Source: Sulfurospirillum diekertiae
GTDB lineage: Bacteria; Campylobacterota; Campylobacteria; Campylobacterales; Sulfurospirillaceae
Direction of reading: 5' to 3'
Length of the DNA: 64,000 nt
Assembly: GCF_011769985.2 (NCBI RefSeq)
Contig: NZ_CP039734.2
Span: forward strand, 62,001 to 126,000
Made by a program: the position numbers and the translations under genes. The notes under the pieces are model-generated. The model made no database searches. It was not told where the DNA came from and saw nothing but the letters and a program-made list of their open reading frames with translations. Positions 1-64,000 of the stretch are shown piece after piece. Each line of letters starts with the position of its first letter. The first letter of the stretch is position 1.

Positions 1-185
1 CCTCTACCTTCATGACTGGCTGTAATATCTAGAAATGTGAGCTCATCTGCGCCTTCTTCATTGTACCGTTTTGCAATTTCAACAGGATCCCCTGCATCTT
101 TAAGTCCAACAAAATTAACACCCTTAACCACACGTCCATTTTTGACATCCAGACAAGGGATAATACGTTTAGCAAAATGCTCCAT
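1..185 (-). CDS. hisF: Imidazole glycerol phosphate synthase subunit HisF (5' part only)
   Basis: Only the first 61 or so codons are in the window; the gene runs off the left edge. The reverse-strand translation starts [20 protein letters not shown], the typical HisF start with the conserved catalytic Asp in the CLD segment. It then carries the first TIM-barrel strands, with [12 protein letters not shown] and ADELTFLDI. HisF is the cyclase that closes the imidazole ring in histidine biosynthesis, using ammonia from HisH. It is divergent from rsmA. The ATG at 183-185 is the first in frame and fits the family start. Confidence 0.93.
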
Positions 186-333
186 AAGGCTCTCTTTTTA
201 GATAAATATTAAGTTAAAATGATAGCGCAAGAATTAAAAAAAACTTCTGAAAAGTAAGATTAAATCTGTATATAACTCTTTTATAAGTAAAGATTAGCTA
301 CAATCAGTGAAAGTTTAAAGAATAGGGTACAAA

Positions 334-1182
334 TTGATAGAGGCAAAAAAGAAATTTGGCCAAAATTTTTTAAAAGATACAACGGTTGTAAACAAAATCA
401 TCCAATCGATGCCCCGAAATGAGCGAAAGCTTGTTGAAATTGGGCCTGGCTTAGGTGATTTGACGCAAGAGCTATTAAAGGTGAAAGCCTTAGTAGCATA
501 TGAAGTCGATGAAGACTTGTGCGTTTATTTGAGAAAAAAATATTCGACGAAAATCGATGAGGGTGAGTTTACATTGGTGCAAACTGATGTTTTGAAGCAA
601 TTTGAAAAAGGATCTCTTTGTGAAGAGCCTTATGATTTAGTTGCAAACTTGCCCTATTACATCGCTACGACTATTATTTTGGAAGCCTTGGAAGATCCAA
701 ATTGTAAATCAATGACGGTCATGATCCAAAAAGAGGTGGCAGAAAAATTTGCTGCGCTTCCAAAAACAAAAGAGTTTACCTCTTTAGCGATTTTGGCACA
801 AAGTATTGGGACGGCTACAATACTTTTTGATGTATCTCCAGAATCGTTTGAACCACAACCTAAAGTGGTGTCGTCTATTCTCAAAATTGACAAACAAAAA
901 GAGTTTGTTGAAGGAAAATTCTCTGGCATTTTTGAATCCAACGAACAGTTGCAAAAATTTAAAAAATATTTGCGATGTTCATTTCAAAGTCCAAGAAAAA
1001 CTTGGTTGAAAAATATTTCATCTGAGTTTGATAAATCGTATGTAGAAAACGTTATGTACGACCAATCCCTTCCCATAACAATTCGTCCTCACGAAATTAG
1101 CGTCTTGTCTCATCATCTACTATTTAAAACATTAAGGTTGAATGATGCAAGAAAACGAAGTAACGCAACAACAGAACAGTAA
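334..1182 (+). CDS. rsmA: 16S rRNA dimethyladenosine transferase RsmA (KsgA)
   Basis: A 282-residue protein that dimethylates two adjacent adenosines in the 3'-terminal helix of 16S rRNA during small-subunit maturation. The SAM-dependent methyltransferase fold is clear: GQNFL near residue 9, the SAM loop VEIGPGLG near 34-41, and the catalytic NLPYY near 105-109. The C-terminal part is the helical RNA-binding region. The start is TTG at 334; no ATG lies nearby and the family start (KKFGQNFL) begins right after it. It overlaps rnj by 41 nt, so translation of the two is probably coupled. Confidence 0.93.
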   Translation: MIEAKKKFGQNFLKDTTVVNKIIQSMPRNERKLVEIGPGLGDLTQELLKVKALVAYEVDEDLCVYLRKKYSTKIDEGEFTLVQTDVLKQFEKGSLCEEPYDLVANLPYYIATTIILEALEDPNCKSMTVMIQKEVAEKFAALPKTKEFTSLAILAQSIGTATILFDVSPESFEPQPKVVSSILKIDKQKEFVEGKFSGIFESNEQLQKFKKYLRCSFQSPRKTWLKNISSEFDKSYVENVMYDQSLPITIRPHEISVLSHHLLFKTLRLNDARKRSNATTEQ

Positions 1183-3136
1183 CGAAACCCCTAAAGAGAA
1201 GACACCAAATCCTACAGGGCATCCAAAACAATCGTCTCACGCTAACGCTAAAAAACAGGTGAGCCAAAATCCACAAAATGGTGAGGTTAAAGAGCCTACC
1301 GCTGAAGCAGGTGAGAAAAAACCACGAAATAATCGAAGACGAAAAGGCAATAAATCTCCAGCTGCCTCAATTGAGGGTAACGAGCTTTGGCAACGCGATA
1401 TGAAAAAAGCGATTGAAGCCAATCAAAAAATGCACAAAGATAGGCTTAATCGTTCTAATTTGATTGATCAAACCTCTAAAGGTAAGATTAAAATTACACC
1501 GCTTGGTGGATTGGGCGAGATTGGTGGAAATATTTGTGTTTTTGAAACCGATACCTCTGCAATAGTCCTTGATGTCGGTATGAGTTTTCCTAGTGAAGAT
1601 ATGCATGGTGTCGATATTTTGGTTCCAGATTTCAGTTACTTGCGACAAATTAAGAAAAAAATAGCTGGAATTATTATTTCACATGCACATGAAGATCATA
1701 TTGGTGCCGTTTCATATCTCTTTAAAGAGATGCAATTTCCACTTTATGCCACCCCTCTTCCTCTTGGAATGCTGGCTAATAAATTCGATGAGCATGGACT
1801 AAAGGCTTATAAAAAGTATTTTAGACCTGTTGAAAAACGTAAAATCTATAAAATTGGTGAATTTGAAATTGAATGGATTCATATTACCCACTCGATTATA
1901 GACGCCTCTTCCCTTGCAATTACAACAGAAGCAGGAACGATCATCCATACGGGAGATTTTAAAATAGATCACACCCCTATTGATGGCTTTGTTACCGATC
2001 TTAACCGTTTCGCCGCTTACGGTGAAAAAGGTGTTTTATGTTTGATGAGTGATAGTACTAACTCGTATAAAGAGGGAATTACACGTAGTGAAAGTACTGT
2101 TGGTAAGACCTTTGATTCTATTTTTGCAAAAGCAAAAGGTCGAGTTATTATGTCAACCTTCTCTTCTAATATCCACAGAGTGTATCAAGCCATTGATTAT
2201 GGGTTAAAATATGGTAGAAAAGTTTCAGTTATTGGTCGTTCAATGGAGCGAAATCTTTTTACTGCAATTGAACTTGGTTATATACAACTCGATAAAAGTA
2301 TTTTTATTGATCCGCATGAGGTTAATAAATATCCAGATAAAGATGTTCTTATTGTTACAACGGGAAGCCAAGGTGAAACTATGAGTGCACTTTATAGGAT
2401 GGCAACCGATGAGCATCGCCATGTAAAAATTAAGTCAACTGATCAGATTATTATTTCAGCTAAAGCAATCCCTGGAAATGAAGGCAGTGTTTCTAAAGTT
2501 CTTAATTTTTTACTTAAAAGTGGTGCTAACGTAGCGTACCAAGACTTTAGTGAAATTCACGTGAGTGGGCATGCTGCACAAGAAGAGCAAAAGCTCATTT
2601 TACGCTTGGTCAAACCACGATTTTTCCTTCCCGTACATGGAGAATACAATCACATTACAAAGCATAAAGAGACAGCAATGCAGTGTGGAATTCCTGAGCG
2701 AAATATTGTATTAATGAGCGATGGCGATCAAATCGAAGTTTGCGCAAAATATATGAAAAAAATCAAAACAGTTAAAACAGGTAAAGTATTTATTGACAAT
2801 CAGATCAATGAACAAATTGCGGATGACGTTGTCATCGATCGTCAGAAACTAGCTGATTCTGGTCTTGTAATGTTAGTGATTCAGTTAGATAAAGGTGAGC
2901 ACAAACTCATCTGTAAACCAAAAATTATTAGTTATGGATTAGTTCCTGATAAAGATGATAAAGCCTTCTCCATTGAAATGGAAGGGGTCATTGATCAATT
3001 TGTACTTAATGCTAAAGCAGAACTTTTGGAAAATACAAGAGCTTTGGAAAATGAGATACGTCAAGTTGTGCGAAAGCATATATATAGACAAATGAAAAAA
3101 TATCCAACGATCGTTCCAACGATCTTTATGATGTAG
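1142..3136 (+). CDS. rnj: Ribonuclease J
   Basis: A 664-residue metallo-beta-lactamase/beta-CASP ribonuclease that matures and degrades RNA in bacteria with no RNase E-based degradosome. The zinc motif HAHEDHIG lies near residues 180-187 and a second metal-binding HTGDFKIDHTP near 278. The last 190 residues follow the RNase J C-terminal domain pattern. The first 110 or so residues form an Asn/Lys/Gln/Pro-rich, low-complexity extension absent from Bacillus RNase J but known from Helicobacter RNase J. It starts inside rsmA and is followed 8 nt later by kdsD. Confidence 0.93.
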   Translation: MMQENEVTQQQNSNETPKEKTPNPTGHPKQSSHANAKKQVSQNPQNGEVKEPTAEAGEKKPRNNRRRKGNKSPAASIEGNELWQRDMKKAIEANQKMHKDRLNRSNLIDQTSKGKIKITPLGGLGEIGGNICVFETDTSAIVLDVGMSFPSEDMHGVDILVPDFSYLRQIKKKIAGIIISHAHEDHIGAVSYLFKEMQFPLYATPLPLGMLANKFDEHGLKAYKKYFRPVEKRKIYKIGEFEIEWIHITHSIIDASSLAITTEAGTIIHTGDFKIDHTPIDGFVTDLNRFAAYGEKGVLCLMSDSTNSYKEGITRSESTVGKTFDSIFAKAKGRVIMSTFSSNIHRVYQAIDYGLKYGRKVSVIGRSMERNLFTAIELGYIQLDKSIFIDPHEVNKYPDKDVLIVTTGSQGETMSALYRMATDEHRHVKIKSTDQIIISAKAIPGNEGSVSKVLNFLLKSGANVAYQDFSEIHVSGHAAQEEQKLILRLVKPRFFLPVHGEYNHITKHKETAMQCGIPERNIVLMSDGDQIEVCAKYMKKIKTVKTGKVFIDNQINEQIADDVVIDRQKLADSGLVMLVIQLDKGEHKLICKPKIISYGLVPDKDDKAFSIEMEGVIDQFVLNAKAELLENTRALENEIRQVVRKHIYRQMKKYPTIVPTIFMM

Positions 3137-3144
3137 GAAATGGT

Positions 3145-4110
3145 ATGGAAGATTTTAAAGCCATAGCCAAAGAAGTGTTAGAACTTGAAGCGAAAGAGCT
3201 ACTTAATGCCGCTGGGATGATTGGTAATGAAATAGGAGTAGCAACAAACTTAATTGCTAACATAAAAGGCAAATTGATCGTAACAGGTGTGGGGAAAAGT
3301 GGACTGATTGGAGCAAAAATTGCTGCAACACTTGCCAGCACAGGTACCAGTAGTTTTTTCTTGCATCCCACTGAAGCTATGCATGGTGATCTTGGGATGG
3401 TTGGAAAAGACGATGCTGTGCTTGCCATTAGCTACAGTGGTGAGAGTGAAGAACTTATTAAAATATTACCACACATTAAGCGTTTTGATATCCCACTTAT
3501 CGGAATGGCACGTTCTCGTGAGTCCTCTTTAGGACATTATAGCGACGTCTTTTTGCCATTATATATCGAAAAAGAAGCATGTCCATTGGATGCCGCACCA
3601 ACTTGCTCTACGACACTCACACTTGCCCTTGGTGATGCGTTAGCTGTTTGCTTGATGAAGAAGAAAAACTTTCAAAAAGAGGATTTTGCTTCATTTCATC
3701 CAGGTGGAAGCCTAGGTAAGCGTTTGTTTATTAAAGTCAAAGATTTGATGCTCACTAAGGAGCTCCCTATCATTCATGAAACAACCAAACTTAAAGAGGC
3801 TATCCTTAAAATGAGCGAGGGAAGACTTGGAAATGTGCTTATTACCGATCAAAATAATCATTTGATCGCCATTTTGAGTGATGGCGACTTACGCCGCGCA
3901 TTGATGCGAGATGATTTTAGTATGGATGCAACGGCATATGAATATGCAACAAAAAGTCCTAAAAAACTGGACGATGAGACGCTTTTAGCCAGTGATGCTT
4001 TGACGTTTATCGAAAAGTATAAAATACAACTGGTCGCCATCACTGATAAAGTCGGTGTGCTTAAAGGGGTGTTACATATCCACGATTTAGTGGAAGCAGG
4101 AATAAAATAA
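3145..4110 (+). CDS. kdsD: Arabinose-5-phosphate isomerase (KdsD/KpsF family)
   Basis: A 321-residue cytoplasmic isomerase converting ribulose 5-phosphate to arabinose 5-phosphate, the first step towards KDO for the LPS inner core. An N-terminal SIS domain (about 30-165; VTGVGKSGLIG and a Ser-rich SYSGESEE loop) is followed by two CBS domains (about 205-320). This matches the length and order of the family. A GTAGGA ribosome site precedes the ATG. Its position in the forward rnj-rluB-rarA run suggests co-transcription. KdsD and KpsF paralogues cannot be told apart by sequence alone; as the only copy in view, the housekeeping role is inferred. Confidence 0.9.
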   Translation: MEDFKAIAKEVLELEAKELLNAAGMIGNEIGVATNLIANIKGKLIVTGVGKSGLIGAKIAATLASTGTSSFFLHPTEAMHGDLGMVGKDDAVLAISYSGESEELIKILPHIKRFDIPLIGMARSRESSLGHYSDVFLPLYIEKEACPLDAAPTCSTTLTLALGDALAVCLMKKKNFQKEDFASFHPGGSLGKRLFIKVKDLMLTKELPIIHETTKLKEAILKMSEGRLGNVLITDQNNHLIAILSDGDLRRALMRDDFSMDATAYEYATKSPKKLDDETLLASDALTFIEKYKIQLVAITDKVGVLKGVLHIHDLVEAGIK

Positions 4111-4929
4111 ATGGAATTAATGAGACTGAATAAAATGATTTCGCATAACACGCACTATTCAAGGCGTGAGGCGGATGAACTCATCAAAGCAGGGCATGTA
4201 AAGGTGGATGGCGTTGTTGTCCAAGACCTTTCAACACAGGTGAGTTTTAAAAACAAAATCGAATTGGGTGGTAAAGCCCTTTTTGAAAAGCACGGGTATT
4301 CCGTGATTGTGTATCACAAACAAAAAGGTGAGTTAGTGAGCAAAAAAGATGACAGAGGTCGTAGAACCATCTACGATACATTACCTGCGCAATTTGGTCA
4401 TTACCTCAGTGTAGGAAGACTCGATTTTGCCAGTGAAGGTTTATTGCTTCTGTGTGATTCTCCATCAGTCGTTTCTGCTTTAATGCACGGCGATTTAGAG
4501 CGTGTGTATTATGTTAAGATCAACGGTATGATTACTCCTGCCATGGAAAAAGCGATGCAAGAAGGTCTTTTCCTTGAAAATGCACGCAAAGGTGGACATT
4601 CACACAGTGAGATTCGTTCCATGGAGTTTGCACCATTCGTTTCGTACCGTATTATCAAAAATAATCCAACGTTTTCAACGATTAAAGTGACTATTAATGA
4701 AGGTAAAAACCGAGAGCTCAGACGTTTCTTTGGTTACTTTGACGTGGATGTTGTTGACCTCAAACGCGTGAGTTATGGCAAAGTTGATTTAGGCATGCTC
4801 CGACCCGGTAAACACCGTTATTTTGATGGTGGTGAATATAGTGCACTTAGAGATTATCTTGAATATATCAAAAAAGACAACGACAAAATTACAGTAGTGG
4901 ATGAGGACAACGAGGACGATGATCAATAA
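4111..4929 (+). CDS. Pseudouridine synthase, RsuA/RluB family
   Basis: A 272-residue rRNA pseudouridine synthase. The N-terminal S4 RNA-binding domain (about 4-60, with SRREADELIKAGHVKV) is followed by the catalytic domain with the GRLDFASEGLLLL motif near residues 97-109, whose Asp is the family nucleophile. NEGKNRELRRFF near 192 is the usual RsuA/RluB C-terminal signature. It follows the kdsD stop with no gap. ATG at 4111 or 4120 (MRLNKMISH) could be the start. The acidic tail DNEDDDQ overlaps rarA. RluB is the likelier identity, but RsuA/RluE cannot be excluded. Confidence 0.88.
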   Translation: MELMRLNKMISHNTHYSRREADELIKAGHVKVDGVVVQDLSTQVSFKNKIELGGKALFEKHGYSVIVYHKQKGELVSKKDDRGRRTIYDTLPAQFGHYLSVGRLDFASEGLLLLCDSPSVVSALMHGDLERVYYVKINGMITPAMEKAMQEGLFLENARKGGHSHSEIRSMEFAPFVSYRIIKNNPTFSTIKVTINEGKNRELRRFFGYFDVDVVDLKRVSYGKVDLGMLRPGKHRYFDGGEYSALRDYLEYIKKDNDKITVVDEDNEDDDQ

Positions 4930-6121
4930 CTTTGCCCTCTTCTTTCGCCCTAAGGTGATTGAAGAGTTAGCGGGGCAAAAACATCTCAGTGGTGCAAGTA
5001 GTCCTTTTCGGAAGCTATTAAAATCAGGTTCGATGAGCCATGCTCTCTTCTTTGGACCAGCGGGTGTTGGTAAAACAACGTTAGCGCGTATTGTCGCTAA
5101 CGAGTTACAGCTTCCTTTTTATGAGTTAGATGCAACCAGTGTGAAAGTAGATGAGATTCGCAAAATTCTCTCCCAACACCGAGGTTCACTTCAAAAACCG
5201 CTTATTTTCATTGATGAAATTCACCGTCTCTCTAAAACTCAACAAGAAGTCCTTTTATTACCGATGGAAAACCATGAAGCGATTATTATTGGCGCTTCCA
5301 CTGAAAACCCTTACTTTGTTCTTAGTTCTGGCATACGTTCGCGTATGATGCTCTTTGAATTCTATCCGCTTGATGAAGACGATCTCAAAGCGATTATTAA
5401 ACGGGTTCGTGAAACAATCACGTTTGAGATAGATGAAGAGGCTATAGCGTATTTGATCAGTTCCAGTGCAGGCGATAGCAGAGCTCTGTTAAATTTACTT
5501 GAATTTGCGCTCAAAGTCGATTTACATGTAACGATAGAAACGCTTAAAAATTTGCGCCCCAGTGCCTTAAAAGATGGTGTTAGTTCGGATAACACGCATT
5601 ATAATTTGATTAGCGCAATGATCAAAAGTGTGAGAGGCTCAGACGTAGATGCGGCTCTTTATTATCTGGCGCGTCTCATTGATGGCGGAGAGAGCCCTGA
5701 TTTCATCGCTAGACGACTTGTAATTCTTGCAAGTGAAGATATTGGCAATGCCAACCCTAACGCGCTTAATTTGGCTTCTAGCACGCTTTTAAGCGTGAGT
5801 AAAATTGGTTATCCAGAAGCACGTATCATTTTATCGCAATGTTTGATCTATCTTGCCTGTAGTCCCAAGTCTAACAGTGCTTATTTGGCAATTAATAATG
5901 CATTAGAGTATGTGAAAAACGAAAAAGGATTGAAAGTTCCAGCTCATCTCAAAAGCCCTTCACCCAAAGGGTATCTGTATCCGCATGACTTTGGTGGTTG
6001 GGTAGAACAAAAATATTTAGAGAAGCCTCTACATTTTTATGATAATTTGTCGATAGGGTATGAGAAAACACTTTCTGAGTGGCTGGTGAAAATTAAAACA
6101 AAAGATAACAAACAATCGTAA
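4919..6121 (+). CDS. rarA: Replication-associated recombination protein A (RarA/MgsA AAA+ ATPase)
   Basis: A 400-residue AAA+ ATPase related to clamp loaders that acts at stalled replication forks. Walker A is GPAGVGKTTLA (about residues 46-56) and Walker B is FIDEIHR; a sensor region with STENP follows. The C-terminal half (DNTHYNLISAMIKSVRGSD, ASEDIGNANP) is the RarA-specific tetramerisation region. I chose ATG 4919 over the in-frame ATG at 4901 because family proteins start close to the FxRP motif. The start overlaps the preceding gene by 11 nt. Confidence 0.92.
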   Translation: MINNFALFFRPKVIEELAGQKHLSGASSPFRKLLKSGSMSHALFFGPAGVGKTTLARIVANELQLPFYELDATSVKVDEIRKILSQHRGSLQKPLIFIDEIHRLSKTQQEVLLLPMENHEAIIIGASTENPYFVLSSGIRSRMMLFEFYPLDEDDLKAIIKRVRETITFEIDEEAIAYLISSSAGDSRALLNLLEFALKVDLHVTIETLKNLRPSALKDGVSSDNTHYNLISAMIKSVRGSDVDAALYYLARLIDGGESPDFIARRLVILASEDIGNANPNALNLASSTLLSVSKIGYPEARIILSQCLIYLACSPKSNSAYLAINNALEYVKNEKGLKVPAHLKSPSPKGYLYPHDFGGWVEQKYLEKPLHFYDNLSIGYEKTLSEWLVKIKTKDNKQS

Positions 6122-6151
6122 AAAGGTGCATACCATGATAGGGATATTGTA

Positions 6152-8035
6152 ATGGATATTTCTACTACTTCTCTTCTTGCAAATCAACTGCAAACCCTTG
6201 ATCCAAAAGCGATTGCCAAAGAAAATGCCACAAAAATTATTCAAGAGAGTGCGGATATCCCTCTTTCGATTACAGCCCAAAAAACTACGACAACGCCTAA
6301 TAATGCCCAAGAAGTCATTGGCCAATTGCTTGGAAGTGCTGTGAGTGAAGCTAAATCTAAAAGTGCTATTTTTGAGATATTACAGAACAATCAGCTTTTC
6401 AAAAATATGGGGAATTTTGCAGAAGATATTAAAAATCTAAGTTCTCTTGTTAAGATGGACTCAACCATTGCAAAACCGTTAGCTCTTTTGCAGTTATTTT
6501 CAAAAAATATTGAACAGATAGATGTGAAAATGTTACAAGAACAAATTCAAAACTCTGGAATCTTTTTTGAATCAAAATTATCCAATAGTGTAACTCAAAA
6601 AGGAGTTCTAGATACGATTCAGACGTTGACTTCTGATCTTCAAGCGCACTTCAGTCAAACCAATACAAAGGCGGTCATTCCACTTTTAAAAGAGATCAAT
6701 GTCATTATGGATCATTTAAATTCAACGCAAGATATCTCTTCTAAAGAGGGACAAACAAACCTTAAAGCACTTCTTGATCTTTTTCGCCAAAGTGTCAAAC
6801 AGGAACTTTCCTCTGAGGGTACTTCTGTTTTTAAAGAAGTGTATCAAAATGTTCAAAAGCTTGATTATGCCATTAAACAGATGGATTTAATTGCTTCTAA
6901 AGTTGAGAATTATCCACTAGATATGAAGGTTGAAGAAAACTTTAGTACGCAGGTCAAAGTTATTTTAGAGATGCTCAAAGAAAATCTCAGTGCTCTTCAG
7001 CTTGATGATCTACAACCTCAGATTGACCAATTACTTACAAAAGAAAGTTTTTTAAAGGAAACTAACAGCGTTGCCCTCCCCTCAAGTGAATTGTTAGTAA
7101 CACCGCTTAATGTTTCAAAGGATGAAGGAGCTTTAAAAATACCTCCTCAACCTAGTGTTATAAAAGCAGAAGATATGGGGCAACCTATAGAAAAACGGTT
7201 AATGGGAAATACTGTAGATGGGATAGATGACCCGACTTCATCAAAGGAAGTGTTACTTAAAACAGAGAGTACGTTACTCTCTTCTGCGGTAGCAACAGCA
7301 GTGATGAATAGTAGTGTTACTAAAGCTCCCGAGACGACAGAGGAAGCCTTAAAAATGGTTGTTAATCGTATTAAGCAACAAATCGAGATTCTTGATCCTA
7401 AAAGTATTCAACAGTCCGATTTTGTTGATAAGAGCACCGTTTTAGAACAAAAAATTCATGGGCTGATCAAACCAGAGCTTTTTGTTGGTAAAGCGATTGC
7501 ACAAAAACTCTCACTTGATCCAACGGATGTAGAGTTGCTGAGTGATATGAAAGGTGTGTTGACCAAGCTTAGTGACAATCTTCAAACATCACCTCAAAAT
7601 AAGGAAGCATTGGAAATTACCAATCGTCTCCTAACGCAAATAGAGTACCATCAGTTAGTTTCCTATGTGAGTAGTTCTACGCATTTATATGTGCCTTTTA
7701 GCTGGAATGGGCTTCAAGGCGGTTCTATGATGATGAAACAATCCAGCGACAATAATTTTCACTGCCAAATTGATCTTGATCTTGAAGCCTATGGCAAGCT
7801 CAATATGATGTTGGTACTCTCCGGAGAGAAATATATTGATATCTCCATTGCGGTACAAAAAAAAGAGTTAAGCGAAAAAATAACACAGCAATTAAATAAT
7901 CTTAAGCAAGCATTTAATGAAGTTGGATTGATAACAGGTAATGTCAAAATGCTTGAATACAAAGATGTGAGTACAGTCAAAAATGATTATTTTAGTGGTG
8001 AAAAACTTCAATTCGGGATCAATATAACCATATGA
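6152..8035 (+). CDS. fliK: Putative flagellar hook-length control protein (FliK-like)
   Basis: A 627-residue, Ser/Thr/Gln-rich, low-complexity protein with no signal peptide. Only the last 120 or so residues look conserved: a globular domain with LYVPFSWNGLQGGSM, then FHCQIDLDLEAYGKLNMMLVL, resembling the FliK C-terminal (Flg_hook) domain. FliK is exported and switches the flagellar export gate from hook to filament substrates by contacting the FlhB cytoplasmic domain. The stop codon overlaps the start of flhX, which strongly supports a FliK role. The variable N-terminal 500 residues would be the ruler region. Confidence 0.75.
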   Translation: MDISTTSLLANQLQTLDPKAIAKENATKIIQESADIPLSITAQKTTTTPNNAQEVIGQLLGSAVSEAKSKSAIFEILQNNQLFKNMGNFAEDIKNLSSLVKMDSTIAKPLALLQLFSKNIEQIDVKMLQEQIQNSGIFFESKLSNSVTQKGVLDTIQTLTSDLQAHFSQTNTKAVIPLLKEINVIMDHLNSTQDISSKEGQTNLKALLDLFRQSVKQELSSEGTSVFKEVYQNVQKLDYAIKQMDLIASKVENYPLDMKVEENFSTQVKVILEMLKENLSALQLDDLQPQIDQLLTKESFLKETNSVALPSSELLVTPLNVSKDEGALKIPPQPSVIKAEDMGQPIEKRLMGNTVDGIDDPTSSKEVLLKTESTLLSSAVATAVMNSSVTKAPETTEEALKMVVNRIKQQIEILDPKSIQQSDFVDKSTVLEQKIHGLIKPELFVGKAIAQKLSLDPTDVELLSDMKGVLTKLSDNLQTSPQNKEALEITNRLLTQIEYHQLVSYVSSSTHLYVPFSWNGLQGGSMMMKQSSDNNFHCQIDLDLEAYGKLNMMLVLSGEKYIDISIAVQKKELSEKITQQLNNLKQAFNEVGLITGNVKMLEYKDVSTVKNDYFSGEKLQFGINITI

Positions 8036-8310
8036 ATACGCCAACTCCAAAAACACAAAAAGCCGTTGCCCTTAAGTACGATCGTGAAAAAAGTGCTGCA
8101 CCAAAAGTGGTTGCTTCCGGTAAAGGTGAAGTCGCCAATAATATTATCAAATTAGCCCAAGAACATGATATATTTATTAAAAAAGATGCTGATTTGGTTG
8201 AGCTTCTCTCAAAAATAGAGATTAATAAAGAGATTCCACCAATGTTGTATAAAGCAGTTGCCGAAGTTTTTAGTTTTATCTATAAAATCACGAATGATAA
8301 ACGAAAATAA
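8032..8310 (+). CDS. flhX: FlhX, stand-alone FlhB C-terminal domain homologue
   Basis: A 92-residue protein matching only the cytoplasmic C-terminal domain of FlhB/YscU export-gate proteins: AVALKYDREKSAAPKVVASG, then the AQEHDIFI segment. It begins at the point just after the FlhB autocleavage motif; the NPTH sequence itself and all membrane helices are absent. In Helicobacter pylori the homologue (HP1575) is known to substitute for a missing FlhB C-terminal domain. It overlaps the fliK-like gene by 4 nt (ATGA), so the two are translationally coupled. Confidence 0.9.
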   Translation: MNTPTPKTQKAVALKYDREKSAAPKVVASGKGEVANNIIKLAQEHDIFIKKDADLVELLSKIEINKEIPPMLYKAVAEVFSFIYKITNDKRK

Positions 8311-8312
8311 TC

Positions 8313-8324
8313 TTTACATGTAAA
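8313..8324. repeat. TTTACATGTAAA palindrome, copy 1
   Basis: Perfect copy, within a perfect 14-nt palindrome (8312-8325). It sits between flhX and the next gene, 15 nt upstream of that gene's ATG. Confidence 0.8.
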
Positions 8325-8339
8325 GAAGAGGAGATACTC

Positions 8340-8627
8340 ATGTTTGCTGTTATTTTTAGAGCAACGGTGAAAGAAACTGATAATGAATATAACACAATGG
8401 CAAACAAATTAAGAAAATTAGCTTTTGAAACCTATGGTTGTTTAGATTTTATAGCGGTTTGTGAAGGTAATCAAGAGGTCGCTATCTCATATTGGGAAAG
8501 TGAAATGGCAATTAAAATGTGGAAAGAAAATGCTGAGCATCTCATCGCTCAAGAACTCGGTCAAAAGCGATGGTATAGCTCTTATAGTGTTCAAATCGTC
8601 GAAGTTAAACACGAATATCGGTTTTAA
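8340..8627 (+). CDS. Antibiotic-biosynthesis-monooxygenase (ABM) fold protein
   Basis: A 95-residue protein with the dimeric alpha/beta-barrel ABM pattern: MFAVIFRATVK strand, an amphipathic helix, CLDFIAVCEGNQEVAISYW, and a second helix ending in WYSSYSVQIVEV. Related proteins include heme-degrading and quinone-modifying monooxygenases and stress proteins of unknown substrate. GAGGAG lies just upstream of the ATG. The gene is convergent with the ydcF-like gene and overlaps its end by 4 nt. No specific substrate can be proposed. Confidence 0.75.
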   Translation: MFAVIFRATVKETDNEYNTMANKLRKLAFETYGCLDFIAVCEGNQEVAISYWESEMAIKMWKENAEHLIAQELGQKRWYSSYSVQIVEVKHEYRF

Positions 8628-9412
8628 ATTCCTCTAAATCTTAAGCTAAATAGTCCCACGTATTCATGTAGTGCCACATAGCTTTTATAAAAAGCATGCG
8701 CATTTGGAAGATAGTCCCACTCATCTTTTATTTTGGCATTGATTTTAAAGTTGGTTGCAGCAGGGATAACTTTAAACCCAAAGTGCTCATAGAGACGAAT
8801 AGAACGCCTCATATGATATGCAGAGGTGACAAGATAGATCGTTGGTTCTTTTAGCCCTGTTTTCTCAAATGCAGCTTTACTCAGCTCTGCATTTTGGTAT
8901 GTATCAATGCTCTTATCTTCTACATGTAAAGAGAACTCTTTGGTATTAAGGCTTTTAGATGTAGGTGTTGGAATTTCTAAATAAAGTTTGAGCTCTTTGA
9001 GGCTATCTAAAAACGCATCACTCTCCAAATACTCTTTACTAGTTCCTCCACCACTAAATAAAAGAGGTAAATTATTTGATTTTGCAATCATTAATCCCCA
9101 CATCATACGCTTGTAGGCATCGGTACTTAGGGGTAAATTTGCTACTCCTTTGGTATTGCCACCACCTAAGACAATAACGGCATCTACAGATGACTGTTTT
9201 TCAAGTGGTTTATTAAAAGGTGCTTCTAAGGGGGTAAGAAGCCAATCGGCAACATAGGTGGTACTCAAAAGATAGAAAATGATAGCATTGACAAGAAAAA
9301 AGAGACGAAAACGTTTGGCATAAAATGAGGCCAGTAAAAAGAAGACAATAAAAATACCTGGTGGTAAAACCAGGTATGTAAAGAGTTTTGAGAGAAAGTA
9401 AACGCTACTCAT
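8624..9412 (-). CDS. YdcF/ElyC-like DUF218 membrane protein
   Basis: A 262-residue inner-membrane protein. Two N-terminal hydrophobic segments (about 10-30 and 36-55) are followed by a DUF218 domain starting DAVIVLGGG near residue 79, with TSAYHMRRSIRLYEHFGF near 196, the family signature. Members such as E. coli ElyC and SanA affect envelope integrity and peptidoglycan or lipid-carrier metabolism, but the reaction is not settled. The start codon overlaps the purM stop by one base (TAATG), indicating co-transcription with purM. Confidence 0.85.
   Translation of the reverse strand: MSSVYFLSKLFTYLVLPPGIFIVFFLLASFYAKRFRLFFLVNAIIFYLLSTTYVADWLLTPLEAPFNKPLEKQSSVDAVIVLGGGNTKGVANLPLSTDAYKRMMWGLMIAKSNNLPLLFSGGGTSKEYLESDAFLDSLKELKLYLEIPTPTSKSLNTKEFSLHVEDKSIDTYQNAELSKAAFEKTGLKEPTIYLVTSAYHMRRSIRLYEHFGFKVIPAATNFKINAKIKDEWDYLPNAHAFYKSYVALHEYVGLFSLRFRGI
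8919..8930. repeat. TACATGTA palindrome, copy 2 (one mismatch)
   Basis: TCTACATGTAAA inside the ydcF-like gene, read there as Leu-His-Val-Glu. Confidence 0.65.
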
Positions 9413-10407
9413 TAGAGCATAACGGCACTTTTAGGGCCAACTTTAAGCTCGCCAATCACATAGCCGTCACTGTTCGCAAGGACATCATTGACATTTTCAG
9501 GACTGACAACGAGGATCATTCCTACTCCCATGTTGAACGTACGGTGCATTTCACTCTCTTCAACGTATTGACTCATAAAGTCAAAGACAGGAAGTGTTTT
9601 GATCTTTGATTTGTAGACGTGTGCTTGGAGCCCTTCAGGAAGAACGCGAGGAAGGTTCTCAACGATGCCACCACCCGTGATGTGCGCTAAAGCGTTGATC
9701 TTGGATTTAAGCGCTTTAAAGAGTTTCACATAGATGCGTGTTGGTGTTAAAAGTGTTTCGATAAGCGGTTTACCATCAAATTCAGTATCGAAGGTGTAGC
9801 ATAGTTTGTCAAAGAAGAGTTTACGTACCAATGAAAAACCGTTAGAGTGAACACCTGAGCTTGGAAGCGCAATTAAAATGTCTCCAGCTTTTACGTGTGG
9901 AAGACGATTCATCTCATCTTTTTCAGCAATGCCTACTGCAAAACCAGCAAGATCAAAATCTTTACTGTGGTACATTCCTGGCATTTCAGCTGTTTCCCCA
10001 CCGATGAGTGAACATTCCGCTTGAATACAACCCTCTGCAATACCTTTAACAATGCTTACCGCAGCATCAATTTCTAGTTTACTCATGGCGTAGTAGTCGA
10101 GGAAGAAAAGTGGCGTACCAAAGTTACAGATAAGATCGTTTGCACACATTGCAACTAAATCAATGCCTACGGTATCATAAATACTAGAATCAATAGCAAG
10201 TTTGAGCTTAGTTCCAACGCCATCGGTTGCACCTAGAATGACAGGTTTTTGATACCCTGATGGCAACTCATATGCTCCGGCGAATGAACCAATACCTCCA
10301 ATGACATTTTTATCAAAAGTGGATTTGACCAGTGGTTTTATATTTTCGACAAATTGGTTTCCCGCGTCTATATCGACACCAGCGTCTTTGTAGCTGACTG
10401 TGCTCAT
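9412..10407 (-). CDS. purM: Phosphoribosylformylglycinamidine cyclo-ligase (AIR synthetase)
   Basis: A 331-residue enzyme of de novo purine synthesis that closes the imidazole ring of AIR using ATP. Family landmarks are SYKDAGVDIDAGN at the N terminus, the ATP/metal segment ATDGVGTKLKLA near 80-92, GGETAEMPGMY near 137, and the C-terminal AHITGGGIVENLPRVLP near 240. Length is normal. It is divergent from coaE across a 90-nt region that holds a perfect 10-bp inverted repeat, and it is followed directly by the ydcF-like gene. Confidence 0.95.
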   Translation of the reverse strand: MSTVSYKDAGVDIDAGNQFVENIKPLVKSTFDKNVIGGIGSFAGAYELPSGYQKPVILGATDGVGTKLKLAIDSSIYDTVGIDLVAMCANDLICNFGTPLFFLDYYAMSKLEIDAAVSIVKGIAEGCIQAECSLIGGETAEMPGMYHSKDFDLAGFAVGIAEKDEMNRLPHVKAGDILIALPSSGVHSNGFSLVRKLFFDKLCYTFDTEFDGKPLIETLLTPTRIYVKLFKALKSKINALAHITGGGIVENLPRVLPEGLQAHVYKSKIKTLPVFDFMSQYVEESEMHRTFNMGVGMILVVSPENVNDVLANSDGYVIGELKVGPKSAVML

Positions 10408-10439
10408 GGATATGCCTTTAGTGAGGTTATTGTTTAATA

Positions 10440-10465
10440 GATTTTAACAAAACTATGTTAAAATC
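10440..10465. promoter_or_regulatory. Operator-like inverted repeat between purM and coaE
   Basis: GATTTTAACA (10440-10449) and TGTTAAAATC (10456-10465) form a perfect 10-bp inverted repeat with a 6-nt spacer. It lies in the divergent promoter region. An AT-rich stretch resembling a -10 box (TTATAAAA) follows on the coaE side. The arrangement suits a dimeric regulator. No known epsilonproteobacterial purine operator is recognised. Confidence 0.45.
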
Positions 10466-10497
10466 GTTATAAAAATAGTTAAAGGTATTAGGATTAA

Positions 10498-11103
10498 ATG
10501 GCGTATGAACATGCAATTGTTTTAACAGGTGGGATAGCCACAGGCAAAAGTACTGTTTCGTCGATGCTAAAGTCGCATGGATTTGAAGTGATCGATGCAG
10601 ACGTAATCGCGAAAGAGGTTTTACCTTTACATGTAAAAGAGGTTGAAACCCTTTTTGGAGATCGTGTTATTCGTGATGGATCAATTGATCGCAAAGCACT
10701 TGGTGCACTGATTTTTAACGATAAGAAGGAGCGTGAAAAGCTCAATGCTTTTTTGCACCCGCTGATTCGACAAGAGATTTTCAAGCAATGCGACCAGTTA
10801 GAAGAGAAGAAAACACCTTATATCATCGACATTCCACTCTATTTTGAAAGTGATGGGTATGCTTGTAAATTGGTGACGGTCGTGTATGCTCCTGTTGAAG
10901 TGCAACGAAAACGATTAATGATTCGAGAAGATTTTAGTAAAGAAGAAGCACAAAAACGAATCGATGCTCAAATTAGCATTGAAGAGAAGAAAATCTTAGC
11001 CGATTTTCTCATCAATAACTCTTTTGATATGAAATTTCTAGAGAGTGAGATCGAAAAATTTATTAAATTTGTACGGGGTACGTATGCAAATTGCAAAATA
11101 TAA
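10498..11103 (+). CDS. coaE: Dephospho-CoA kinase
   Basis: A 201-residue P-loop kinase performing the last step of coenzyme A synthesis. The P-loop is LTGGIATGKSTV (about residues 8-19), followed by VIDADVIAKEV near 32. The lid/nucleotide region holds DIPLYFES near 113 and a YAPVEVQRKRLMIR segment near 129. Length is normal. ATTAGGA precedes the ATG. It overlaps the dapF start by 20 nt, so coaE, dapF and the glucosaminidase gene form one operon. Confidence 0.95.
   Translation: MAYEHAIVLTGGIATGKSTVSSMLKSHGFEVIDADVIAKEVLPLHVKEVETLFGDRVIRDGSIDRKALGALIFNDKKEREKLNAFLHPLIRQEIFKQCDQLEEKKTPYIIDIPLYFESDGYACKLVTVVYAPVEVQRKRLMIREDFSKEEAQKRIDAQISIEEKKILADFLINNSFDMKFLESEIEKFIKFVRGTYANCKI
10626..10637. 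repeat. TTTACATGTAAA palindrome, copy 3
   Basis: Perfect copy inside coaE, read as Leu-His-Val-Lys. Confidence 0.8.
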
Positions 11104-11827
11104 TGCCAATGGCAATGATTTTATTATTTTTCATACCTTTGTTGAGGTTGATCGAAGTGGATTGGCGCAACAGTTATGTGACAGACAAAAAGGTGTGGGT
11201 GCAGATGGCTTAATTGTGTTGCTACCCCATCCTGAATATGATTTTAAATGGCAATTTTACAATAATGATGGGAGTGTTGCTTCTATGTGCGGGAACGGCA
11301 CACGCGCATGCGCTCACTATGCCTTTACTAACCAATTAGCAGGCGCTTCTATGCGCTTTCTAACAGGGGCTGGAGTCATAACTTCTCTGGTAGAAAATGA
11401 TGTTGTTGAAACAGAACTCACAACACCTCAAGTGCTCAGTGAGTCATTTGATGAAAATGGTTTAACATGGCATTTTTGCGATACGGGAGTACCTCATCTG
11501 GTAACTTTTGTTGATGATACTGCATGCTTTGATAAAGTGATTGCACGTCAAATGCGCTATAAGTATAATGCCAATGTGAATTATGCAATGCTTAAGGAAA
11601 ATACTTTACATGTAAGAACTTATGAGCGAGGGGTGGAAGATGAAACACTTGCTTGCGGTACTGGGATGGCAGCATGTTTCTACAGTGCTTATCGCCAGAA
11701 ACTCATAGAAGCAAGTGCAAAAGTCTATCCTATTAGTGGAGAAGAGTTAAATTTACGGATTGAAAATCAAAGACTTTTTTTCAAAGGAAGGGTGCAAAAA
11801 GTCTTTGAAACGGTGTTGGAACTTTAA
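11084..11827 (+). CDS. dapF: Diaminopimelate epimerase
   Basis: A 247-residue cofactor-independent epimerase converting LL- to meso-diaminopimelate for lysine and peptidoglycan. The first catalytic Cys lies in SMCGNGTRACAHYA (about residue 68) and the second in ETLACGTGMAACFY (about 191). The start YNANGNDFI matches the family, so ATG 11084 is chosen over an in-frame ATG at 11045 that would add 13 residues inside coaE. It is followed 4 nt later by the GTG of the next gene. Confidence 0.95.
   Translation: MQIAKYNANGNDFIIFHTFVEVDRSGLAQQLCDRQKGVGADGLIVLLPHPEYDFKWQFYNNDGSVASMCGNGTRACAHYAFTNQLAGASMRFLTGAGVITSLVENDVVETELTTPQVLSESFDENGLTWHFCDTGVPHLVTFVDDTACFDKVIARQMRYKYNANVNYAMLKENTLHVRTYERGVEDETLACGTGMAACFYSAYRQKLIEASAKVYPISGEELNLRIENQRLFFKGRVQKVFETVLEL
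11605..11616. repeat. TACATGTA palindrome, copy 4 (one mismatch)
   Basis: TTTACATGTAAG inside dapF, read as Leu-His-Val-Arg. Confidence 0.65.
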
Positions 11828-11831
11828 ATTC

Positions 11832-12551
11832 GTGAAATTTTTCTCTACTCTTTTTATCGCCTCCTGCTTGCTTTTCAATGGAGCACTATACGCGGGAGGT
11901 TTATCTTCTGAATATTACCAAATTGAAGATGGCCCAAAGCAAAAAGAGGAATTTATCCGCCAGATGAAAGTGCTTGTGGATAAGGGTAATGATGAGATTA
12001 TAAAAGATCGAGAATTCATTACCAATTTTTTTGCAAAAGCTGTTCCTGGTGCCTTTCGTGGACTCAATCAACAAAATGTAGGTTATCTCATCTCTTTGCG
12101 TAATAAATACGGCATCGAATCACTTTTTGATCGAGATGAGTATTTTAAACGTATTGATGTGATTCCTACCTCTTTAGCCCTATCACAAGCTGCATTGGAA
12201 AGTGGTTGGGGGAAAAGTCGATTTGCAAAAGAGGCCAATAATCTTTTTGGTCACTGGTCTTATTCAGGTGTTGGTTTGATGCCCCAAAACAGAGCAATAG
12301 GTAAAACACATATGATTCGTATTTTTGGTTCATTGCAAAAATCAGTGAATTCTTATATGCTAAATCTTAATACGAATGATGCTTATATCACATTTAGAGA
12401 AAAGAGACTGCAATCAAGAAATAATGGGAAAAACTTTGGAGGTATGGAAGCTTCTAAAACGATGAGTAATTATTCTGAGCTCAAAGAGGAATATATCAAA
12501 ATGATTAAGGAGATGATTGATCAAAACAATCTTCTTATCTACGATAAATAG
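11832..12551 (+). CDS. Exported glucosaminidase-domain protein (Bax/FlgJ-type)
   Basis: About 239 residues from a GTG at 11832. From that start there is a clean signal peptide (FFSTLFIASCLLFNGALYAG), whereas the open frame upstream lies inside dapF and would bury it. The body has a glucosaminidase fold: PTSLALSQAALESGWGKSRF with the catalytic Glu near residue 123, then EANNLFGHWSY. Such enzymes cut glycan strands of peptidoglycan in the periplasm. Linkage with dapF fits a wall-remodelling job. No flagellar rod-binding domain is present, so Bax-like is the better comparison. Confidence 0.82.
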   Translation: MKFFSTLFIASCLLFNGALYAGGLSSEYYQIEDGPKQKEEFIRQMKVLVDKGNDEIIKDREFITNFFAKAVPGAFRGLNQQNVGYLISLRNKYGIESLFDRDEYFKRIDVIPTSLALSQAALESGWGKSRFAKEANNLFGHWSYSGVGLMPQNRAIGKTHMIRIFGSLQKSVNSYMLNLNTNDAYITFREKRLQSRNNGKNFGGMEASKTMSNYSELKEEYIKMIKEMIDQNNLLIYDK

Positions 12552-12558
12552 ATTGTTT

Positions 12559-13626
12559 TTAAAGGTTTGCTTCTTTCATAAGCTCTGTTTGGTAATGTGT
12601 AATAATAGGGTCGATAATTTCATCATAAAAACCACCTTCCATAATAGCATCCAAACGATACAATGTAAGCCCTACTCTATGGTCAGTAATACGATTTTGT
12701 GGATAGTTGTAGGTACGAATACGAGCACTTCTATCGCCTGATCCAACTTGTGTTTTTCGTGCTTCACTCTCTTTAGCATTGCGTTCTTGCATCTGCATAT
12801 CATAAAGTTTTGCTTTGAGCACTTTCATTGCAGCATCTTTGTTTTTATGCTGTGATTTACCATCTTGATTAACCACCACAAGACCTGTAGGTAAGTGGGT
12901 AATTCTTACGGCACTGTCGGTTGTATTGACTGATTGTCCACCGTTTCCAGAAGACCTCATAACATCAACTTTCAAATCTTTTTCGAGTATCTCGATCTCA
13001 ACATCATCAACTTCAGGCATAACCGCAACTGTAACTGCTGAAGTGTGTACTCTGCCCTGTGACTCAGTAAGAGGAACACGTTGAACTCTGTGAACGCCAC
13101 CTTCATATTTAAGACGTGAAAAAGCACCCTGCCCTTTAATAAGCGCGATAACCTCTTTATAGCCATTCAGTACACCTTCACTGAGTGAGACAATTTCAAC
13201 TTTCCAACCACGATTTTCAGCGTAGCGAAGATAAGATTTAAAAAGGTCTGATACAAAAATAGCGGCTTCATCTCCACCGGTACCAGCGCGAATTTCTAAA
13301 AAGATATTGCGTTCATCATTGGGATCTGTAGGAAGCAAGAGAAGTTTAATCTCTTCTTCAATCTCTTCTTTGCGAGGTTCAAGAATCCGAAGTTCGTCTT
13401 TTGCAAGTTCACCGAGCTCTTCATCATCGAAGAGAAGTTTATTTTCTTCAATTTGATCAAGTGTTGAAAGATATTCAAGTGTTTTATCTTTGATTTTCTC
13501 TAATCCTGACTGTTCTTTGGAAAGCGCTGTCATTTTCTTAATATCTGTAGCGATATTAGGATCACTTAAAAGTGTAGAGAGCTCATTATAACGTTCGAGA
13601 AATGGGAGTAATTTATCTTTCAACAT
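12559..13626 (-). CDS. prfA: Peptide chain release factor 1
   Basis: A 355-residue class I release factor reading UAA and UAG. The catalytic GGQ lies in [14 protein letters not shown] (about residues 224-237), and the stop-codon recognition tripeptide is the PLT of [17 protein letters not shown]. The C-terminal [20 protein letters not shown] is typical. The gene is followed by rpsT in the upstream direction, 36 nt apart, and the pair is likely co-transcribed. It converges with the glucosaminidase gene. Confidence 0.96.
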
Positions 13627-13662
13627 GGATGGGAACTAAAATAAAGAGGGAGTTGCCGCAAG

Positions 13663-13938
13663 TTATGCAGCAACACTACCTAGCGTATTAACGAGTTGTG
13701 ACAATCTGCTTACACGGCGAGCAGCTGTATTTTTAGTTAAAATACCTTTGCCTGCATAAGAATGAAAGTTTTTATTCACATTTTTCAACGCAACTTCAGC
13801 TGCTGCTTGATCACCTGCTTCTACAGCTTCTCTTACAGCACGTGTTAGATTTTTGATTCTAGTTTTATAAAATCTATTTCTTTCAGTGCGTTTTTTTGTT
13901 TGTCTAATACGCTTTTCTGCTGACTTGTGGTTTGCCAT
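13663..13938 (-). CDS. rpsT: 30S ribosomal protein S20
   Basis: A 91-residue basic, helical protein beginning [18 protein letters not shown], the S20 hallmark, and ending in the [10 protein letters not shown] segment. It binds 16S rRNA in the 30S body. A promoter is visible upstream on the same strand (13972-13999). The gene leads a likely rpsT-prfA transcript. Confidence 0.96.
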
Positions 13939-13971
13939 AGATAAGCCTTTCGTTTTTAAATTTAGGCGTAG

Positions 13972-13999
13972 ATTATATAAAAATAAATATTAAATACAA
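13972..13999 (-). promoter_or_regulatory. Sigma-70 type promoter for rpsT
   Basis: On the minus strand TTGTAT (13999-13994) and TATAAT (13977-13972) are separated by 16 nt and lie 34 nt upstream of the rpsT ATG. Confidence 0.6.
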
Positions 14000-14194
14000 C
14001 TTATTTTAAGGGCAATTTAAAATAAAAAAGGCATTGTTTTGCGTAGGTTGATCAATTTTTAATTAATAATATAACGATATATTCATTAGTTCTCTTTTAA
14101 AATAATTTTTTATTGTTATGTATAGGGTATGTCAATGATTGATTTTTGACACTAAGTAAATATAGATAACTGTAGAAAATGGGAGGCATACCCT

Positions 14195-14206
14195 TTTACA
14201 TGTAAA
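14195..14206. repeat. TTTACATGTAAA palindrome, copy 5
   Basis: Perfect copy in the rpsT/glmM intergenic region, 70 nt upstream of glmM. Confidence 0.8.
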
Positions 14207-14276
14207 GATTAGAAAAGTTTTGTTACAATTTCATAATCATAATTGATTGAATGTATAGATGACATTAGGAAAAACA

Positions 14277-15617
14277 ATGAAACTTTTTGGAACCGATGGT
14301 GTTAGAGGTAAAGCAGGCAAAAAACTAAGTGCTTTTATGGCGATGCGTTTGGCAATGGCTGCAGGTATCTATTTTCGTAAAAATTCTATTACGAATAAAA
14401 TTTTAGTAGGTAAAGATACGAGGCGCAGTGGTTATATGATTGAAAATGCGATTGTATCAGGCTTAACGGCCGTTGGTTACGATGTAAGACAAATTGGTCC
14501 TATGCCTACTCCTGCAATTGCTTTTTTAACGGAAGATATGCGTTGTGATGCAGGTATCATGATTAGCGCATCCCATAACCCTTATTTCGATAATGGAATT
14601 AAATTTTTCGACTCATTTGGTAATAAACTAGGCGAAACAGAAGAGGCAGCCATTGAAAAAATTTATTACGATGATGCATTAATTGAAGCAAATCAAAAAA
14701 TGGAATTTGATATTGGCCGTTCTAAAAGAGTTGATGATGTGATTGGTCGTTACATTGTACAAATCAAGAATTCTTTTCCTAAAGCGTTAACGCTTAAAGG
14801 ATTGCGCATTGTTCTTGACACGGCCAATGGCGCGGCTTACAAAGTTGCACCAACTATTTTTAATGAACTTGGTGCTGATGTTATTATGATCAATGATGAA
14901 CCTAACGGTAGCAATATTAATCTTAACTGTGGAGCATTACATCCTGAGGAACTTGGAGAAGAAGTACGCCGTCTTCGTGCAGATTTAGGTTTTGCTTTTG
15001 ATGGTGATGCTGATCGTTTAGTGGTTGTTGATGAAAACGGAAATCCTATTCATGGTGATAAGCTCATAGGAAAAATTGCCACTTTTTTACAAGGGCAAAA
15101 TAGGCTTGCTAACAAAGGTGTCTGTGTTACTGTTATGAGTAATCAAGCGTTAGAAGATTATCTTAATAAATCAGGTATAAAAACCTATCGTTGTGATGTA
15201 GGGGATAAAAATGTTTTAGAAGCCTTATATAGGGAAAAAATAAACTTTGGAGGCGAGCAAAGTGGGCATATTATCTTGTCTGATTTTGCTAAAACAGGTG
15301 ACGCGTTAGTAGCTGCTCTTGCTGTTATGCACTGTATGCTCACAGAAAAACAAAAAGTGAGTAAATTATTTAGTCCTTTTGAGCTTTATCCTCAACTTCA
15401 ACAAAATATTAAAGTCGATAATAAAATTCCTCTTGCTGAACTCAAAGGCTATGACAAGTTAGTATCCGAACTAGAAAGCAAAAAAATCCGAGTTCTTATC
15501 CGTTATTCAGGAACAGAAAATTTATTACGTATTTTACTTGAAGGTCAAGATGAAAAGCTTCTTGAAGATCGTATGGAGAAAACAGTCAAATTTTTTAAAA
15601 GTGCCTTGAATGAATAG
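14277..15617 (+). CDS. glmM: Phosphoglucosamine mutase
   Basis: A 446-residue mutase interconverting glucosamine 6- and 1-phosphate for UDP-GlcNAc, hence peptidoglycan and [13 protein letters not shown] opens the protein. The phosphoserine loop is [17 protein letters not shown] (Ser near 99), the metal loop is FDGDADR near 244, and the phosphate-binding [10 protein letters not shown] lies near the C terminus. ATG 14277 is chosen over 14259 because GlmM proteins start directly before KLFGTDG and TTAGGA lies upstream. It overlaps lspA by 8 nt. Confidence 0.95.
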
Positions 15618-16056
15618 AAGATGGATTGTTCTTATTGCTTCATTATGTTGTGTTTTTTTTGTAGATCAATTGATTAAAACTTTTTTCTTAGAAGGATTTC
15701 GCTGGCAAGGGAGTTTCTTTTCATTGATTTTGACTTACAATAAAGGTGTAGCATTTTCAATGTTCGCTTTTTTAGAAGAGTATCTAAAGTATATTCAACT
15801 ATTTTTAGTTGGTGGTTTAGGTATTTATCTGTTATTTTATAAAGACATACTTCGAAACTATAGTTTTCCTATAGGAATTATTTCAGGTGCAGCACTGAGT
15901 AATATTTACGATCGCTTTATCCATGGTGGTGTTGTAGATTATTTTTTCTGGCATTATGGTTTTGAATTTGCTGTTTTCAATTTTGCCGATGTAATGATTG
16001 ATTTTGGAGTAATTCTGATTTTATATCACTCTTGGAAAAGCAAAAAAGAAAGTTAG
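15610..16056 (+). CDS. lspA: Lipoprotein signal peptidase (signal peptidase II)
   Basis: A 148-residue inner-membrane aspartyl protease that cuts prolipoprotein signal peptides after lipidation. Four hydrophobic segments are visible. The catalytic aspartates lie in [20 protein letters not shown] (about residue 103) and [12 protein letters not shown] (about 125). YNKGVAFS near 47 is the third conserved block. The start overlaps glmM. The window encodes several lipoproteins that would be substrates. Confidence 0.94.
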
Positions 16057-16091
16057 ATGCTCGATTTATCCACCTACTATGATGAAAATAG

Positions 16092-16119
16092 TTGCAATTT
16101 TATTTTTTTTTGGTATAAT
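16092..16119 (+). promoter_or_regulatory. Promoter of tRNA-Val
   Basis: TTGCAA (16092-16097) and extended -10 TGGTATAAT (16111-16119) with 16-nt spacing, set in a T-rich spacer. It lies 20 nt upstream of the tRNA 5' end. Confidence 0.7.
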
Positions 16120-16138
16120 CTCAGCTCTTAAATTGTGT

Positions 16139-16214
16139 GGTCGCGTAGCTCAGTTGGTAGAGCACTACCTTGACATGGTAGTGGTCGGAGGTTCGAATCC
16201 TCTCGTGGCCACCA
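16139..16214 (+). tRNA. tRNA-Val (anticodon GAC)
   Basis: A 76-nt cloverleaf read by eye. The acceptor arm GGTCGCG pairs with CGTGGCC (T-G and G-T wobbles), with A then an encoded CCA at 16212-16214. The D arm contains AGCTCAGTTGGTAGAGC. The anticodon arm CTACC-TTGACAT-GGTAG gives anticodon GAC (valine codons GTC/GTT). The T arm contains GGTTCGAATCC. It sits alone between lspA and thrS. Confidence 0.95.
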
Positions 16215-16268
16215 TATTTTTTGTTCTCCCGTCTGTTTGGGAGTTCATACAAGTAAAAGGATCTTATT

Positions 16269-18086
16269 ATGATGAATGATGTTATAGCCTATAAAGAAGG
16301 TGCTCTCGTCATTGACACCCAAACTGCTGCTGCCTCCTCAAAGACTTACGAAGACAAAATCTTATTTGATAATTCAAAAGATGCTCTTGAAGTAATCCGT
16401 CACTCATGTGCACATTTAATGGCTCAAGCGATTAAAGCATTATATAAAGATGCACAATTTTTTGTTGGACCTGTCATTGAAGACGGTTTTTATTATGATT
16501 TTCGTGTTAATGAAAAGATTGGTGATGCTGATCTTAAAGAGATTGAAAAAAAGATGGCAGAGCTTGCTACTGCTAAGTTGCCAATTGAGAAGATTTATAC
16601 GACTAAAACGGCTGTTATTAAACGTTTTGAACATGACAATCTTAAACAAGAAGTTTTGCTAAGAATCCCTGATGGTGAAGTATCTATCTATAAACAAGGG
16701 GATTTTGAAGATTTATGCCGTGGACCTCACGTTCCCAATACTAAATATCTTAGATTTTTTAAACTGATTAAAGTTGCAGGTGCCTATCTTGGTGGTGATG
16801 AGAAACGTGAAATGCTAACACGTATTTACGGTATAGCTTTTGCAGATAAAGAGAGCCTCAAAGATTATATTACTATGATTGAAGAAGCAAAAAAGAGAGA
16901 TCATCGCAAAATCGGTAATGAACTTAAGCTCTTTACCTTTGATGATGAAGTAGGTGCAGGTCTTCCAATTTGGTTACCCAATGGTGGCAAATTAAGAAGT
17001 AAGTTGGAGCAACTCCTTTTTAAAGCACATCGCAAGCGAGGTTATTTACCTGTAAGAGGGCCAGAACTTCTAAAATCTGATGCATGGAAAATTAGTGGTC
17101 ACTACCAGAATTATGGTGAGAATATGTATTTCACTGTCATTGATGAGTCTGAATATGGCATTAAACCAATGAACTGTTTAGGGCATATTAAAGTATTTCA
17201 AAGTGAAGTGAGAAGTTACCGCGATTTACCACTTAAATTTTTTGAATACGGTGTTGTACATCGTCATGAAAAAAGCGGTGTACTCCATGGGCTATTCCGC
17301 GTGCGTGAATTTACTCAAGATGATGCTCACATTTTCTGTACACCGGATCAAATTAAAGAAAATGTTATAGAAATTTTAAGTTTTGTCGATTCTATTATGA
17401 AAACATTTGGATTTAAGTATGAGATGGAAATTTCGACTCGCCCTGAGAAATCAATTGGTGATGAAAAATACTGGGAGGCAGCAACGGAAGGCTTAAAGAA
17501 TGCACTTGATGAAAACGGCATTCATTATGGCATTGATGAAGGTGGTGGAGCTTTTTATGGCCCTAAAATTGACATTAAGATTACCGATGCGCTTAAACGT
17601 AAATGGCAATGTGGAACCATTCAAGTTGATTTTAATTTGCCAGAGCGTTTTGATATTTCCTACATTGATGCAAACAATGAACATGCACGTCCAGTCATGC
17701 TACATCGTGCAATTTTGGGTTCATTTGAGCGTTTTATTGGTATTTTGATTGAACATACATCGGGAGAATTTCCATTTTTCCTTGCACCAACGCAAGCCGT
17801 GATTATTCCAATCTCAGATGCACATTTGGCTTATGCTAAAACATTAGCAAATGAACTTATGGTTGAAGAAATTGATGTAGAAGTCTCTTCCAAAAATGAG
17901 AGCCTCAATAAACGCATTCGCAATGCAGAAACGATGCGCGTGCCAATGATTTTGGTCATTGGTGATGCCGAAGTTGAAGGACAAAGTGTTGCCGTAAGAG
18001 ATAGACGCGAAAGAACACAGTATAATTTGACTAAAGAAGCATTAATATCAAAAATGAAGGAGAAACTTAGTGAGGTACACTTTTGA
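16269..18086 (+). CDS. thrS: Threonyl-tRNA synthetase (no TGS domain)
   Basis: A 605-residue class II synthetase. The N-terminal TGS domain of the E. coli enzyme is absent: only about 40 residues precede the editing domain motif [10 protein letters not shown]. Catalytic motifs are present: the zinc-site region KPMNCLGH, motif 2 [17 protein letters not shown], and motif 3 [13 protein letters not shown], followed by an anticodon-binding domain. Two ATGs in tandem (16269 and 16272) are possible starts. The stop overlaps the TTG start of infC by 4 nt. Confidence 0.95.
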
Positions 18087-18598
18087 GTAAAGACAAAGAT
18101 GTCATACTGAACGACGAGATCAGGGCAGCTGAGGTAAGATGTGTTGGTGATGATGGTACACAATATGGCATTATTACCAGAAAAGAGGCTCTTGCAAAAG
18201 CGGATGAGCTAGGACTAGATCTCGTTTTAATCGCACCTGATGCAAAGCCCCCGGTTTGCAAAATTATGAATTATGGTAAGTTCAAATACCAACAAGAAAA
18301 AAAACTGAAAGAAGCACGTAAAAATCAGAAAATTATTGAGATCAAAGAGATCAAACTTTCTGTAAAAATTGCTGCAAATGATGTTAATTATAAAATCAAA
18401 CATGCTAGAGAGTTTTTGGAAGAGGGCAAACACGTACGTTTCAGGGTATTCCTAAAAGGGCGAGAGATGTCTAATCCAGAGATTGGAGAGCAGGTTTTAG
18501 AAAGCCTTTGGCCAATGTTGGAAGATATCGCTGAGCGTGAAAAAACACCAAAGCTTGAAGGTCGTTATATTAATATGTTGGTTACTCCTAAAAAATAA
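18083..18598 (+). CDS. infC: Translation initiation factor IF-3 (TTG start)
   Basis: A 171-residue protein with both IF-3 domains: [21 protein letters not shown] and the C-terminal block around [17 protein letters not shown]. The linker [20 protein letters not shown] is diagnostic. IF-3 keeps ribosomal subunits apart and checks initiator codons. The best start is TTG at 18083, overlapping the thrS stop. A non-ATG start is typical of infC, where IF-3 discriminates against its own start codon and so autoregulates; that control is inferred here. Confidence 0.94.
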
Positions 18599-18726
18599 CC
18601 TATAACTCATCGTAACTTTTCTTTATTTTAATCCTCTCTAAGGAAAATTAAGCTATTATAGCCGTTTTCTAACGCTAGAGGGGATATTTCCTCATTTAGA
18701 TTTTAGAATAAATATAAGGAGTATGC

Positions 18727-18921
18727 ATGCCGAAAATGAAAACGGTACGCGGTGCCGCTAAACGTTTTAGAGTAGGTAAGAGCAAGATTAAAAGAGGCGC
18801 AGCCTTTAGAAGTCATATTCTTACTAAAAAACCAACGAAAAGAATGCGTGGTTTGAAAGAATCTAAAGTGGTAGATGCACGCGATGAGAAGTCCATTAAA
18901 TTAATGCTTTGTAAAGCATAG
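18727..18921 (+). CDS. rpmI: 50S ribosomal protein L35
   Basis: A 64-residue very basic protein beginning [20 protein letters not shown], the L35 signature, with [16 protein letters not shown] in the middle. ATAAGGAG lies upstream of the ATG. It is the third gene of the usual thrS-infC-rpmI-rplT order. Confidence 0.95.
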
Positions 18922-18953
18922 TTTAAAAAGAGTTTTTGACAAGAGTCATTCAC

Positions 18954-18965
18954 CCTACATGTAAT
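18954..18965. repeat. TACATGTA palindrome, copy 6 (core only)
   Basis: CCTACATGTAAT between rpmI and rplT, only the 9-nt core matches. Confidence 0.45.
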
Positions 18966-18969
18966 GTTC

Positions 18970-19002
18970 CCCTCATAATGAGGGTAAGTTCCCAAGATGG
19001 GA
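18970..19002 (+). promoter_or_regulatory. Two small hairpins in the rplT leader
   Basis: CCCTCA-TAA-TGAGGG (18970-18984) and TCCC-AAGAT-GGGA (18990-19002) lie in tandem, 34 nt before the rplT ATG. L20 is known to repress its own operon through leader structures in other bacteria. Whether this leader mimics 23S rRNA has not been tested. Confidence 0.4.
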
Positions 19003-19036
19003 CACCGACATTGATTTATTTGGTCAAGGAGACACC

Positions 19037-19390
19037 ATGGCAAGAGTAAAAACAGGTATCGTCAGAAGAAGACGTCACAAGAAAATTTTAAAGATGGCAA
19101 GAGGCTTCTTTAGTGGAAGAAGAAAACACTTTAGAAAAGCAAAAGAGCAAATAGAGAGAAGTTTAGTTTATGCATTTCGTGATAGAAGACAAAAGAAAAG
19201 AGATTTTAGAAGACTTTGGATCACACGTATTAACGCAGCATGCAGACTTAATGACATTAGCTACTCACGCTTCATCAATGCGCTAAACAAAGCAAATATT
19301 GATTTAGACAGAAAGATTCTTGCAGATATGGCGATGAATGACCCTGAAGCCTTTGCAACTGTTGTAAAACAGGCAAAATCAGCGCTTTAA
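19037..19390 (+). CDS. rplT: 50S ribosomal protein L20
   Basis: A 117-residue basic, helical protein starting [20 protein letters not shown], with [20 protein letters not shown] near residue 49. It is needed early in 50S assembly and often represses its own operon. CAAGGAGA precedes the ATG. A terminator-like stem follows directly. Confidence 0.96.
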
Positions 19391-19402
19391 TACACTACAC
19401 AT

Positions 19403-19435
19403 ATAAGACGAATGGTTAGCATGCCATCGTCTTAT
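19403..19435 (+). terminator. Terminator of the rpmI-rplT transcript
   Basis: ATAAGACG-A-ATGG pairs with CCAT-CGTCTTAT around a short loop, followed by TTCTTCTTATACTTATTTTTTC. Confidence 0.7.
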
Positions 19436-19538
19436 TTCTTCTTATACTTATTTTTTCTTACAGAATTTACTCCATTAATATAAAATCTAAGATTTGTTGA
19501 AAACTACTTTATAATTTCGAGATTGGAAAAAGGAGAGA

Positions 19539-19580
19539 GTGTATACAAGAGAAGATTTAAACTTCTTATCTTGCATACAC
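19539..19580 (-). terminator. Long stem-loop at the ccoG 3' end
   Basis: GTGTAT/ATACAC, CAAGA/TCTTG and GAAG/CTTC blocks nest with small bulges. On the minus strand the stem is followed by a CTTTTTCC tract, and it lies 16 nt past the ccoG stop. Confidence 0.6.
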
Positions 19581-19596
19581 AAATAGTATTTTAAGG

Positions 19597-20958
19597 CTAA
19601 ACATCACTTCGTTTTGGATAGATAAAAATTGTATGTCGATTAACAATAATCTTTTCTTTTGCATCAACTGCATATGCTTTAATTGTAATTGGTAAATCTT
19701 CGCCTTCTTCTTTTAGCTCTTTTGGTGCAGCATTAAGAATAACAACTTTCTTCATTTTCTCACCTGCTTTCAATAAAAAAGGCTCGCTTGGTTTATCAAT
19801 TTTGATATCTTTATTTGAAATTTCAAAATAGTATGTATGATCTTTAGTGTCAGTATTTTGAAATAAGAATGTATAAACATTTTCAACTGTTTTACCATCG
19901 TCTGCCATTTTGTAAAGTTGGCTAGTTCTGTTGATATTTAAAAGCATATATTCTTTTTGAGTTCCCATAGCAAAGAGTCCGATGAGTGCAATACTAAGGG
20001 CAACCATGTAAGCAATGGTTCTAAAACGAAAATACTGTGTTTTTACACCTTTTTCTGCTGCATTATAGCTCGTCCATGTAATGAGAGAAGGTTTACCTAG
20101 TTTTTCCATAATAGGTGTACATGCATCTGCACATTCCAAACAGTTAATACACTCTAGTTGCATTCCCTTGCGAATATCAATATGCGTTGGGCAAACTCTA
20201 ACGCATGCTTCGCATCCTGTACAATCATCGGTTGCCAAAGGTGGTTTGCTACTAAGCTTCATCCCTTTTGCATCATAGATTTGACCACCGCGCTTTACAT
20301 CATAAATCGTTTGAATGGTATTTTCATCAAAAAGTGCAGATTGGATACGTGCGTAAGGGCAAATATAAATACAAAAATTCTCTTTAAGTGCCACAATGTC
20401 ATAGACTAGAAAAGCAGTAATGCCTATCAAAAAGCCATACATAATAGTATTGTCAAGAGGATGTTGAAGGTAAACAAAAAAGTCTTCCGGAGGTATAAAA
20501 TACCATAAAAAATTTGATGCAGCGAGAAGAGCTAAACATGCCCAAATGATGATAGCTATAAAACGCTTTACGAGCTGATTTTCAGGTTCTTTTTGTTTGT
20601 TATGAATATTTTTGCGAATTCCTAACAGTTTTGTTTGTATAAGATCACGAAAAATAACCCTAAAAATCGTTTGTGGGCATGACCAACCACACCAAACTCT
20701 ACCACCGAGAGTTGTAATAAAAAAGATACCTAAGAAAAAAAGCATAATGACAAAAGGCATTAAGTAAAGTTCTTGCATATCGAAAGCAGTAAAGAAGAGG
20801 TTTAACTGCTTTTTATCAAAACTAAGCAAAAAGAAGTGTTTACCCTCTATGGTGATAAATGGCAAAACAAGGGATATAAACGTAATAATGCCAAAACTCA
20901 TATAGCGTTTCAACCTATAATAAGTAGGTTGAGTTGAACAATCGTTGCTACAATTCAT
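19597..20958 (-). CDS. ccoG: Cytochrome c oxidase accessory protein CcoG (RdxA/FixG family)
   Basis: A 453-residue polytopic membrane protein needed for assembly of cbb3-type oxidase, probably in copper reduction. Helices flank CGWSCPQTIFR (about residue 91). A ferredoxin domain carries CTGCEACVRVCP (about 242) and a second CINCLECADAC cluster. The C-terminal periplasmic Ig-like domain completes the family layout. Its start overlaps the recombinase-like gene by 11 nt, so both are on one transcript. No ccoNOPQ genes lie in the window. Confidence 0.93.
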   Translation of the reverse strand: MNCSNDCSTQPTYYRLKRYMSFGIITFISLVLPFITIEGKHFFLLSFDKKQLNLFFTAFDMQELYLMPFVIMLFFLGIFFITTLGGRVWCGWSCPQTIFRVIFRDLIQTKLLGIRKNIHNKQKEPENQLVKRFIAIIIWACLALLAASNFLWYFIPPEDFFVYLQHPLDNTIMYGFLIGITAFLVYDIVALKENFCIYICPYARIQSALFDENTIQTIYDVKRGGQIYDAKGMKLSSKPPLATDDCTGCEACVRVCPTHIDIRKGMQLECINCLECADACTPIMEKLGKPSLITWTSYNAAEKGVKTQYFRFRTIAYMVALSIALIGLFAMGTQKEYMLLNINRTSQLYKMADDGKTVENVYTFLFQNTDTKDHTYYFEISNKDIKIDKPSEPFLLKAGEKMKKVVILNAAPKELKEEGEDLPITIKAYAVDAKEKIIVNRHTIFIYPKRSDV

Positions 20959-21643
20959 GTGTGGTTCCTTCTGTGTAATCTACTGGTTGCTTAATAAGTG
21001 AACACTCTTTCGCAACAGAAGATTTTAGTGTGAGTGGTTGTTGTTTGGATGATTTAAGAAGTGAAAATTTTGCTTTTACAAGCTCTTTTAGACCTCTAGA
21101 ATTTACATAGTCTTTTAATGACGTACGACTAACATTTAAAATTTTTGAAATTTCACTAATAGAAGTTTTTTTTTCAAGGAGTTCAATGACGTAAGGACGA
21201 TGGATGTCAAATTTTGACTTAGACATTCTACCTTTTGGTCTTCCTTGCGTTTTTTCTTTATCAAGTTGTTTAATGAATTCTCTTTGTTTGACAAGAAGAT
21301 CAAGTAAGATTAATGGTTTTGAGTCAACGTGAATACAGGTATTGACATCGGCAATATGTATAGAGATGGAGCGTGTGAGTAAACATTCAAAGATTTTGAC
21401 TAATTCTTCAACATTGTTAGAGAAGGTTAAAAGATCAAAGATGATAATATGATCATGTTTAGAAAGAGATCGCAAGAATCCTTTGAACTCTTTACGTTCT
21501 TCAAGCTCTAATGCAGGATCCGAATTTTCGATCTCTGTAGTATTGATTTCAAGATCATGATGATGAGCATATTTCAAGATCTGTTTCTGTTGAACAACCA
21601 TTGAAGAGTCATTACTCCTCGTCTTTAAAAGGACAATATTCAT
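20948..21643 (-). CDS. Degenerate serine-recombinase-like protein with Hin-type HTH
   Basis: A 231-residue protein that follows the resolvase/invertase plan. An N-terminal alpha/beta domain with VVQQKQILKYA and ERKEFKGFLRSL (site of the family Arg45) is followed by a long helix, the GRPKGR linker and a helix-turn-helix SISEISKILNVSRTSLKDYV. The active-site DRLGRD motif is replaced by DLLTFSNN, and the N-terminal RVS motif is lost, so strand cleavage is unlikely. Co-transcription with ccoG suggests a regulatory DNA-binding job; this is inference. Confidence 0.7.
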   Translation of the reverse strand: MNIVLLKTRSNDSSMVVQQKQILKYAHHHDLEINTTEIENSDPALELEERKEFKGFLRSLSKHDHIIIFDLLTFSNNVEELVKIFECLLTRSISIHIADVNTCIHVDSKPLILLDLLVKQREFIKQLDKEKTQGRPKGRMSKSKFDIHRPYVIELLEKKTSISEISKILNVSRTSLKDYVNSRGLKELVKAKFSLLKSSKQQPLTLKSSVAKECSLIKQPVDYTEGTTHEL

Positions 21644-21779
21644 AAAAATGTCACCTTTTTATCATTGTTTTATTTGAAAGTATACATTTAATGACGTATA
21701 AAGTCAATATAAAATTAGTTTTTATCGTCAATTTTTATATTATAAGCATTAATACGAATAATCAGGGAAATGATTTAAG

Positions 21780-21791
21780 CTTACATGTAAT
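21780..21791. repeat. TACATGTA palindrome, copy 7 (two mismatches)
   Basis: CTTACATGTAAT, a symmetric pair of changes, 54 nt upstream of the rpsU ATG. Confidence 0.55.
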
Positions 21792-21844
21792 TGTAGTTAG
21801 ATAGAATGCATCCCTAAATTCATCAGAAAGGTGGTGGATAGAGT

Positions 21845-22057
21845 ATGCCAGGAATTAAAGTACATCCTAACGATTCATTCGATGAAGCGTATAGAAAGTT
21901 TAAAAAACAAGTTGATCGTAACCTAGTTGTAACTGAAGTGCGTGCAAGACGTTTCTATGAAACAGCAACAGAAAAACGCAAAAAAGATAAAATTAGTGCT
22001 CGCAAAAAACAGTTGAAAAGACTTTATATGCTTCGCCGTTACGAGTCACGACTCTAA
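21845..22057 (+). CDS. rpsU: 30S ribosomal protein S21
   Basis: A 70-residue basic protein starting [20 protein letters not shown] with the S21 core [25 protein letters not shown] precedes the ATG. S21 sits near the anti-Shine-Dalgarno of 16S rRNA and aids initiation. A strong intrinsic terminator follows immediately. Confidence 0.95.
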
Positions 22058-22062
22058 CACAC

Positions 22063-22095
22063 ACAGCCAAGAAGTTATCTTCTTGGCTGTTTTTC
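22063..22095 (+). terminator. Intrinsic terminator after rpsU
   Basis: ACAGCCAAGAAG-TTAT-CTTCTTGGCTGT, a perfect 12-bp stem with a 4-nt loop followed by TTTT. Confidence 0.92.
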
Positions 22096-22191
22096 TTATC
22101 CTTCAAAACAATTTCCTCAAACTAAACTAAACTAAGCTGTGATAACATAAGAACAAATATATTTCTCTTCGTTAGCAAAAGGGTCATCAAG

Positions 22192-22911
22192 ATGGATAAA
22201 AAACTAACTGTTATTGAGGCAGCAAAGCTTTTAGGCGTGAGCAAAGAGGCTATCTACAATCGTTTGCGACGTGGTTCCCTACAAAGTATTATTGAAAATG
22301 GCGTCAAGTACATTTTACTAACAAAAAGTAGTCTAAAGGAAGGTTCATCGATTCGCAAAATAGAAAATGTGACAGAGAGTGCTTATGTTGAACTTCTCAA
22401 AGTACAACTTGAAGAGATGAAACTTAAAAATGAAAAACTCGAAGCGGATAAAGAGCGTCTCATTGCTGATAAAGAACGTTTATTGATTGAATCGAAAGAA
22501 AAAATTGAAATGATCTATAAAGAGAGAGATGAGCAACTTAAAGCGATTCTGACTTTAGCCAATCGGCAAATCACACATACAGGGAATGAAACAGTAACAT
22601 CTACTAACACACCCACGACCATCGTTCCTTCTAGTAATGTTACAGCCTCACCAACACCTTTTTCATTTGAGGAGGCCGACGTTTTAGATGAAGATGAAGA
22701 AAATAGGGTTGTAGAAGATATGTTTGAGTCTTATAGTGACTGGAGAGATTTGAGAAGTTATCTTAAAGAAAAAGGATTTTCCAAAAAAGAAAAACAACAT
22801 ATCAGTGATAAAATTGGTAAAAAGATAGGTCAATTGAATGATGTTATGGATAAAAATGGCAAACTTTTTATTAAAAAAGGCAAAAAACTTAAAGAAATAC
22901 TAGGAGAATAA
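22192..22911 (+). CDS. HTH plus coiled-coil protein of unknown function
   Basis: A 239-residue protein not recognised as a named family. The N terminus is an excisionase/MerR-like helix-turn-helix: LTVIEAAKLLGVSKEAIYNR (residues about 4-23). A highly charged coiled coil follows (about 60-120, with a repeated ADKERLIADKERL unit), then a Thr/Pro/Ser linker. The C terminus is Lys-rich (DLRSYLKEKGFSKKEKQHIS). It directly precedes the UPF0323 lipoprotein gene (5 nt). DNA binding plus oligomerisation is plausible; no function is assigned. Confidence 0.7.
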   Translation: MDKKLTVIEAAKLLGVSKEAIYNRLRRGSLQSIIENGVKYILLTKSSLKEGSSIRKIENVTESAYVELLKVQLEEMKLKNEKLEADKERLIADKERLLIESKEKIEMIYKERDEQLKAILTLANRQITHTGNETVTSTNTPTTIVPSSNVTASPTPFSFEEADVLDEDEENRVVEDMFESYSDWRDLRSYLKEKGFSKKEKQHISDKIGKKIGQLNDVMDKNGKLFIKKGKKLKEILGE

Positions 22912-22916
22912 AAATC

Positions 22917-23546
22917 GTGCAGTATATCCGTAAAATTTCAGATTATATGATTGCAGGAGGCATTGGTGTAATGGTTCTTGTAAGTATGCAAGGCTGTGAT
23001 CAAAAAGATGAGAATAAAAATGCTCTTGCAGATGCAGCAAAAACACAAGGAGCACTTGTCATTGTTGATGAAAGCGCCACAGGAGAGTATAAAATAGCCG
23101 AAGAGTATCCAAGTTCAACCACGCGTGTTATTGTTCGAAAGCCTGATGGAAGCGAGCGTATTTTATCACAAACTGAAATAGATGCCTTAGTCAAAGAAGA
23201 AGCAAAAAAAATCGATAACAACACGTCCCCTTTAACTAATTCAAATATGAACTCAGGGCAAATGGGTTTGGGTGGTATTCTTCTCTCAAGTATTGCTGGA
23301 GGTATGATTGGTAGTTGGATAGGTGGAAAACTTTTTAATAATCCAACCTATCAAAATCAAAGGGCAACTAATTATTCAAGTCCGCAAGCTTATTCTCGCA
23401 GTACAACTAGTTTTAACAAACCAATGTCCACCTCTAGCACAAGTAGCACAACGAAAAGCAGTGGCTTTTTTGGTTCAAGTTCTGGCAGCGGCAGTTCATC
23501 CAGTAGCACTTCAAGCTCAAGTGTACCTTCAAGTTCAGGAAGTTAA
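22917..23546 (+). CDS. UPF0323 family lipoprotein
   Basis: A 209-residue lipoprotein from a GTG start, with AGGAG 10 nt upstream. The signal peptide ends in a lipobox around VSMQGC (Cys near 27). The middle resembles the UPF0323 family found in Campylobacter and Helicobacter (I recall Cj0371). The last 60 residues are almost only Ser, Thr, Gly and Pro. Function is unsettled; a link of Cj0371 to motility or virulence has been reported. Followed with a 1-nt overlap by the glutathionylspermidine synthase-like gene. Confidence 0.82.
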   Translation: MQYIRKISDYMIAGGIGVMVLVSMQGCDQKDENKNALADAAKTQGALVIVDESATGEYKIAEEYPSSTTRVIVRKPDGSERILSQTEIDALVKEEAKKIDNNTSPLTNSNMNSGQMGLGGILLSSIAGGMIGSWIGGKLFNNPTYQNQRATNYSSPQAYSRSTTSFNKPMSTSSTSSTTKSSGFFGSSSGSGSSSSSTSSSSVPSSSGS

Positions 23547-24730
23547 TGATGTTATATGTAGAAAAAATAAAACCGTTAAGTAAGGAATTTTTGGAGTCAA
23601 TTGGTTTTTATTGGCATACAGACGCCGATCAAACATCGTATGTTGTCGATGAATTAGTATTGGTGAGTACTGCTGAAGTGGAAGCCTATTATGAAGCGGC
23701 AAACACCCTTTATGATATGTTTGTTGAAGCAGGACAATATGTGATTGATAACAACCTTTTTCATGAGCTGAATATTCCTTTTAATTTAGTAGAGCTCATT
23801 AAAAATTCATGGGCCAATGATGTGCATTGGCATCTCTATGGTCGTTTTGATTTTGCAGGGGGCATTGATGGCAAGCCGATTAAACTCATCGAATTTAACG
23901 CCGATACTCCCACATCATTGTATGAGACAGCCATTATTCAATGGGCAATGCTTAAGGCCAATGGTATGGATGAAGCCAAACAATTTAATACCGTTTTTGA
24001 AGCGCTCAAAGAGAATTTCAAACGCCTTGTGGTTCTAGGTGGTAATACGGAAGATTTTGCAGAATATTACGATGGTTGGAAGATTTTATTCTCTTCGATT
24101 CGAGGTAATATTGAAGATGAAAATACTACCAGACTTCTTCAAACAGCAGCGAATGAAGCAGGATTCCATACGGATTTTGCGTATATTGATGAGGTCGGGT
24201 TTAATGGAAGTGAAGGTATTTTCAAAGGAGATGAAAATTTTGAATTTTGGTTCAAACTGGTTCCTTGGGAAAACATCGCCATAGAAGAGGGTGATTTAGC
24301 GCTTTTACTGGATGAAATTGTACGTGAGCAAAAAGCGATTATTCTCAATCCTGCATATACACTGCTGTTTCAAAGCAAAGCATTTATGAAAATTTTGTGG
24401 GATCTTTTCCCCAACCATCCTCTTTTGTTAGAGACATCGTATGAGCCACTCAAAGGCAAAAAACAGGTTGAAAAAAGAGCGTTTGGACGCGAAGGTGCTA
24501 ACACGATTATTTACGATACAGACATGTCTGTTATGGCAAAAGTTGAGGGCGATTACGGTAACTTTAAACCGATCTATCAAGCGTATGTGGAACTTCCAAA
24601 AGACGTTGAAGGGAAATCCTATCAAGCGGGGGTTTTCTTCGCTTATGAGGCTTGTGGGCTGGGCTTTCGAAGAGGAGGGCTCATTATGGAAAACTTCTCA
24701 AAATTTGTGGGACACCGCATAAAGGATTAA
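23546..24730 (+). CDS. Glutathionylspermidine synthase family ATP-grasp protein
   Basis: A 394-residue protein of the family named for the synthetase domain of E. coli Gss. Family markers include IKLIEFNADTPTSLYETAII near 112, LILNPAYTLLFQSKAFM-like text near 275, and the C-terminal YQAGVFFAYEACGLGFRRGG. There is no amidase domain, so it is not bifunctional Gss; small forms of this type may ligate other amines or peptides. It corresponds to Cj0372 in the C. jejuni order as I recall it. Substrate unknown. Confidence 0.82.
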   Translation: MMLYVEKIKPLSKEFLESIGFYWHTDADQTSYVVDELVLVSTAEVEAYYEAANTLYDMFVEAGQYVIDNNLFHELNIPFNLVELIKNSWANDVHWHLYGRFDFAGGIDGKPIKLIEFNADTPTSLYETAIIQWAMLKANGMDEAKQFNTVFEALKENFKRLVVLGGNTEDFAEYYDGWKILFSSIRGNIEDENTTRLLQTAANEAGFHTDFAYIDEVGFNGSEGIFKGDENFEFWFKLVPWENIAIEEGDLALLLDEIVREQKAIILNPAYTLLFQSKAFMKILWDLFPNHPLLLETSYEPLKGKKQVEKRAFGREGANTIIYDTDMSVMAKVEGDYGNFKPIYQAYVELPKDVEGKSYQAGVFFAYEACGLGFRRGGLIMENFSKFVGHRIKD

Positions 24731-24733
24731 AAG

Positions 24734-25666
24734 ATGAAAATCGTTTTTTTAGATGCTAGTACCATGGGAAATGATATTGATTTGAGCCTTTTTGAGCAGT
24801 TTGGGGTATTTGAAACATTTGCGATGACCGAGATGTTTGAGCGCGTTGAACATATTGGAGATGCTGAAATTATACTCACCAATAAAGTGATCATCGATTC
24901 CGTGGTGATGGACGCCTGCCCTGGGTTAAAGCTCATTTGCATTACCGCTACGGGGACGAACAACGTTGATTTAGATTATGCCAAGCAAAAAGGCATTGTC
25001 GTTAAAAATGTTGCGGGGTATTCCACGGCATCCGTAGCACAAACAACCATCATGTTAGTGCTCAATCTTTTGAGCCAGTGCGAGTATTATGATCAGTATG
25101 TCAAGTCAGGTGAGTGGACCAAAATCTCTATTTTTACCCATATTGATCGTCCTTTTTGGGAAATCAAAGGAAAACGTTGGGGTATTATTGGTTTAGGGAC
25201 GATTGGAAAAGAGGTTGCTAAAATTGCAACTTCTTTTGGCGCGCAGGTGGTTTATTTCTCCGCTAGCGGAAGACATTACGAGACGTCTTATACGCAAATC
25301 AGTCTAGAAGAGATGATGCAAACATGTGATGTGATTTCCATCCATGCACCACTAAATGACAAAACAAAAAACTTGATTGCGAAAGAGCAATTCCATCAAA
25401 TGAAAAAAGGTGCTATTCTTGTCAATGTTGGACGGGGAGGTATCGTTAATGAAGATGATTTACGTGAAGTTATTGATACCAAAGAGATTTATGTAGGGCT
25501 TGATGTATTGGCTATTGAGCCCATGATAGAGGATCATCCCCTTTTACATGTAAAGCATCCTGAACGCTTAATTATTACGCCCCATATTGCGTGGGGGAGC
25601 ATTGAAGCTAGGCGAGAATTGATGCGTTTAGTAGGCGAAAATATCAAAGAATATCTAAGACACTAA
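24734..25666 (+). CDS. D-2-hydroxyacid dehydrogenase (NAD-dependent)
   Basis: A 310-residue dehydrogenase of the formate/glycerate family. The Rossmann motif is WGIIGLGTIGKEVAK (about residues 148-162). The catalytic Arg is in NVGRGGIVNEDDL, Glu near 260 in AIEPMIEDHPLL, and His in ITPHIAWGS. Similar enzymes reduce glycerate, hydroxypyruvate or related 2-keto acids. It lies 3 nt after the preceding gene and 9 nt before yajQ, in the C. jejuni Cj0372-Cj0374 arrangement. Confidence 0.88.
   Translation: MKIVFLDASTMGNDIDLSLFEQFGVFETFAMTEMFERVEHIGDAEIILTNKVIIDSVVMDACPGLKLICITATGTNNVDLDYAKQKGIVVKNVAGYSTASVAQTTIMLVLNLLSQCEYYDQYVKSGEWTKISIFTHIDRPFWEIKGKRWGIIGLGTIGKEVAKIATSFGAQVVYFSASGRHYETSYTQISLEEMMQTCDVISIHAPLNDKTKNLIAKEQFHQMKKGAILVNVGRGGIVNEDDLREVIDTKEIYVGLDVLAIEPMIEDHPLLHVKHPERLIITPHIAWGSIEARRELMRLVGENIKEYLRH
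25543..25554. repeat. TTTACATGTAAA palindrome, copy 8
   Basis: Perfect copy inside the D-2-hydroxyacid dehydrogenase gene, read as Leu-His-Val-Lys. Confidence 0.8.
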
Positions 25667-25675
25667 GGAGAATAT

Positions 25676-26176
25676 ATGGCAGCAAAAGAGCATAGTTTTG
25701 ACATTACCGCAGAGATTGATAAACAAAAATTTAAAGACGCTTACGAACAAGCTAAAAAAGTCATCACCAATCGATGGGATTTTAAAGGCATTACGTGCGA
25801 ATTTGAGCACAATGAAAAAGCCAAGACGGTGACTTTGGTGACAACCACAGATTCTAAAGCTGATGCAATGGTTGAAGCACTCATTTCAGAGGCTATCAAA
25901 CGTGAGATTTCTTCCAAAGCACTGAAAGAGACGAAACGAGAAGTTGCAGGTGGCAATAAAACCAAAGTAACGGTGAGCATTGTAGATGCGATCTCGAGTG
26001 ATGATGCTAAAAAAATTGTCAAAGAGATTAAAGATCTTAAACTCAAAGTTCAAGCTTCGATTCGTGGCGATGTCGTCAGAGTTGAAGGTAAAGCGATTGA
26101 TGATTTGCAAGAAGCTATTAAAGCGATTCGTGGGTGCGATTTTGATTTCCCTGTAAACTTTACAAACCTCAAGTAA
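25676..26176 (+). CDS. yajQ: YajQ family cyclic-nucleotide/RNA-binding protein
   Basis: A 166-residue protein with the duplicated ferredoxin-like fold of YajQ: EHSFDITAEIDKQKFKDAYE, then NRWDFKGI near 33, and a second repeat from about 90. Length and motifs match UPF0234. A Xanthomonas homologue binds c-di-GMP, and E. coli YajQ binds nucleic acid; which applies here is unknown. AGGAGA precedes the ATG. It ends the UPF0323-YajQ cluster. Confidence 0.9.
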   Translation: MAAKEHSFDITAEIDKQKFKDAYEQAKKVITNRWDFKGITCEFEHNEKAKTVTLVTTTDSKADAMVEALISEAIKREISSKALKETKREVAGGNKTKVTVSIVDAISSDDAKKIVKEIKDLKLKVQASIRGDVVRVEGKAIDDLQEAIKAIRGCDFDFPVNFTNLK

Positions 26177-26179
26177 CCT

Positions 26180-26485
26180 ATGGAGCAAGAAGTTCCTCCT
26201 ATTATTGAGATCATTCCCAAAATAAAGGGGTTTTGGTGCCGCATAGCAATGTTTAGCCTTTATGGCCTATTAACATTTACGCCATTTCTTGTGGGTAGCT
26301 GGTTAGGCTATTCCTATAATATCGTAATAGGAATAGCTTTTTTCCTCTTTTTAACCTTGGTAAGTGGTGTCATAAGTTCAAAAATGCGTGTTTGTTCAAT
26401 TCCTTTTGAGCAGCGAGAAATGAGTTATTCAACAATGGCAATCGTGAAATGGTATCTCGCAAAAAACATTTGTTTAAAAAACTAA
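26180..26485 (+). CDS. Small two-helix membrane protein, unknown
   Basis: A 101-residue protein not recognised. After a 20-residue Pro/Ile-rich start it has two adjacent hydrophobic helices (about 24-44 and 47-68) and a basic tail. The ATG lies 3 nt after the yajQ stop, so it is probably the last gene of that operon. Coding character is supported only by length, position and hydrophobic pattern. Confidence 0.55.
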   Translation: MEQEVPPIIEIIPKIKGFWCRIAMFSLYGLLTFTPFLVGSWLGYSYNIVIGIAFFLFLTLVSGVISSKMRVCSIPFEQREMSYSTMAIVKWYLAKNICLKN

Positions 26486-26492
26486 ACTATAC

Positions 26493-26504
26493 TTTACATG
26501 TAAA
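26493..26504. repeat. TTTACATGTAAA palindrome, copy 9
   Basis: Perfect copy 22 nt upstream of the eptA-like ATG. Confidence 0.8.
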
Positions 26505-26526
26505 ACCAACTATCAAGAGAAAATGA

Positions 26527-28116
26527 ATGAAATTTAAAATAACCCGTAATCAGCTTATCGTTGTTGTAGCACTTTTTTTAGTGCTTTTTGACAATATTTC
26601 TTTTTTTAAACATGTTACGCAAGTCTATGATGTCTCCATTGCCAATAGTGGCTTTTTACTCTCTTTAGGCGTTGTATTGGTTGCTATTATAACAGTGTTG
26701 CTGAGTTTATTCGCCTCACGTTATACTCTGAAACCAGTTGCAATAGCATTTTTATTAATTGCCTCGTTAACAAATTATTTTATGAATACTTACAACGTCA
26801 TTCTTGATGATACAATGATCCAAAATGCCATGGAAACCAATGCTAATGAGTCATTGGACCTTATAAACTGGAATCTTTTAGGCTATTTCTTTTTCTTGGG
26901 TATTATCCCTTCATTTTTAATTTATCGTGTACCTATTCTTCATGGAAGTTTCAAACAAGAGGCTTGGAATAAGGCAAAAAGTATTGGTATTGCTCTTGTT
27001 TTGATTGCCGTGATGCTATTTGCCTTTAATCGTTTTTACACCTCATTTTTTAGAGAAAATAAACCTTTACGGTACTATACCAATCCAACTTATTGCCTAT
27101 ACTCTGTAGGAAGTTATATGTACAATAGCTTTTATAAGAAAGAAGCAACACTGAAACAGATTGGACTAGATGCAACAAAAGAAGAAGGTGCTACTCGTAA
27201 ATTGACCATTGTCGTTGTTGGTGAAGCGGCCCGTGCTAATCGCTTTTCACTGAATGGTTATGAAAGACAGACCAATCCTTTACTGCAAAAAGAGGATATT
27301 ATTAATTTCTCAAATGTCTATTCTTGTGGGACATCAACTGCTATCTCCGTACCCTGTATGTTTTCTAATTTAGGACGCCAAAACTACAGTGGTAAAGAAG
27401 CGAAGTCGACTGAAAATGTTATCGATGTACTTAAACACAGCGGTGTCAATGTATTGTGGCGCGATAATAATTCCGACTCCAAAGGCGTTGCTTTACGGGT
27501 AGAGTATCAAGATTATAAAATAAGTCAAAACAATACACTGTGTGAAGATGAATGTCGTGATGAGGGAATGTTAGTTGGATTACAAAAATATGTTGATGCG
27601 CAAAAAGGTGATATCGTTATTGTCCTTCATCAGATGGGTAATCATGGTCCAGCGTATTATAAACGCTACCCGAAAGCATTTGAAAAATTTACCCCCGTAT
27701 GCCAAACCAATCAAGTCGAAAAATGCAGTGCTGAAGAGATCGGAAACGCATATGATAATGCTATTTTATATACGGATTATTTTCTCTCTAAAACCATTGC
27801 CTTTTTAAAACAGAATGATCAAAATTTCCAAACATCAATGATCTATATGGCAGACCATGGGGAGTCTTTGGGTGAAAAAGGGCTTTATTTGCATGGGATT
27901 CCTTATTTTATGGCTCCTGAAGAGCAGACACATATAGGGGCACTGATGTGGTTTGGCTCTCAAAGCAAGGAACGCATTGATATAGCATCTCTTGAGCAAA
28001 GATCATCACAAGAATACTCACATGACAATCTTTTTCATACAATTTTAGGTGTGATGGGGGTTAAAACAGCACTCTATGATCGTACAAAAGATATACTAAC
28101 CTACAAACATCAATAA
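26527..28116 (+). CDS. eptA: Phosphoethanolamine transferase (EptA/EptC family)
   Basis: A 529-residue inner-membrane enzyme of the alkaline phosphatase superfamily that transfers phosphoethanolamine from phosphatidylethanolamine to lipid A and, in C. jejuni EptC, also to the flagellar rod. Five N-terminal helices (to about 170) precede the periplasmic domain. VVVGEAARANRFSLNGY (about 229) carries the metal-binding Glu; CGTSTAISVPCMFS (about 273) carries the Thr nucleophile. MADHGESLGEKGLYLHG near 440 completes the metal site. It is followed 9 nt later by dgkA, which recycles its diacylglycerol by-product. Confidence 0.92.
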   Translation: MKFKITRNQLIVVVALFLVLFDNISFFKHVTQVYDVSIANSGFLLSLGVVLVAIITVLLSLFASRYTLKPVAIAFLLIASLTNYFMNTYNVILDDTMIQNAMETNANESLDLINWNLLGYFFFLGIIPSFLIYRVPILHGSFKQEAWNKAKSIGIALVLIAVMLFAFNRFYTSFFRENKPLRYYTNPTYCLYSVGSYMYNSFYKKEATLKQIGLDATKEEGATRKLTIVVVGEAARANRFSLNGYERQTNPLLQKEDIINFSNVYSCGTSTAISVPCMFSNLGRQNYSGKEAKSTENVIDVLKHSGVNVLWRDNNSDSKGVALRVEYQDYKISQNNTLCEDECRDEGMLVGLQKYVDAQKGDIVIVLHQMGNHGPAYYKRYPKAFEKFTPVCQTNQVEKCSAEEIGNAYDNAILYTDYFLSKTIAFLKQNDQNFQTSMIYMADHGESLGEKGLYLHGIPYFMAPEEQTHIGALMWFGSQSKERIDIASLEQRSSQEYSHDNLFHTILGVMGVKTALYDRTKDILTYKHQ

Positions 28117-28125
28117 AGGCTTAGT

Positions 28126-28488
28126 GTGAGAAACCAACCTAAATATCATTTTTTTAAAAATACAACCTATGCGCTCAAAGGTTTAAAAGATATGATCGCT
28201 AATGAGACTTCATTTAAAATAGAGCTGGGGCTTGTAGTTATTTTACTTCCTGTTCTGTATCTGCTTCCTTTGGATCTTTTATCCAAACTCGTGATGTTTA
28301 TAGCACTGATGGGCATTCCTATGGCAGAAGCGATTAACAGTGCAATAGAACGTGTGACAGACCTTGTAACGCTTGAGTACCACGAAATGGCAGGACGTGC
28401 AAAAGATGCAGGTAGCTCCGTTGTCTTTTTAAGTATCGTTATTTTTGTCGTTGTGTGGGGATTTTCACTTATTAATTTTTACATGTAA
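28126..28488 (+). CDS. dgkA: Diacylglycerol kinase
   Basis: A 120-residue three-helix integral membrane kinase with a GTG start. Signature residues lie in MAEAINSAIERVTDLV (about 66-81) and AGRAKDAGSSVVFLS (about 88-102). It phosphorylates diacylglycerol released by reactions such as phosphoethanolamine transfer, fitting its place behind eptA. The last codons TTT-TAC-ATG-TAA are themselves a copy of the dispersed palindrome, so the motif provides the stop. Confidence 0.93.
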   Translation: MRNQPKYHFFKNTTYALKGLKDMIANETSFKIELGLVVILLPVLYLLPLDLLSKLVMFIALMGIPMAEAINSAIERVTDLVTLEYHEMAGRAKDAGSSVVFLSIVIFVVVWGFSLINFYM

Positions 28489-28489
28489 A
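28478..28489. repeat. TTTACATGTAAA palindrome, copy 10
   Basis: Perfect copy that spans the dgkA stop codon (TAA 28486-28488). Confidence 0.8.
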
Positions 28490-28491
28490 GA

Positions 28492-28516
28492 TGCAAGGCT
28501 AAATTTTAGCCTTGCA
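28492..28516. terminator. Bidirectional stem-loop between dgkA and the bd-like operon
   Basis: TGCAAGGCTAAA-T-TTTAGCCTTGCA: a perfect 12-bp inverted repeat around one base, placed between two convergent 3' ends. No clear T tract on either side. Confidence 0.65.
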
Positions 28517-28535
28517 AACAGCGATAGATAGCCAC

Positions 28536-29726
28536 CTAAAGCGTATTTTTAAAGACAACCACAAGTCCCCACGCGAGAAAAACCAATGCCCAAATAATCG
28601 TAATGCCAACCGTAGCATTTGCGAGTTTTGTCACGGTACCATCTGCCGTATAGAGTCCTTTGGTGCGTCCTGCTCTCCACGCTAAAGTCAGCATAAATCC
28701 AACGCCCGTAAATCCAACACAGACAAACGTTGAGAGGAACATAATGACCGTTGGCCAGTCGATGTTCATTGGATAATCGTAGATACTATAACCGTATTTG
28801 CTCATGATATTCATACGAATCACTTCTCGGAGTGTTGAAATCAAGAGTGCTGTAACCACTAAAACAAGGGTTGTGATGTAGCTATTGCTCTCTTTGATGA
28901 CCATGAAAAGTAAAATAAGAACAAATAGTACAATGGCAAGCACCAATGGATTGAAGAGCATATTGAGTGTAAGTACCCACGCGGCAAAAAGAACAGCACT
29001 AATGAGCAATCCTACGATGGCTACTTTTTTACCAAGGTTTTTCACAAACGCAAGATACTCAGCGGTATACCCATCACATTTTGAGGTGTAATCCACGTAA
29101 TTGAGCAAAAAGATACCTGTAACGGGGGCACTAAGACTAACCATGAACGCTAAGCGAAGAATATCAATGTGTAAAACCGTTCCTGATGTATCGACTACGC
29201 CATTAGGTGCGTACCAATTCATCCATTGTTCGGGTTGAATGGATTCATTTGCAAACGCGTGCATCAAAACACCTGCACCAATGAATGCAACAAAAGAGAC
29301 GATGCCTATGATCCCTGCTATCGGTGAGTTGTTTCTATTGGCATAGTAAAACCAATACCAAAGAGAGTAGGCCAAAATTAGAATGTAGATGAATGCAACG
29401 ACCCAAAGACCGGAGATGGTGTTTGTGACGTACCAGTTAGCATCGTAAATGACTTGCGTGAATAAAAGAGGCGCTACGCCTAAAACAATCAGTAAAGAGA
29501 CACTAATTTTCGCAACTTGTGTCATATGAGTGCTCAATTTTTTCCAGTTTTCATCAACGGCTTTTTGAGCAGAACCTATCAATGCAAGAGGAATACTTCC
29601 TAATGCTAAAAGCACAAAGGCAATATGCAATGCCCATGTTAAAATATACAATGCTTGAAATACAATAGGGTAAAATGGTACGCCAGCAGGATCGCGTAGC
29701 GTGTTCAAAACAAGACCGATATCCAT
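28536..29726 (-). CDS. Membrane subunit II of a cytochrome bd-like oxidoreductase
   Basis: A 396-residue polytopic protein with about nine hydrophobic helices and no heme-c motif. The start ATG 29726 (MDIGLVLNTLRDPAGVPFYP) is chosen over one 10 codons upstream because GAGGAAAA lies just ahead of it. It follows the CydA-like gene by 13 nt, in the position of cydB, but resembles CydB only weakly; helices look internally repeated. It probably partners the upstream heme subunit. Classification is by context and topology. Confidence 0.6.
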   Translation of the reverse strand: MDIGLVLNTLRDPAGVPFYPIVFQALYILTWALHIAFVLLALGSIPLALIGSAQKAVDENWKKLSTHMTQVAKISVSLLIVLGVAPLLFTQVIYDANWYVTNTISGLWVVAFIYILILAYSLWYWFYYANRNNSPIAGIIGIVSFVAFIGAGVLMHAFANESIQPEQWMNWYAPNGVVDTSGTVLHIDILRLAFMVSLSAPVTGIFLLNYVDYTSKCDGYTAEYLAFVKNLGKKVAIVGLLISAVLFAAWVLTLNMLFNPLVLAIVLFVLILLFMVIKESNSYITTLVLVVTALLISTLREVIRMNIMSKYGYSIYDYPMNIDWPTVIMFLSTFVCVGFTGVGFMLTLAWRAGRTKGLYTADGTVTKLANATVGITIIWALVFLAWGLVVVFKNTL

Positions 29727-29739
29727 AGTTTTCCTCCTC

Positions 29740-31074
29740 TTAATTTTGCGTAGCAAGCCAAGCTGCTAGCGCTTTTGTTTCATCCGTTGGTAGTTTAATC
29801 GGTGGGATATAACTACGAACTCCAGCTGCTACAACATCCGTCAATATGGTCTCAATCGTAGCAGTATCCATTTGTGGGAATCTATCGGGTAATGGCCTAA
29901 ACTTAGCCCCTTTTTCCAAAGAGTGGCAGTTTGAACAGGCAATCTTAGCGATGAGCTTTCCTGCTTCAAGTTGATTTTCAGGCGTGATGGTTCTAAGATG
30001 ATCGGGAACGAATGGGTCTAGTTTTAATAAACCTTTTTCTGCCACAAGTGCCATTTCAGATTTAACATGTTTACCTGGAACATCGCGGGCAATCAGCTGG
30101 TTACTATAGATGTAACGACCTGCAACATAAGGCTTACGCATACTTTCACGCATTTTTTCACCAGGCCAAACACCAATCACACCAATCACAAGCATCATTA
30201 CAACGGCTAAAACGGTATTGATGGAGCGAGGAAGTGCAAAGGCTAAAATTAAATAAAGTGCAATAATGCTGACCACAATAATACGCGTCATGCCATCACG
30301 TGCCCATAAAACATCGTGGAAAAGATCCCATGCACTTTGAGGCAATGTTTGGATATACCATAAGAAAGACATCATCACCGTAAATCCACCAATCATACCA
30401 ATAACAGCCAGCTTACGTGTTAGTTCAATTCTGAGTTCTTTTTCTTTGAGACTGCTGCTAATGATGAAGCCAATGATGGCGGACATTACAATCATAAAGC
30501 CGATACGTAAGAACATATGAGGGAAGGTATTGATGCCAAAGAATGCATCACTGGCTGATCCTGTTTGATACCAGGCTTCTGTTCCTGGCCACATCATGAA
30601 GCTGATGATACCGATAATAAGGAAAAGTGTTGAAACGGAAGCCAGCGCAAACATATAGGTCAGTTTAAGATGTGTCTTGCGATCAATTTTTCCAATGGTG
30701 TAAATCAGTGTAAAGACGCCAATGACTTCCACAATAAAGAAAACCCATTCGGTTGCCCATACCCACACAAAGTTATGAATCAGCGCACTAATACCTCTTG
30801 GGCTTGCTGCTGTGGCAGTATACCAAATACCAGGTCCCGTAATAGAACCAATCACATAAGAGAAAATAACCAAGAACATACCATACTTTTTCATATAGTC
30901 ATAAAGCTCTGGTCTATCTTCTTTGTACGCTTTGTGTGCTAAAAAAGCAAACAATAAAGCGGCACCCACAGACGTATGTGACGCCATAATGTGAATACTG
31001 CCCGTAATCCCCATCAGCCAAGCTGAACCAATTTGCGGAAAATAGAATAGAGGATATAATCCAATGTATTCCAC
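29740..31074 (-). CDS. CydA-like quinol-oxidase-type subunit with fused C-terminal cytochrome c
   Basis: A 444-residue protein. Residues 1-310 or so hold about eight to nine helices reminiscent of CydA: TGSIHIMASHTSVG near 25 (place of the b595 ligand His), two Glu in ATEWVFFIVE near 110, and FPHMFLRIGF near 190 (place of the b558 ligand His). The quinol-binding Q-loop is missing. Residues about 360-444 form a cytochrome c domain with heme motif CSNCH. The closest known group is the divergent bd superfamily branch with attached cytochrome c (called OR-C). Start is GTG 31074, with AAGGAGG 6 nt ahead. Confidence 0.7.
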   Translation of the reverse strand: MEYIGLYPLFYFPQIGSAWLMGITGSIHIMASHTSVGAALLFAFLAHKAYKEDRPELYDYMKKYGMFLVIFSYVIGSITGPGIWYTATAASPRGISALIHNFVWVWATEWVFFIVEVIGVFTLIYTIGKIDRKTHLKLTYMFALASVSTLFLIIGIISFMMWPGTEAWYQTGSASDAFFGINTFPHMFLRIGFMIVMSAIIGFIISSSLKEKELRIELTRKLAVIGMIGGFTVMMSFLWYIQTLPQSAWDLFHDVLWARDGMTRIIVVSIIALYLILAFALPRSINTVLAVVMMLVIGVIGVWPGEKMRESMRKPYVAGRYIYSNQLIARDVPGKHVKSEMALVAEKGLLKLDPFVPDHLRTITPENQLEAGKLIAKIACSNCHSLEKGAKFRPLPDRFPQMDTATIETILTDVVAAGVRSYIPPIKLPTDETKALAAWLATQN

Positions 31075-31200
31075 CTAACACCTCCTTAAGATTTTTAAAA
31101 TGGTTTGTAAAAGTAGAGCCTCTTCATACGTATTATTTTGTGACATAACGTTGCACCAAGAGGGGAGGTGTCTCTGCCTTTGCAAACCATTTTTATTATT
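31075..31200 (-). promoter_or_regulatory. Candidate structured leader of the bd-like operon with anti-Shine-Dalgarno bulge
   Basis: AAAATGGTTTG (31097-31107) pairs perfectly with CAAACCATTTT (31183-31193). Inside, AGAG (31115-31118)/CTCT (31172-31175) and CCTCTT (31119-31124)/AAGAGG (31158-31163) continue the stem. The last two helices are contiguous on one side and separated on the other by exactly 8 nt, GGAGGTGT (31164-31171, plus sense). That bulge is the perfect complement of ACACCTCC at 31078-31085, which is the GGAGGTGT Shine-Dalgarno of the minus-strand gene. No known riboswitch class is recognised. Plus-strand wobble pairs leave the transcribed strand open. Confidence 0.5.
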
Positions 31201-31209
31201 ACATGTAAG
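31198..31209. repeat. TACATGTA palindrome, copy 11 (two mismatches)
   Basis: ATTACATGTAAG, just upstream of the candidate leader stem of the bd-like operon. Confidence 0.55.
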
Positions 31210-31294
31210 AATGTGCTTGTGGTTAACGCAGAAAAAGCTTAGTATTTAAGCCTTGTTTGAGTAGAATTTTCTTGCGTTGCAACAAGCACGTTGT

Positions 31295-31333
31295 GTTTAT
31301 CCGATGTGGGTTTGGCGATCAACTCGGGTAAAC
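31295..31333. repeat. Stem-forming inverted repeat
   Basis: GTTTATCCGA (31295-31304) pairs with TCGGGTAAAC (31324-31333) over 10 bp with a single T-G wobble on the plus strand; on the minus strand that pair would be a C-A mismatch. Confidence 0.45.
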
Positions 31334-31469
31334 AGCACTTCAAAACTAAAAGTTTCCTTGCATAAAACAATGACATATCAGTGTTAATTTAATGTTAAAT
31401 TTAGAGATAGTAAGAAAATGGAAGAATGAAGAAGCTTATAATAGATTTTAGGCTTGAAATATAGCAGTA

Positions 31470-31502
31470 TCAATAGAGGAGAGAAAATCTCTCCTCTATT
31501 GA
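31470..31502 (-). terminator. Stem-loop directly after the cytochrome c553 gene
   Basis: TCAATAGAGGAGAG-AAAAT-CTCTCCTCTATTGA is a perfect 14-bp stem abutting the stop codon of the c553 gene. There is no strong T tract on the minus side; the plus side is followed by TTATTTGATT. Terminator or 3'-end stabiliser. Confidence 0.7.
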
Positions 31503-31799
31503 TTATTTGATTGAAGAGATATAGGTAGCGAGTGCTTTTACATCATCCGCACTAAGGTTTTTGACTTGAGCCGTCATTGTACCTTTTAGTACACCACCGT
31601 ATGTACCTGCTTTGTAACCGTCAAGTGCTGCTGTAATTTTAGCCGCATCCCAACCCGCAATAATTTGCGATTTATTCAATGCTGCTTTTTCTGCTTTTGC
31701 TCCGTGACAGGTTGCACAGGTTTTAAAAAGAGTTTCCCCATCAGCTGCAAAAATAGAAGTAGCACATACAAGACCTGCTAAAAACAATATCTTTTTCAT
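31503..31799 (-). CDS. Periplasmic cytochrome c553
   Basis: A 98-residue protein with a signal peptide (MKKILFLAGLVCATSIFA) and one heme motif CATCHG near residue 32. A Met axial ligand is likely in LKGTMTAQVKNLSADD near 73. It is a small class I electron carrier of the kind that feeds cbb3 oxidase in epsilonproteobacteria. AAGGAG precedes the ATG. Monocistronic by its own terminator-like stem. Confidence 0.88.
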   Translation of the reverse strand: MKKILFLAGLVCATSIFAADGETLFKTCATCHGAKAEKAALNKSQIIAGWDAAKITAALDGYKAGTYGGVLKGTMTAQVKNLSADDVKALATYISSIK

Positions 31800-31871
31800 C
31801 GTAACTCCTTATGTAAATAATAGGATAATTATATAGATTAAAAGTGAATTTATTGTGAAATAAAAAAGTAA

Positions 31872-32207
31872 TTATTTTAATTTATTAAAAACTTTGTATT
31901 GCTCCCAATACGTATCGAGTGCTTCTTGGAGTTCTGTGTCACTAAGTGTCGTTTTTTTCTTCACACCAAAGCGGTTAATCAGTCCATCAACTAAAATAGA
32001 GTTTTCTGCTTTTGGATTTTTAAGATACTTACTCATAGCATGTTTAACTTCCATCTCACTACTGTATTTGAGGAGATAGCGGTAGAAAAATTTATCAATT
32101 TTGATTGGCATATCTTCATGACAAGGAATGCAATTTTTCTCATAGACTCCTGTTTTCGCCCAGATAAAAGAGGTTATAATCATTAAAATAAGAATTTTTT
32201 TTACCAT
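31872..32207 (-). CDS. Small exported cytochrome c-like protein
   Basis: A 111-residue protein with a signal peptide (MVKKILILMIITSFIWA) and a heme motif CIPCHE near residues 26-31. The rest is charged and helical, with no obvious family match. Its start overlaps the histidine kinase stop by 7 nt, so it is translated from the tail of that operon. It could be a redox partner or periplasmic accessory of the two-component system; inference only. Confidence 0.75.
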   Translation of the reverse strand: MVKKILILMIITSFIWAKTGVYEKNCIPCHEDMPIKIDKFFYRYLLKYSSEMEVKHAMSKYLKNPKAENSILVDGLINRFGVKKKTTLSDTELQEALDTYWEQYKVFNKLK

Positions 32208-33388
32208 GCAATCCTCACTGTCGTTCCCTCGTGTAGTTTAGAGTCGATGCTTACATGTAAAGTATACTCTTTGGCAATAGCTGCTACGATACTAAGTCCT
32301 ATACCAAACCCTCCGACCGTATGATCAAACCTCACGTAGCGTTCAAAGGCTTGATTGATTTTTTTGGTTTCGATGCCTCTTCCACTATCACTGATTTCAA
32401 TGTATTCAGGTGTTAAAAGCACATGAATCGTTCCCCCAATTTTATTGTACTTGATAGCATTAGAGAGAATATTATCAATCAGTTTAGCAATTTTCTTACG
32501 ATCTATCATCAAAAAAACATTTTCTTCAAGTGTAGACGTTAAAGTAAGTTTTTTTGATTCAATGAGAAGTGAAAAATACTCCAATCGCTCTTCAATGATA
32601 ACTTTAAGATCGACCTCTTCATCATGAGAAATGATGTGATGTGAAAGCACTAAATAGGTAAGATCATCGTAAAGATTTGAGATGGTTTTAGATGCGATCG
32701 TAATGCGCTTTATCTTTTTTGCCAAACTTTCATCTAATGCCGTAAGCTCAATCATCTCAATATTAGAGAGAATTGTATTGACAGGCGTGTTCAGTTCATG
32801 GGTTGTGTCTTTAATGAAGCGATCTAAGAGCGTAATGGTGTCTCTCATCGGACGAAGAAGAAGAGCCAGCAAAAAATAACCAATAACAATCAAAATACCA
32901 AAAATAATGGCACCATACGTCAAAAGCTTACGGAAAACTTTTTTCTCCCATGAAAGTGGTGCATCGATTTCAATCACAATATACCGAGCACCCAAATAAT
33001 AAGATTCTAGCTCTTTAACAAAGTAGATATGATTTCTTTTGAGGTAAATATCTTCGTAAAGATTGACTTTATTGGTACTCAATGTTGAAAAAATTTGTTT
33101 AAGACTACTGTCGTAAATAGCAGAATTAAATCGTTCATCTCTTGGATACGTTTGCTCTTTTCCAAGGTTTACATGTAAAGATTTGAGACGTGCAATGTGC
33201 TCATTTGTAAGATTAGAGAGAGCTTCTCTTTGATTCTGAAGCATTAAATCACGCTCTAAACCATAGTATAAAAAAGCTACAAATCCTAAAATTAGGAGTG
33301 CTAAAAAGGCGTAGAGAAATAGAAACGATCGAAGCGTTTTTTTCTCACGCGAGCGTAAATTTATATCCCAGTTTTTTAATACTAACAA
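32201..33388 (-). CDS. Sensor histidine kinase
   Basis: A 395-residue kinase. A helix (about 22-42), a 110-residue periplasmic domain and a second helix (about 158-178) precede the H-box TTHELNTPVNTILSN (His near 200). The N-box is DNILSNAIKYN, and G-boxes are DSGRGIETKK and GGFGIGLSIV. The start chosen is TTG 33388, because GGAAGGATC sits just ahead; it lies within the regulator gene and the frame upstream has no site. Contains two palindrome copies. Confidence 0.88.
   Translation of the reverse strand: MLVLKNWDINLRSREKKTLRSFLFLYAFLALLILGFVAFLYYGLERDLMLQNQREALSNLTNEHIARLKSLHVNLGKEQTYPRDERFNSAIYDSSLKQIFSTLSTNKVNLYEDIYLKRNHIYFVKELESYYLGARYIVIEIDAPLSWEKKVFRKLLTYGAIIFGILIVIGYFLLALLLRPMRDTITLLDRFIKDTTHELNTPVNTILSNIEMIELTALDESLAKKIKRITIASKTISNLYDDLTYLVLSHHIISHDEEVDLKVIIEERLEYFSLLIESKKLTLTSTLEENVFLMIDRKKIAKLIDNILSNAIKYNKIGGTIHVLLTPEYIEISDSGRGIETKKINQAFERYVRFDHTVGGFGIGLSIVAAIAKEYTLHVSIDSKLHEGTTVRIAW
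32250..32261. repeat. TACATGTA palindrome, copy 12 (one mismatch)
   Basis: CTTACATGTAAA in the histidine kinase gene, read as Leu-His-Val-Ser on the minus strand. Confidence 0.65.
33168..33179. repeat. TTTACATGTAAA palindrome, copy 13
   Basis: Perfect copy in the histidine kinase gene, read as Leu-His-Val-Asn on the minus strand. Confidence 0.8.
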
Positions 33389-34019
33389 TACGATCCTTCC
33401 CCATAATTTTACGAAGATTTTTGATGTAAGTACGCAGTGTATCGTCACTACCTTGTTCGTCGTATTCCCACAAATGTGCCATAATCATCTCATGGCTGAT
33501 GATTTCATTTTTCTTTTGTAAAAAGAGTTTGAGTAATTTTGCTTCTTTGTTTTGGAGTTGTACTACTTTGTGATTGACTAACAGTTGGTTATTAAGTGGG
33601 TCATACTCAATACCTTCATCAATGCAAATTTTAGGACTTTGAGTATGAAAGAACTCACGTTTTAAAATAGTTTCGATACGAAAGAGAAGCTCTTTAAGCA
33701 CGAAGGGTTTGCGTAAGTAATCATCGCAACCACTTTCATAACCATGTTCTAAGTCTTCAATAGCATTTAGGGATGTCAAAAAAATGGCAGGGGTTGTATT
33801 ATTTTCACGGCGTACGCGTTTAAGGAGTTGAAATCCATTTAAAGAGGGAACATTGACATCCAGTAAAAAGAGGTCATACTGATGTTCATATATCAGTTCT
33901 TCTGCGGCTTCACCATCGTAGACAGGCGTAACATGATAGCCTTTAGACTCCAAAAACTCACAGACTGTTTCGCTCAGATTGGTATCGTCTTCCAAAAGAA
34001 GAAGTCTAGTTTTGGGCAT
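33345..34019 (-). CDS. OmpR-family response regulator
   Basis: A 224-residue regulator: receiver domain with LLLLEDD at the start, phospho-Asp in FLLDVNVPS near residue 51, and KPF near 101, then a winged-helix DNA-binding domain ending DTLRTYIKNLRKIMGKDRI. ATG 34019 (MPKTRLLLLEDD) is preferred over an upstream in-frame ATG whose added residues are only charged. It overlaps the upstream small periplasmic gene by 14 nt. A close paralogue lies at 53049-53714. Confidence 0.9.
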   Translation of the reverse strand: MPKTRLLLLEDDTNLSETVCEFLESKGYHVTPVYDGEAAEELIYEHQYDLFLLDVNVPSLNGFQLLKRVRRENNTTPAIFLTSLNAIEDLEHGYESGCDDYLRKPFVLKELLFRIETILKREFFHTQSPKICIDEGIEYDPLNNQLLVNHKVVQLQNKEAKLLKLFLQKKNEIISHEMIMAHLWEYDEQGSDDTLRTYIKNLRKIMGKDRIVSIKKLGYKFTLA

Positions 34020-34233
34020 TGTCTCTTCTCTTTTTATCTTCATCATAGAGCGCTTTTTCTTCTTCACTCATGGTTGTTACACGTTTGTCAAGTTCTTGGT
34101 AAAAATGCTCTTCTGTCTTTTGGTCGACATAACCAATAAGCGCTATCAGCTCTTCTGTACTCATTTCACTAAAATCGGTCTTGGCAAATAAGAAACTCAT
34201 AAGAATTAAACAGCCAAAGAGCACTTTTTTCAT
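34006..34233 (-). CDS. Small periplasmic DUF1104-like protein
   Basis: A 75-residue protein: signal peptide MKKVLFGCLILMSFLFA, then a charged helical domain with FSEMSTEELIALIG and VTTMSEEEKALYDE. This fits the DUF1104 family described in Helicobacter. Position just ahead of a response regulator and kinase recalls CpxP-type periplasmic modulators of other bacteria, but there is no sequence proof. It starts only 3 nt after the lipoprotein stop. Confidence 0.65.
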   Translation of the reverse strand: MKKVLFGCLILMSFLFAKTDFSEMSTEELIALIGYVDQKTEEHFYQELDKRVTTMSEEEKALYDEDKKRRDNAQN

Positions 34234-34236
34234 TGT

Positions 34237-34833
34237 TTATTTCCGAAGTTCATTGATCCAGATCGAGAGGCTTTTAATCACATCTTCAGTTGCTGTGTTA
34301 AATGCTTCTACGGCACCTTCTGCACCATGGGTATTGGTGACATCTCTTTTGGAAGAAAGTTTAGTGCTCCCTAGCACTTCACCTGTTTTGATTTCAACAA
34401 GACGAAAACGTATGCTTACATGCACATAAGATGTGCCATCTTCACGAAAAACTTCTTCAAAATTTTGAATAACGGGCTCTAAGACCAAGTTATTCGATGC
34501 CATAGAGGTTCCTGAAATAACAGATCCAAAATGATGTTGATCTTGCAACGCCTCCGTGATGAGGTATTGAAGTTTTAAAGGAGGCGTTTCGCTCCATACA
34601 CCGTATTTATAAGGCAACATTGCACCCTCTTTTTTATACACAATGGCTCTTGAATTAAGACCACTGGGTGCATCAATATAGGCAACTTTGAGCACGTCCT
34701 GATTGGCAACGCTAAATCGCTCTAATTTCATCATAGGCTCTAGAGAATAGTTGTAGGGTCTTTGCGACGTTTCTTTGATGCTACAACCGCTAAGAAGCAC
34801 AAGTGTGGTAAGCGTTAGAAGTACGTTTTTCAT
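34237..34833 (-). CDS. ABC-type transport auxiliary lipoprotein (PqiC-like)
   Basis: A 198-residue lipoprotein with lipobox LVLLSGCS (Cys near 17), beginning at ATG 34833 rather than an upstream in-frame ATG inside mlaD. The body (about 60-180) has the ABC-trans-aux fold pattern: a LQYLITEALQDQHHFGSV helix and VHVSIRFRLVEIKTGEVLGS. Such lipoproteins anchor MCE transport chains at the outer membrane. It is the fourth gene of the mlaE-mlaF-mlaD cluster. Confidence 0.78.
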   Translation of the reverse strand: MKNVLLTLTTLVLLSGCSIKETSQRPYNYSLEPMMKLERFSVANQDVLKVAYIDAPSGLNSRAIVYKKEGAMLPYKYGVWSETPPLKLQYLITEALQDQHHFGSVISGTSMASNNLVLEPVIQNFEEVFREDGTSYVHVSIRFRLVEIKTGEVLGSTKLSSKRDVTNTHGAEGAVEAFNTATEDVIKSLSIWINELRK

Positions 34834-34843
34834 CTTATTTCCT

Positions 34844-35797
34844 TTATCGTTCATTAGGTGCTGGCTGGATGGTCTCTTCTTTAAAGAGAAGATCACTTGG
34901 ACTGTCTTTGAGATTACTGACAAGATCTTTCGTTTCATTAACCAACACTTGTAAATCTTGAAGTGTTTTTTGAAGTGGCATTAAATTCTCTTTGAGCAAA
35001 ATATCAACATCAAAGGAGCCTTTTTCTACTTTTTGGTTTAAACCGCCCATGACGACTTTAACGCTTTGTGCAGCATCTCGTACATTATTCATCATATCAA
35101 TTCCTGTGTTATCAACCGCAGAAGTGAGGGAGTATGACATATTTTTAATGCCCGTAGCAGCATTTGTCGCTTCTTTGAGTAACAGATTGATCTCTTTATT
35201 TTGGGCTTCAATATTTGCCATAGTCTTACTGGTTGACTCAGCTATTTTGGCACTATTGGCAATAATGATTTCAAGATTTTTGACGTTTTTTTCACTCATG
35301 ATACTCTCAGCTCGCTCAAAAATCATTTCCGCTTTTGTACTGAGTGAGGTAATCGTTTTATCAAGTCGTGAAAAAGTAGATGGGCGTGAATAGATGATGC
35401 CGTATTCTTCATCCTTATTACTTGTTTTGAGGCTTTTTGCATCATTGGTTCCCCCTTGCAATTGGATATAACTAAGTCCAGTAATTCCTTGTGCCTCAAT
35501 AACAGCATAGGTGTCTTCTTTGATAGGAGCATTATCTTGAACACGAACCGTCACTAAAACTTCTTCAGCATTATACGGGTTGATGGTAATGCCTCGTACT
35601 TCACCGATCTGTACACCTTGAAGTTTGACAGGCGCTTTTTCATTTAAGCCAGAAACAGACTCTTTGGTGGCTATTTTGTAAAATTTGAAGTTTCCTTTAT
35701 CGGAGTAATTGCCCAGCCAAAGAATGGAAAAAACACCTCCAATAAGCAATACAAAGATAAATGCGCCTACTAAAATATAACTTAACTTATTTTCCAT
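34844..35797 (-). CDS. mlaD: MlaD-like MCE-domain lipid transport protein
   Basis: A 317-residue protein with an N-terminal helix (about 8-28) and a periplasmic MCE domain: PVKLQGVQIGEVRGITI near 55 and QGITGLSYIQLQGG near 103. The C-terminal 170 residues are helical and coiled-coil like, longer than E. coli MlaD (about 180 residues). It forms hexameric rings that carry lipids between membranes. It lies 7 nt after the ATPase gene. Confidence 0.88.
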   Translation of the reverse strand: MENKLSYILVGAFIFVLLIGGVFSILWLGNYSDKGNFKFYKIATKESVSGLNEKAPVKLQGVQIGEVRGITINPYNAEEVLVTVRVQDNAPIKEDTYAVIEAQGITGLSYIQLQGGTNDAKSLKTSNKDEEYGIIYSRPSTFSRLDKTITSLSTKAEMIFERAESIMSEKNVKNLEIIIANSAKIAESTSKTMANIEAQNKEINLLLKEATNAATGIKNMSYSLTSAVDNTGIDMMNNVRDAAQSVKVVMGGLNQKVEKGSFDVDILLKENLMPLQKTLQDLQVLVNETKDLVSNLKDSPSDLLFKEETIQPAPNER

Positions 35798-35804
35798 CTC
35801 AGCC

Positions 35805-36539
35805 TCAACTTAAAAATTTTTTCAACTCTTCATCGGTCGTTTGCTTTAAAAGCTCCATAGTGCCTTCAAATTGTACTTTTTTATTGCCTAAAATAATAAA
35901 ACGATCCAGTACATTTGCCATCGTATCTTTATCATGGGTAACCATCACAACGGTAACGCCAAGGGTATCGCGTAAGGTAACAATGAGTTCATCAAAGGCT
36001 CTCGCACTTTGAGGATCAAGTCCCGACGTTGGCTCATCTAAAAAAAGTAGTTTAGGGTCAAGCGCGAGGGAACGTGCTAGTCCCGCTCGTTTTTTCATAC
36101 CGCCACTGAGCTCGGAAGGATACATGTTTGCAACTTTGGGAGGAAGCCCTACGACTGAGAGCTTCATCAATGAAGCTTCTTCAATGAGCCAATCAGGAAT
36201 CTGCGTATACTCTTTCATGGCAATAGCAACATTTTCTAAAATCGTAAGAGAGGTAAAAAGAGCGCCAAATTGAAAAAGAACACCCCATCGTTGCCTCAAT
36301 TTTTGAGCTGTTTTTTGAGAAGCAGTTAGCACATTCGTTCCTAGGACAATCATCTCTCCGGAATGTGCTTTTTGGAGCATAATCATCTCTCGAAGGAGCG
36401 TTGTTTTACCACTACCACTACCCCCCAAAAGTCCAAAAATCTCTCCTTTTTGGATTTTAAAATTAACACCATCATGAATAACATTGTCTCCAAAAGAGGT
36501 GACGATCTCTTTGGCTTCGATGATCACAGGAGTTTTCAT
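35805..36539 (-). CDS. mlaF: MlaF-like ABC ATPase
   Basis: A 244-residue ATPase. Walker A is LLGGSGSGKTTLLREM (about 37-52), the signature is LSGGMKKRAGLARSLA (about 142), and Walker B is LLFLDEPTSGLDP. The MlaF-type FGALFTSLTILENVA segment lies near 89. ATG 36539 overlaps the mlaE stop (ATGA). It powers MCE lipid transport with MlaE. Known in Campylobacter as part of the iamA/iamB locus, as far as I recall. Confidence 0.92.
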   Translation of the reverse strand: MKTPVIIEAKEIVTSFGDNVIHDGVNFKIQKGEIFGLLGGSGSGKTTLLREMIMLQKAHSGEMIVLGTNVLTASQKTAQKLRQRWGVLFQFGALFTSLTILENVAIAMKEYTQIPDWLIEEASLMKLSVVGLPPKVANMYPSELSGGMKKRAGLARSLALDPKLLFLDEPTSGLDPQSARAFDELIVTLRDTLGVTVVMVTHDKDTMANVLDRFIILGNKKVQFEGTMELLKQTTDEELKKFLS

Positions 36540-37666
36540 AACCCAAGCTCCGTCAATAAGACTGAAATAATCGCATCCATCGCAATAACCCAAAAGATAG
36601 CATTGACAACGCTGATAGTGGTGTATTTACCCACGCTCTCGGTACTACTATCAATCTGAAAGCCACGGAAACAGCCAATTGTTGCAATGATACATCCAAA
36701 AATAGGTGCTTTAATAAGTCCAATGATCAGATGTTTTAGCGCAACCGTTGCTTTGATACGGTCAATAAATTCGACAAAACTGACATCCAGCTTTGTGGTT
36801 GCAATCACCATACCGCCAAAAACAGAGACAATATCTGCAAAGAAGACTAAAAGAGGTAAGGAGATAATCAGGGCAAAAAGACGAGGTAAAACTAAAAAAT
36901 TCCACGGTGAAAATCCCATAGAGCTCATAGCATCCACTTCATCGGTGATTTTCATAACACCAATTTGTGCAGCATAAGCAGAGGCACTTCGCCCCGCTAT
37001 GACAATGGCCGTTAAAAGGGGAGCAAGCTCACGTACGGCTGAAATAGTCACCATCTCGACAATAAAAATATTCGCACCAAATTTTTCCAGTTGCGTTGCC
37101 CCTTGATAGGCAATAACAATACCGATTAAAAAAGAGGTCAGTAAAATAATGGGGAGAGCCCCAGCGCCACTTTGTTCGACATGATAAAGCATTGCTTTAA
37201 GGCGAATCGTCTGTGGCTTAAGAAATGCGGCAAGTACAAAATGCGCAAGTTCACCTGTAAAAGAGAAGAAGGTAGCGAGGGTTTTATAACCTTCAAAGGC
37301 AAGTCTTCCAACATTCTCAAGGTAAGAGAGTATAAAAATTTCTTTCGGTTCTTGAATTTTTTCTTTGGGATAGTGCATCTCACAGACGCTTAAAAGCTTT
37401 TCCAAAGAAGTGCTTGCTCCAATTTTTTCGACGGTACAGTCATGTGCTTCAAGTTGTTTTGCATGATGCAAAATCAGCATAATTCCATACGTATCAAAAT
37501 CTTTAATCCCTGCGAGATCAAAGGTGTAAGTTGCTTTTGGTTTACATGTAAGCGTGTTTAATGCAAGTTCCAGCTTTTGAATCGATTCTTTGACCCAAAC
37601 ACCCTGCAATGCAACACTAAAATGATCTTCATTTTGTGTTATTTGCAGTGAGGGTTCTCTTTTCAT
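36536..37666 (-). CDS. mlaE: MlaE-like permease with N-terminal STAS-like domain
   Basis: A 376-residue inner-membrane permease. Residues 1-110 form a soluble STAS-like domain (TFDLAGIKDFDTYGIMLILH), the role played by the separate MlaB in E. coli. Residues 150-376 are the MlaE domain, with AFLIGIVIAYQGATQLEKFG-like text near 190 and GRSASAYAAQIGVMK near 229. First gene of an apparent eight-gene operon reaching to 31872. Contains one palindrome copy. Confidence 0.9.
   Translation of the reverse strand: MKREPSLQITQNEDHFSVALQGVWVKESIQKLELALNTLTCKPKATYTFDLAGIKDFDTYGIMLILHHAKQLEAHDCTVEKIGASTSLEKLLSVCEMHYPKEKIQEPKEIFILSYLENVGRLAFEGYKTLATFFSFTGELAHFVLAAFLKPQTIRLKAMLYHVEQSGAGALPIILLTSFLIGIVIAYQGATQLEKFGANIFIVEMVTISAVRELAPLLTAIVIAGRSASAYAAQIGVMKITDEVDAMSSMGFSPWNFLVLPRLFALIISLPLLVFFADIVSVFGGMVIATTKLDVSFVEFIDRIKATVALKHLIIGLIKAPIFGCIIATIGCFRGFQIDSSTESVGKYTTISVVNAIFWVIAMDAIISVLLTELGL
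37541..37552. repeat. TACATGTA palindrome, copy 14 (one mismatch)
   Basis: TTTACATGTAAG in mlaE, read as Leu-Thr-Cys-Lys on the minus strand. Confidence 0.65.
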
Positions 37667-37746
37667 TACACCACCCTATTTTTTTGTTCCATTATAACAT
37701 AATTATATTACTCGAAATGGCATAGAAAGGTTTTAGATCAGGATGT

Positions 37747-37752
37747 TATAAT
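37747..37752 (+). promoter_or_regulatory. -10 element of msrA
   Basis: TATAAT 22 nt upstream of the msrA ATG; no clear -35, as is common in epsilonproteobacteria. Confidence 0.5.
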
Positions 37753-37774
37753 CATTGAAAAAAGGAGACTCAAC

Positions 37775-38374
37775 ATGAAAAAAGCATTTTTTTTAAGTAT
37801 GGCTCTTTTAATATTTAATACGCATTTTTTCGCAAAGGAGAATTTGATGAAAACTGAAGTTGCAACACTTGGTGGTGGATGTTTTTGGTGCTTAGAGGCT
37901 GTTTTTGAAGAAACACGAGGTGTTGTGGATGTGGTGAATGGTTATGCAGGGGGAGATGTTAACGCCCCAAGTTATGAGCAAGTCAGTCGTGGTACAACAG
38001 GACATGCAGAAGTGGTACAAATTACGTTTGACCCAGCTATTATTTCCTATGAAGCATTACTCAAAATATTTTGGCTTATTCACGATCCAACTTCTCTTAA
38101 TCGCCAAGGCAATGATGCAGGAACACAGTATCGCTCAGTTATTTTTTATCACGATGCAAATCAAAAAGAGAAAGCAGAAGCTTCAATCAAAGAATTTTCG
38201 AGTAAATTTACGAAACCCATTGTGACTGAAATAAAACCTTTAGAAACGTTTTACAAAGCGGAAGCCTATCATCAAGACTATTTCAAGAATAACCCAAATC
38301 AAGGGTACTGTATGTTTGTTGTCTCGCCTAAAGTAGCACATTTTAAGCATGAATATCAAGATTTGGTAAAGTAG
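37775..38374 (+). CDS. msrA: Peptide methionine sulfoxide reductase MsrA, exported form
   Basis: A 199-residue reductase of methionine-S-sulfoxide. The catalytic Cys lies in GGGCFWCLEAVF near 35-46; EQVSRGTTGHAEVVQI and HDPTSLNRQGNDAGTQYRS are family blocks. A signal peptide (MKKAFFLSMALLIFNTHFFA) precedes the domain, pointing to a periplasmic enzyme. A second ATG after it (MKTEVATLGGG) could give a cytoplasmic form, but GGAGA sits ahead of the first. No MsrB domain. Confidence 0.93.
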   Translation: MKKAFFLSMALLIFNTHFFAKENLMKTEVATLGGGCFWCLEAVFEETRGVVDVVNGYAGGDVNAPSYEQVSRGTTGHAEVVQITFDPAIISYEALLKIFWLIHDPTSLNRQGNDAGTQYRSVIFYHDANQKEKAEASIKEFSSKFTKPIVTEIKPLETFYKAEAYHQDYFKNNPNQGYCMFVVSPKVAHFKHEYQDLVK

Positions 38375-38382
38375 CCAAATCC

Positions 38383-38394
38383 TTTACATGTAAA
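38383..38394. repeat. TTTACATGTAAA palindrome, copy 15
   Basis: Perfect copy (14-nt palindrome with its flanks), 8 nt after the msrA stop. Confidence 0.8.
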
Positions 38395-38440
38395 GATTTT
38401 TATCTCAAAATTTTTTCACAAAATGCTACAATTTTTTTAT

Positions 38441-38452
38441 ATTACATGTAAA
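38441..38452. repeat. TACATGTA palindrome, copy 16 (one mismatch)
   Basis: ATTACATGTAAA, ending 8 nt before the thioesterase ATG, so it overlaps the expected ribosome binding site. Confidence 0.7.
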
Positions 38453-38460
38453 GGTTTTCA

Positions 38461-38859
38461 ATGCAAGCATTACAACAATTTTTTGAAGAAAACGATCGAT
38501 TTGCAAAGCTTTTAGGTTTTCAAATTGAAGAATTTAATGTTGGTGTGGCAAAAGTCAGTGCTATCATCAAAGCGGAGCATCTTAATGCGGCTAATGTTGT
38601 GCATGGAGGGTTTTTGTTTTCGCTCGCTGATTATGCGTTTGCCCTGGCATCCAATTCTCATAATAAACTCTCTTTAGCCATCAGTGCTAACATTATGTTT
38701 CAACACGCAAAGCCAAATGGGAAGCTCTACGCGTATGCTAAAGAGCTTAGTATTGGAAATAGAGTCGCAACGTATGAAGTGCGAATAAGCGATGAAAAAG
38801 ATAGTGTGATTGCAACGTACACGGGGACTGTTTACCGAAAAGATAGCAATGTTATCTAA
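38461..38859 (+). CDS. PaaI-type hotdog-fold thioesterase
   Basis: A 132-residue protein with the hotdog pattern: ANVVHGGFLFSLADYAFALA near 47, carrying the catalytic HGG and Asp of PaaI-type acyl-CoA thioesterases, and SANIMFQHAKPNGKLYAYAK near 76. It would hydrolyse acyl- or aryl-CoA thioesters in the cytoplasm. No catabolic neighbour hints at the substrate. Confidence 0.85.
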   Translation: MQALQQFFEENDRFAKLLGFQIEEFNVGVAKVSAIIKAEHLNAANVVHGGFLFSLADYAFALASNSHNKLSLAISANIMFQHAKPNGKLYAYAKELSIGNRVATYEVRISDEKDSVIATYTGTVYRKDSNVI

Positions 38860-38861
38860 CT

Positions 38862-38873
38862 TTTACATGTAAA
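38862..38873. repeat. TTTACATGTAAA palindrome, copy 17
   Basis: Perfect copy in the 15-nt gap between the convergent thioesterase and marC genes. Confidence 0.8.
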
Positions 38874-38874
38874 G

Positions 38875-39480
38875 CTAAAAGGTATGAATAAGCCCTCGTA
38901 TACCGTCGATAAACATCTGTACCGACATCATTAAAAGGAGCATTCCCATCAAACGCTCTAAGGCCGAAAGTCCTTTTTCCCGCAGCAGTTTATACAATAG
39001 TGGCGAGAGGTACATAATCAGCGCAGAGATAAACCACGCAAGCAAAAGTGCACCAAACAGTTTTCCTGTAGCATCCGCATGAGATTTCCCCAGCACTAAA
39101 AGTGTTGCCAGTGTTGAAGGTCCTGCAATGAGAGGCATAGCAATGGGCACCATAAAAGGTTCTTTGGATGAGCCATAAAGTCCACTACTTCCTTCCTCTC
39201 CAGGAAAGATCATCTTAATACCAATCACAAAAAAAATCACTGCTCCTGCGATACGTACTGATTCTGTTTCCAGATGAAAGATGTTTAAAAAGAGCTCGCC
39301 TCCAAAGAGAAAAAGCGTTAAGATAGCGAGCCCAAAGATCATTTCACGGATAATGATCCTTCTTCTTCGTTTGATATCAACATCTTTCAAAATCGAAAGA
39401 ATAATAGGGACTGCGCCAAAAGGGTCGATCACAAACATTAACAGTATAGCTGTTGAGACAATTGAAAATTCTGCGTTCAT
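38875..39480 (-). CDS. MarC family integral membrane protein
   Basis: A 201-residue protein with six hydrophobic helices. LLMFVIDPFGAVPIILSIL (about 13-31) and PIAMPLIAGPSTLATLLVL (about 111-129) are the paired half-helix motifs of the family. Despite the name, MarC proteins have no proven role in antibiotic resistance; the function is unknown. Follows the chemoreceptor gene on the same strand (13 nt apart). Confidence 0.9.
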   Translation of the reverse strand: MNAEFSIVSTAILLMFVIDPFGAVPIILSILKDVDIKRRRRIIIREMIFGLAILTLFLFGGELFLNIFHLETESVRIAGAVIFFVIGIKMIFPGEEGSSGLYGSSKEPFMVPIAMPLIAGPSTLATLLVLGKSHADATGKLFGALLLAWFISALIMYLSPLLYKLLREKGLSALERLMGMLLLMMSVQMFIDGIRGLIHTF

Positions 39481-39493
39481 TTATTTCATCCAA

Positions 39494-41185
39494 TCATGTT
39501 CTAAACTCAGAGAGTTTGAGGTTCAAGGTTTCCGTCATGCGGCTTAAGTGTTCTGCTGCACTAGCGATTTCTTCGACACTTCTAGCATTTTGAGAAGAGA
39601 TGTCGTTGATTTGAGAAACATTATTAATCATCGACTCAATGTCCGAGCCTGTTTTGAGATAGTTTTCAGCCGTTTTGTCTGAAACTTTTGTTGCATTGCC
39701 CATGACATGGAACATATTGTTTATTTTTTCTTCAACCTCACTCGCCGTGGTTGCAAGTGATTCTACTTTTTTAGAATTCGATGTCATTTGATCACTACTA
39801 TCAGCAATAGCTTGAACGATCACATTAATCGTTGCATTGATTTCTTGGAGACTCTTTTGGGTACGTTCCGCAAGTTTTCGTACCTCATCGGCAACAACGG
39901 CAAAGCCACGTCCTTGTTCACCTGCACGTGCAGCCTCAATAGCCGCATTCAGTGCAAGTAAATTGGTTTGGTCGGCAATATCCCCAATGACCACTAGTAT
40001 CTCTTTCACTTGGCTTGCATCTGAGCTGAGCTGTTGGATGCGGTGTGCTAGTTCAATTTCGATAGTGGCACTCATTTGAATATCTTTGGTCAGTTCCAGT
40101 ATCGCTCTGTTGGCTTCCGTAAGATAGCTATTGGCTTTAAGCAGTTCTTCTTTCCCCGCCTTGGCTTCGCCCATGCCTATATGCATCTCATCTTTCAAGG
40201 TATTGGCTTTGGTCGTTGTATTTCCCACTATGTTCATTGAAGTCTCAACAGCTTTTCCTACTTCTAAAGACGTAGAGGAGAGTTCATGAGAAATAGAGGA
40301 ATTTTCGTTAGAGAGGTTCTTTGCATCACTGATTAAGAGACGCACTTTTTCGATAAACCGGTTGATACTATGACTCGCTTGTGCGATTTCATCATTTCCC
40401 GTTATCTCAAGTTTTTGTGTTAAATCGCCATCACCACTGGAGAGGTTGTCAGCTTTACTAATCAGATCATTGAGTGGATTTGAAATAGTTTTTTTAATAA
40501 TAATAGCAGTAGCCACAATGCTAAGAATCACCAGCACTAAAGAAATAAGTAGAAAAGAGCGAATTTGAGAGGCAACATTATCACCAATTTGTGTTTTAAG
40601 TTTTCCTACCTCTGCTTCTACATTGTCAACATAAATGCCAGTACCAATTGTCCATTTATAAGGTTCAAAAGGTACGGAATACGCGAACTTCGCAAGCGCT
40701 TTGCCATCTTTGACTTTTGGGAAAAAGTATTTAACGAGACCACCGCCTTTTTGTGCTGTTTCTATGAGTTCCTTAACAAAAAAGACTCCGTTGGGATCTT
40801 TGAGCGTGCTTAGGTTTTTACCTTGGAGTGATTTATTGGTTGGAAGCATAACATTGGTTCCGTCGTGCTCATAGATAAAAAGATAACCACTCTTGTCATC
40901 AAAAAAGCGTAGTCCATCAAGTTGTTCTACAATAGTTTCTTTAATTTTTTCATCGGATGTCCCTTTGGCTTTTTCTGCTTTATAGATTGCATTAGCACTC
41001 TGTTGCATCATTTCCAGAATGGTTTTGAGTTCATTTTCATAAAAAGAGTAGGCACTCTTTTCGTAATCGTTTATAAACATGCCAGCATTGTTTTTAGTAT
41101 TGGTGTAAGAGATACCAATTAAACAGGCACCTAAAATGAGGAGAGAGAGGATAAGAGAGATTAAAATTCGTGTCGAAATTTTCAT
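39494..41185 (-). CDS. Methyl-accepting chemotaxis protein with single Cache domain
   Basis: A 563-residue receptor. A helix (about 8-28), a periplasmic sCache_2-type sensor ([35 protein letters not shown]) and a helix (about 205-230) lead to a HAMP domain. The signalling tip is [20 protein letters not shown] near 410, followed by the rest of the hairpin. No CheR-binding pentapeptide is visible at the C terminus. Ligand unknown; related Cache receptors often sense small carboxylates. Confidence 0.93.
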
Positions 41186-41295
41186 AATAGTGCCTCCTTG
41201 ATTTATAAGTGTAACACTTTATTCTATCATAAACAAAGTTTAAATATATCAACGAAAAGCGCTACAATGGCGGCTAAAAGAGTTTAGGAGAAGAT

Positions 41296-42480
41296 ATGAA
41301 CCATTATGGTGAGTTGTTACGTAACAATGCAACACTCCGAAGATTGAGTGTAATTCAGCTCATCTGTTACTTTGGCGCATGGTTTAGCCATATGGCCATT
41401 TATACATTACTGATAAGTCTTGACGCACCTGTTTGGGCACTGAGTACCGCAGCAGCATTTACATTTTTGCCATCAATGCTTTTAGCTCCTTTTAGCGGAG
41501 CGATTATTGATAAAGTCAATACCAAAAAATTTATGCTTTTTTTAACAGCCATTGAGATTTTTACCGTTTTTTGGCTAATGTTTATTCACTCCTTAGATGC
41601 ATTATGGTTACTGTTAGTGCTAATCCTTATACGAATGGGAACAGGGAGTATCTATTTTCAAACTGAGATGTCATTATTGCCAAAGTTATTGAGTGATGAT
41701 GATTTGAAAACTGCCAACGAAATTCATTCTGTTATTTGGTCAACTTCTTATGCTTTAGGCATGGCCGTAGCAGGTTTTTATATTTACTATTTTGGAACAA
41801 CTAGCGCTTTTATAGCTGATATGCTGTTGTATTGCATTGGTTTTTACATGCTTTTAGGACTCGATATCCCCTCTCTTGCAAGCAAACACGCTTTACATGT
41901 AAAGACAATGATTTGGAGTGGATTTACTTATTTACGGACGCATCCCAAGATTATACATATTATTTTTTTACATGCGAGTATTGGCTTTAGTGCGTATGAT
42001 GCACTCATTGCCCTCTTGGCAGATCATACGTACAAACATATTTTATCCATTTCACTAGTTATGGGAGCTATCAATGCGGCACGGGCGCTTTCTCAAATTT
42101 TAGGACAGTTAGCGCTCAGCCGTTACATTAATCCTCAAACTCTTTTTTATCTTTTTATAGCACAAGGTGTTAGCATTATGGTTTGGGGTATGCTGCAATA
42201 TGATTTTTATCTCAGCTTTATAGGCATTTCCTTGTGTGGACTTTTTACAACGACTTTGTGGTCATACACCTACACACTTTTGCAATATGAAACCGATGAG
42301 GCATTTTATGGCAGAGTCATCGCGTACAATGATATGGTTTTTATGGGTGCTTGTACATTTGTTTCATTCGCTATCGGGGCACTGTTTGATTTTGGTATCT
42401 CTTTATGGCAGATTACCTGTGGGCTAGGAGCAGTTTTTTTCCTTTTTGGTTTTTACTGGAAATGGATACAAAAACTGTGA
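41296..42480 (+). CDS. Major facilitator superfamily transporter
   Basis: A 394-residue protein with about 11-12 helices. It belongs to the MFS_3-like exporters (compare enterobactin exporter EntS) by the SAMPLE-like opening LICYFGAWFSHMAIYTLLIS and the loop SGAIIDKVNTKKFMLF with the basic motif. AGGAGA is 7 nt ahead of the ATG. Substrate unknown. It carries a perfect palindrome copy. Confidence 0.85.
   Translation: MNHYGELLRNNATLRRLSVIQLICYFGAWFSHMAIYTLLISLDAPVWALSTAAAFTFLPSMLLAPFSGAIIDKVNTKKFMLFLTAIEIFTVFWLMFIHSLDALWLLLVLILIRMGTGSIYFQTEMSLLPKLLSDDDLKTANEIHSVIWSTSYALGMAVAGFYIYYFGTTSAFIADMLLYCIGFYMLLGLDIPSLASKHALHVKTMIWSGFTYLRTHPKIIHIIFLHASIGFSAYDALIALLADHTYKHILSISLVMGAINAARALSQILGQLALSRYINPQTLFYLFIAQGVSIMVWGMLQYDFYLSFIGISLCGLFTTTLWSYTYTLLQYETDEAFYGRVIAYNDMVFMGACTFVSFAIGALFDFGISLWQITCGLGAVFFLFGFYWKWIQKL
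41892..41903. repeat. TTTACATGTAAA palindrome, copy 18
   Basis: Perfect copy (14-nt palindrome with its flanks) in the MFS gene, read as Leu-His-Val-Lys. Confidence 0.8.
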
Positions 42481-42514
42481 TAAAATAAGCTTTTTTTGAG
42501 AGTAAGGATGGTGT

Positions 42515-44107
42515 ATGAATATTCGTAATAAGGTGAAACTGAGTTTTGCTTTGATTATAGTATTATTACTTTTTTTGGGAATGATCAGTGGTATTATCAC
42601 GTTTCAAATTAAAGGAAATAGTAATTTTAGAGAAAGCATTTCAGCTATACTTATCATGCAAGAGGGTATGAATGAGATTATTCTTGAGAGTACCAAAACC
42701 ACAGAAATTACCAAATTAGAACAACTACATGAAGAATTTTCAACGTATGAAAAGCGTTTTGAAGACTTGCGTGCGATGTTATCGGCATCACCCCATGGCT
42801 CTTTTATTCGTTACATTGGAATTCCTCATATTCAAAAAGATGAAGCAGTCAAAAGATACCTGAATGATCTTTATGCGAATGAGCACCGCCTTGAGCTTTT
42901 GTACGACGATATTTTTAAGCTTGAACGTGAAAAACTAGACTATGTTAATCTCTTCAATGCTCTTTATCCCGAAGAAAATAATGCGCGTGTGAAAATTAAA
43001 GAGCATATTTTAGACCATAATCACATCGAGCAGATTAAAGCACTGAGTGATCTTCGCTATTACAGTAAAGAGATGCTGTACCAGCATGGTAATGAAGAGA
43101 CGCTACAAAAGTGGATGACACCCATCGACAAACTTATTCATATCACACAAAAAGATACTGATGAATTGCATACTATTATGTTGCATTATAAAGAGCTTGT
43201 ACGCGTTATTGCCGAAAAAGCAATGAAAATAGAAGAGATAAAAGTGATTGAGAATACTGCAATTAATCAAGCGTCTGAAGTTTTGGATGATAATAAAAAA
43301 GTGAGCATTGCTTTAGAAGAGACGATTTCAGCTTTATCTAGTAATTTCATTGATCAGATGCGTTTGATTCAGCTTTTAGTGGGAGCTGTGACCATTCTTT
43401 TTATTGTTTTACTTGCCATTAGGGTTTCTCATAATGTATCGCTGACAATGGATGAGGTTGAGGCAAAAATAGACGAGGGACTTGAAGAGGTTAATGCACT
43501 TAATCGTGAGATCGAAGATACACAAAAAGAGGTTCTTTTTACGATGGGTTCCATTGGCGAAACAAGGTCTCAAGAGACAGGAAATCATGTCAAACGTGTG
43601 GCTGAATATACCAAAATACTTGCGCTCTATTATGGGCTTGATGAAGAAGAAGCTGAGATGCTAAAATTGGCTTCTCCTATGCACGACATAGGGAAAATCG
43701 GCATTCCTGATCGTGTTTTAAATAAGCCCGGACGATTTGATGAGGATGAGCGTGAGATTATGAATACACATGCAATGCTAGGTTATGAAATGCTCAAACA
43801 TTCACAAAGACAGCTCCTTAAAATGGCAGCGATCGTTGCAAGAGAACACCACGAAAGATATGATGGTAAAGGTTATCCTGATCAAAAAAGTGGCGAAGAT
43901 ATTCATATTTATGGACGTATTACGGCGTTAGCAGATGTCTTTGATGCACTTGGAAGTGCAAGAATTTATAAACCTGCATGGGAAGATGAAAAAATCTTTG
44001 CACTATTTAAAGAAGAGAGAGGAAAACAGTTCGATCCAAGGCTTGTTGATATTTTCTTTGAGCATTTAGATGTTTTTTTAGAAACTCGTGAAAATTTAAA
44101 AGATTAA
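42515..44107 (+). CDS. Membrane HD-GYP domain protein (putative c-di-GMP phosphodiesterase)
   Basis: A 530-residue protein. Helices near 10-30 and 285-305 flank a helical periplasmic sensor of about 250 residues with no recognised domain. The C-terminal HD-GYP domain is complete: TGNHVKRVAEYTKILA, SPMHDIGKIGIPD (HD near 390), EHHERYDGKGYP (GYP motif) and ITALADVFDALGS. Such enzymes hydrolyse c-di-GMP. The broken PilZ gene 10 kb downstream is a possible effector of the same messenger. Confidence 0.9.
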   Translation: MNIRNKVKLSFALIIVLLLFLGMISGIITFQIKGNSNFRESISAILIMQEGMNEIILESTKTTEITKLEQLHEEFSTYEKRFEDLRAMLSASPHGSFIRYIGIPHIQKDEAVKRYLNDLYANEHRLELLYDDIFKLEREKLDYVNLFNALYPEENNARVKIKEHILDHNHIEQIKALSDLRYYSKEMLYQHGNEETLQKWMTPIDKLIHITQKDTDELHTIMLHYKELVRVIAEKAMKIEEIKVIENTAINQASEVLDDNKKVSIALEETISALSSNFIDQMRLIQLLVGAVTILFIVLLAIRVSHNVSLTMDEVEAKIDEGLEEVNALNREIEDTQKEVLFTMGSIGETRSQETGNHVKRVAEYTKILALYYGLDEEEAEMLKLASPMHDIGKIGIPDRVLNKPGRFDEDEREIMNTHAMLGYEMLKHSQRQLLKMAAIVAREHHERYDGKGYPDQKSGEDIHIYGRITALADVFDALGSARIYKPAWEDEKIFALFKEERGKQFDPRLVDIFFEHLDVFLETRENLKD

Positions 44108-44168
44108 ATTCACAAATACTTCACGATTTTGTGTTAGGATTTCACTATATAAAGAAAAGGAGTCCCAG

Positions 44169-44471
44169 ATGAAAATCTTAAATACACTATTAATCTCAGC
44201 TGTGTTAGTCCTCAGTGGCATCACAAGCGCTCAGGCAATGGGCGATCGAGAACAGGGTGCTCTGATTGGTGCAGGTGCAGTTGTATTACTAGGTAGTTTA
44301 ATTAATGCATCACAACAACCAACACGTTATGTTGAAAGTCCTGTATATTATGAAACCAGACCAACGGTTGTGTACAGAGAACCTATTTATGTACCAGAGA
44401 GGGTTATTTATGTTGACCCACCACGCCATCATCACTATTATGAAGGCGGTTATTACCGTTCTTATAGATAA
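44169..44471 (+). CDS. Exported Tyr/His/Pro-rich small protein
   Basis: A 100-residue protein with a signal peptide ending near AQAMG (residue 25), then a glycine-rich hydrophobic stretch (GALIGAGAVVLLGSLI) and a tail with repeated YxxP units and HHHYY. AAGGAG is 6 nt before the ATG. The pattern suggests an outer-surface or glycine-zipper protein. No function can be given. Confidence 0.65.
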   Translation: MKILNTLLISAVLVLSGITSAQAMGDREQGALIGAGAVVLLGSLINASQQPTRYVESPVYYETRPTVVYREPIYVPERVIYVDPPRHHHYYEGGYYRSYR

Positions 44472-44509
44472 GCATTAAAAGTTCAAAGTGGAGGTAGCGA
44501 CACTCATCG

Positions 44510-45148
44510 CTACCTTTTTTGCAATATCGCTATTCGCTTACCATCCGTTTTCACAACTTCTAACCCACACTGTCGTGCCAAAATTTCAAGTGTTTTTGGA
44601 GTATAGAATATAATATGTGTTGGATCTCTTCGATACCACCATGTTAAAAAATGAGCTTTATCATTGCTGTGAAAAAGTGTCATTAATGCAATCATGCCAT
44701 CAGGTTTAAGATGTTGAGCTAAAAGTTTTAATGTTTCATTGGGGTTAGCTAAGTGCTCAAAAACTTCCGTCGAGGTAATGAGATCATAGGTTTGATCTTC
44801 AAAGCATTTTATAGGCTGGTAAAACTTATCATAATAATCGCCGTGAATACCTCTATTGGTCATAATTTGGCTCAGAACGGGTGTTGGTCCAGAACCAAAA
44901 TCAAGGGCTTTTCCTTTACATGTAAGATCATTCCAAAAGAAATCTAAAAAATCCTCGAACATCTTTACGTAACCTTCATTTTCTAACGAATTTCGATGAT
45001 TGTTGTAGAGACTATGCTCTTTTTCCAGTGTAAGATAATAGGCTGAATCAAGGCAAATACCGTGACAGTTTGAACAGTAGAAATAACGCTTTTGAAGTTG
45101 GGTGTCCTCCCATAATTTTATAGGATAATTGCAAATTTTACATTTCAT
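44510..45148 (-). CDS. Class I SAM methyltransferase with N-terminal zinc ribbon
   Basis: A 212-residue protein. Two Cys pairs, CKIC at 3-6 and CSNC at 26-29, form a zinc-ribbon-like start. The methyltransferase domain has the SAM motif ALDFGSGPTPVL near 80, STEVFEHLANP near 124, and HLKPDGMIALMT. Similar genes are often in glycan or surface-modification loci, but no such neighbours are seen here. Substrate unknown. Confidence 0.8.
   Translation of the reverse strand: MKCKICNYPIKLWEDTQLQKRYFYCSNCHGICLDSAYYLTLEKEHSLYNNHRNSLENEGYVKMFEDFLDFFWNDLTCKGKALDFGSGPTPVLSQIMTNRGIHGDYYDKFYQPIKCFEDQTYDLITSTEVFEHLANPNETLKLLAQHLKPDGMIALMTLFHSNDKAHFLTWWYRRDPTHIIFYTPKTLEILARQCGLEVVKTDGKRIAILQKR
44915..44926. 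repeat. TACATGTA palindrome, copy 19 (one mismatch)
   Basis: TTTACATGTAAG in the methyltransferase gene, read as Leu-Thr-Cys-Lys on the minus strand. Confidence 0.65.
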
Positions 45149-45274
45149 TTTTTAACTCTCTTTCCTATTTTTTCAAAAAAGCTATTTAAGTAAATAATTT
45201 TTTACTAATTAAGCATTATTATAAAGAATAGTTGATATTATATCTGTAAAATATTGTGAAAGCTAAAAACAAAG

Positions 45275-46438
45275 ATGCGTAAACTCATCGGAATTCTTCT
45301 TTTTGTATCTCTTTTTATGTTGCCATACTTCTTTGCCAATACAAAATTTGAAGGCAATGTGATTCGTTTAGGGATGAGTGGACCTTTTAGTGGTGGGCTT
45401 ACAAGTGTTGGCAATCAATTTTTACTAGGCGCGGAAATCTATCTTCAAAACTTAAATGATCACGGCGGTGTTTATGGAAGAAAGATAGAAATTATCGCTA
45501 AAGATGATCGTTATGAACCAAAAATTGCCATTGAAAATGTTGATGAGCTGATTAAAAAAGATAAAATTTTTGCTCTTTTTGGCATTATTGGTACACCCGT
45601 AGCTGAGGCTATTTTTCCCATTGCCATTGAAAAGCGGATACCTTTCGTAGGTGCGTATTCGGGAGCAGAATTTCTACGTAATCCTCCTAATCCCATTGTT
45701 CTGAATGCCAGAGCCAGTGATCTCGATGAAATTGAAAAGCTCGTACAATATTATGCGGATGATCTTAAATATAAACGTTTTGCACTCTTTTATCAAAATG
45801 ATAGTTATGGAAGAACGGGTCTTAGTGGTGTCAAAAATGCTCTTGCAAAACGTAATCTTGTACTTGTAGGAGAGGGAAGTTATAAACGTAATACACTCTC
45901 TGTTGGAAATGCTTTGTACGAAATAGAGCTATGCAATCCTGAAGTTATTTTGATGATAGGCTCTACGACACCAACAGCTGAGTTTATTAAGCGGGCGCGC
46001 AAAAGTCAAAAAATCCGTCAAAATATTCAATTTGGTCTCTTCTCATTTATTGAACCTAAACCGCTGATTGATTTTTTGCATGGCAATGGTAAAGGGATCA
46101 CTTTCGCACAAGTTGTACCTTCTCCGTGGACATCTGAAGTGGATGAGGTAGAAAATTATCGTATGTTGATGCATAAATATTACCCTAAAGAAGAACTGGG
46201 GCATGTCTCATTGGAAGGATATTTTGCAGCGCGTATGATTGCTGAAGTTTTTAAAAGTTTAGGAAAAGAGTTTACAAAAGAAGAGTTTATTAAGGCGTTA
46301 GGAACATTTTCAAAAACATTAGACGAAACGGCCATTTCTAAAAATAGAGATGAGCGTTGCAAGTGTTTACATCGAGTCCATTTAAGTGAATATGTCGATG
46401 ATGATTTTTACTCGGTAGGGCAAAACGATGAACACTAA
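45275..46438 (+). CDS. Periplasmic branched-chain-amino-acid-type binding protein
   Basis: A 387-residue LivK-type (Peripla_BP_6) protein. A signal peptide is followed by IRLGMSGPFSGG (about 31-42), AEIYLQNLNDHGGVYGRKIE, FALFGIIGTPVAEA and a second lobe from about 150. No permease or ATPase genes are nearby. Instead the stop overlaps the start of a histidine kinase by 11 nt, so the protein probably senses a ligand for the kinase rather than importing it. Confidence 0.85.
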   Translation: MRKLIGILLFVSLFMLPYFFANTKFEGNVIRLGMSGPFSGGLTSVGNQFLLGAEIYLQNLNDHGGVYGRKIEIIAKDDRYEPKIAIENVDELIKKDKIFALFGIIGTPVAEAIFPIAIEKRIPFVGAYSGAEFLRNPPNPIVLNARASDLDEIEKLVQYYADDLKYKRFALFYQNDSYGRTGLSGVKNALAKRNLVLVGEGSYKRNTLSVGNALYEIELCNPEVILMIGSTTPTAEFIKRARKSQKIRQNIQFGLFSFIEPKPLIDFLHGNGKGITFAQVVPSPWTSEVDEVENYRMLMHKYYPKEELGHVSLEGYFAARMIAEVFKSLGKEFTKEEFIKALGTFSKTLDETAISKNRDERCKCLHRVHLSEYVDDDFYSVGQNDEH

Positions 46439-48044
46439 TCCTTTGAGTGATTTTATGGGTAGCATCGATGAGATGACGATTGCGAAAAAGACAACACTTC
46501 TTTTTCTCATTATGGTTGTGGGTATGTTTTTTATTGGTAGTTTTGCGCATATGAGTATTAACCGCATTAAAAATAATTTCGATATTTTATACACGAAGCG
46601 AATGCTTCCAACCATTCGGCTTGAAAACCTCAAAGATATTTATACCGTTAATGTGTTAGATACGATTCGAGATATTGAAAAAGGCATGATTAGTGCGCAA
46701 GAAGGTAAAACAGTGATTGCCCTTGCACAAGAGCTCATTAAAATCGAACTTCAAGAGTATAAAAATAGTTTGAGTATTGACGAAAGTGACTGGCTTATCA
46801 AACTAGCGCGCTCATGGGGATTTATGGATGATCCTAGGCATAAACCATTTTTTAAAACTAAAGAGGATGATATTTTAATTTCAAAAATTGAACAAAAAAT
46901 CCATACGATTGATGGAATTTTGCTCAAAATGTTTAATTATTTTGAAACAAAACAATCGCCAAAAGCAATTGACATATTACAAAATGAACTCTACCCCAGT
47001 GTCTATTCGATCAATATTGATCTGACAGGTTTGATCAATCTGAATTTAGACAGTGCGAAAGAGGGGTATGCGCGTACGGAAAAAGTTTATGATAATACAT
47101 TTGAGTGGATTGTCGTAGCAACGATTGGTACGATTGCTTTTGCGGCACTTTTAGCCATTGTGTTGTTACAAAATATTCGTCTACTTCATGCAAGGCTTGC
47201 TAAGATGGTAGATGCTAAAACCTATGAGTTGCAACAGCTTAATCGCAACCTTGAGCTTAAAGTGCAGCATGAAGTGGATCAAAGTCGCCAAAAAGATCAG
47301 ATCATGTTTCGTCAATCAAGGCTTGCTTCAATGGGTGAGATGATTGGCAATATTGCACATCAGTGGCGTCAACCGCTTAATGCAATTGTACTTATTATTC
47401 AAAGCTTTCAGATGAAACGTTTGGCTGGAATCGAATTAAGCGATGAATTTATCGATAGACAGGTCAAAGAAGGCATTGCATTAGCGTCATTGATGTCACA
47501 TACCATTGATGATTTTCGTAATTTTTTTAAGCCAAATAAAAATGAAGAGCATTTTAGTGTTAAAGACACCGTGGAGTATAGCCTGAAGTTGGTAAAAGCA
47601 TATTATGCAAAATCAGGTATTGATATTTTTTTAAATTGTACTCAAGATGTACAGATTAGTGGTTATCCCAATGAGTTTTCACAAGTGCTAATGAATCTTT
47701 TTTCTAATGCTAAAGATGTTTTAGAAGAGCGAAATATTGAAGAAAAATATATTGAAATCATCATTACAAAACAAGCAAATAACGCAGTAATTAGTGTAAT
47801 AGATAATGGCGGTGGGATTAGTGAAGAGGTCCAAGATAGAATGTTCGAACCCTATTTTACGACCAAACATAAATCCTCAGGCACAGGTATAGGATTGTAC
47901 ATGTCAAAACAAATTATTGAAAAACAGATGAGAGGCAGTATTATCGGAACGAATATATCGTATGTTTTTAGTAATGGCAAGCGTTACGAAAAATGTGCGA
48001 TTATAACCATTTTGGTACCACTTGATAAAAAGGAGGATAAATAA
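46428..48044 (+). CDS. Membrane sensor histidine kinase (epsilon HQWRQPLN type)
   Basis: A 538-residue kinase. Helices near 20-42 and 225-250 flank a helical periplasmic domain of about 180 residues. A coiled coil (about 255-295) leads to the H-box MGEMIGNIAHQWRQPLNAIV (His near 310). The ATPase part has NLFSNAKDVLEER, DNGGGISEE and GTGIGLYMSKQIIE. It lies between a LivK-type binding protein and a response regulator, forming a three-gene sensory unit. Confidence 0.9.
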   Translation: MNTNPLSDFMGSIDEMTIAKKTTLLFLIMVVGMFFIGSFAHMSINRIKNNFDILYTKRMLPTIRLENLKDIYTVNVLDTIRDIEKGMISAQEGKTVIALAQELIKIELQEYKNSLSIDESDWLIKLARSWGFMDDPRHKPFFKTKEDDILISKIEQKIHTIDGILLKMFNYFETKQSPKAIDILQNELYPSVYSINIDLTGLINLNLDSAKEGYARTEKVYDNTFEWIVVATIGTIAFAALLAIVLLQNIRLLHARLAKMVDAKTYELQQLNRNLELKVQHEVDQSRQKDQIMFRQSRLASMGEMIGNIAHQWRQPLNAIVLIIQSFQMKRLAGIELSDEFIDRQVKEGIALASLMSHTIDDFRNFFKPNKNEEHFSVKDTVEYSLKLVKAYYAKSGIDIFLNCTQDVQISGYPNEFSQVLMNLFSNAKDVLEERNIEEKYIEIIITKQANNAVISVIDNGGGISEEVQDRMFEPYFTTKHKSSGTGIGLYMSKQIIEKQMRGSIIGTNISYVFSNGKRYEKCAIITILVPLDKKEDK

Positions 48045-48045
48045 T

Positions 48046-48663
48046 ATGGATTTTAATGGATTAAAAGATTGTGTGGTGTTATATGTCGAAGATGAAAAAT
48101 CAGTGCAAATACAAACGCAGATGATTTTAAAAGATTTTGTCAAAGAAGTATATATAGCATCCAATGGAGAAGAGGGGCTTAAAATTGCGCTTGAAAAAGA
48201 TATTGATATTATTGTAACAGATATTTTAATGCCTGTGATGAATGGTATTGAGATGCTCAAAAAGCTTAAGAATGAGTACCATCGTGATATTCCAGCGATC
48301 ATTACAACTGCGTTTACTGAAACAGAATATCTCATTGAGGCGATTACGCTTAAAGTTGATGGATTTATTATGAAACCGATTAATGTTAAAGATTTAATCA
48401 GTACTATTTATAGTGCGATGCTCCCTAAATTGCATAGTAAAGAGATTCAAGGGTGTTCTTTTATTATTGAAGGACTTGCCGCTCTTATAGGGGGTAAAAA
48501 AATTGAGATTTTAAAATATATCATCAGTCATTTGGATGATGATAAAATCTTTAATGGCTCATACCAAGATATTATTGATAATATCGGTGTAAGCAAGCCT
48601 ACCGTTGTGCATATGTTTCAGCAACTTATCAAAGTGGGTATTTTGGAAAAAGTGAAAAATTAA
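48046..48663 (+). CDS. Response regulator with C-terminal winged-helix-like domain
   Basis: A 205-residue regulator. The receiver (about 1-122) has VLYVEDEKS, phospho-Asp in IIVTDILMPVMNG near 60, and KPI near 112. The C-terminal part (about 135-205) is not OmpR- or NarL-like: YQDIIDNIGVSKPTVVHMFQ followed by KVGILEKVKN reads as a small winged helix of the Crp/RepL kind. AGGAGG lies just upstream of the ATG, which follows the kinase stop by 1 nt. Confidence 0.85.
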   Translation: MDFNGLKDCVVLYVEDEKSVQIQTQMILKDFVKEVYIASNGEEGLKIALEKDIDIIVTDILMPVMNGIEMLKKLKNEYHRDIPAIITTAFTETEYLIEAITLKVDGFIMKPINVKDLISTIYSAMLPKLHSKEIQGCSFIIEGLAALIGGKKIEILKYIISHLDDDKIFNGSYQDIIDNIGVSKPTVVHMFQQLIKVGILEKVKN

Positions 48664-48705
48664 ATGTATCGTTTTAGAAATACCAAGCTTGTTGGAGATC
48701 AATAG

Positions 48706-49224
48706 ATGAAAAAAGTAGTTTTAGTTTTATTCTTAGGGATGTGGAGTGCTCTTATAGCGAGTGAAGTTGTTTTCGAAACAACACAAGGCACGATTGTTTT
48801 TGCATTGAAGCCAGAGGTGGCACCAAAAGCATGTGAAAATTTTGAAGGTTTGGTGAAAAAAGGATACTACAATGGTATTACTTTTCATCGCATTATTAAA
48901 GGCTTCATGATTCAAGGTGGTGATCCTACGGGAACAGGACGTGGTGGTGAATCCATTTATGGAAAACCATTTGAAGACGAATTTAAACCCAATATTGTAT
49001 TTAATAAACCAGGAATTTTAGCTATGGCTAATGCTGGTCGCAATACGAATGGAAGCCAATTTTTTATCACAACTGTTCCAACACCGCACCTCAATGGAAG
49101 GCACACTATTTTTGGCGAAGTGGTTGAGGGGATGGATGTTGTTCGTAAGCTTGAAAATATTGCAACTGATGGGAGAGACATGCCGATGCAACCACAAAAA
49201 ATTCTCAAAGCGTATTTAAAATAA
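48706..49224 (+). CDS. ppiA: Periplasmic peptidyl-prolyl cis-trans isomerase (cyclophilin)
   Basis: A 172-residue cyclophilin with a signal peptide (MKKVVLVLFLGMWSALIA). Core motifs are GITFHRIIKGFMIQGGDPTG (about 64-83), GSQFFITTVPTPHLNGRHTI and FGEVVEGMDVV. It speeds proline isomerisation in folding periplasmic proteins. Complete and single-domain; the symbol follows the E. coli periplasmic enzyme. Confidence 0.9.
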   Translation: MKKVVLVLFLGMWSALIASEVVFETTQGTIVFALKPEVAPKACENFEGLVKKGYYNGITFHRIIKGFMIQGGDPTGTGRGGESIYGKPFEDEFKPNIVFNKPGILAMANAGRNTNGSQFFITTVPTPHLNGRHTIFGEVVEGMDVVRKLENIATDGRDMPMQPQKILKAYLK

Positions 49225-49238
49225 TTTAAGGTAAAATA

Positions 49239-49254
49239 GTCTCAATTTTGAGAC
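49239..49254. promoter_or_regulatory. Palindrome upstream of glnB
   Basis: GTCTCAA-TT-TTGAGAC, a perfect 7-bp inverted repeat 17 nt ahead of the glnB ATG and directly after TAAAATAGT. Operator or short leader hairpin; the regulator is unknown. Confidence 0.4.
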
Positions 49255-49259
49255 AATAG

Positions 49260-49610
<351 letters not shown>

Positions 49611-49616
49611 ACTTTA

Positions 49617-49647
49617 AGCTTTGTGATTAAATTTTAATCACAAAGCT
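49617..49647 (+). terminator. Stem-loop between glnB and amtB
   Basis: AGCTTTGTGATTAAA-T-TTTAATCACAAAGCT: a perfect 15-bp inverted repeat around one base, followed by CTTCCTCTTTCTT. Could end or attenuate the glnB transcript before amtB. Confidence 0.65.
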
Positions 49648-49705
49648 CTTCCTCTTTCTTGTACAATTATCCGTTACATTTTATTTCACACAAAGGTTAT
49701 GTGTA

Positions 49706-50887
49706 ATGGATCAATCTCATATGCACTATATTATTGACACCTTCTTCTTACTTTTCTCTTCTGTTCTAATTATCTTCATGGTACCAGGCTTTGCAATGCT
49801 TGAAGCGGGTCTTGTACGTAGCAAAAATGTCTCTGCGGTACTTACAGGCAATGTCATGCTTTATGCCATAACCTCTTTTATCTTTTTACTCTGGGGTTAT
49901 AACATTATGTTTGGAGGAAGTGGTTTCTTTCTTGAAGGTGTGATTGCGGATGGGTATAGCCCTTATGCCTATTTTTTATTTCAAATGGCATTTGTGAGTA
50001 AAACGGTTTCCATTATGAGTGGAGGCGTTAGTGAGAGAATTCGTATTATTCCTTTTATGATTTTTGCAGTATTAATGAGTGGTTTTATCTATCCTATCGT
50101 TGGAAATGCTATTTGGGGTGGAGGATTTTTAAAAGAGGTCCATGATCTTGCAGGGTGTACTGTTATTCACTCCGTGGGAGGTTGGGCATTATTGGCGGGT
50201 ATCTTGGTTTTAGGTGCTAGACGAGGTCGTTATAGCAAAGAAGGACAGATACGAGCAATTCCTGCTTCCAACATCCCACTGGTAACACTGGGAGGTATGC
50301 TTCTTTGGATTGGTTGGTTTGGTTTTAACGGAGGAAGCGCTTTTCATATCTCCAGTGTTGAACATGCTGACCTTGTGGGCTTAATTATCGTCAATACTAA
50401 TACAGCAGGGCTCGCGGGTGCAATTATAGCTGCAATGATTGTGTATGTACAGTATCGAAAGCTTGATATTACGATGATCCTAAACGGTGCGTTGGGAGGA
50501 CTTGTTGCCATTACTGCAAGCGCAGACGTAGTTGGCCTTTGGGAGCCAATTATCATTGGTGCTGTTGGCGGAACATTGGTCGTTTTTGCGATTCCTCTTT
50601 TTGATAAATTCAAAATTGATGACCCTGTAGGAGCTCTTTCTGTTCATTTGGTCAATGGTATTTGGGGAACGATTGCCGTAGCGCTTTTTGCTGATTTTTC
50701 ACTGGTTACACAGCTCAAAGGGATTGCCTTAACAGGACTTTTTACCTTTCCTATCTCATACATTGCCTTTGTGATTATCAAAAAGGTTATCGGGCTTAGA
50801 AGTGATGAAGAACACGAATATGTAGGGCTTGATCTTGAAGAGTGTGGTCTGGAAGCGTATCCAGAATTTATTAAATCAAAAGTCTAA
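49706..50887 (+). CDS. amtB: Ammonium transporter
   Basis: A 393-residue channel with eleven helices. Family blocks include FAMLEAGLVRSKNV (about 30-43), GCTVIHSVGGWALLAG with the first pore His, and the second pore His in LSVHLVNGIWGTIAV near 313. Amt proteins pass ammonia/ammonium and are blocked by GlnK. There is no signal peptide; the start at 49706 gives the short N terminus MDQSHMHYIID. Confidence 0.94.
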   Translation: MDQSHMHYIIDTFFLLFSSVLIIFMVPGFAMLEAGLVRSKNVSAVLTGNVMLYAITSFIFLLWGYNIMFGGSGFFLEGVIADGYSPYAYFLFQMAFVSKTVSIMSGGVSERIRIIPFMIFAVLMSGFIYPIVGNAIWGGGFLKEVHDLAGCTVIHSVGGWALLAGILVLGARRGRYSKEGQIRAIPASNIPLVTLGGMLLWIGWFGFNGGSAFHISSVEHADLVGLIIVNTNTAGLAGAIIAAMIVYVQYRKLDITMILNGALGGLVAITASADVVGLWEPIIIGAVGGTLVVFAIPLFDKFKIDDPVGALSVHLVNGIWGTIAVALFADFSLVTQLKGIALTGLFTFPISYIAFVIIKKVIGLRSDEEHEYVGLDLEECGLEAYPEFIKSKV

Positions 50888-50901
50888 GAACAGTGCTGTA
50901 C

Positions 50902-50920
50902 AGGGAGCTTTTGGCTCCCT
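50902..50920 (+). terminator. Intrinsic terminator after amtB
   Basis: AGGGAGC-TTTTG-GCTCCCT, a 7-bp stem followed by AATTTCTTT. Confidence 0.75.
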
Positions 50921-50926
50921 AATTTC

Positions 50927-50938
50927 TTTACATGTAAA
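50927..50938. repeat. TTTACATGTAAA palindrome, copy 20
   Basis: Perfect copy between the convergent amtB and aldo/keto reductase genes, touching the terminator tail. Confidence 0.8.
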
Positions 50939-50939
50939 A

Positions 50940-51959
50940 TTACCCCATTGGGTATAAAATCTCTTTTTGAACCTTTTCACATTCATTTAAGACCTCAGGA
51001 CTGAGCTTAATCTCTAGGGCTTTAAAGCTCTCTTCAAGTTGTGTCGCATAACGTGCTCCAATGATGGTGGAAGCAACAAAATCAAAGTGCATGCTCCAAG
51101 CAATGGCAAGTGTTACTGGGCTCATACCGTATTTTTTTGCAATCTCAATATATTTGGCTGTTGCTGTTAAGGATTTATCATTGACAAAGCGTTTATACAT
51201 CGCTTTTTGTCTAGGCTCCCCTGCTTGTAAATATTCTCCAAAACGGCTTTTAGGATCAATAAACGTTTGGTTATATTTTCCACTCAAAACGCCCCCTGCC
51301 ATCGGCGAGTAGGGAAGAAGCGAAATGCTCTCTTTGCGGCAGACATTAGCAAGTTCGTCTAAGAAGCGAGGATTGAGCAGTGAAAAGTTGTTTTGAATGG
51401 ATTCAAAACGTGCTAGCTTTTCATATTGAGAGATTGTATTTGATTTCGTTAGCCCATAGGCTGTGTCATTGGATGTGCCGATGTAGCGTACTTTGCCAGA
51501 TTGAATGAGTTCATCAAAGGCTCGCATCGACTCCTCTTTTGGCACAATTTCATCAGGCCAGTGGACTTGATAAAGGTCGATGTAATCTGTTTTGAGACGT
51601 TTTAAACTTCCCTCAACCGCTTTTTGAATATGAAAACGATCGATTGCTGTGTAGCCATGACGAATGGGTGGCACAAACCAGCCGTTTGCTGCTCCAGCAA
51701 TTTTAGTTGCTAAAATGATGCTTTCACGAGGCTTTGTTGCAAGCCATTCACTGATAATCTCTTCAGTGACTCCAGCATAGCTCTCTTTGGGAGGAACGGG
51801 ATAAAGTTCAGCCGTATCGAAAAAATTAATGCCACGATCATACGCAGTATCGAGTATTTTGAACGATTCTGTCTTATTACTCCAACTGCCAAAGCTCATT
51901 GTACCCATACAAATGGGTGTCACTCTTAGTCCACTTTTCCCGATGTAACGATATTCCAT
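50940..51959 (-). CDS. Aldo/keto reductase
   Basis: A 339-residue NADPH-dependent oxidoreductase of the voltage-gated potassium channel beta-like group. YRYIGKSGLRVTPICMGTM opens it; catalytic residues are in FFDTAELYP (Tyr near 64) and LYQVHWPDE (His near 128). ATG 51959 matches the family start better than an in-frame ATG 12 codons upstream. Substrate unknown. Confidence 0.9.
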   Translation of the reverse strand: MEYRYIGKSGLRVTPICMGTMSFGSWSNKTESFKILDTAYDRGINFFDTAELYPVPPKESYAGVTEEIISEWLATKPRESIILATKIAGAANGWFVPPIRHGYTAIDRFHIQKAVEGSLKRLKTDYIDLYQVHWPDEIVPKEESMRAFDELIQSGKVRYIGTSNDTAYGLTKSNTISQYEKLARFESIQNNFSLLNPRFLDELANVCRKESISLLPYSPMAGGVLSGKYNQTFIDPKSRFGEYLQAGEPRQKAMYKRFVNDKSLTATAKYIEIAKKYGMSPVTLAIAWSMHFDFVASTIIGARYATQLEESFKALEIKLSPEVLNECEKVQKEILYPMG

Positions 51960-52011
51960 CTCTCTTGCCTTTTCTCTTTTTTCAAAGTATAACATTTTGG
52001 CGATGCTTTGA

Positions 52012-52017
52012 TATAAT
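52012..52017 (+). promoter_or_regulatory. -10 element of pyrC
   Basis: TATAAT in GATATAATTAAA, 34 nt upstream of the pyrC ATG. Confidence 0.5.
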
Positions 52018-52051
52018 TAAATTTCTTCGAATAAGATCAAAAAGGTTTTGG

Positions 52052-53059
52052 ATGACACATACACTTTTTTCTCCTTTAGATATGCATTTGCATTTACGTG
52101 ATGAAACGATGCTCAAAGTGGTTGCTCCATTGAGTGCACACAGTTTTGCGGGCGGTATCATCATGCCCAATGTTGTTCCTCCTATTACGACCATTGAAGC
52201 GGTACTTTCCTATAAAGAGCGCATTATAAGCGCTATTGGCAACAATGTATTTGATCCTTTAATGACACTTTTTTTTCGTTCGGATTATACGCGTGAATTT
52301 TTAGAAAAAGCAGCTTTACATGTAAAAGCGTTGAAGCTCTATCCTTCTGGCATTACAACCAATTCTGAGGGCGGTGTGGCAAGCATGGATATTGAGACAT
52401 TGCGCCCTGTTTTGGAAGCGATGAGCGATCTTGGGCTTGTTTTATGTGTGCACGGTGAAACAAATGGTTTTGTAATGGATCGTGAAAAAGAGTTTGGCTC
52501 CATTTATGAAAGTTTAGCTTCTGCCTTTCCTCGCCTCAAAATCGTTATGGAACACATCACTACCAAAGAGAGTGTGGCTCTTTTAGACAAATATGAAAAC
52601 CTTTATGCAACGATCACACTTCATCACCTCTTGATAACGTTAGATGATGTTGCAGGTGGAATGCTTCAACCTCACCTTTTTTGTAAACCCATCGCCAAGC
52701 GTTATGAAGATCGCGATGCACTTTTACATGTAAGCCTTAAAGCACATCCTAAAGTGATGTTTGGAAGTGATTCTGCGCCGCATCCAATTCACAAAAAAGA
52801 GTGTTGCGGTTGCGCGGCAGGTGTTTTTACGGCACCGATTGCCTTGCAAGCTCTCGTAGAACTATTTGACAAACATAACGCATTAGCTTCACTACAAGCG
52901 TTTGTCAGTAACAATGCACAAACAATTTATGGCTATAAACCCCTATATAAAGAGGTTATTTTAGAAAAAGTACCCTTTTACGTCACACATAGTTATGCTG
53001 ACGTTGTCCCTATGTTTGCTAACGAAACACTCGCTTGGAGTATTAAACATGTCGTATAA
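52052..53059 (+). CDS. pyrC: Dihydroorotase, type II
   Basis: A 335-residue zinc enzyme closing the dihydroorotate ring in pyrimidine synthesis. PLDMHLHLRDETML at the start gives the HxH metal pair and substrate Arg; the carboxylated Lys is in VKALKLYPSG near 94; HGE near 132 and GSDSAPHP near 242 complete the site. ATG 52052 is the family start; an upstream ATG in frame lies inside the divergent gene. It carries two palindrome copies and overlaps the next regulator gene by 11 nt. Confidence 0.93.
   Translation: MTHTLFSPLDMHLHLRDETMLKVVAPLSAHSFAGGIIMPNVVPPITTIEAVLSYKERIISAIGNNVFDPLMTLFFRSDYTREFLEKAALHVKALKLYPSGITTNSEGGVASMDIETLRPVLEAMSDLGLVLCVHGETNGFVMDREKEFGSIYESLASAFPRLKIVMEHITTKESVALLDKYENLYATITLHHLLITLDDVAGGMLQPHLFCKPIAKRYEDRDALLHVSLKAHPKVMFGSDSAPHPIHKKECCGCAAGVFTAPIALQALVELFDKHNALASLQAFVSNNAQTIYGYKPLYKEVILEKVPFYVTHSYADVVPMFANETLAWSIKHVV
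52315..52326. repeat. TTTACATGTAAA palindrome, copy 21
   Basis: Perfect copy in pyrC, read as Leu-His-Val-Lys, just before the catalytic Lys segment. Confidence 0.8.
52723..52734. repeat. TACATGTA palindrome, copy 22 (one mismatch)
   Basis: TTTACATGTAAG in pyrC, read as Leu-His-Val-Ser. Confidence 0.65.
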
Positions 53060-53714
53060 AATTCTTATTTTAGAAGACAACACACTGCTTCTTCAAACAC
53101 TGGAAGATTTTTTAGGTGGGCATGATTATATTTGTACTTTGGTTTCAAGCGGAAAAGAGGCACTGAAACAGTGTTATGAAAACAAGTATGATCTTTATCT
53201 GTTAGATGTTAAAGTTCCAGATCTTAGTGGGTTCGATTTTTTAAAGGAACTTCGTGCATCGGGTGATCGTACCCCTGCGATTTTTGTGACGTCCTTAAGC
53301 GATCAAGATAGCCTTACAAAAGGTTTTATGTTAGGTGGTGATGATTATATTAAAAAGCCTTTTGATCTTGGAGAACTTTTGTTACGCATTAAAGCACTTT
53401 TAGCACGTGCAAAAGGGATTGTGGATGATTGGCTCGAAATTGATGATGAGTATAAGCTCAACCTTGCACGTAAACGTCTTTTTCACAATCAAGAAGAGCT
53501 TGACATCAATCTCAAAGATTTTGAATTGCTCTATTTGTTGGTCAAAGAGCGAGGTAAAGTTGTGACCAAAGAGATGATCCATGAAAGGCTTTGGAGCAGT
53601 AGTGAAGAGATCAATGAAGGATCAATCAGAGTTTACATCAATAATCTGAAAAAGATTTTTGGCAAAGATAGCATTTTAAATATCCGAGGAATTGGGTATC
53701 GTTTTGAGAAGTAG
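53049..53714 (+). CDS. OmpR-family response regulator
   Basis: A 221-residue regulator: ILILEDNTLL at the start, phospho-Asp in LYLLDVKVPDLSG near 52, KKPF near 102, then a winged helix ending EGSIRVYINNLKKIFGKDS and IRGIGYRF. The start ATG 53049 lies inside the end of pyrC. It is a paralogue of the regulator at 33345-34019, sharing the DVxVPxLxGFxxL and TPAIFxTSL segments. Confidence 0.9.
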   Translation: MSYKILILEDNTLLLQTLEDFLGGHDYICTLVSSGKEALKQCYENKYDLYLLDVKVPDLSGFDFLKELRASGDRTPAIFVTSLSDQDSLTKGFMLGGDDYIKKPFDLGELLLRIKALLARAKGIVDDWLEIDDEYKLNLARKRLFHNQEELDINLKDFELLYLLVKERGKVVTKEMIHERLWSSSEEINEGSIRVYINNLKKIFGKDSILNIRGIGYRFEK

Positions 53715-54552
53715 TGATAGAATTTTTTTTATTCGCTCCGTTTTAGCTTTTAGTGTTGCTATCTGTTTTGTAGCCCTCTTTGGCATTGCTTTATGGGAAT
53801 ATCTAGAAGAAAGCAAAGTTTGGTTTATTGTACCTTTGTTGGTTACTTCTTTAATCATCGGATATCTCATCGTCTCTTATACCCTTTCATCTTTGTTTAA
53901 AACAAACCGTTTTCTCGATATTTTGCTCAAAGACACACTTCATGAGCTTAACATTCCTCTTTCTGTCATCAATGCCAATCTTCAAATGCTCCAAGCTGAT
54001 GAGCAAGATGTTAAAAAGCTCAAGCGCTTAGAACGCATTGAATTAGCCAGTAAAGACTTGTATACGCTTTATCAAGAGGTGGATTATTATATTAAAAAAG
54101 AGATTCAATCCGATGTTCGAGAGAAATTTTATCTAGATGAACTCGTAACGAAAGTCGTTGAAAAACAAAAAGAGATGGCTAATGGGGTGGATATTTTTTA
54201 TAATGTTTTACATGTAGAGCTCTTTGCGGATAAACATGGTCTAGCCAAAGTCATTTCTAATTTGGTTCATAATGCTTTGAAATACAACCAAAATCATAAC
54301 CCTCTTTCTATTTTTCAAGAAGAAGATACGCTTATCATTAAAGACCAAGGTATTGGTATGAGTGAGGCAGAGCTCTTTTTGGCATTTAATCGTTATTATC
54401 AGGGGGATACGACAAAAGAAGGATATGGTATAGGGCTCAGTCTTGTAAAGGCATATTGTGATGAGTTTAAAATAGCCATGCGTATTAATTCTCAAAAAAA
54501 TGTGGGTACAGAGGTCATATTGGATATAGCATATCTCTTGAATAAAAAATGA
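53692..54552 (+). CDS. Short sensor histidine kinase
   Basis: A 286-residue kinase. Two helices (about 14-34 and 44-64) are separated by only about 10 residues, so there is no periplasmic sensor domain. The H-box is KDTLHELNIPLSVINANLQ (His near 84), the N-box NLVHNALKYNQ, G-boxes KDQGIGMSEAE and GYGIGLSLVK. Start TTG at 53692 or 53704, both inside the regulator gene. The H-box resembles that of the kinase at 32201-33388. Confidence 0.83.
   Translation: MGIVLRSSDRIFFIRSVLAFSVAICFVALFGIALWEYLEESKVWFIVPLLVTSLIIGYLIVSYTLSSLFKTNRFLDILLKDTLHELNIPLSVINANLQMLQADEQDVKKLKRLERIELASKDLYTLYQEVDYYIKKEIQSDVREKFYLDELVTKVVEKQKEMANGVDIFYNVLHVELFADKHGLAKVISNLVHNALKYNQNHNPLSIFQEEDTLIIKDQGIGMSEAELFLAFNRYYQGDTTKEGYGIGLSLVKAYCDEFKIAMRINSQKNVGTEVILDIAYLLNKK
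54207..54218. repeat. TACATGTA palindrome, copy 23 (one mismatch)
   Basis: TTTACATGTAGA in the short kinase gene, read as Leu-His-Val-Glu. Confidence 0.6.
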
Positions 54553-54572
54553 TATAATCAATAAAAATCATC

Positions 54573-55415
54573 ATGGACATGACAATGGAAAATGAAGTCG
54601 TTTCTCAAAGTGACAAAGAGAAGTTTTTAGCCACATCAGAACTTTTTCTAAAAGAGTTTGAAGAGAAGTTTATAGACTATTTTACCTGTCTGTGTATCAG
54701 TTATGATAAGGTAATTACGAAAGAAGAGGCAAAAGAGGTTGCTTTGGCAATCTATCAAGGGCTCTTCAAGTGTGATTATGACATTGGTGAGCTTAGAGAA
54801 GATGTTTTTGTACATATGCGTCAAGATGGTGTGATGATAGGGTTTCTTATCAATCGAAGCATGTTTTATTTGATTGAAAATTATATTACCTTTACAAAAA
54901 TGCATGATATGACACCACAAATTGAGCTTTTAATTGGGTGTGTGAGTAGATTTATTAATCTAATAGAAAGTGAAGTAACGCCTAAAGTATGTAATTTTAC
55001 TGGAGCATTTGATATGAGCTTTAGTAATGATGTTATGTTCTCTCCAACCAATAATATTATTGAAACATTTAATCAAATGAAACAAGAAAAGCAGAGTGTT
55101 GTTTTCCTCAACCTTTATAAAGGTGTTCCTGTTAGCTCAGAAGCAACGGTAGTTGATATTGAAGGTGAAAATGTCACTTTTAAAATTGACCAATTGCAGG
55201 AAATTGCAATGAAGCTTGATGGTCAAGCCTTTATTGTCAAAAATGATTATTTTAATAAACATCTAAAAGCAGATATTGTTTATAGTAATTTTCAAACAAA
55301 TACAGTGGTGTTAACCAACTTTATTTATTTACTCAATATGCCAGCCCTTCAACGAGAGTTTATCAGGGTACATCCTGATATTGTCAAGCGAAGCGCAGAA
55401 CTGGTCAGTTTTTAG
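54573..55415 (+). pseudogene. 5' part of a PilZ-domain gene, interrupted by an IS
   Basis: A 280-codon frame whose first 274 or so codons are original; the last few (after KRSA) are IS sequence. Residues 1-160 are a helical domain of unknown type. Residues 165-265 look like the YcgR-type domain before PilZ. The c-di-GMP binding RxxxR is the REFIR of LQREFIRVHPD near 260. The rest of PilZ, with YDLSMSGLG, lies beyond the IS at 57479-57850. A truncated product without the DxSxxG half could still be made. It follows a kinase gene by 20 nt. Confidence 0.8.
55395..55398. repeat. Candidate target duplication, left (GCAG)
   Basis: GCAG immediately left of the inverted repeat, matched by GCAG at 57475-57478. 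Joining the copies restores the PilZ frame across the site. A 4-nt match can be chance. Confidence 0.5.
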
Positions 55416-55439
55416 TGTAAAAAAGTTGCGAATTGAAAC

Positions 55440-56258
55440 TTAAACCACCTCTTGATTTTGACCTTCTATGTTTGAAGATTTAGCTTCAAACTTATAGATT
55501 TCTGAGTGTAAAACTCCTGTTTGTTTCTTCTCTTTAAGTCGGTAGCTATCTCCTTGAATATTGATGATATGTGAGTGATGTAACACTCGATCTAATATAG
55601 CGGTTGTAACGATTTTATCTCCTGCAAAGACTTGAACCCATTTACTAAATACAAGATTTGAAGTAAAAATGGTAGAGCTTTTTTCATAGCGTTTAGAAAT
55701 AATTTGAAAAAAGTGATTGGCTTCTTCTTTGCTCATATTGAAATATCCAATCTCATCAATGACAAGTACCGATGGAGAGGCGATAGATTTCAAGAAGCTA
55801 TCATATTTTTTCTCTTTTTTGGCTCTATTTGCATTACTTAAAAGCTCACTTATGGTGGTAAATCTTACTTTATAGCGATGTTGCACCGCTTTGAGTGCTA
55901 GCGCAATAGCAAGATGTGTTTTACCCACACCACTTTCACCTAAGAGGATGATGTTCTCATACTTTTTAACAAATATTAGGCTTGAGAGTTCTTCAATCTG
56001 TTTACGGTTCACGCCAACGGAGAAAGTGTAATCAAACTGCTCTAATGTCTTAATAACTGGGAATCCTGCGAGTTTGGTCAACATATTTTTAGACCTTCCT
56101 AGTCTATTATCTACTTCCACTCGTAATACCTCCTCCAAGAACTGTGTATATTGCCAATTCTCTTTAGCTGCCATACTGGCAATATCATGATATTTTTCGC
56201 CTATGATAGAGAGCTTGAGTTCTTTACATAACTCATCGATAGAGGTATCTAACTCCAT
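55440..56258 (-). CDS. istB: IS21 helper ATPase IstB
   Basis: A 272-residue AAA+ protein. Walker A is LLGESGVGKTHLAIAL (about 105-120), Walker B LVIDEIGYF near 170, and the DnaC-like segment YEKSSTIFTSNL near 192. IstB assists the IstA transposase in target choice. The start overlaps the end of istA by 10 nt, as is usual in the family. This frame is intact. Confidence 0.92.
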   Translation of the reverse strand: MELDTSIDELCKELKLSIIGEKYHDIASMAAKENWQYTQFLEEVLRVEVDNRLGRSKNMLTKLAGFPVIKTLEQFDYTFSVGVNRKQIEELSSLIFVKKYENIILLGESGVGKTHLAIALALKAVQHRYKVRFTTISELLSNANRAKKEKKYDSFLKSIASPSVLVIDEIGYFNMSKEEANHFFQIISKRYEKSSTIFTSNLVFSKWVQVFAGDKIVTTAILDRVLHHSHIINIQGDSYRLKEKKQTGVLHSEIYKFEAKSSNIEGQNQEVV

Positions 56259-57363
56259 AATGCACCACCATAAAATCCAACAGGAAGGATGATGTTTGCA
56301 ACCATGGGTATAAACTCATCGTAACATTGAATGTCTCTATTGGGGATATATAATTTTTCCAAGTCTTTGTGAGAATTGATTGGGGAATATTTTTTAGCTA
56401 CACTTTCAATCAAAGCTTTAGGGTGGATTCCTTGATAGGCTTTAGGCACAGGAAGTAGCTGTAACTGCTCCTGTGCTAACAACTCAAATGGCATCTGTAA
56501 TGTCGTTTGGTGGATGCGTTTATTGGCGGTATTGTCCAACCATTTTAGAACTTCCGCATTTGCATTATCAAGCGTTAATGTGTAATGTTTCATAGAGAGT
56601 CGCACCCCGTAATCCATTGTGAAAGTTATACCGCAGATAATGGTTAAATCTCTCAACTTTTCCTTTGGTCTTAGCACGATAGGGTTTGCATACTTTGATA
56701 CTGAATCCACAATGTTTAGCAAAGTCAGCAAACAAGGGATTGAATCTATGATCACCTTTGCTATAGTCATTGCGCGACAATATAACCGTTTTCATATTGT
56801 CATAGAGACAGTTCCTAGAAACACCGCCAAAGTAGGCAAAAGCGTTCATATGGCACCCTATTAAGGTCTCAATCTTCTCATTATTAACGTATTCCACATA
56901 AGATGCCCTAGAGTAACCCATCGTCGCCACAAAGGCGGATAAATTATCCTTGGGAAACTCTACCCAGTCGACCTGCATTTTGCTGGGCTGGTTTGGTTTC
57001 AAAGCGTATAATAGGCTCATCTAATTTGGCTCGAGCTCTAAGCTCATATCTTAGTATGACTTGTTGAAGCCACCTCAGACTTCCATCGTATCCTAGCTTC
57101 TTAATCTCTTCGTAAATAACAGTTAATGGTATTTCACTTTTCTGCTGCTCTGCCGTCTCTAACATCTTGGCAATATGTGGCAAATAAGGATCAACACTGT
57201 TAATCACAGGAGGTCTATTGATATGGGGAATATAATCATCTGGAAGATTGGCATAGCGCCTTACAGTTTCTCTTGAAATACCTAACTTTCTAGCAATGGC
57301 ACTTTTACTAAAACCTTCAGCTAAAAACTTCTTTATCATTTTAATTTCACCTTTTTTTAACAC
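56249..57363 (-). pseudogene. istA: IS21 transposase istA with two frameshifts
   Basis: Three overlapping frames (57363-56944, 57020-56568, 56770-56249) together spell one IstA. The first holds the N-terminal helix-turn-helix SKSAIARKLGISRETVRRY. The second holds the DDE core start MQVDWVEFP and YDNMKTVILSRND, and KTKGKVERF. The third is the C-terminal region. Each break fits one extra base in a 4-base run: A4 at 56978-56981 (T4 on the plus strand) and G4 at 56605-56608 (C4 on plus). GTG start at 57363. Confidence 0.88.
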
Positions 57364-57474
57364 TCAACTCCTTTCCAAAAATTTTGAAAATGGAGTTTAA
57401 CCAATTTAACTTGGTTCTTTAAGGTTTTAAATAAAAATGCAACTCTCAAATTACATTTTCTACTGACCAGTTTA

Positions 57475-57478
57475 GCAG
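57475..57478. repeat. Candidate target duplication, right (GCAG)
   Basis: GCAG two bases outside the right inverted repeat, paired with 55395-55398. Confidence 0.45.
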
Positions 57479-57850
57479 TTCGTTTGACAGATATCATTGC
57501 TAAAGTTTTTCTACACCAATTTGGTAACCTTCAAACCAGTGGTCGGTTTATATGATCTTTCTATGAGTGGTTTAGGTGTTGTAAGTAATGAAAATAATGG
57601 CATGTTTATTGGTGCAAAAGTTTTAATAGCCTTTGAATTAAATAGTGCTTCCGTTTCAACAGATGGAGATAGGAAAATTGAGGTACAAGGCGAAGTTATC
57701 AATATTATTGAATACAAAGACTCCTATAGATATTGTATGCGTATTTTTCCAGATCGTATTATGAGTGAAAAGATTTTACGTTATATAACGTTGAGGGAGC
57801 ATGAAATTCTCGAAGATCTTAATAGTGAGTTAAAAGATTATTTGGTGTAA
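57479..57850 (+). pseudogene. 3' part of the IS-interrupted PilZ gene
   Basis: The frame continuous with the left part reads VRLTDIIAKVFLHQFGNLQT and then stops at TGA 57553-57555. The next frame continues with YDLSMSGLGVVSNENNG, the DxSxxG half of the PilZ site, to the stop at 57850. One extra base, for example in the CGG at 57544-57546, explains the shift. A weak TTG at 57497 could start a 117-residue fragment, but it would lack the RxxxR motif. Confidence 0.78.
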
Positions 57851-57879
57851 TAATGGCGATGGCATACAAGCTTTAAAGC

Positions 57880-58845
57880 TTACATACCACCTTGTTTTTT
57901 CATTTTCATTTCGATTTTATGTCCGAGTACTGAGAGTGAAAAGGTAATTGCAAAATAAACGGCAGCAATAATCAGCCACGTCTCAAATGGTGAAAAGGTG
58001 TTAGCAACGATTTCTCGTCCTACTTTGGTAAGATCGGTAATAGAAATAACAGAAACCAATGAAGAGTCTTTCACAAGCGCTATCATTTCTCCCACTAACG
58101 TTGGAAGTGCACGTTTGAGCGCTTGAGGCATGATAATATAAAGCATGGTTTGTGTATAGTTCATTCCAAGTGATTTAGCGGCTTCGTACTGCCCTTTGTC
58201 AATAGACTGAATAGCACCACGCAATACTTCTGCTATATAAGCTCCAAAGAAAAGTCCTAAAGAAATGGCACCAGCTAAAAAGCGTTCAAGTTCAAATATG
58301 GTAGCGATAATAAAATAGAAGATAAAGATTTGAACAAGAAGTGGAGTCCCTCGGATAATAGCAATATAAACCGTTGCTATATCTTTGAAAAATTGATAAT
58401 TTGAGATACGCATAAAGGCAAGGAGTGCACCTATCGAAAATGCTAAAATTGCAGCAAGTCCTGAGACTTCAAGCGTGACAATTAAGCCTTCAAGTAAAGG
58501 TCCTATCTGCATTGATGTTTTTTTAGCAAGTGTGTCGCGTTCATAAACGCTATCACCGTCTTTAACGTTAATAGAATAACCATTTTCTATTGCTATCTCT
58601 TTACTGTCATCTCGTCCTTGAATGATTAAAGATGTCCCATTGATTTTTATCGTTCCATCGAGTGGGGCGGCTATGGTATCCGTTTTTTCATATGCGAAGT
58701 ATTTAGGAACACTGGTCCATTTCCAAATATAGTTCATATTGGACGCAGCGACAAAGAGTAAATACCCAATGGCAACATAAAAAGCAACGGCCACTACGTG
58801 ACCGAATGCTTTATTGTGCAAAAGATTTTGTTTTCCTTTTGCCAC
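57880..58845 (-). CDS. Amino-acid ABC transporter permease (His/Glu/Gln family)
   Basis: A 321-residue permease. An N-terminal helix (about 18-36) is followed by a soluble stretch of about 90 residues (to about 125), unusual for this family, in which permeases usually have about 220 residues. The transport domain has GLIVTLEVSGLAAILAF near 138 and the coupling loop EVLRGAIQSIDKGQYEAAKSLG near 210. It is 3 nt after the binding protein gene. Confidence 0.88.
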   Translation of the reverse strand: MAKGKQNLLHNKAFGHVVAVAFYVAIGYLLFVAASNMNYIWKWTSVPKYFAYEKTDTIAAPLDGTIKINGTSLIIQGRDDSKEIAIENGYSINVKDGDSVYERDTLAKKTSMQIGPLLEGLIVTLEVSGLAAILAFSIGALLAFMRISNYQFFKDIATVYIAIIRGTPLLVQIFIFYFIIATIFELERFLAGAISLGLFFGAYIAEVLRGAIQSIDKGQYEAAKSLGMNYTQTMLYIIMPQALKRALPTLVGEMIALVKDSSLVSVISITDLTKVGREIVANTFSPFETWLIIAAVYFAITFSLSVLGHKIEMKMKKQGGM

Positions 58846-58848
58846 TGT

Positions 58849-59652
58849 TTACATTACCTTTTTTTGCCAAGCGGTATCTGTGAACCATCTGTCATAGATT
58901 TTTTTGTAGGTACCGTCATGTTGTGTTTGATTCAAGAAGTTATTAAGCCAGTTAAGGAAATCAGGATCGCCTTTTCTGATAGCAAAACCAAGAGGTTCGT
59001 ATGTAAGCTCTTCATCTAAGTGAACAAGTTTACCAGTAGCACCTTTTTCAGCAAAGAAGATCGCATTGTAAGGTTTGTCATAAACCATTCCGTCTGCATT
59101 GCCATTAAGGACTTCTTGTGCCGCATCAGCCTCGGTTTCAAAGGTTCTAATTTTAGCTTTTTTGAACATTTTACGCGTTGCAATTTCGCCAGTTACACCA
59201 ATTTTAGTAACGATTGTATATTCTGGTTTATCTAAATCACTCCATTTTTTACCTGCATGTTTTTTAGATGCAAGAATGGTTTGACCAACGCTGATGTAAG
59301 GATTCGCAAAGTTGATTTTGAGGTTTCTCTCTTGGGTAATCGTCATACCAGACATAATAATGTCATATTTACCGGTTAAAAGACCTGCAATGATACCATC
59401 CCATGCGGTTGGAACGAGTTGAAGCTTAACACCCATAGCTTTTGCCATTTCATTTGCCATATCAACATCAAATCCGATGATGTTACCTTGTTTGTCTTTC
59501 ATCTCAAAAGGCATATATCCTGGCTCTAAACCAACGGTTAAGACTCCTTTTTGAATGATACTGTTGAGGGTTGATTTTTGCCATAGGTTGATATCATCAG
59601 CCATGGCATTAATGCCAAGCATTACAAGTAATGCTACTAAAATTTTTTTCAT
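58849..59652 (-). CDS. Amino-acid ABC transporter periplasmic binding protein
   Basis: A 267-residue family 3 solute-binding protein with a signal peptide (MKKILVALLVMLGINAMA). Markers are GVLTVGLEPGYMPFEMKDKQ, IIGFDVDMANEMAKAMGV and GKYDIIMSGMTITQERN. The domain follows the usual two-lobe plan. C. jejuni PEB1 is a similar aspartate/glutamate binder; the ligand here cannot be told from sequence. Confidence 0.9.
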   Translation of the reverse strand: MKKILVALLVMLGINAMADDINLWQKSTLNSIIQKGVLTVGLEPGYMPFEMKDKQGNIIGFDVDMANEMAKAMGVKLQLVPTAWDGIIAGLLTGKYDIIMSGMTITQERNLKINFANPYISVGQTILASKKHAGKKWSDLDKPEYTIVTKIGVTGEIATRKMFKKAKIRTFETEADAAQEVLNGNADGMVYDKPYNAIFFAEKGATGKLVHLDEELTYEPLGFAIRKGDPDFLNWLNNFLNQTQHDGTYKKIYDRWFTDTAWQKKVM

Positions 59653-59678
59653 CGCTACTCTCCTTAAGGGTTTGTTTT

Positions 59679-60419
59679 TTAATGTGTTAATATTTCTTGT
59701 AAAAATTTCTGTGCGCGTTCCGTTTTTGGATTGGCAAAGAAAGCTTCAGGCGTGGCCTCTTCAATAATGACTCCCTCATCCATAAAGACAATACGATCGC
59801 AAACTTCTTTGGCAAAGCCCATTTCATGGGTCACACACACAATCGTAAAATTTTCATGTGCAAGTTCACGCATAACATCCAAAACACCACCAATCATCTC
59901 AGGATCAAGGGCAGAGGTTGGTTCATCAAATAAAATAATTTTAGGTTTCATAGCAAGTGTTCTAGCAATAGCTACACGTTGTTTTTGACCACCACTAAGC
60001 TCATTGGGATAGCCCTCAGCTTTATGTACTAAGCCTACGCGTTCTAGAAGTTTAAGAGCTGCTTCATTGGCATCATGTTTGCTAATACCTTTGACCTTGC
60101 GTTGTGCGATAGTAATATTTTCTAAAATCGTTAAATGGGGGAAAAGATTGAAGTGTTGGAAAACCATGCCAGTTTCGGCACGAACTTGGTTAATGTTAAC
60201 TTTTTTTGCATAGAGATCAAATCCGTCAATGACGATCTCGCCATTATCAATCTCTTCAAGTTTGTTTATACAGCGAATAAGCGTTGATTTACCGCTACCG
60301 CTAGGTCCGCAAATCACAACAATTTCACCTTCTGTAACGGAAAAATTAATATTTTTAAGAACATGAAAATCGCCATAATATTTATTGACATTTTCCATGC
60401 GAACAATAGCTTGGCTCAT
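59679..60419 (-). CDS. Amino-acid ABC transporter ATPase (GlnQ-type)
   Basis: A 246-residue ATPase. Walker A is [20 protein letters not shown] (about 34-53), signature [17 protein letters not shown], and Walker [29 protein letters not shown] opens the fold. First gene of an ATPase-binding protein-permease operon running towards 57880. Confidence 0.93.
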
Positions 60420-60517
60420 TCAAACCTTTCTTGCGTTATGTGGCATAAATCATAATTGTAGCAGTAGAATATAAAAGTAAGATAAAGGGCTTTGATAGTT
60501 GAAAAAGACAAAAATTA

Positions 60518-60832
60518 TTAATTACAGGAGGGTACATTTCCACTATCACTGGCAAAAGAGCTCAAAAAATGATATAAATTGGTAAGATCTTTTTCCGTAG
60601 TAATTAAAGGTGCATTGGGACATAAAGCTTTAATTGCAAGAGAGAGTTGGTTATTGTCATAAAAGATTTTCCATTCATTAGCGGTATGTTTTTTTCCCAT
60701 AACGTCACCATTAAAACCACAAACAGGTTTTAAATACTGTGCGTAAAATACTTTCCCTTTTACGGTACTTGCATAAAGAGATGTTGAAAGCAAACAAGTG
60801 CCAAAAAATAGGGCACAGATAATCTTTTTCAT
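60518..60832 (-). CDS. Exported cytochrome c-like protein without a heme motif
   Basis: A 104-residue protein with a signal peptide ending near SLYAS (residue 22). The sequence has VFYAQYLKPVCGFNGDVMGK, then KHTANEWKIFY, as in small cytochromes c, but where CxxCH should be there is CGFNG. Two other Cys are present (about 70 and 103). I recall similar heme-less proteins in related genomes. Next to a true c553 gene (16 nt), so likely co-transcribed. Role unknown. Confidence 0.65.
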   Translation of the reverse strand: MKKIICALFFGTCLLSTSLYASTVKGKVFYAQYLKPVCGFNGDVMGKKHTANEWKIFYDNNQLSLAIKALCPNAPLITTEKDLTNLYHFLSSFASDSGNVPSCN

Positions 60833-60848
60833 CGCAATCCTTTAAAGG

Positions 60849-61169
60849 CTATTTTTGTAATTTTGAGACGTAGTTTGCAATTTCGTTTAAGTCTTCCATA
60901 TTCATATTCTTGACTTGTTTAGACATGACTAACGTGGTGCTGTGGGTTTTAAACTCACTCTCTTTATAAAACTTTAGGCTTTCCATTAGCTCTGCTACAC
61001 TCTGACCTGCAATGATGCCACTTTTACCAAAGGCTTTATTTCGACCGTCGGCTCCATGACATCCTGCACACTGTTTAAAAAGGGTTTCGCCATTATTTTG
61101 CGCAGATAAAAAAGAAGAGAGAAGAAGAAGAGTGAGAAGGGAATTTTTAATGTTTCGCGCCATAACCAA
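60849..61169 (-). CDS. Periplasmic cytochrome c553-type protein
   Basis: A 106-residue cytochrome: signal peptide, heme motif CAGCHG near 34-39, then a typical class I fold with VMSKQVKNMNMEDLNEIANY holding the likely Met ligand. It resembles the c553 encoded at 31503-31799. Followed by the heme-less relative. Confidence 0.85.
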   Translation of the reverse strand: MVMARNIKNSLLTLLLLSSFLSAQNNGETLFKQCAGCHGADGRNKAFGKSGIIAGQSVAELMESLKFYKESEFKTHSTTLVMSKQVKNMNMEDLNEIANYVSKLQK

Positions 61170-61340
61170 AAGCCTCCAATATTAAATAAGTATAAAAATA
61201 TTTTACTAAATTTGATTATATCATGTTATTGTTGGGGAGATAAATAAAAATTTTTTTTTCGGAAGAAATTAATTTGTATGTGCTGTATTTTCACATATCA
61301 TTTGATACAATGCCCCTTTTATCAAAGTGAGAGGTTAAGA

Positions 61341-62246
61341 GTGATAAGTAATAAATTTAAAGAGTTAGGCGCAGATTTTTTACTATTAATGGTTGCTGTG
61401 GCATGGGGAAGTACATTTTTTGTAGTACAAGCAGCGGTAAATGAAACACCTGTTTATACATTCTTGTTTTGGCGATTTTCTTTAGCGGGTCTTTTAATGG
61501 CACTTATTTCATTCAAACAAATTCGTTATCTCAATTTCAAGGTTTTAAAAGCAGGGGCTCTTTTGGGGCTTTTTATGTTTTTAGGTTATGCGTTTCAAAC
61601 TTTTGCGCTTACGTATACGTATTCTTCAACAGTAGGTTTTATCACAGGGCTTAGTGTCATTGTCGTTCCTTTTGTGACATATCTTATTTTTAAACAAAAG
61701 GCTTCAATGTTTTCGACGTTGGGAGCCATTATAGCTTCAGTGGGACTTTACTTTTTAACACTCAATAGTGAACTAGGTTTATCTTTGGGTGAATTTTATG
61801 CTTTTGTCTGTGCAATGATGTTTGCATTGCATATTGTTTTTACAGGTCACCTCTCACGTCAACATAATATATACCTTTTAGTGATGATTCAGTTTTTAAC
61901 AGTTGGGATTTGTTCTTTCATTGGAGGTTTTATGATGGAAGGTTCAATCATGCCTCCTAATACTAATAGGTTGTTTGTAGATGCCATAGCCATTACGGTT
62001 ATTTTTGCAACAATTTTTGCCTTTTGGGTACAAACAGCGATGCAACGTTTCACAACGGCAGCAAAAACTGCAATTATTTTTACGATGGAGCCAGTAAGTG
62101 CAGGTGTTTTTGGTTATTTCTTCGCAAACGAACTTTTAACATTTCCACAAATATGTGGTGCTGTGATGATTTTAGGTGGCATGCTTACGGCAGAACTTGG
62201 CTCATACTATATGGAGCAGTATCGCAGAAGGAATAATGCTATTTAG
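61341..62246 (+). CDS. EamA-family (DMT) exporter
   Basis: A 301-residue protein with ten helices and two EamA repeats: AVAWGSTFFVVQAAVNETP near 20 and FTMEPVSAGVFGYFFANELL near 250. GTG 61341 is chosen because GAGAGG lies 6-11 nt ahead and upstream in-frame codons give non-family text. These carriers export metabolites such as amino acids; the substrate is not evident. Confidence 0.85.
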   Translation: MISNKFKELGADFLLLMVAVAWGSTFFVVQAAVNETPVYTFLFWRFSLAGLLMALISFKQIRYLNFKVLKAGALLGLFMFLGYAFQTFALTYTYSSTVGFITGLSVIVVPFVTYLIFKQKASMFSTLGAIIASVGLYFLTLNSELGLSLGEFYAFVCAMMFALHIVFTGHLSRQHNIYLLVMIQFLTVGICSFIGGFMMEGSIMPPNTNRLFVDAIAITVIFATIFAFWVQTAMQRFTTAAKTAIIFTMEPVSAGVFGYFFANELLTFPQICGAVMILGGMLTAELGSYYMEQYRRRNNAI

Positions 62247-62384
62247 TGTACAGAATATTAACGTCTTTCATTTTTTAGTTTCAAATACCTCCTTCTGAAC
62301 TCGTTGGGTGATATATCTAATGCAACTTAGTTGTGACTTAATAGCTTTTTAGATAACATTCACTATTAACTAATGAGGAAAATC

Positions 62385-62756
62385 ATGAGTGAACAAATTA
62401 AAACATTGTTTCAAGAACACGACATCAAATTTACAGCCGCACGCTCCTCCATTTTAGAGGTGCTCAAAGAGACGCATCATCCTATGAACTATGAGCAAAT
62501 TAAAGAGAAGATGAATATTACAATGGATAAAGCGACGTTTTATCGTAATATCGCCAAGTTTGAAGAATTGGGAATGGTGCATAAATTTGAGGCCGATGAT
62601 CGTAAGTGGTATTTTGAACTTTCTAGCACCACGCATGCCCATTTTATCTGTGAACAGTGTCATCAAATAACCTGTATGAATGTTGATCTTGGTAACGTAG
62701 AAGGTGATGTAAAGAGTATTGTACTTAAAGGTACGTGTAAGGAGTGTCGCACATGA
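62385..62756 (+). CDS. Fur-family metal-dependent regulator
   Basis: A 123-residue Fur-family protein. The winged helix has FTAARSSILEVLKETHHPMN and KATFYRNIAKFEELGMV. The C-terminal part has HAHFICEQCHQITC and CKEC, giving two Cys pairs for structural zinc. It is shorter than Fur (about 150 residues) and could be Fur, Zur or PerR type. GAGGAAA precedes ATG 62385, which is chosen over ATG 62373. The stop overlaps the next ATG (ATGA). Confidence 0.85.
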   Translation: MSEQIKTLFQEHDIKFTAARSSILEVLKETHHPMNYEQIKEKMNITMDKATFYRNIAKFEELGMVHKFEADDRKWYFELSSTTHAHFICEQCHQITCMNVDLGNVEGDVKSIVLKGTCKECRT

Positions 62757-63235
62757 AAAAACTTTTACATGTAAGCTTTTTAGTGCTATTTTTCTTGAGT
62801 GGCTGTGCTGTCAAAAAAAATATTACTATGTCAGAAACGTATGTCATTACAATTAAAAACAAACAGATTGCACTTTCTGATACGGGTTTTATTAATCAAG
62901 GGCAAGATTATACCAATGTGCAAATTTTTTCTGCAGGAAGTGTGCTTTTCAATCTTGAAATGATGGGAAATAGCATCTGTTTGGATGGAAGATGTATGGA
63001 TAAGCTCTCTTTCAATCAGCAGTTCTTTCAAGAAGAACATTATGTAGGGTTAATGGAAGACATTATTGCGAAACAACCTATTTTTGAAGGCAAAAATTTA
63101 CATCAAACGAGTCATGGTTTTGAACAAGAGTTAGATTTTCCTCATAGCCATATTATCTATAAAATTGAAGACTCAAATCTCTCTTTTAGAGACACAAAAC
63201 AGGGTATTCTGATCCGTTTAAAACCATTACAATAA
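62753..63235 (+). CDS. Lipoprotein of unknown function
   Basis: A 160-residue lipoprotein with lipobox FFLSGCA (Cys near 18), followed by beta-rich text. Translation is coupled to the Fur-family gene. A disulfide-size pair, Cys in SICLDGRCMD near 80, is present. Not recognised. It is followed 9 nt later by nfo. A metal-regulated envelope role is possible but unproven. Confidence 0.72.
   Translation: MKKLLHVSFLVLFFLSGCAVKKNITMSETYVITIKNKQIALSDTGFINQGQDYTNVQIFSAGSVLFNLEMMGNSICLDGRCMDKLSFNQQFFQEEHYVGLMEDIIAKQPIFEGKNLHQTSHGFEQELDFPHSHIIYKIEDSNLSFRDTKQGILIRLKPLQ
62764..62775. repeat. TACATGTA palindrome, copy 24 (one mismatch)
   Basis: TTTACATGTAAG in the lipoprotein signal peptide, read as Leu-His-Val-Ser. 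Confidence 0.65.
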
Positions 63236-63244
63236 AGGAATTTT

Positions 63245-64000
63245 ATGAAATTTGTTGGAGCGCATGTCAGTGCCAGTGGTGGAGTTTTTAATGCTCCCAT
63301 TAATGCCACAAAAATTGGAGCAAAAGCCTTTGCTCTCTTTACTAAAAATCAACGTCAATGGGAAGGTAAACCTTTGACACAAGATGAGATTGATCGTTTT
63401 AAAGTCGAATTAGAAAAAGCACAGATTTTACCCAAGCATGTTCTACCTCATGATAGTTATTTGATTAACCTTGGTCACCCTGAGCATGAAGCACGTGAAA
63501 AATCGTTGAGTGCCTTTTTAGATGAGGTAAAACGCTGTGAAGCTTTAGGACTTGATAAACTCAATTTTCATCCAGGGAGTCATTTGAAACAGATAGATGA
63601 AGAGGCATGCTTGGAGCTCATTAGTGCATCCATGAATGAAGTGTTACGTCAAACAAGTGGTGTGAGCTTGATAGTTGAGAATACAGCAGGACAAGGAAGC
63701 AACATGGGTTACAAAATGGAACACTTAGGCTACCTGATGGATAACTCTATCGATAAAGAACGTGTCGGGGTTTGCATCGATACCTGCCATCTGTTTACCT
63801 CAGGTTACGATATTAGAAGTGAAGAGGTATATAGGCAAACGATGGAAAAATTTGCTACAATCGTCGGATTTAAGTATCTCAAAGGGATGCACTTAAATGA
63901 TTCTAAGCCCGATTTGGGCGCTCGTGTTGATAGACATGATTCTATCGGCAAGGGAAAACTTGGAATCGAGCCGTTCAGGTTTATTATGAATGATGAACGC
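63245..64000 (+). CDS. nfo: Endonuclease IV (3' end missing)
   Basis: The first 252 codons of an AP endonuclease are present; the gene leaves the window at the right edge. [12 protein letters not shown] is the family start. Metal ligands appear in NFHPGSH near 101, VENTAGQG near 141, CIDTCHLF near 176, and [19 protein letters not shown] near 218. It cuts DNA at abasic sites in base excision repair. AAAGGAA precedes the ATG. Confidence 0.95.

Follow-up and report, generated by a model that had tools for sequence, protein, structure and literature searches.

This study revealed a hairpin, termed H3, upstream of the same gene in eight Sulfurospirillum genomes, all of one genus. To judge from sequence comparison, it is a real structure that evolution has kept folded. 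H3 occupies positions 31097-31193 of the minus strand in the window, the 64,000-nucleotide stretch of Sulfurospirillum diekertiae DNA analyzed here. The gene that follows (29740-31074, minus strand) encodes a divergent cytochrome bd subunit I-like protein of 444 aa with a C-terminal cytochrome c domain, and is referred to below as the oxidase gene. The best reading of H3 is that of a clade-specific leader hairpin near the Shine-Dalgarno sequence (SD), with the strand not settled. Rather than a metabolite riboswitch, it is probably an element that controls translation locally. We tentatively propose that H3 could control translation of the oxidase in cis, with a role for an unpaired bulge that is complementary to the SD. 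The hairpin, its covariation, its position, the SD complement in seven of the eight genomes and the promoter layout are directly supported, whereas passage of the mRNA through H3, an action on translation, the use of the bulge and the agent that would open the stem are what we infer from them.

Structure and conservation of hairpin H3

H3 comprises a lower stem, a one-sided bulge of 8 nt, an inner helix and an apical loop with the conserved sequence ATGTCAC.AAAATAA. Its outer stem is formed by AAAATGGTTTG (31097-31107) and CAAACCATTTT (31183-31193). It is followed by an AGAG/CTCT helix (31115-31118 with 31172-31175) and by the inner helix CCTCTT/AAGAGG (31119-31124 with 31158-31163). The bulge, ACACCUCC, is located at 31164-31171 and reads GGAGGTGT on the plus strand and 5'-ACACCTCC-3' on the minus strand. 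An 11-bp stem, both helices and the 8-nt bulge had been described in an earlier, sequence-only reading of this DNA, and all of its coordinates proved exact when the sequence was re-read. The arms are bounded by A5/T5 on both sides, and a genome-wide search found H3 as a single copy, so that a repeat or mobile element was rejected. On the minus strand, the predicted fold reaches -33.6 kcal/mol with a z-score of -7.1, and none of 200 shuffles folded as well; on the plus strand, the z-score is -4.9 and the inner fold is partly different. In raw energy, H3 comes only 28th among 6390 windows of 111 nt, since coding stretches rich in GC also fold well. The stems of the sister genomes are longer than that of the window, with 24 uninterrupted pairs below the bulge in L043.

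Covariation in relatives, a check proposed along with the earlier description, was found. Changes from one Watson-Crick pair to another occur in 9 of the 24 lower-stem pairs across the eight genomes. In a set of seven genomes, seven pairs show changes on both sides, against 2.6 expected in shuffles (0/500 shuffles reach seven), and the signal vanishes when the partner is slid by 1-3 columns. A covariance model, R1, was built from six close genomes, leaving out L086 and L044. It recovered these two most diverged members with E-values of 3e-18 for L086 and 7e-8 for L044, although the score of the latter owes part to its identical SD flank. Given this covariation and the recovery of diverged members, H3 therefore appears to be a maintained structure, with palindrome correction at the DNA level as an alternative cause. 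The stem length and the distance to the SD are held in all eight genomes despite sequence divergence. The unpaired blocks ACCTCC, in the bulge, and ATGTCAC.AAAATAA are common to seven genomes and kept partly in L044. As in cis-regulatory leaders generally, a covarying helix is found at a fixed place between promoter and SD. The model search of relatives placed H3 at one site per genome, before one gene and in one clade. Two further candidates were rejected. An upstream open reading frame in the hairpin (ATG at 31190, 31 aa) is not conserved, L005 and L086 lacking this ATG. The sequence TTTGGCGATC had been considered as an element repeated in the genome, but the copies inspected seem to be parts of protein-coding genes.

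Promoter, leader and genes of the oxidase locus

With regard to transcription of the minus strand, a putative response-regulator-type promoter was identified at about 31367-31398. It consists of the direct repeat TTAACA-N5-TTAACA (31398-31382), a spacer of 9 nt and a -10 element. The latter is CATTGT in the window and TATTAT, CATAAT or TATAAT in relatives. The degenerate -10 of the window counts against the cis-control proposal; it would fit an activator-dependent promoter. Transcription is predicted to start at ~31360, which gives a leader of ~286 nt, in which two hairpins, H1 and H2, are predicted besides H3. Orthologs of many genera have the layout TTAACA-N5-TTAACA-N9-(-10) with its spacing unchanged, 62 to 360 nt ahead of the start codon, and ortholog leaders range from ~30 to ~300 nt; in the short-leader Sulfurospirillum species, the box lies about 67 nt from the ATG. 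The literature examined on Sulfurospirillum oxidases and RacR holds nothing on the TTAACA repeat or on this leader. The repeat is possibly a binding site of the OmpR-type regulator encoded at 33345-34067, a gene found within a few kilobases of the pair described below in many relatives.

The sequence-only reading had placed an oxygen- or heme-type enzyme downstream. This agrees with Pfam matches of the oxidase to PF01654 (E 2.6e-5) and, for the C-terminal cytochrome c domain, to PF13442 (E 5e-4), both below the curated cut-offs; a PDB search gave weak cytochrome c matches and nothing else. The second gene of the pair (28536-29726, minus strand) encodes a membrane protein of 396 aa without a Pfam match, and follows the oxidase gene in nearly all relatives examined. 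Upstream of the oxidase gene lie genes for a small cytochrome c, a 111-aa CxxCH protein, a histidine kinase and the OmpR-type response regulator. In several clades, few synonymous changes were observed within the first 21 codons of the oxidase gene, with 12/17 and 9/15 codons invariant versus roughly 0-8 elsewhere.

To our knowledge, little is known about how free-living Campylobacterota control their respiratory enzymes post-transcriptionally. In this compact locus, a maintained hairpin stands next to an exceptionally strong SD, and both are preceded by an antisense small-RNA candidate and a response-regulator-type promoter that is conserved; simple reporter tests can tell apart how an oxygen-related enzyme is controlled at the levels of transcription and of RNA.

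H3, the ribosome-binding site and rival explanations

The bulge is the exact complement of the SD of the oxidase gene, as was previously claimed, both sites having been read from the sequence. This SD (31078-31085; GGAGGTGT on the minus strand) is part of the very strong TTAAGGAGGTGTTA and precedes a GTG start codon (31072-31074, minus strand). A strong SD with a GTG start is common to all eight genomes, and the SD is identical in all of them, including one without the bulge. The bulge core ACCTCC is kept in seven of the eight. It persists in L086, though much of the apical part has been replaced there, and variation from ACAC to ATAC in the bulge preserves pairing with the SD on the minus strand alone. 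A pseudoknot that sequesters the SD would be expected to keep its complement in all members, and the core is missing in L044, the most diverged. The hairpin and the identical SD are retained in that genome without the complement (best duplex -9.7 kcal/mol, P 0.45); therefore, the complement is not essential to the role of H3 in every species. Among shuffled upstream regions, a complement as long as the 8 nt of H3 arose in 2%, a duplex as strong in 0.3% and a 6-nt version in 27%. Taken alone, the 8-nt complement would thus be a modest surprise.

In the cis-control proposal, minus-strand transcription from the response-regulator-type promoter near 31365-31398 would produce the ~286-nt 5' leader, and H3 would act in cis from the final third of this leader, in the mRNA of the cytochrome bd-like/heme-c membrane enzyme. 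The hairpin would fold before the SD is transcribed. Between the two lie 8-11 nt, and the SD is unusually strong whereas the GTG start is weak. In the default state, H3 would be folded with the SD outside it, and the ACCUCC bulge would serve as a spare anti-SD. If the A/U-rich foot of the stem came open under heat or through a helicase, a protein or an antisense RNA, the bulge could capture the SD and initiation would be lowered. As long as the stem is intact, steric constraints make such capture doubtful: the linker of 8-11 nt must span 20-26 pairs, about as far as an extended strand can reach. To open about six A/U pairs at the foot costs 6-9 kcal/mol, versus -13.0 kcal/mol gained from the SD duplex. 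The usual pseudoknot penalty is about 8 kcal/mol, a value assumed here, and with its inclusion the balance comes close to zero. Compared with the SD-open fold, one in which SD and anti-SD pair in a fully nested way is less stable by 3 kcal/mol in the window, 17 in L043 and 25 in L086. As the SD-open fold is favored and the balance of capture is near zero, the SD is probably free by default according to these models, and the bulge would act only if the stem were loosened. Of the SD-hiding pseudoknot that had been suggested, the conserved complement stands, whereas the tight linker and the energy balance speak against a ready-made design.

The earlier suggestion of a plus-strand RNA met with evidence on both sides, as the two tests of the strand disagree. 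The two plus-strand T-G wobbles that it cited in the stem, T31108/G31182 and T31114/G31176, are present. Among single-sided changes in the lower and inner stem, ten yield A-C on the minus strand (G-U on the plus strand) and three yield G-U on the minus strand (one-sided P 0.046), a count that leans toward plus. The folding z-scores lean toward minus, being more negative on that strand in seven of the eight genomes, with a tie in the window; the fold is strong on minus in every member, and the apical pairs wobble on this strand. A functional plus-strand product would be a cis-antisense RNA of ~135 nt that starts at ~31066, runs antisense over the SD and ends at H3 with UUUUUAUUAUU. In addition to the stem wobbles, it would draw on a candidate promoter with TATAAT at 31055-31060 (plus strand, inside the oxidase gene), identical in all eight genomes, and on the adjoining RNA candidate described below, which suggests nearby transcription of the plus strand. 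However, codon conservation at the gene start is equally high in short-leader clades (9/15 versus 12/17); these lack the TATAAT, and its conservation is therefore not special. Synonymous constraint over the first 21 codons was rejected as proof of a plus-strand promoter, since these control clades show the same. U5 flanks H3 on both sides, but further U residues are not conserved and the U-tail is not conserved in L044; a terminator scan found none at H3, although it admits loops of 3-8 nt only and would pass over a hairpin like this one. Considering also the z-scores and the bulge changes that keep SD pairing on the minus strand alone, we regard the antisense RNA as unlikely. CopA/CopT of plasmid R1 is an antisense-controlled leader that H3 resembles in having a long bulged stem-loop beside the translation start, potentially transcribed on both strands; unlike in CopA/CopT, the transcripts of H3 are predicted ones and its plus-strand promoter is unsupported by controls.

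It is possible, though doubtful, that H3 is a structural feature of the leader, acting in 5' stability, as an RNase III target, in ribosome standby or in insulation from antisense transcription. The SD complement would then be incidental, because pyrimidine tracts readily match an SD. The hairpin without a complement in L044 and the frequencies of 8-nt and 6-nt complements in shuffles are in line with this, as is the L018/L020/L113 lineage, where a different hairpin stands at the same distance from the SD without strong complementarity to it. The retention of ACCTCC in L086 while the adjacent loop sequence changed argues against it. Quasipalindrome correction by template switching can mimic compensatory change, and an inverted repeat kept in this way at the DNA level, or a weak bidirectional terminator, would require no regulatory RNA role. 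Such an origin would suit the A5/T5 ends of the arms and the loop of H1, which in some lineages is the reverse complement of that in others, the outcome that template switching would have. We nevertheless hold it to be very unlikely, as stem length and SD distance stay constant in eight genomes while the sequence diverges, and the minus-strand fold is strong throughout. The description of H3 as a riboswitch-like leader survives as regards a structured leader, but not as regards a metabolite riboswitch. The bulge/SD complement and the unpaired blocks shared by seven genomes could be expected of a riboswitch; however, the Rfam 15 covariance models (gathering score and E <= 5) gave two chance-level matches to eukaryotic families and no family for H3, and no conserved aptamer core was found that recurs before different genes or across lineages, the hairpin being restricted to one gene in eight genomes of one genus. 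The conserved blocks are kept only in part in L044, and the pseudoknot is energetically marginal and sterically tight. A classical riboswitch is thus unlikely, and one that senses a metabolite, redox state, metal or heme and hides the SD in a pseudoknot seems highly improbable. In the SD-sequestering pseudoknot riboswitches of the preQ1-II and SAM-II types, an unpaired SD complement likewise occurs in a leader structure near the start codon. In contrast to these, H3 has no aptamer core across genera, places 20-26 pairs between bulge and SD and has lost the complement in one member. RNA thermometers such as ROSE and fourU also have a hairpin with an anti-SD directly upstream of the start codon, but their SD is paired inside it by default, whereas here the SD lies outside H3 in the predicted fold.

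A neighboring RNA candidate on the plus strand

An additional candidate, captured by model R2, is a two-hairpin RNA on the plus strand (31262-31343), which overlaps the initial portion of the leader in antisense. Its conserved promoter, TTTAAG-N11-GAGTAGAAT (plus strand, within 31246-31343), has TATAAT in other genera. H3 is not part of this RNA and lies on the opposite side of its promoter. The same layout also precedes orthologs of the oxidase gene in other genomes, among them Sulfuricurvum/Sulfurimonas-like and Sulfurovum ones. When 298 genomes of the class were searched, 11 gave strong matches, each located shortly before an oxidase gene of this family and in antisense orientation to it. 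Two of the 11, G137 and G233, are outside the model, and their matches lie beside paralogs only about 30% identical. The second hairpin shows covariation at all 8 pairs. Plus-strand G-U cells outnumber A-C cells by 22:2 in the building set and by 25:8 in a larger, model-fitted set, where a single pair of the first hairpin, which is not formed in the Sulfurospirillum clade, accounts for seven of the eight A-C cells. The loci tested gave no Rfam match. R2 is apparently an undescribed small-RNA candidate, more widespread than H3 and better supported than the H3 finding, and it could define an RNA family of its own, new and associated with bd-like oxidases. A broader view, in which the oxidase leader would be a two-strand RNA control locus, is quite unlikely in our estimation: in several families of Campylobacterota, R2 would be nested within the leader on the opposite strand, and in one Sulfurospirillum clade the bulged hairpin H3, which may be made from both strands, would link R2 to the SD.

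The loop of the second R2 hairpin (31297-31333 in the window) is UUUGGCGA in the Sulfurospirillum clade and UCGCCAAA in L018, L022, L061 and L166, as if it had been inverted by template switching. Inverted repeats of the form GCAACGC...GCGTTGC flank the -10 element of R2 in several genera (31204-31290 in the window; about 3100-3420 in L170) and could be an operator or a leader hairpin. Elsewhere in the window, a borderline Rfam match to HPnc0260 (59.7 bits, cut-off 59) at 16139-16304 on the minus strand overlaps a plus-strand tRNA gene.
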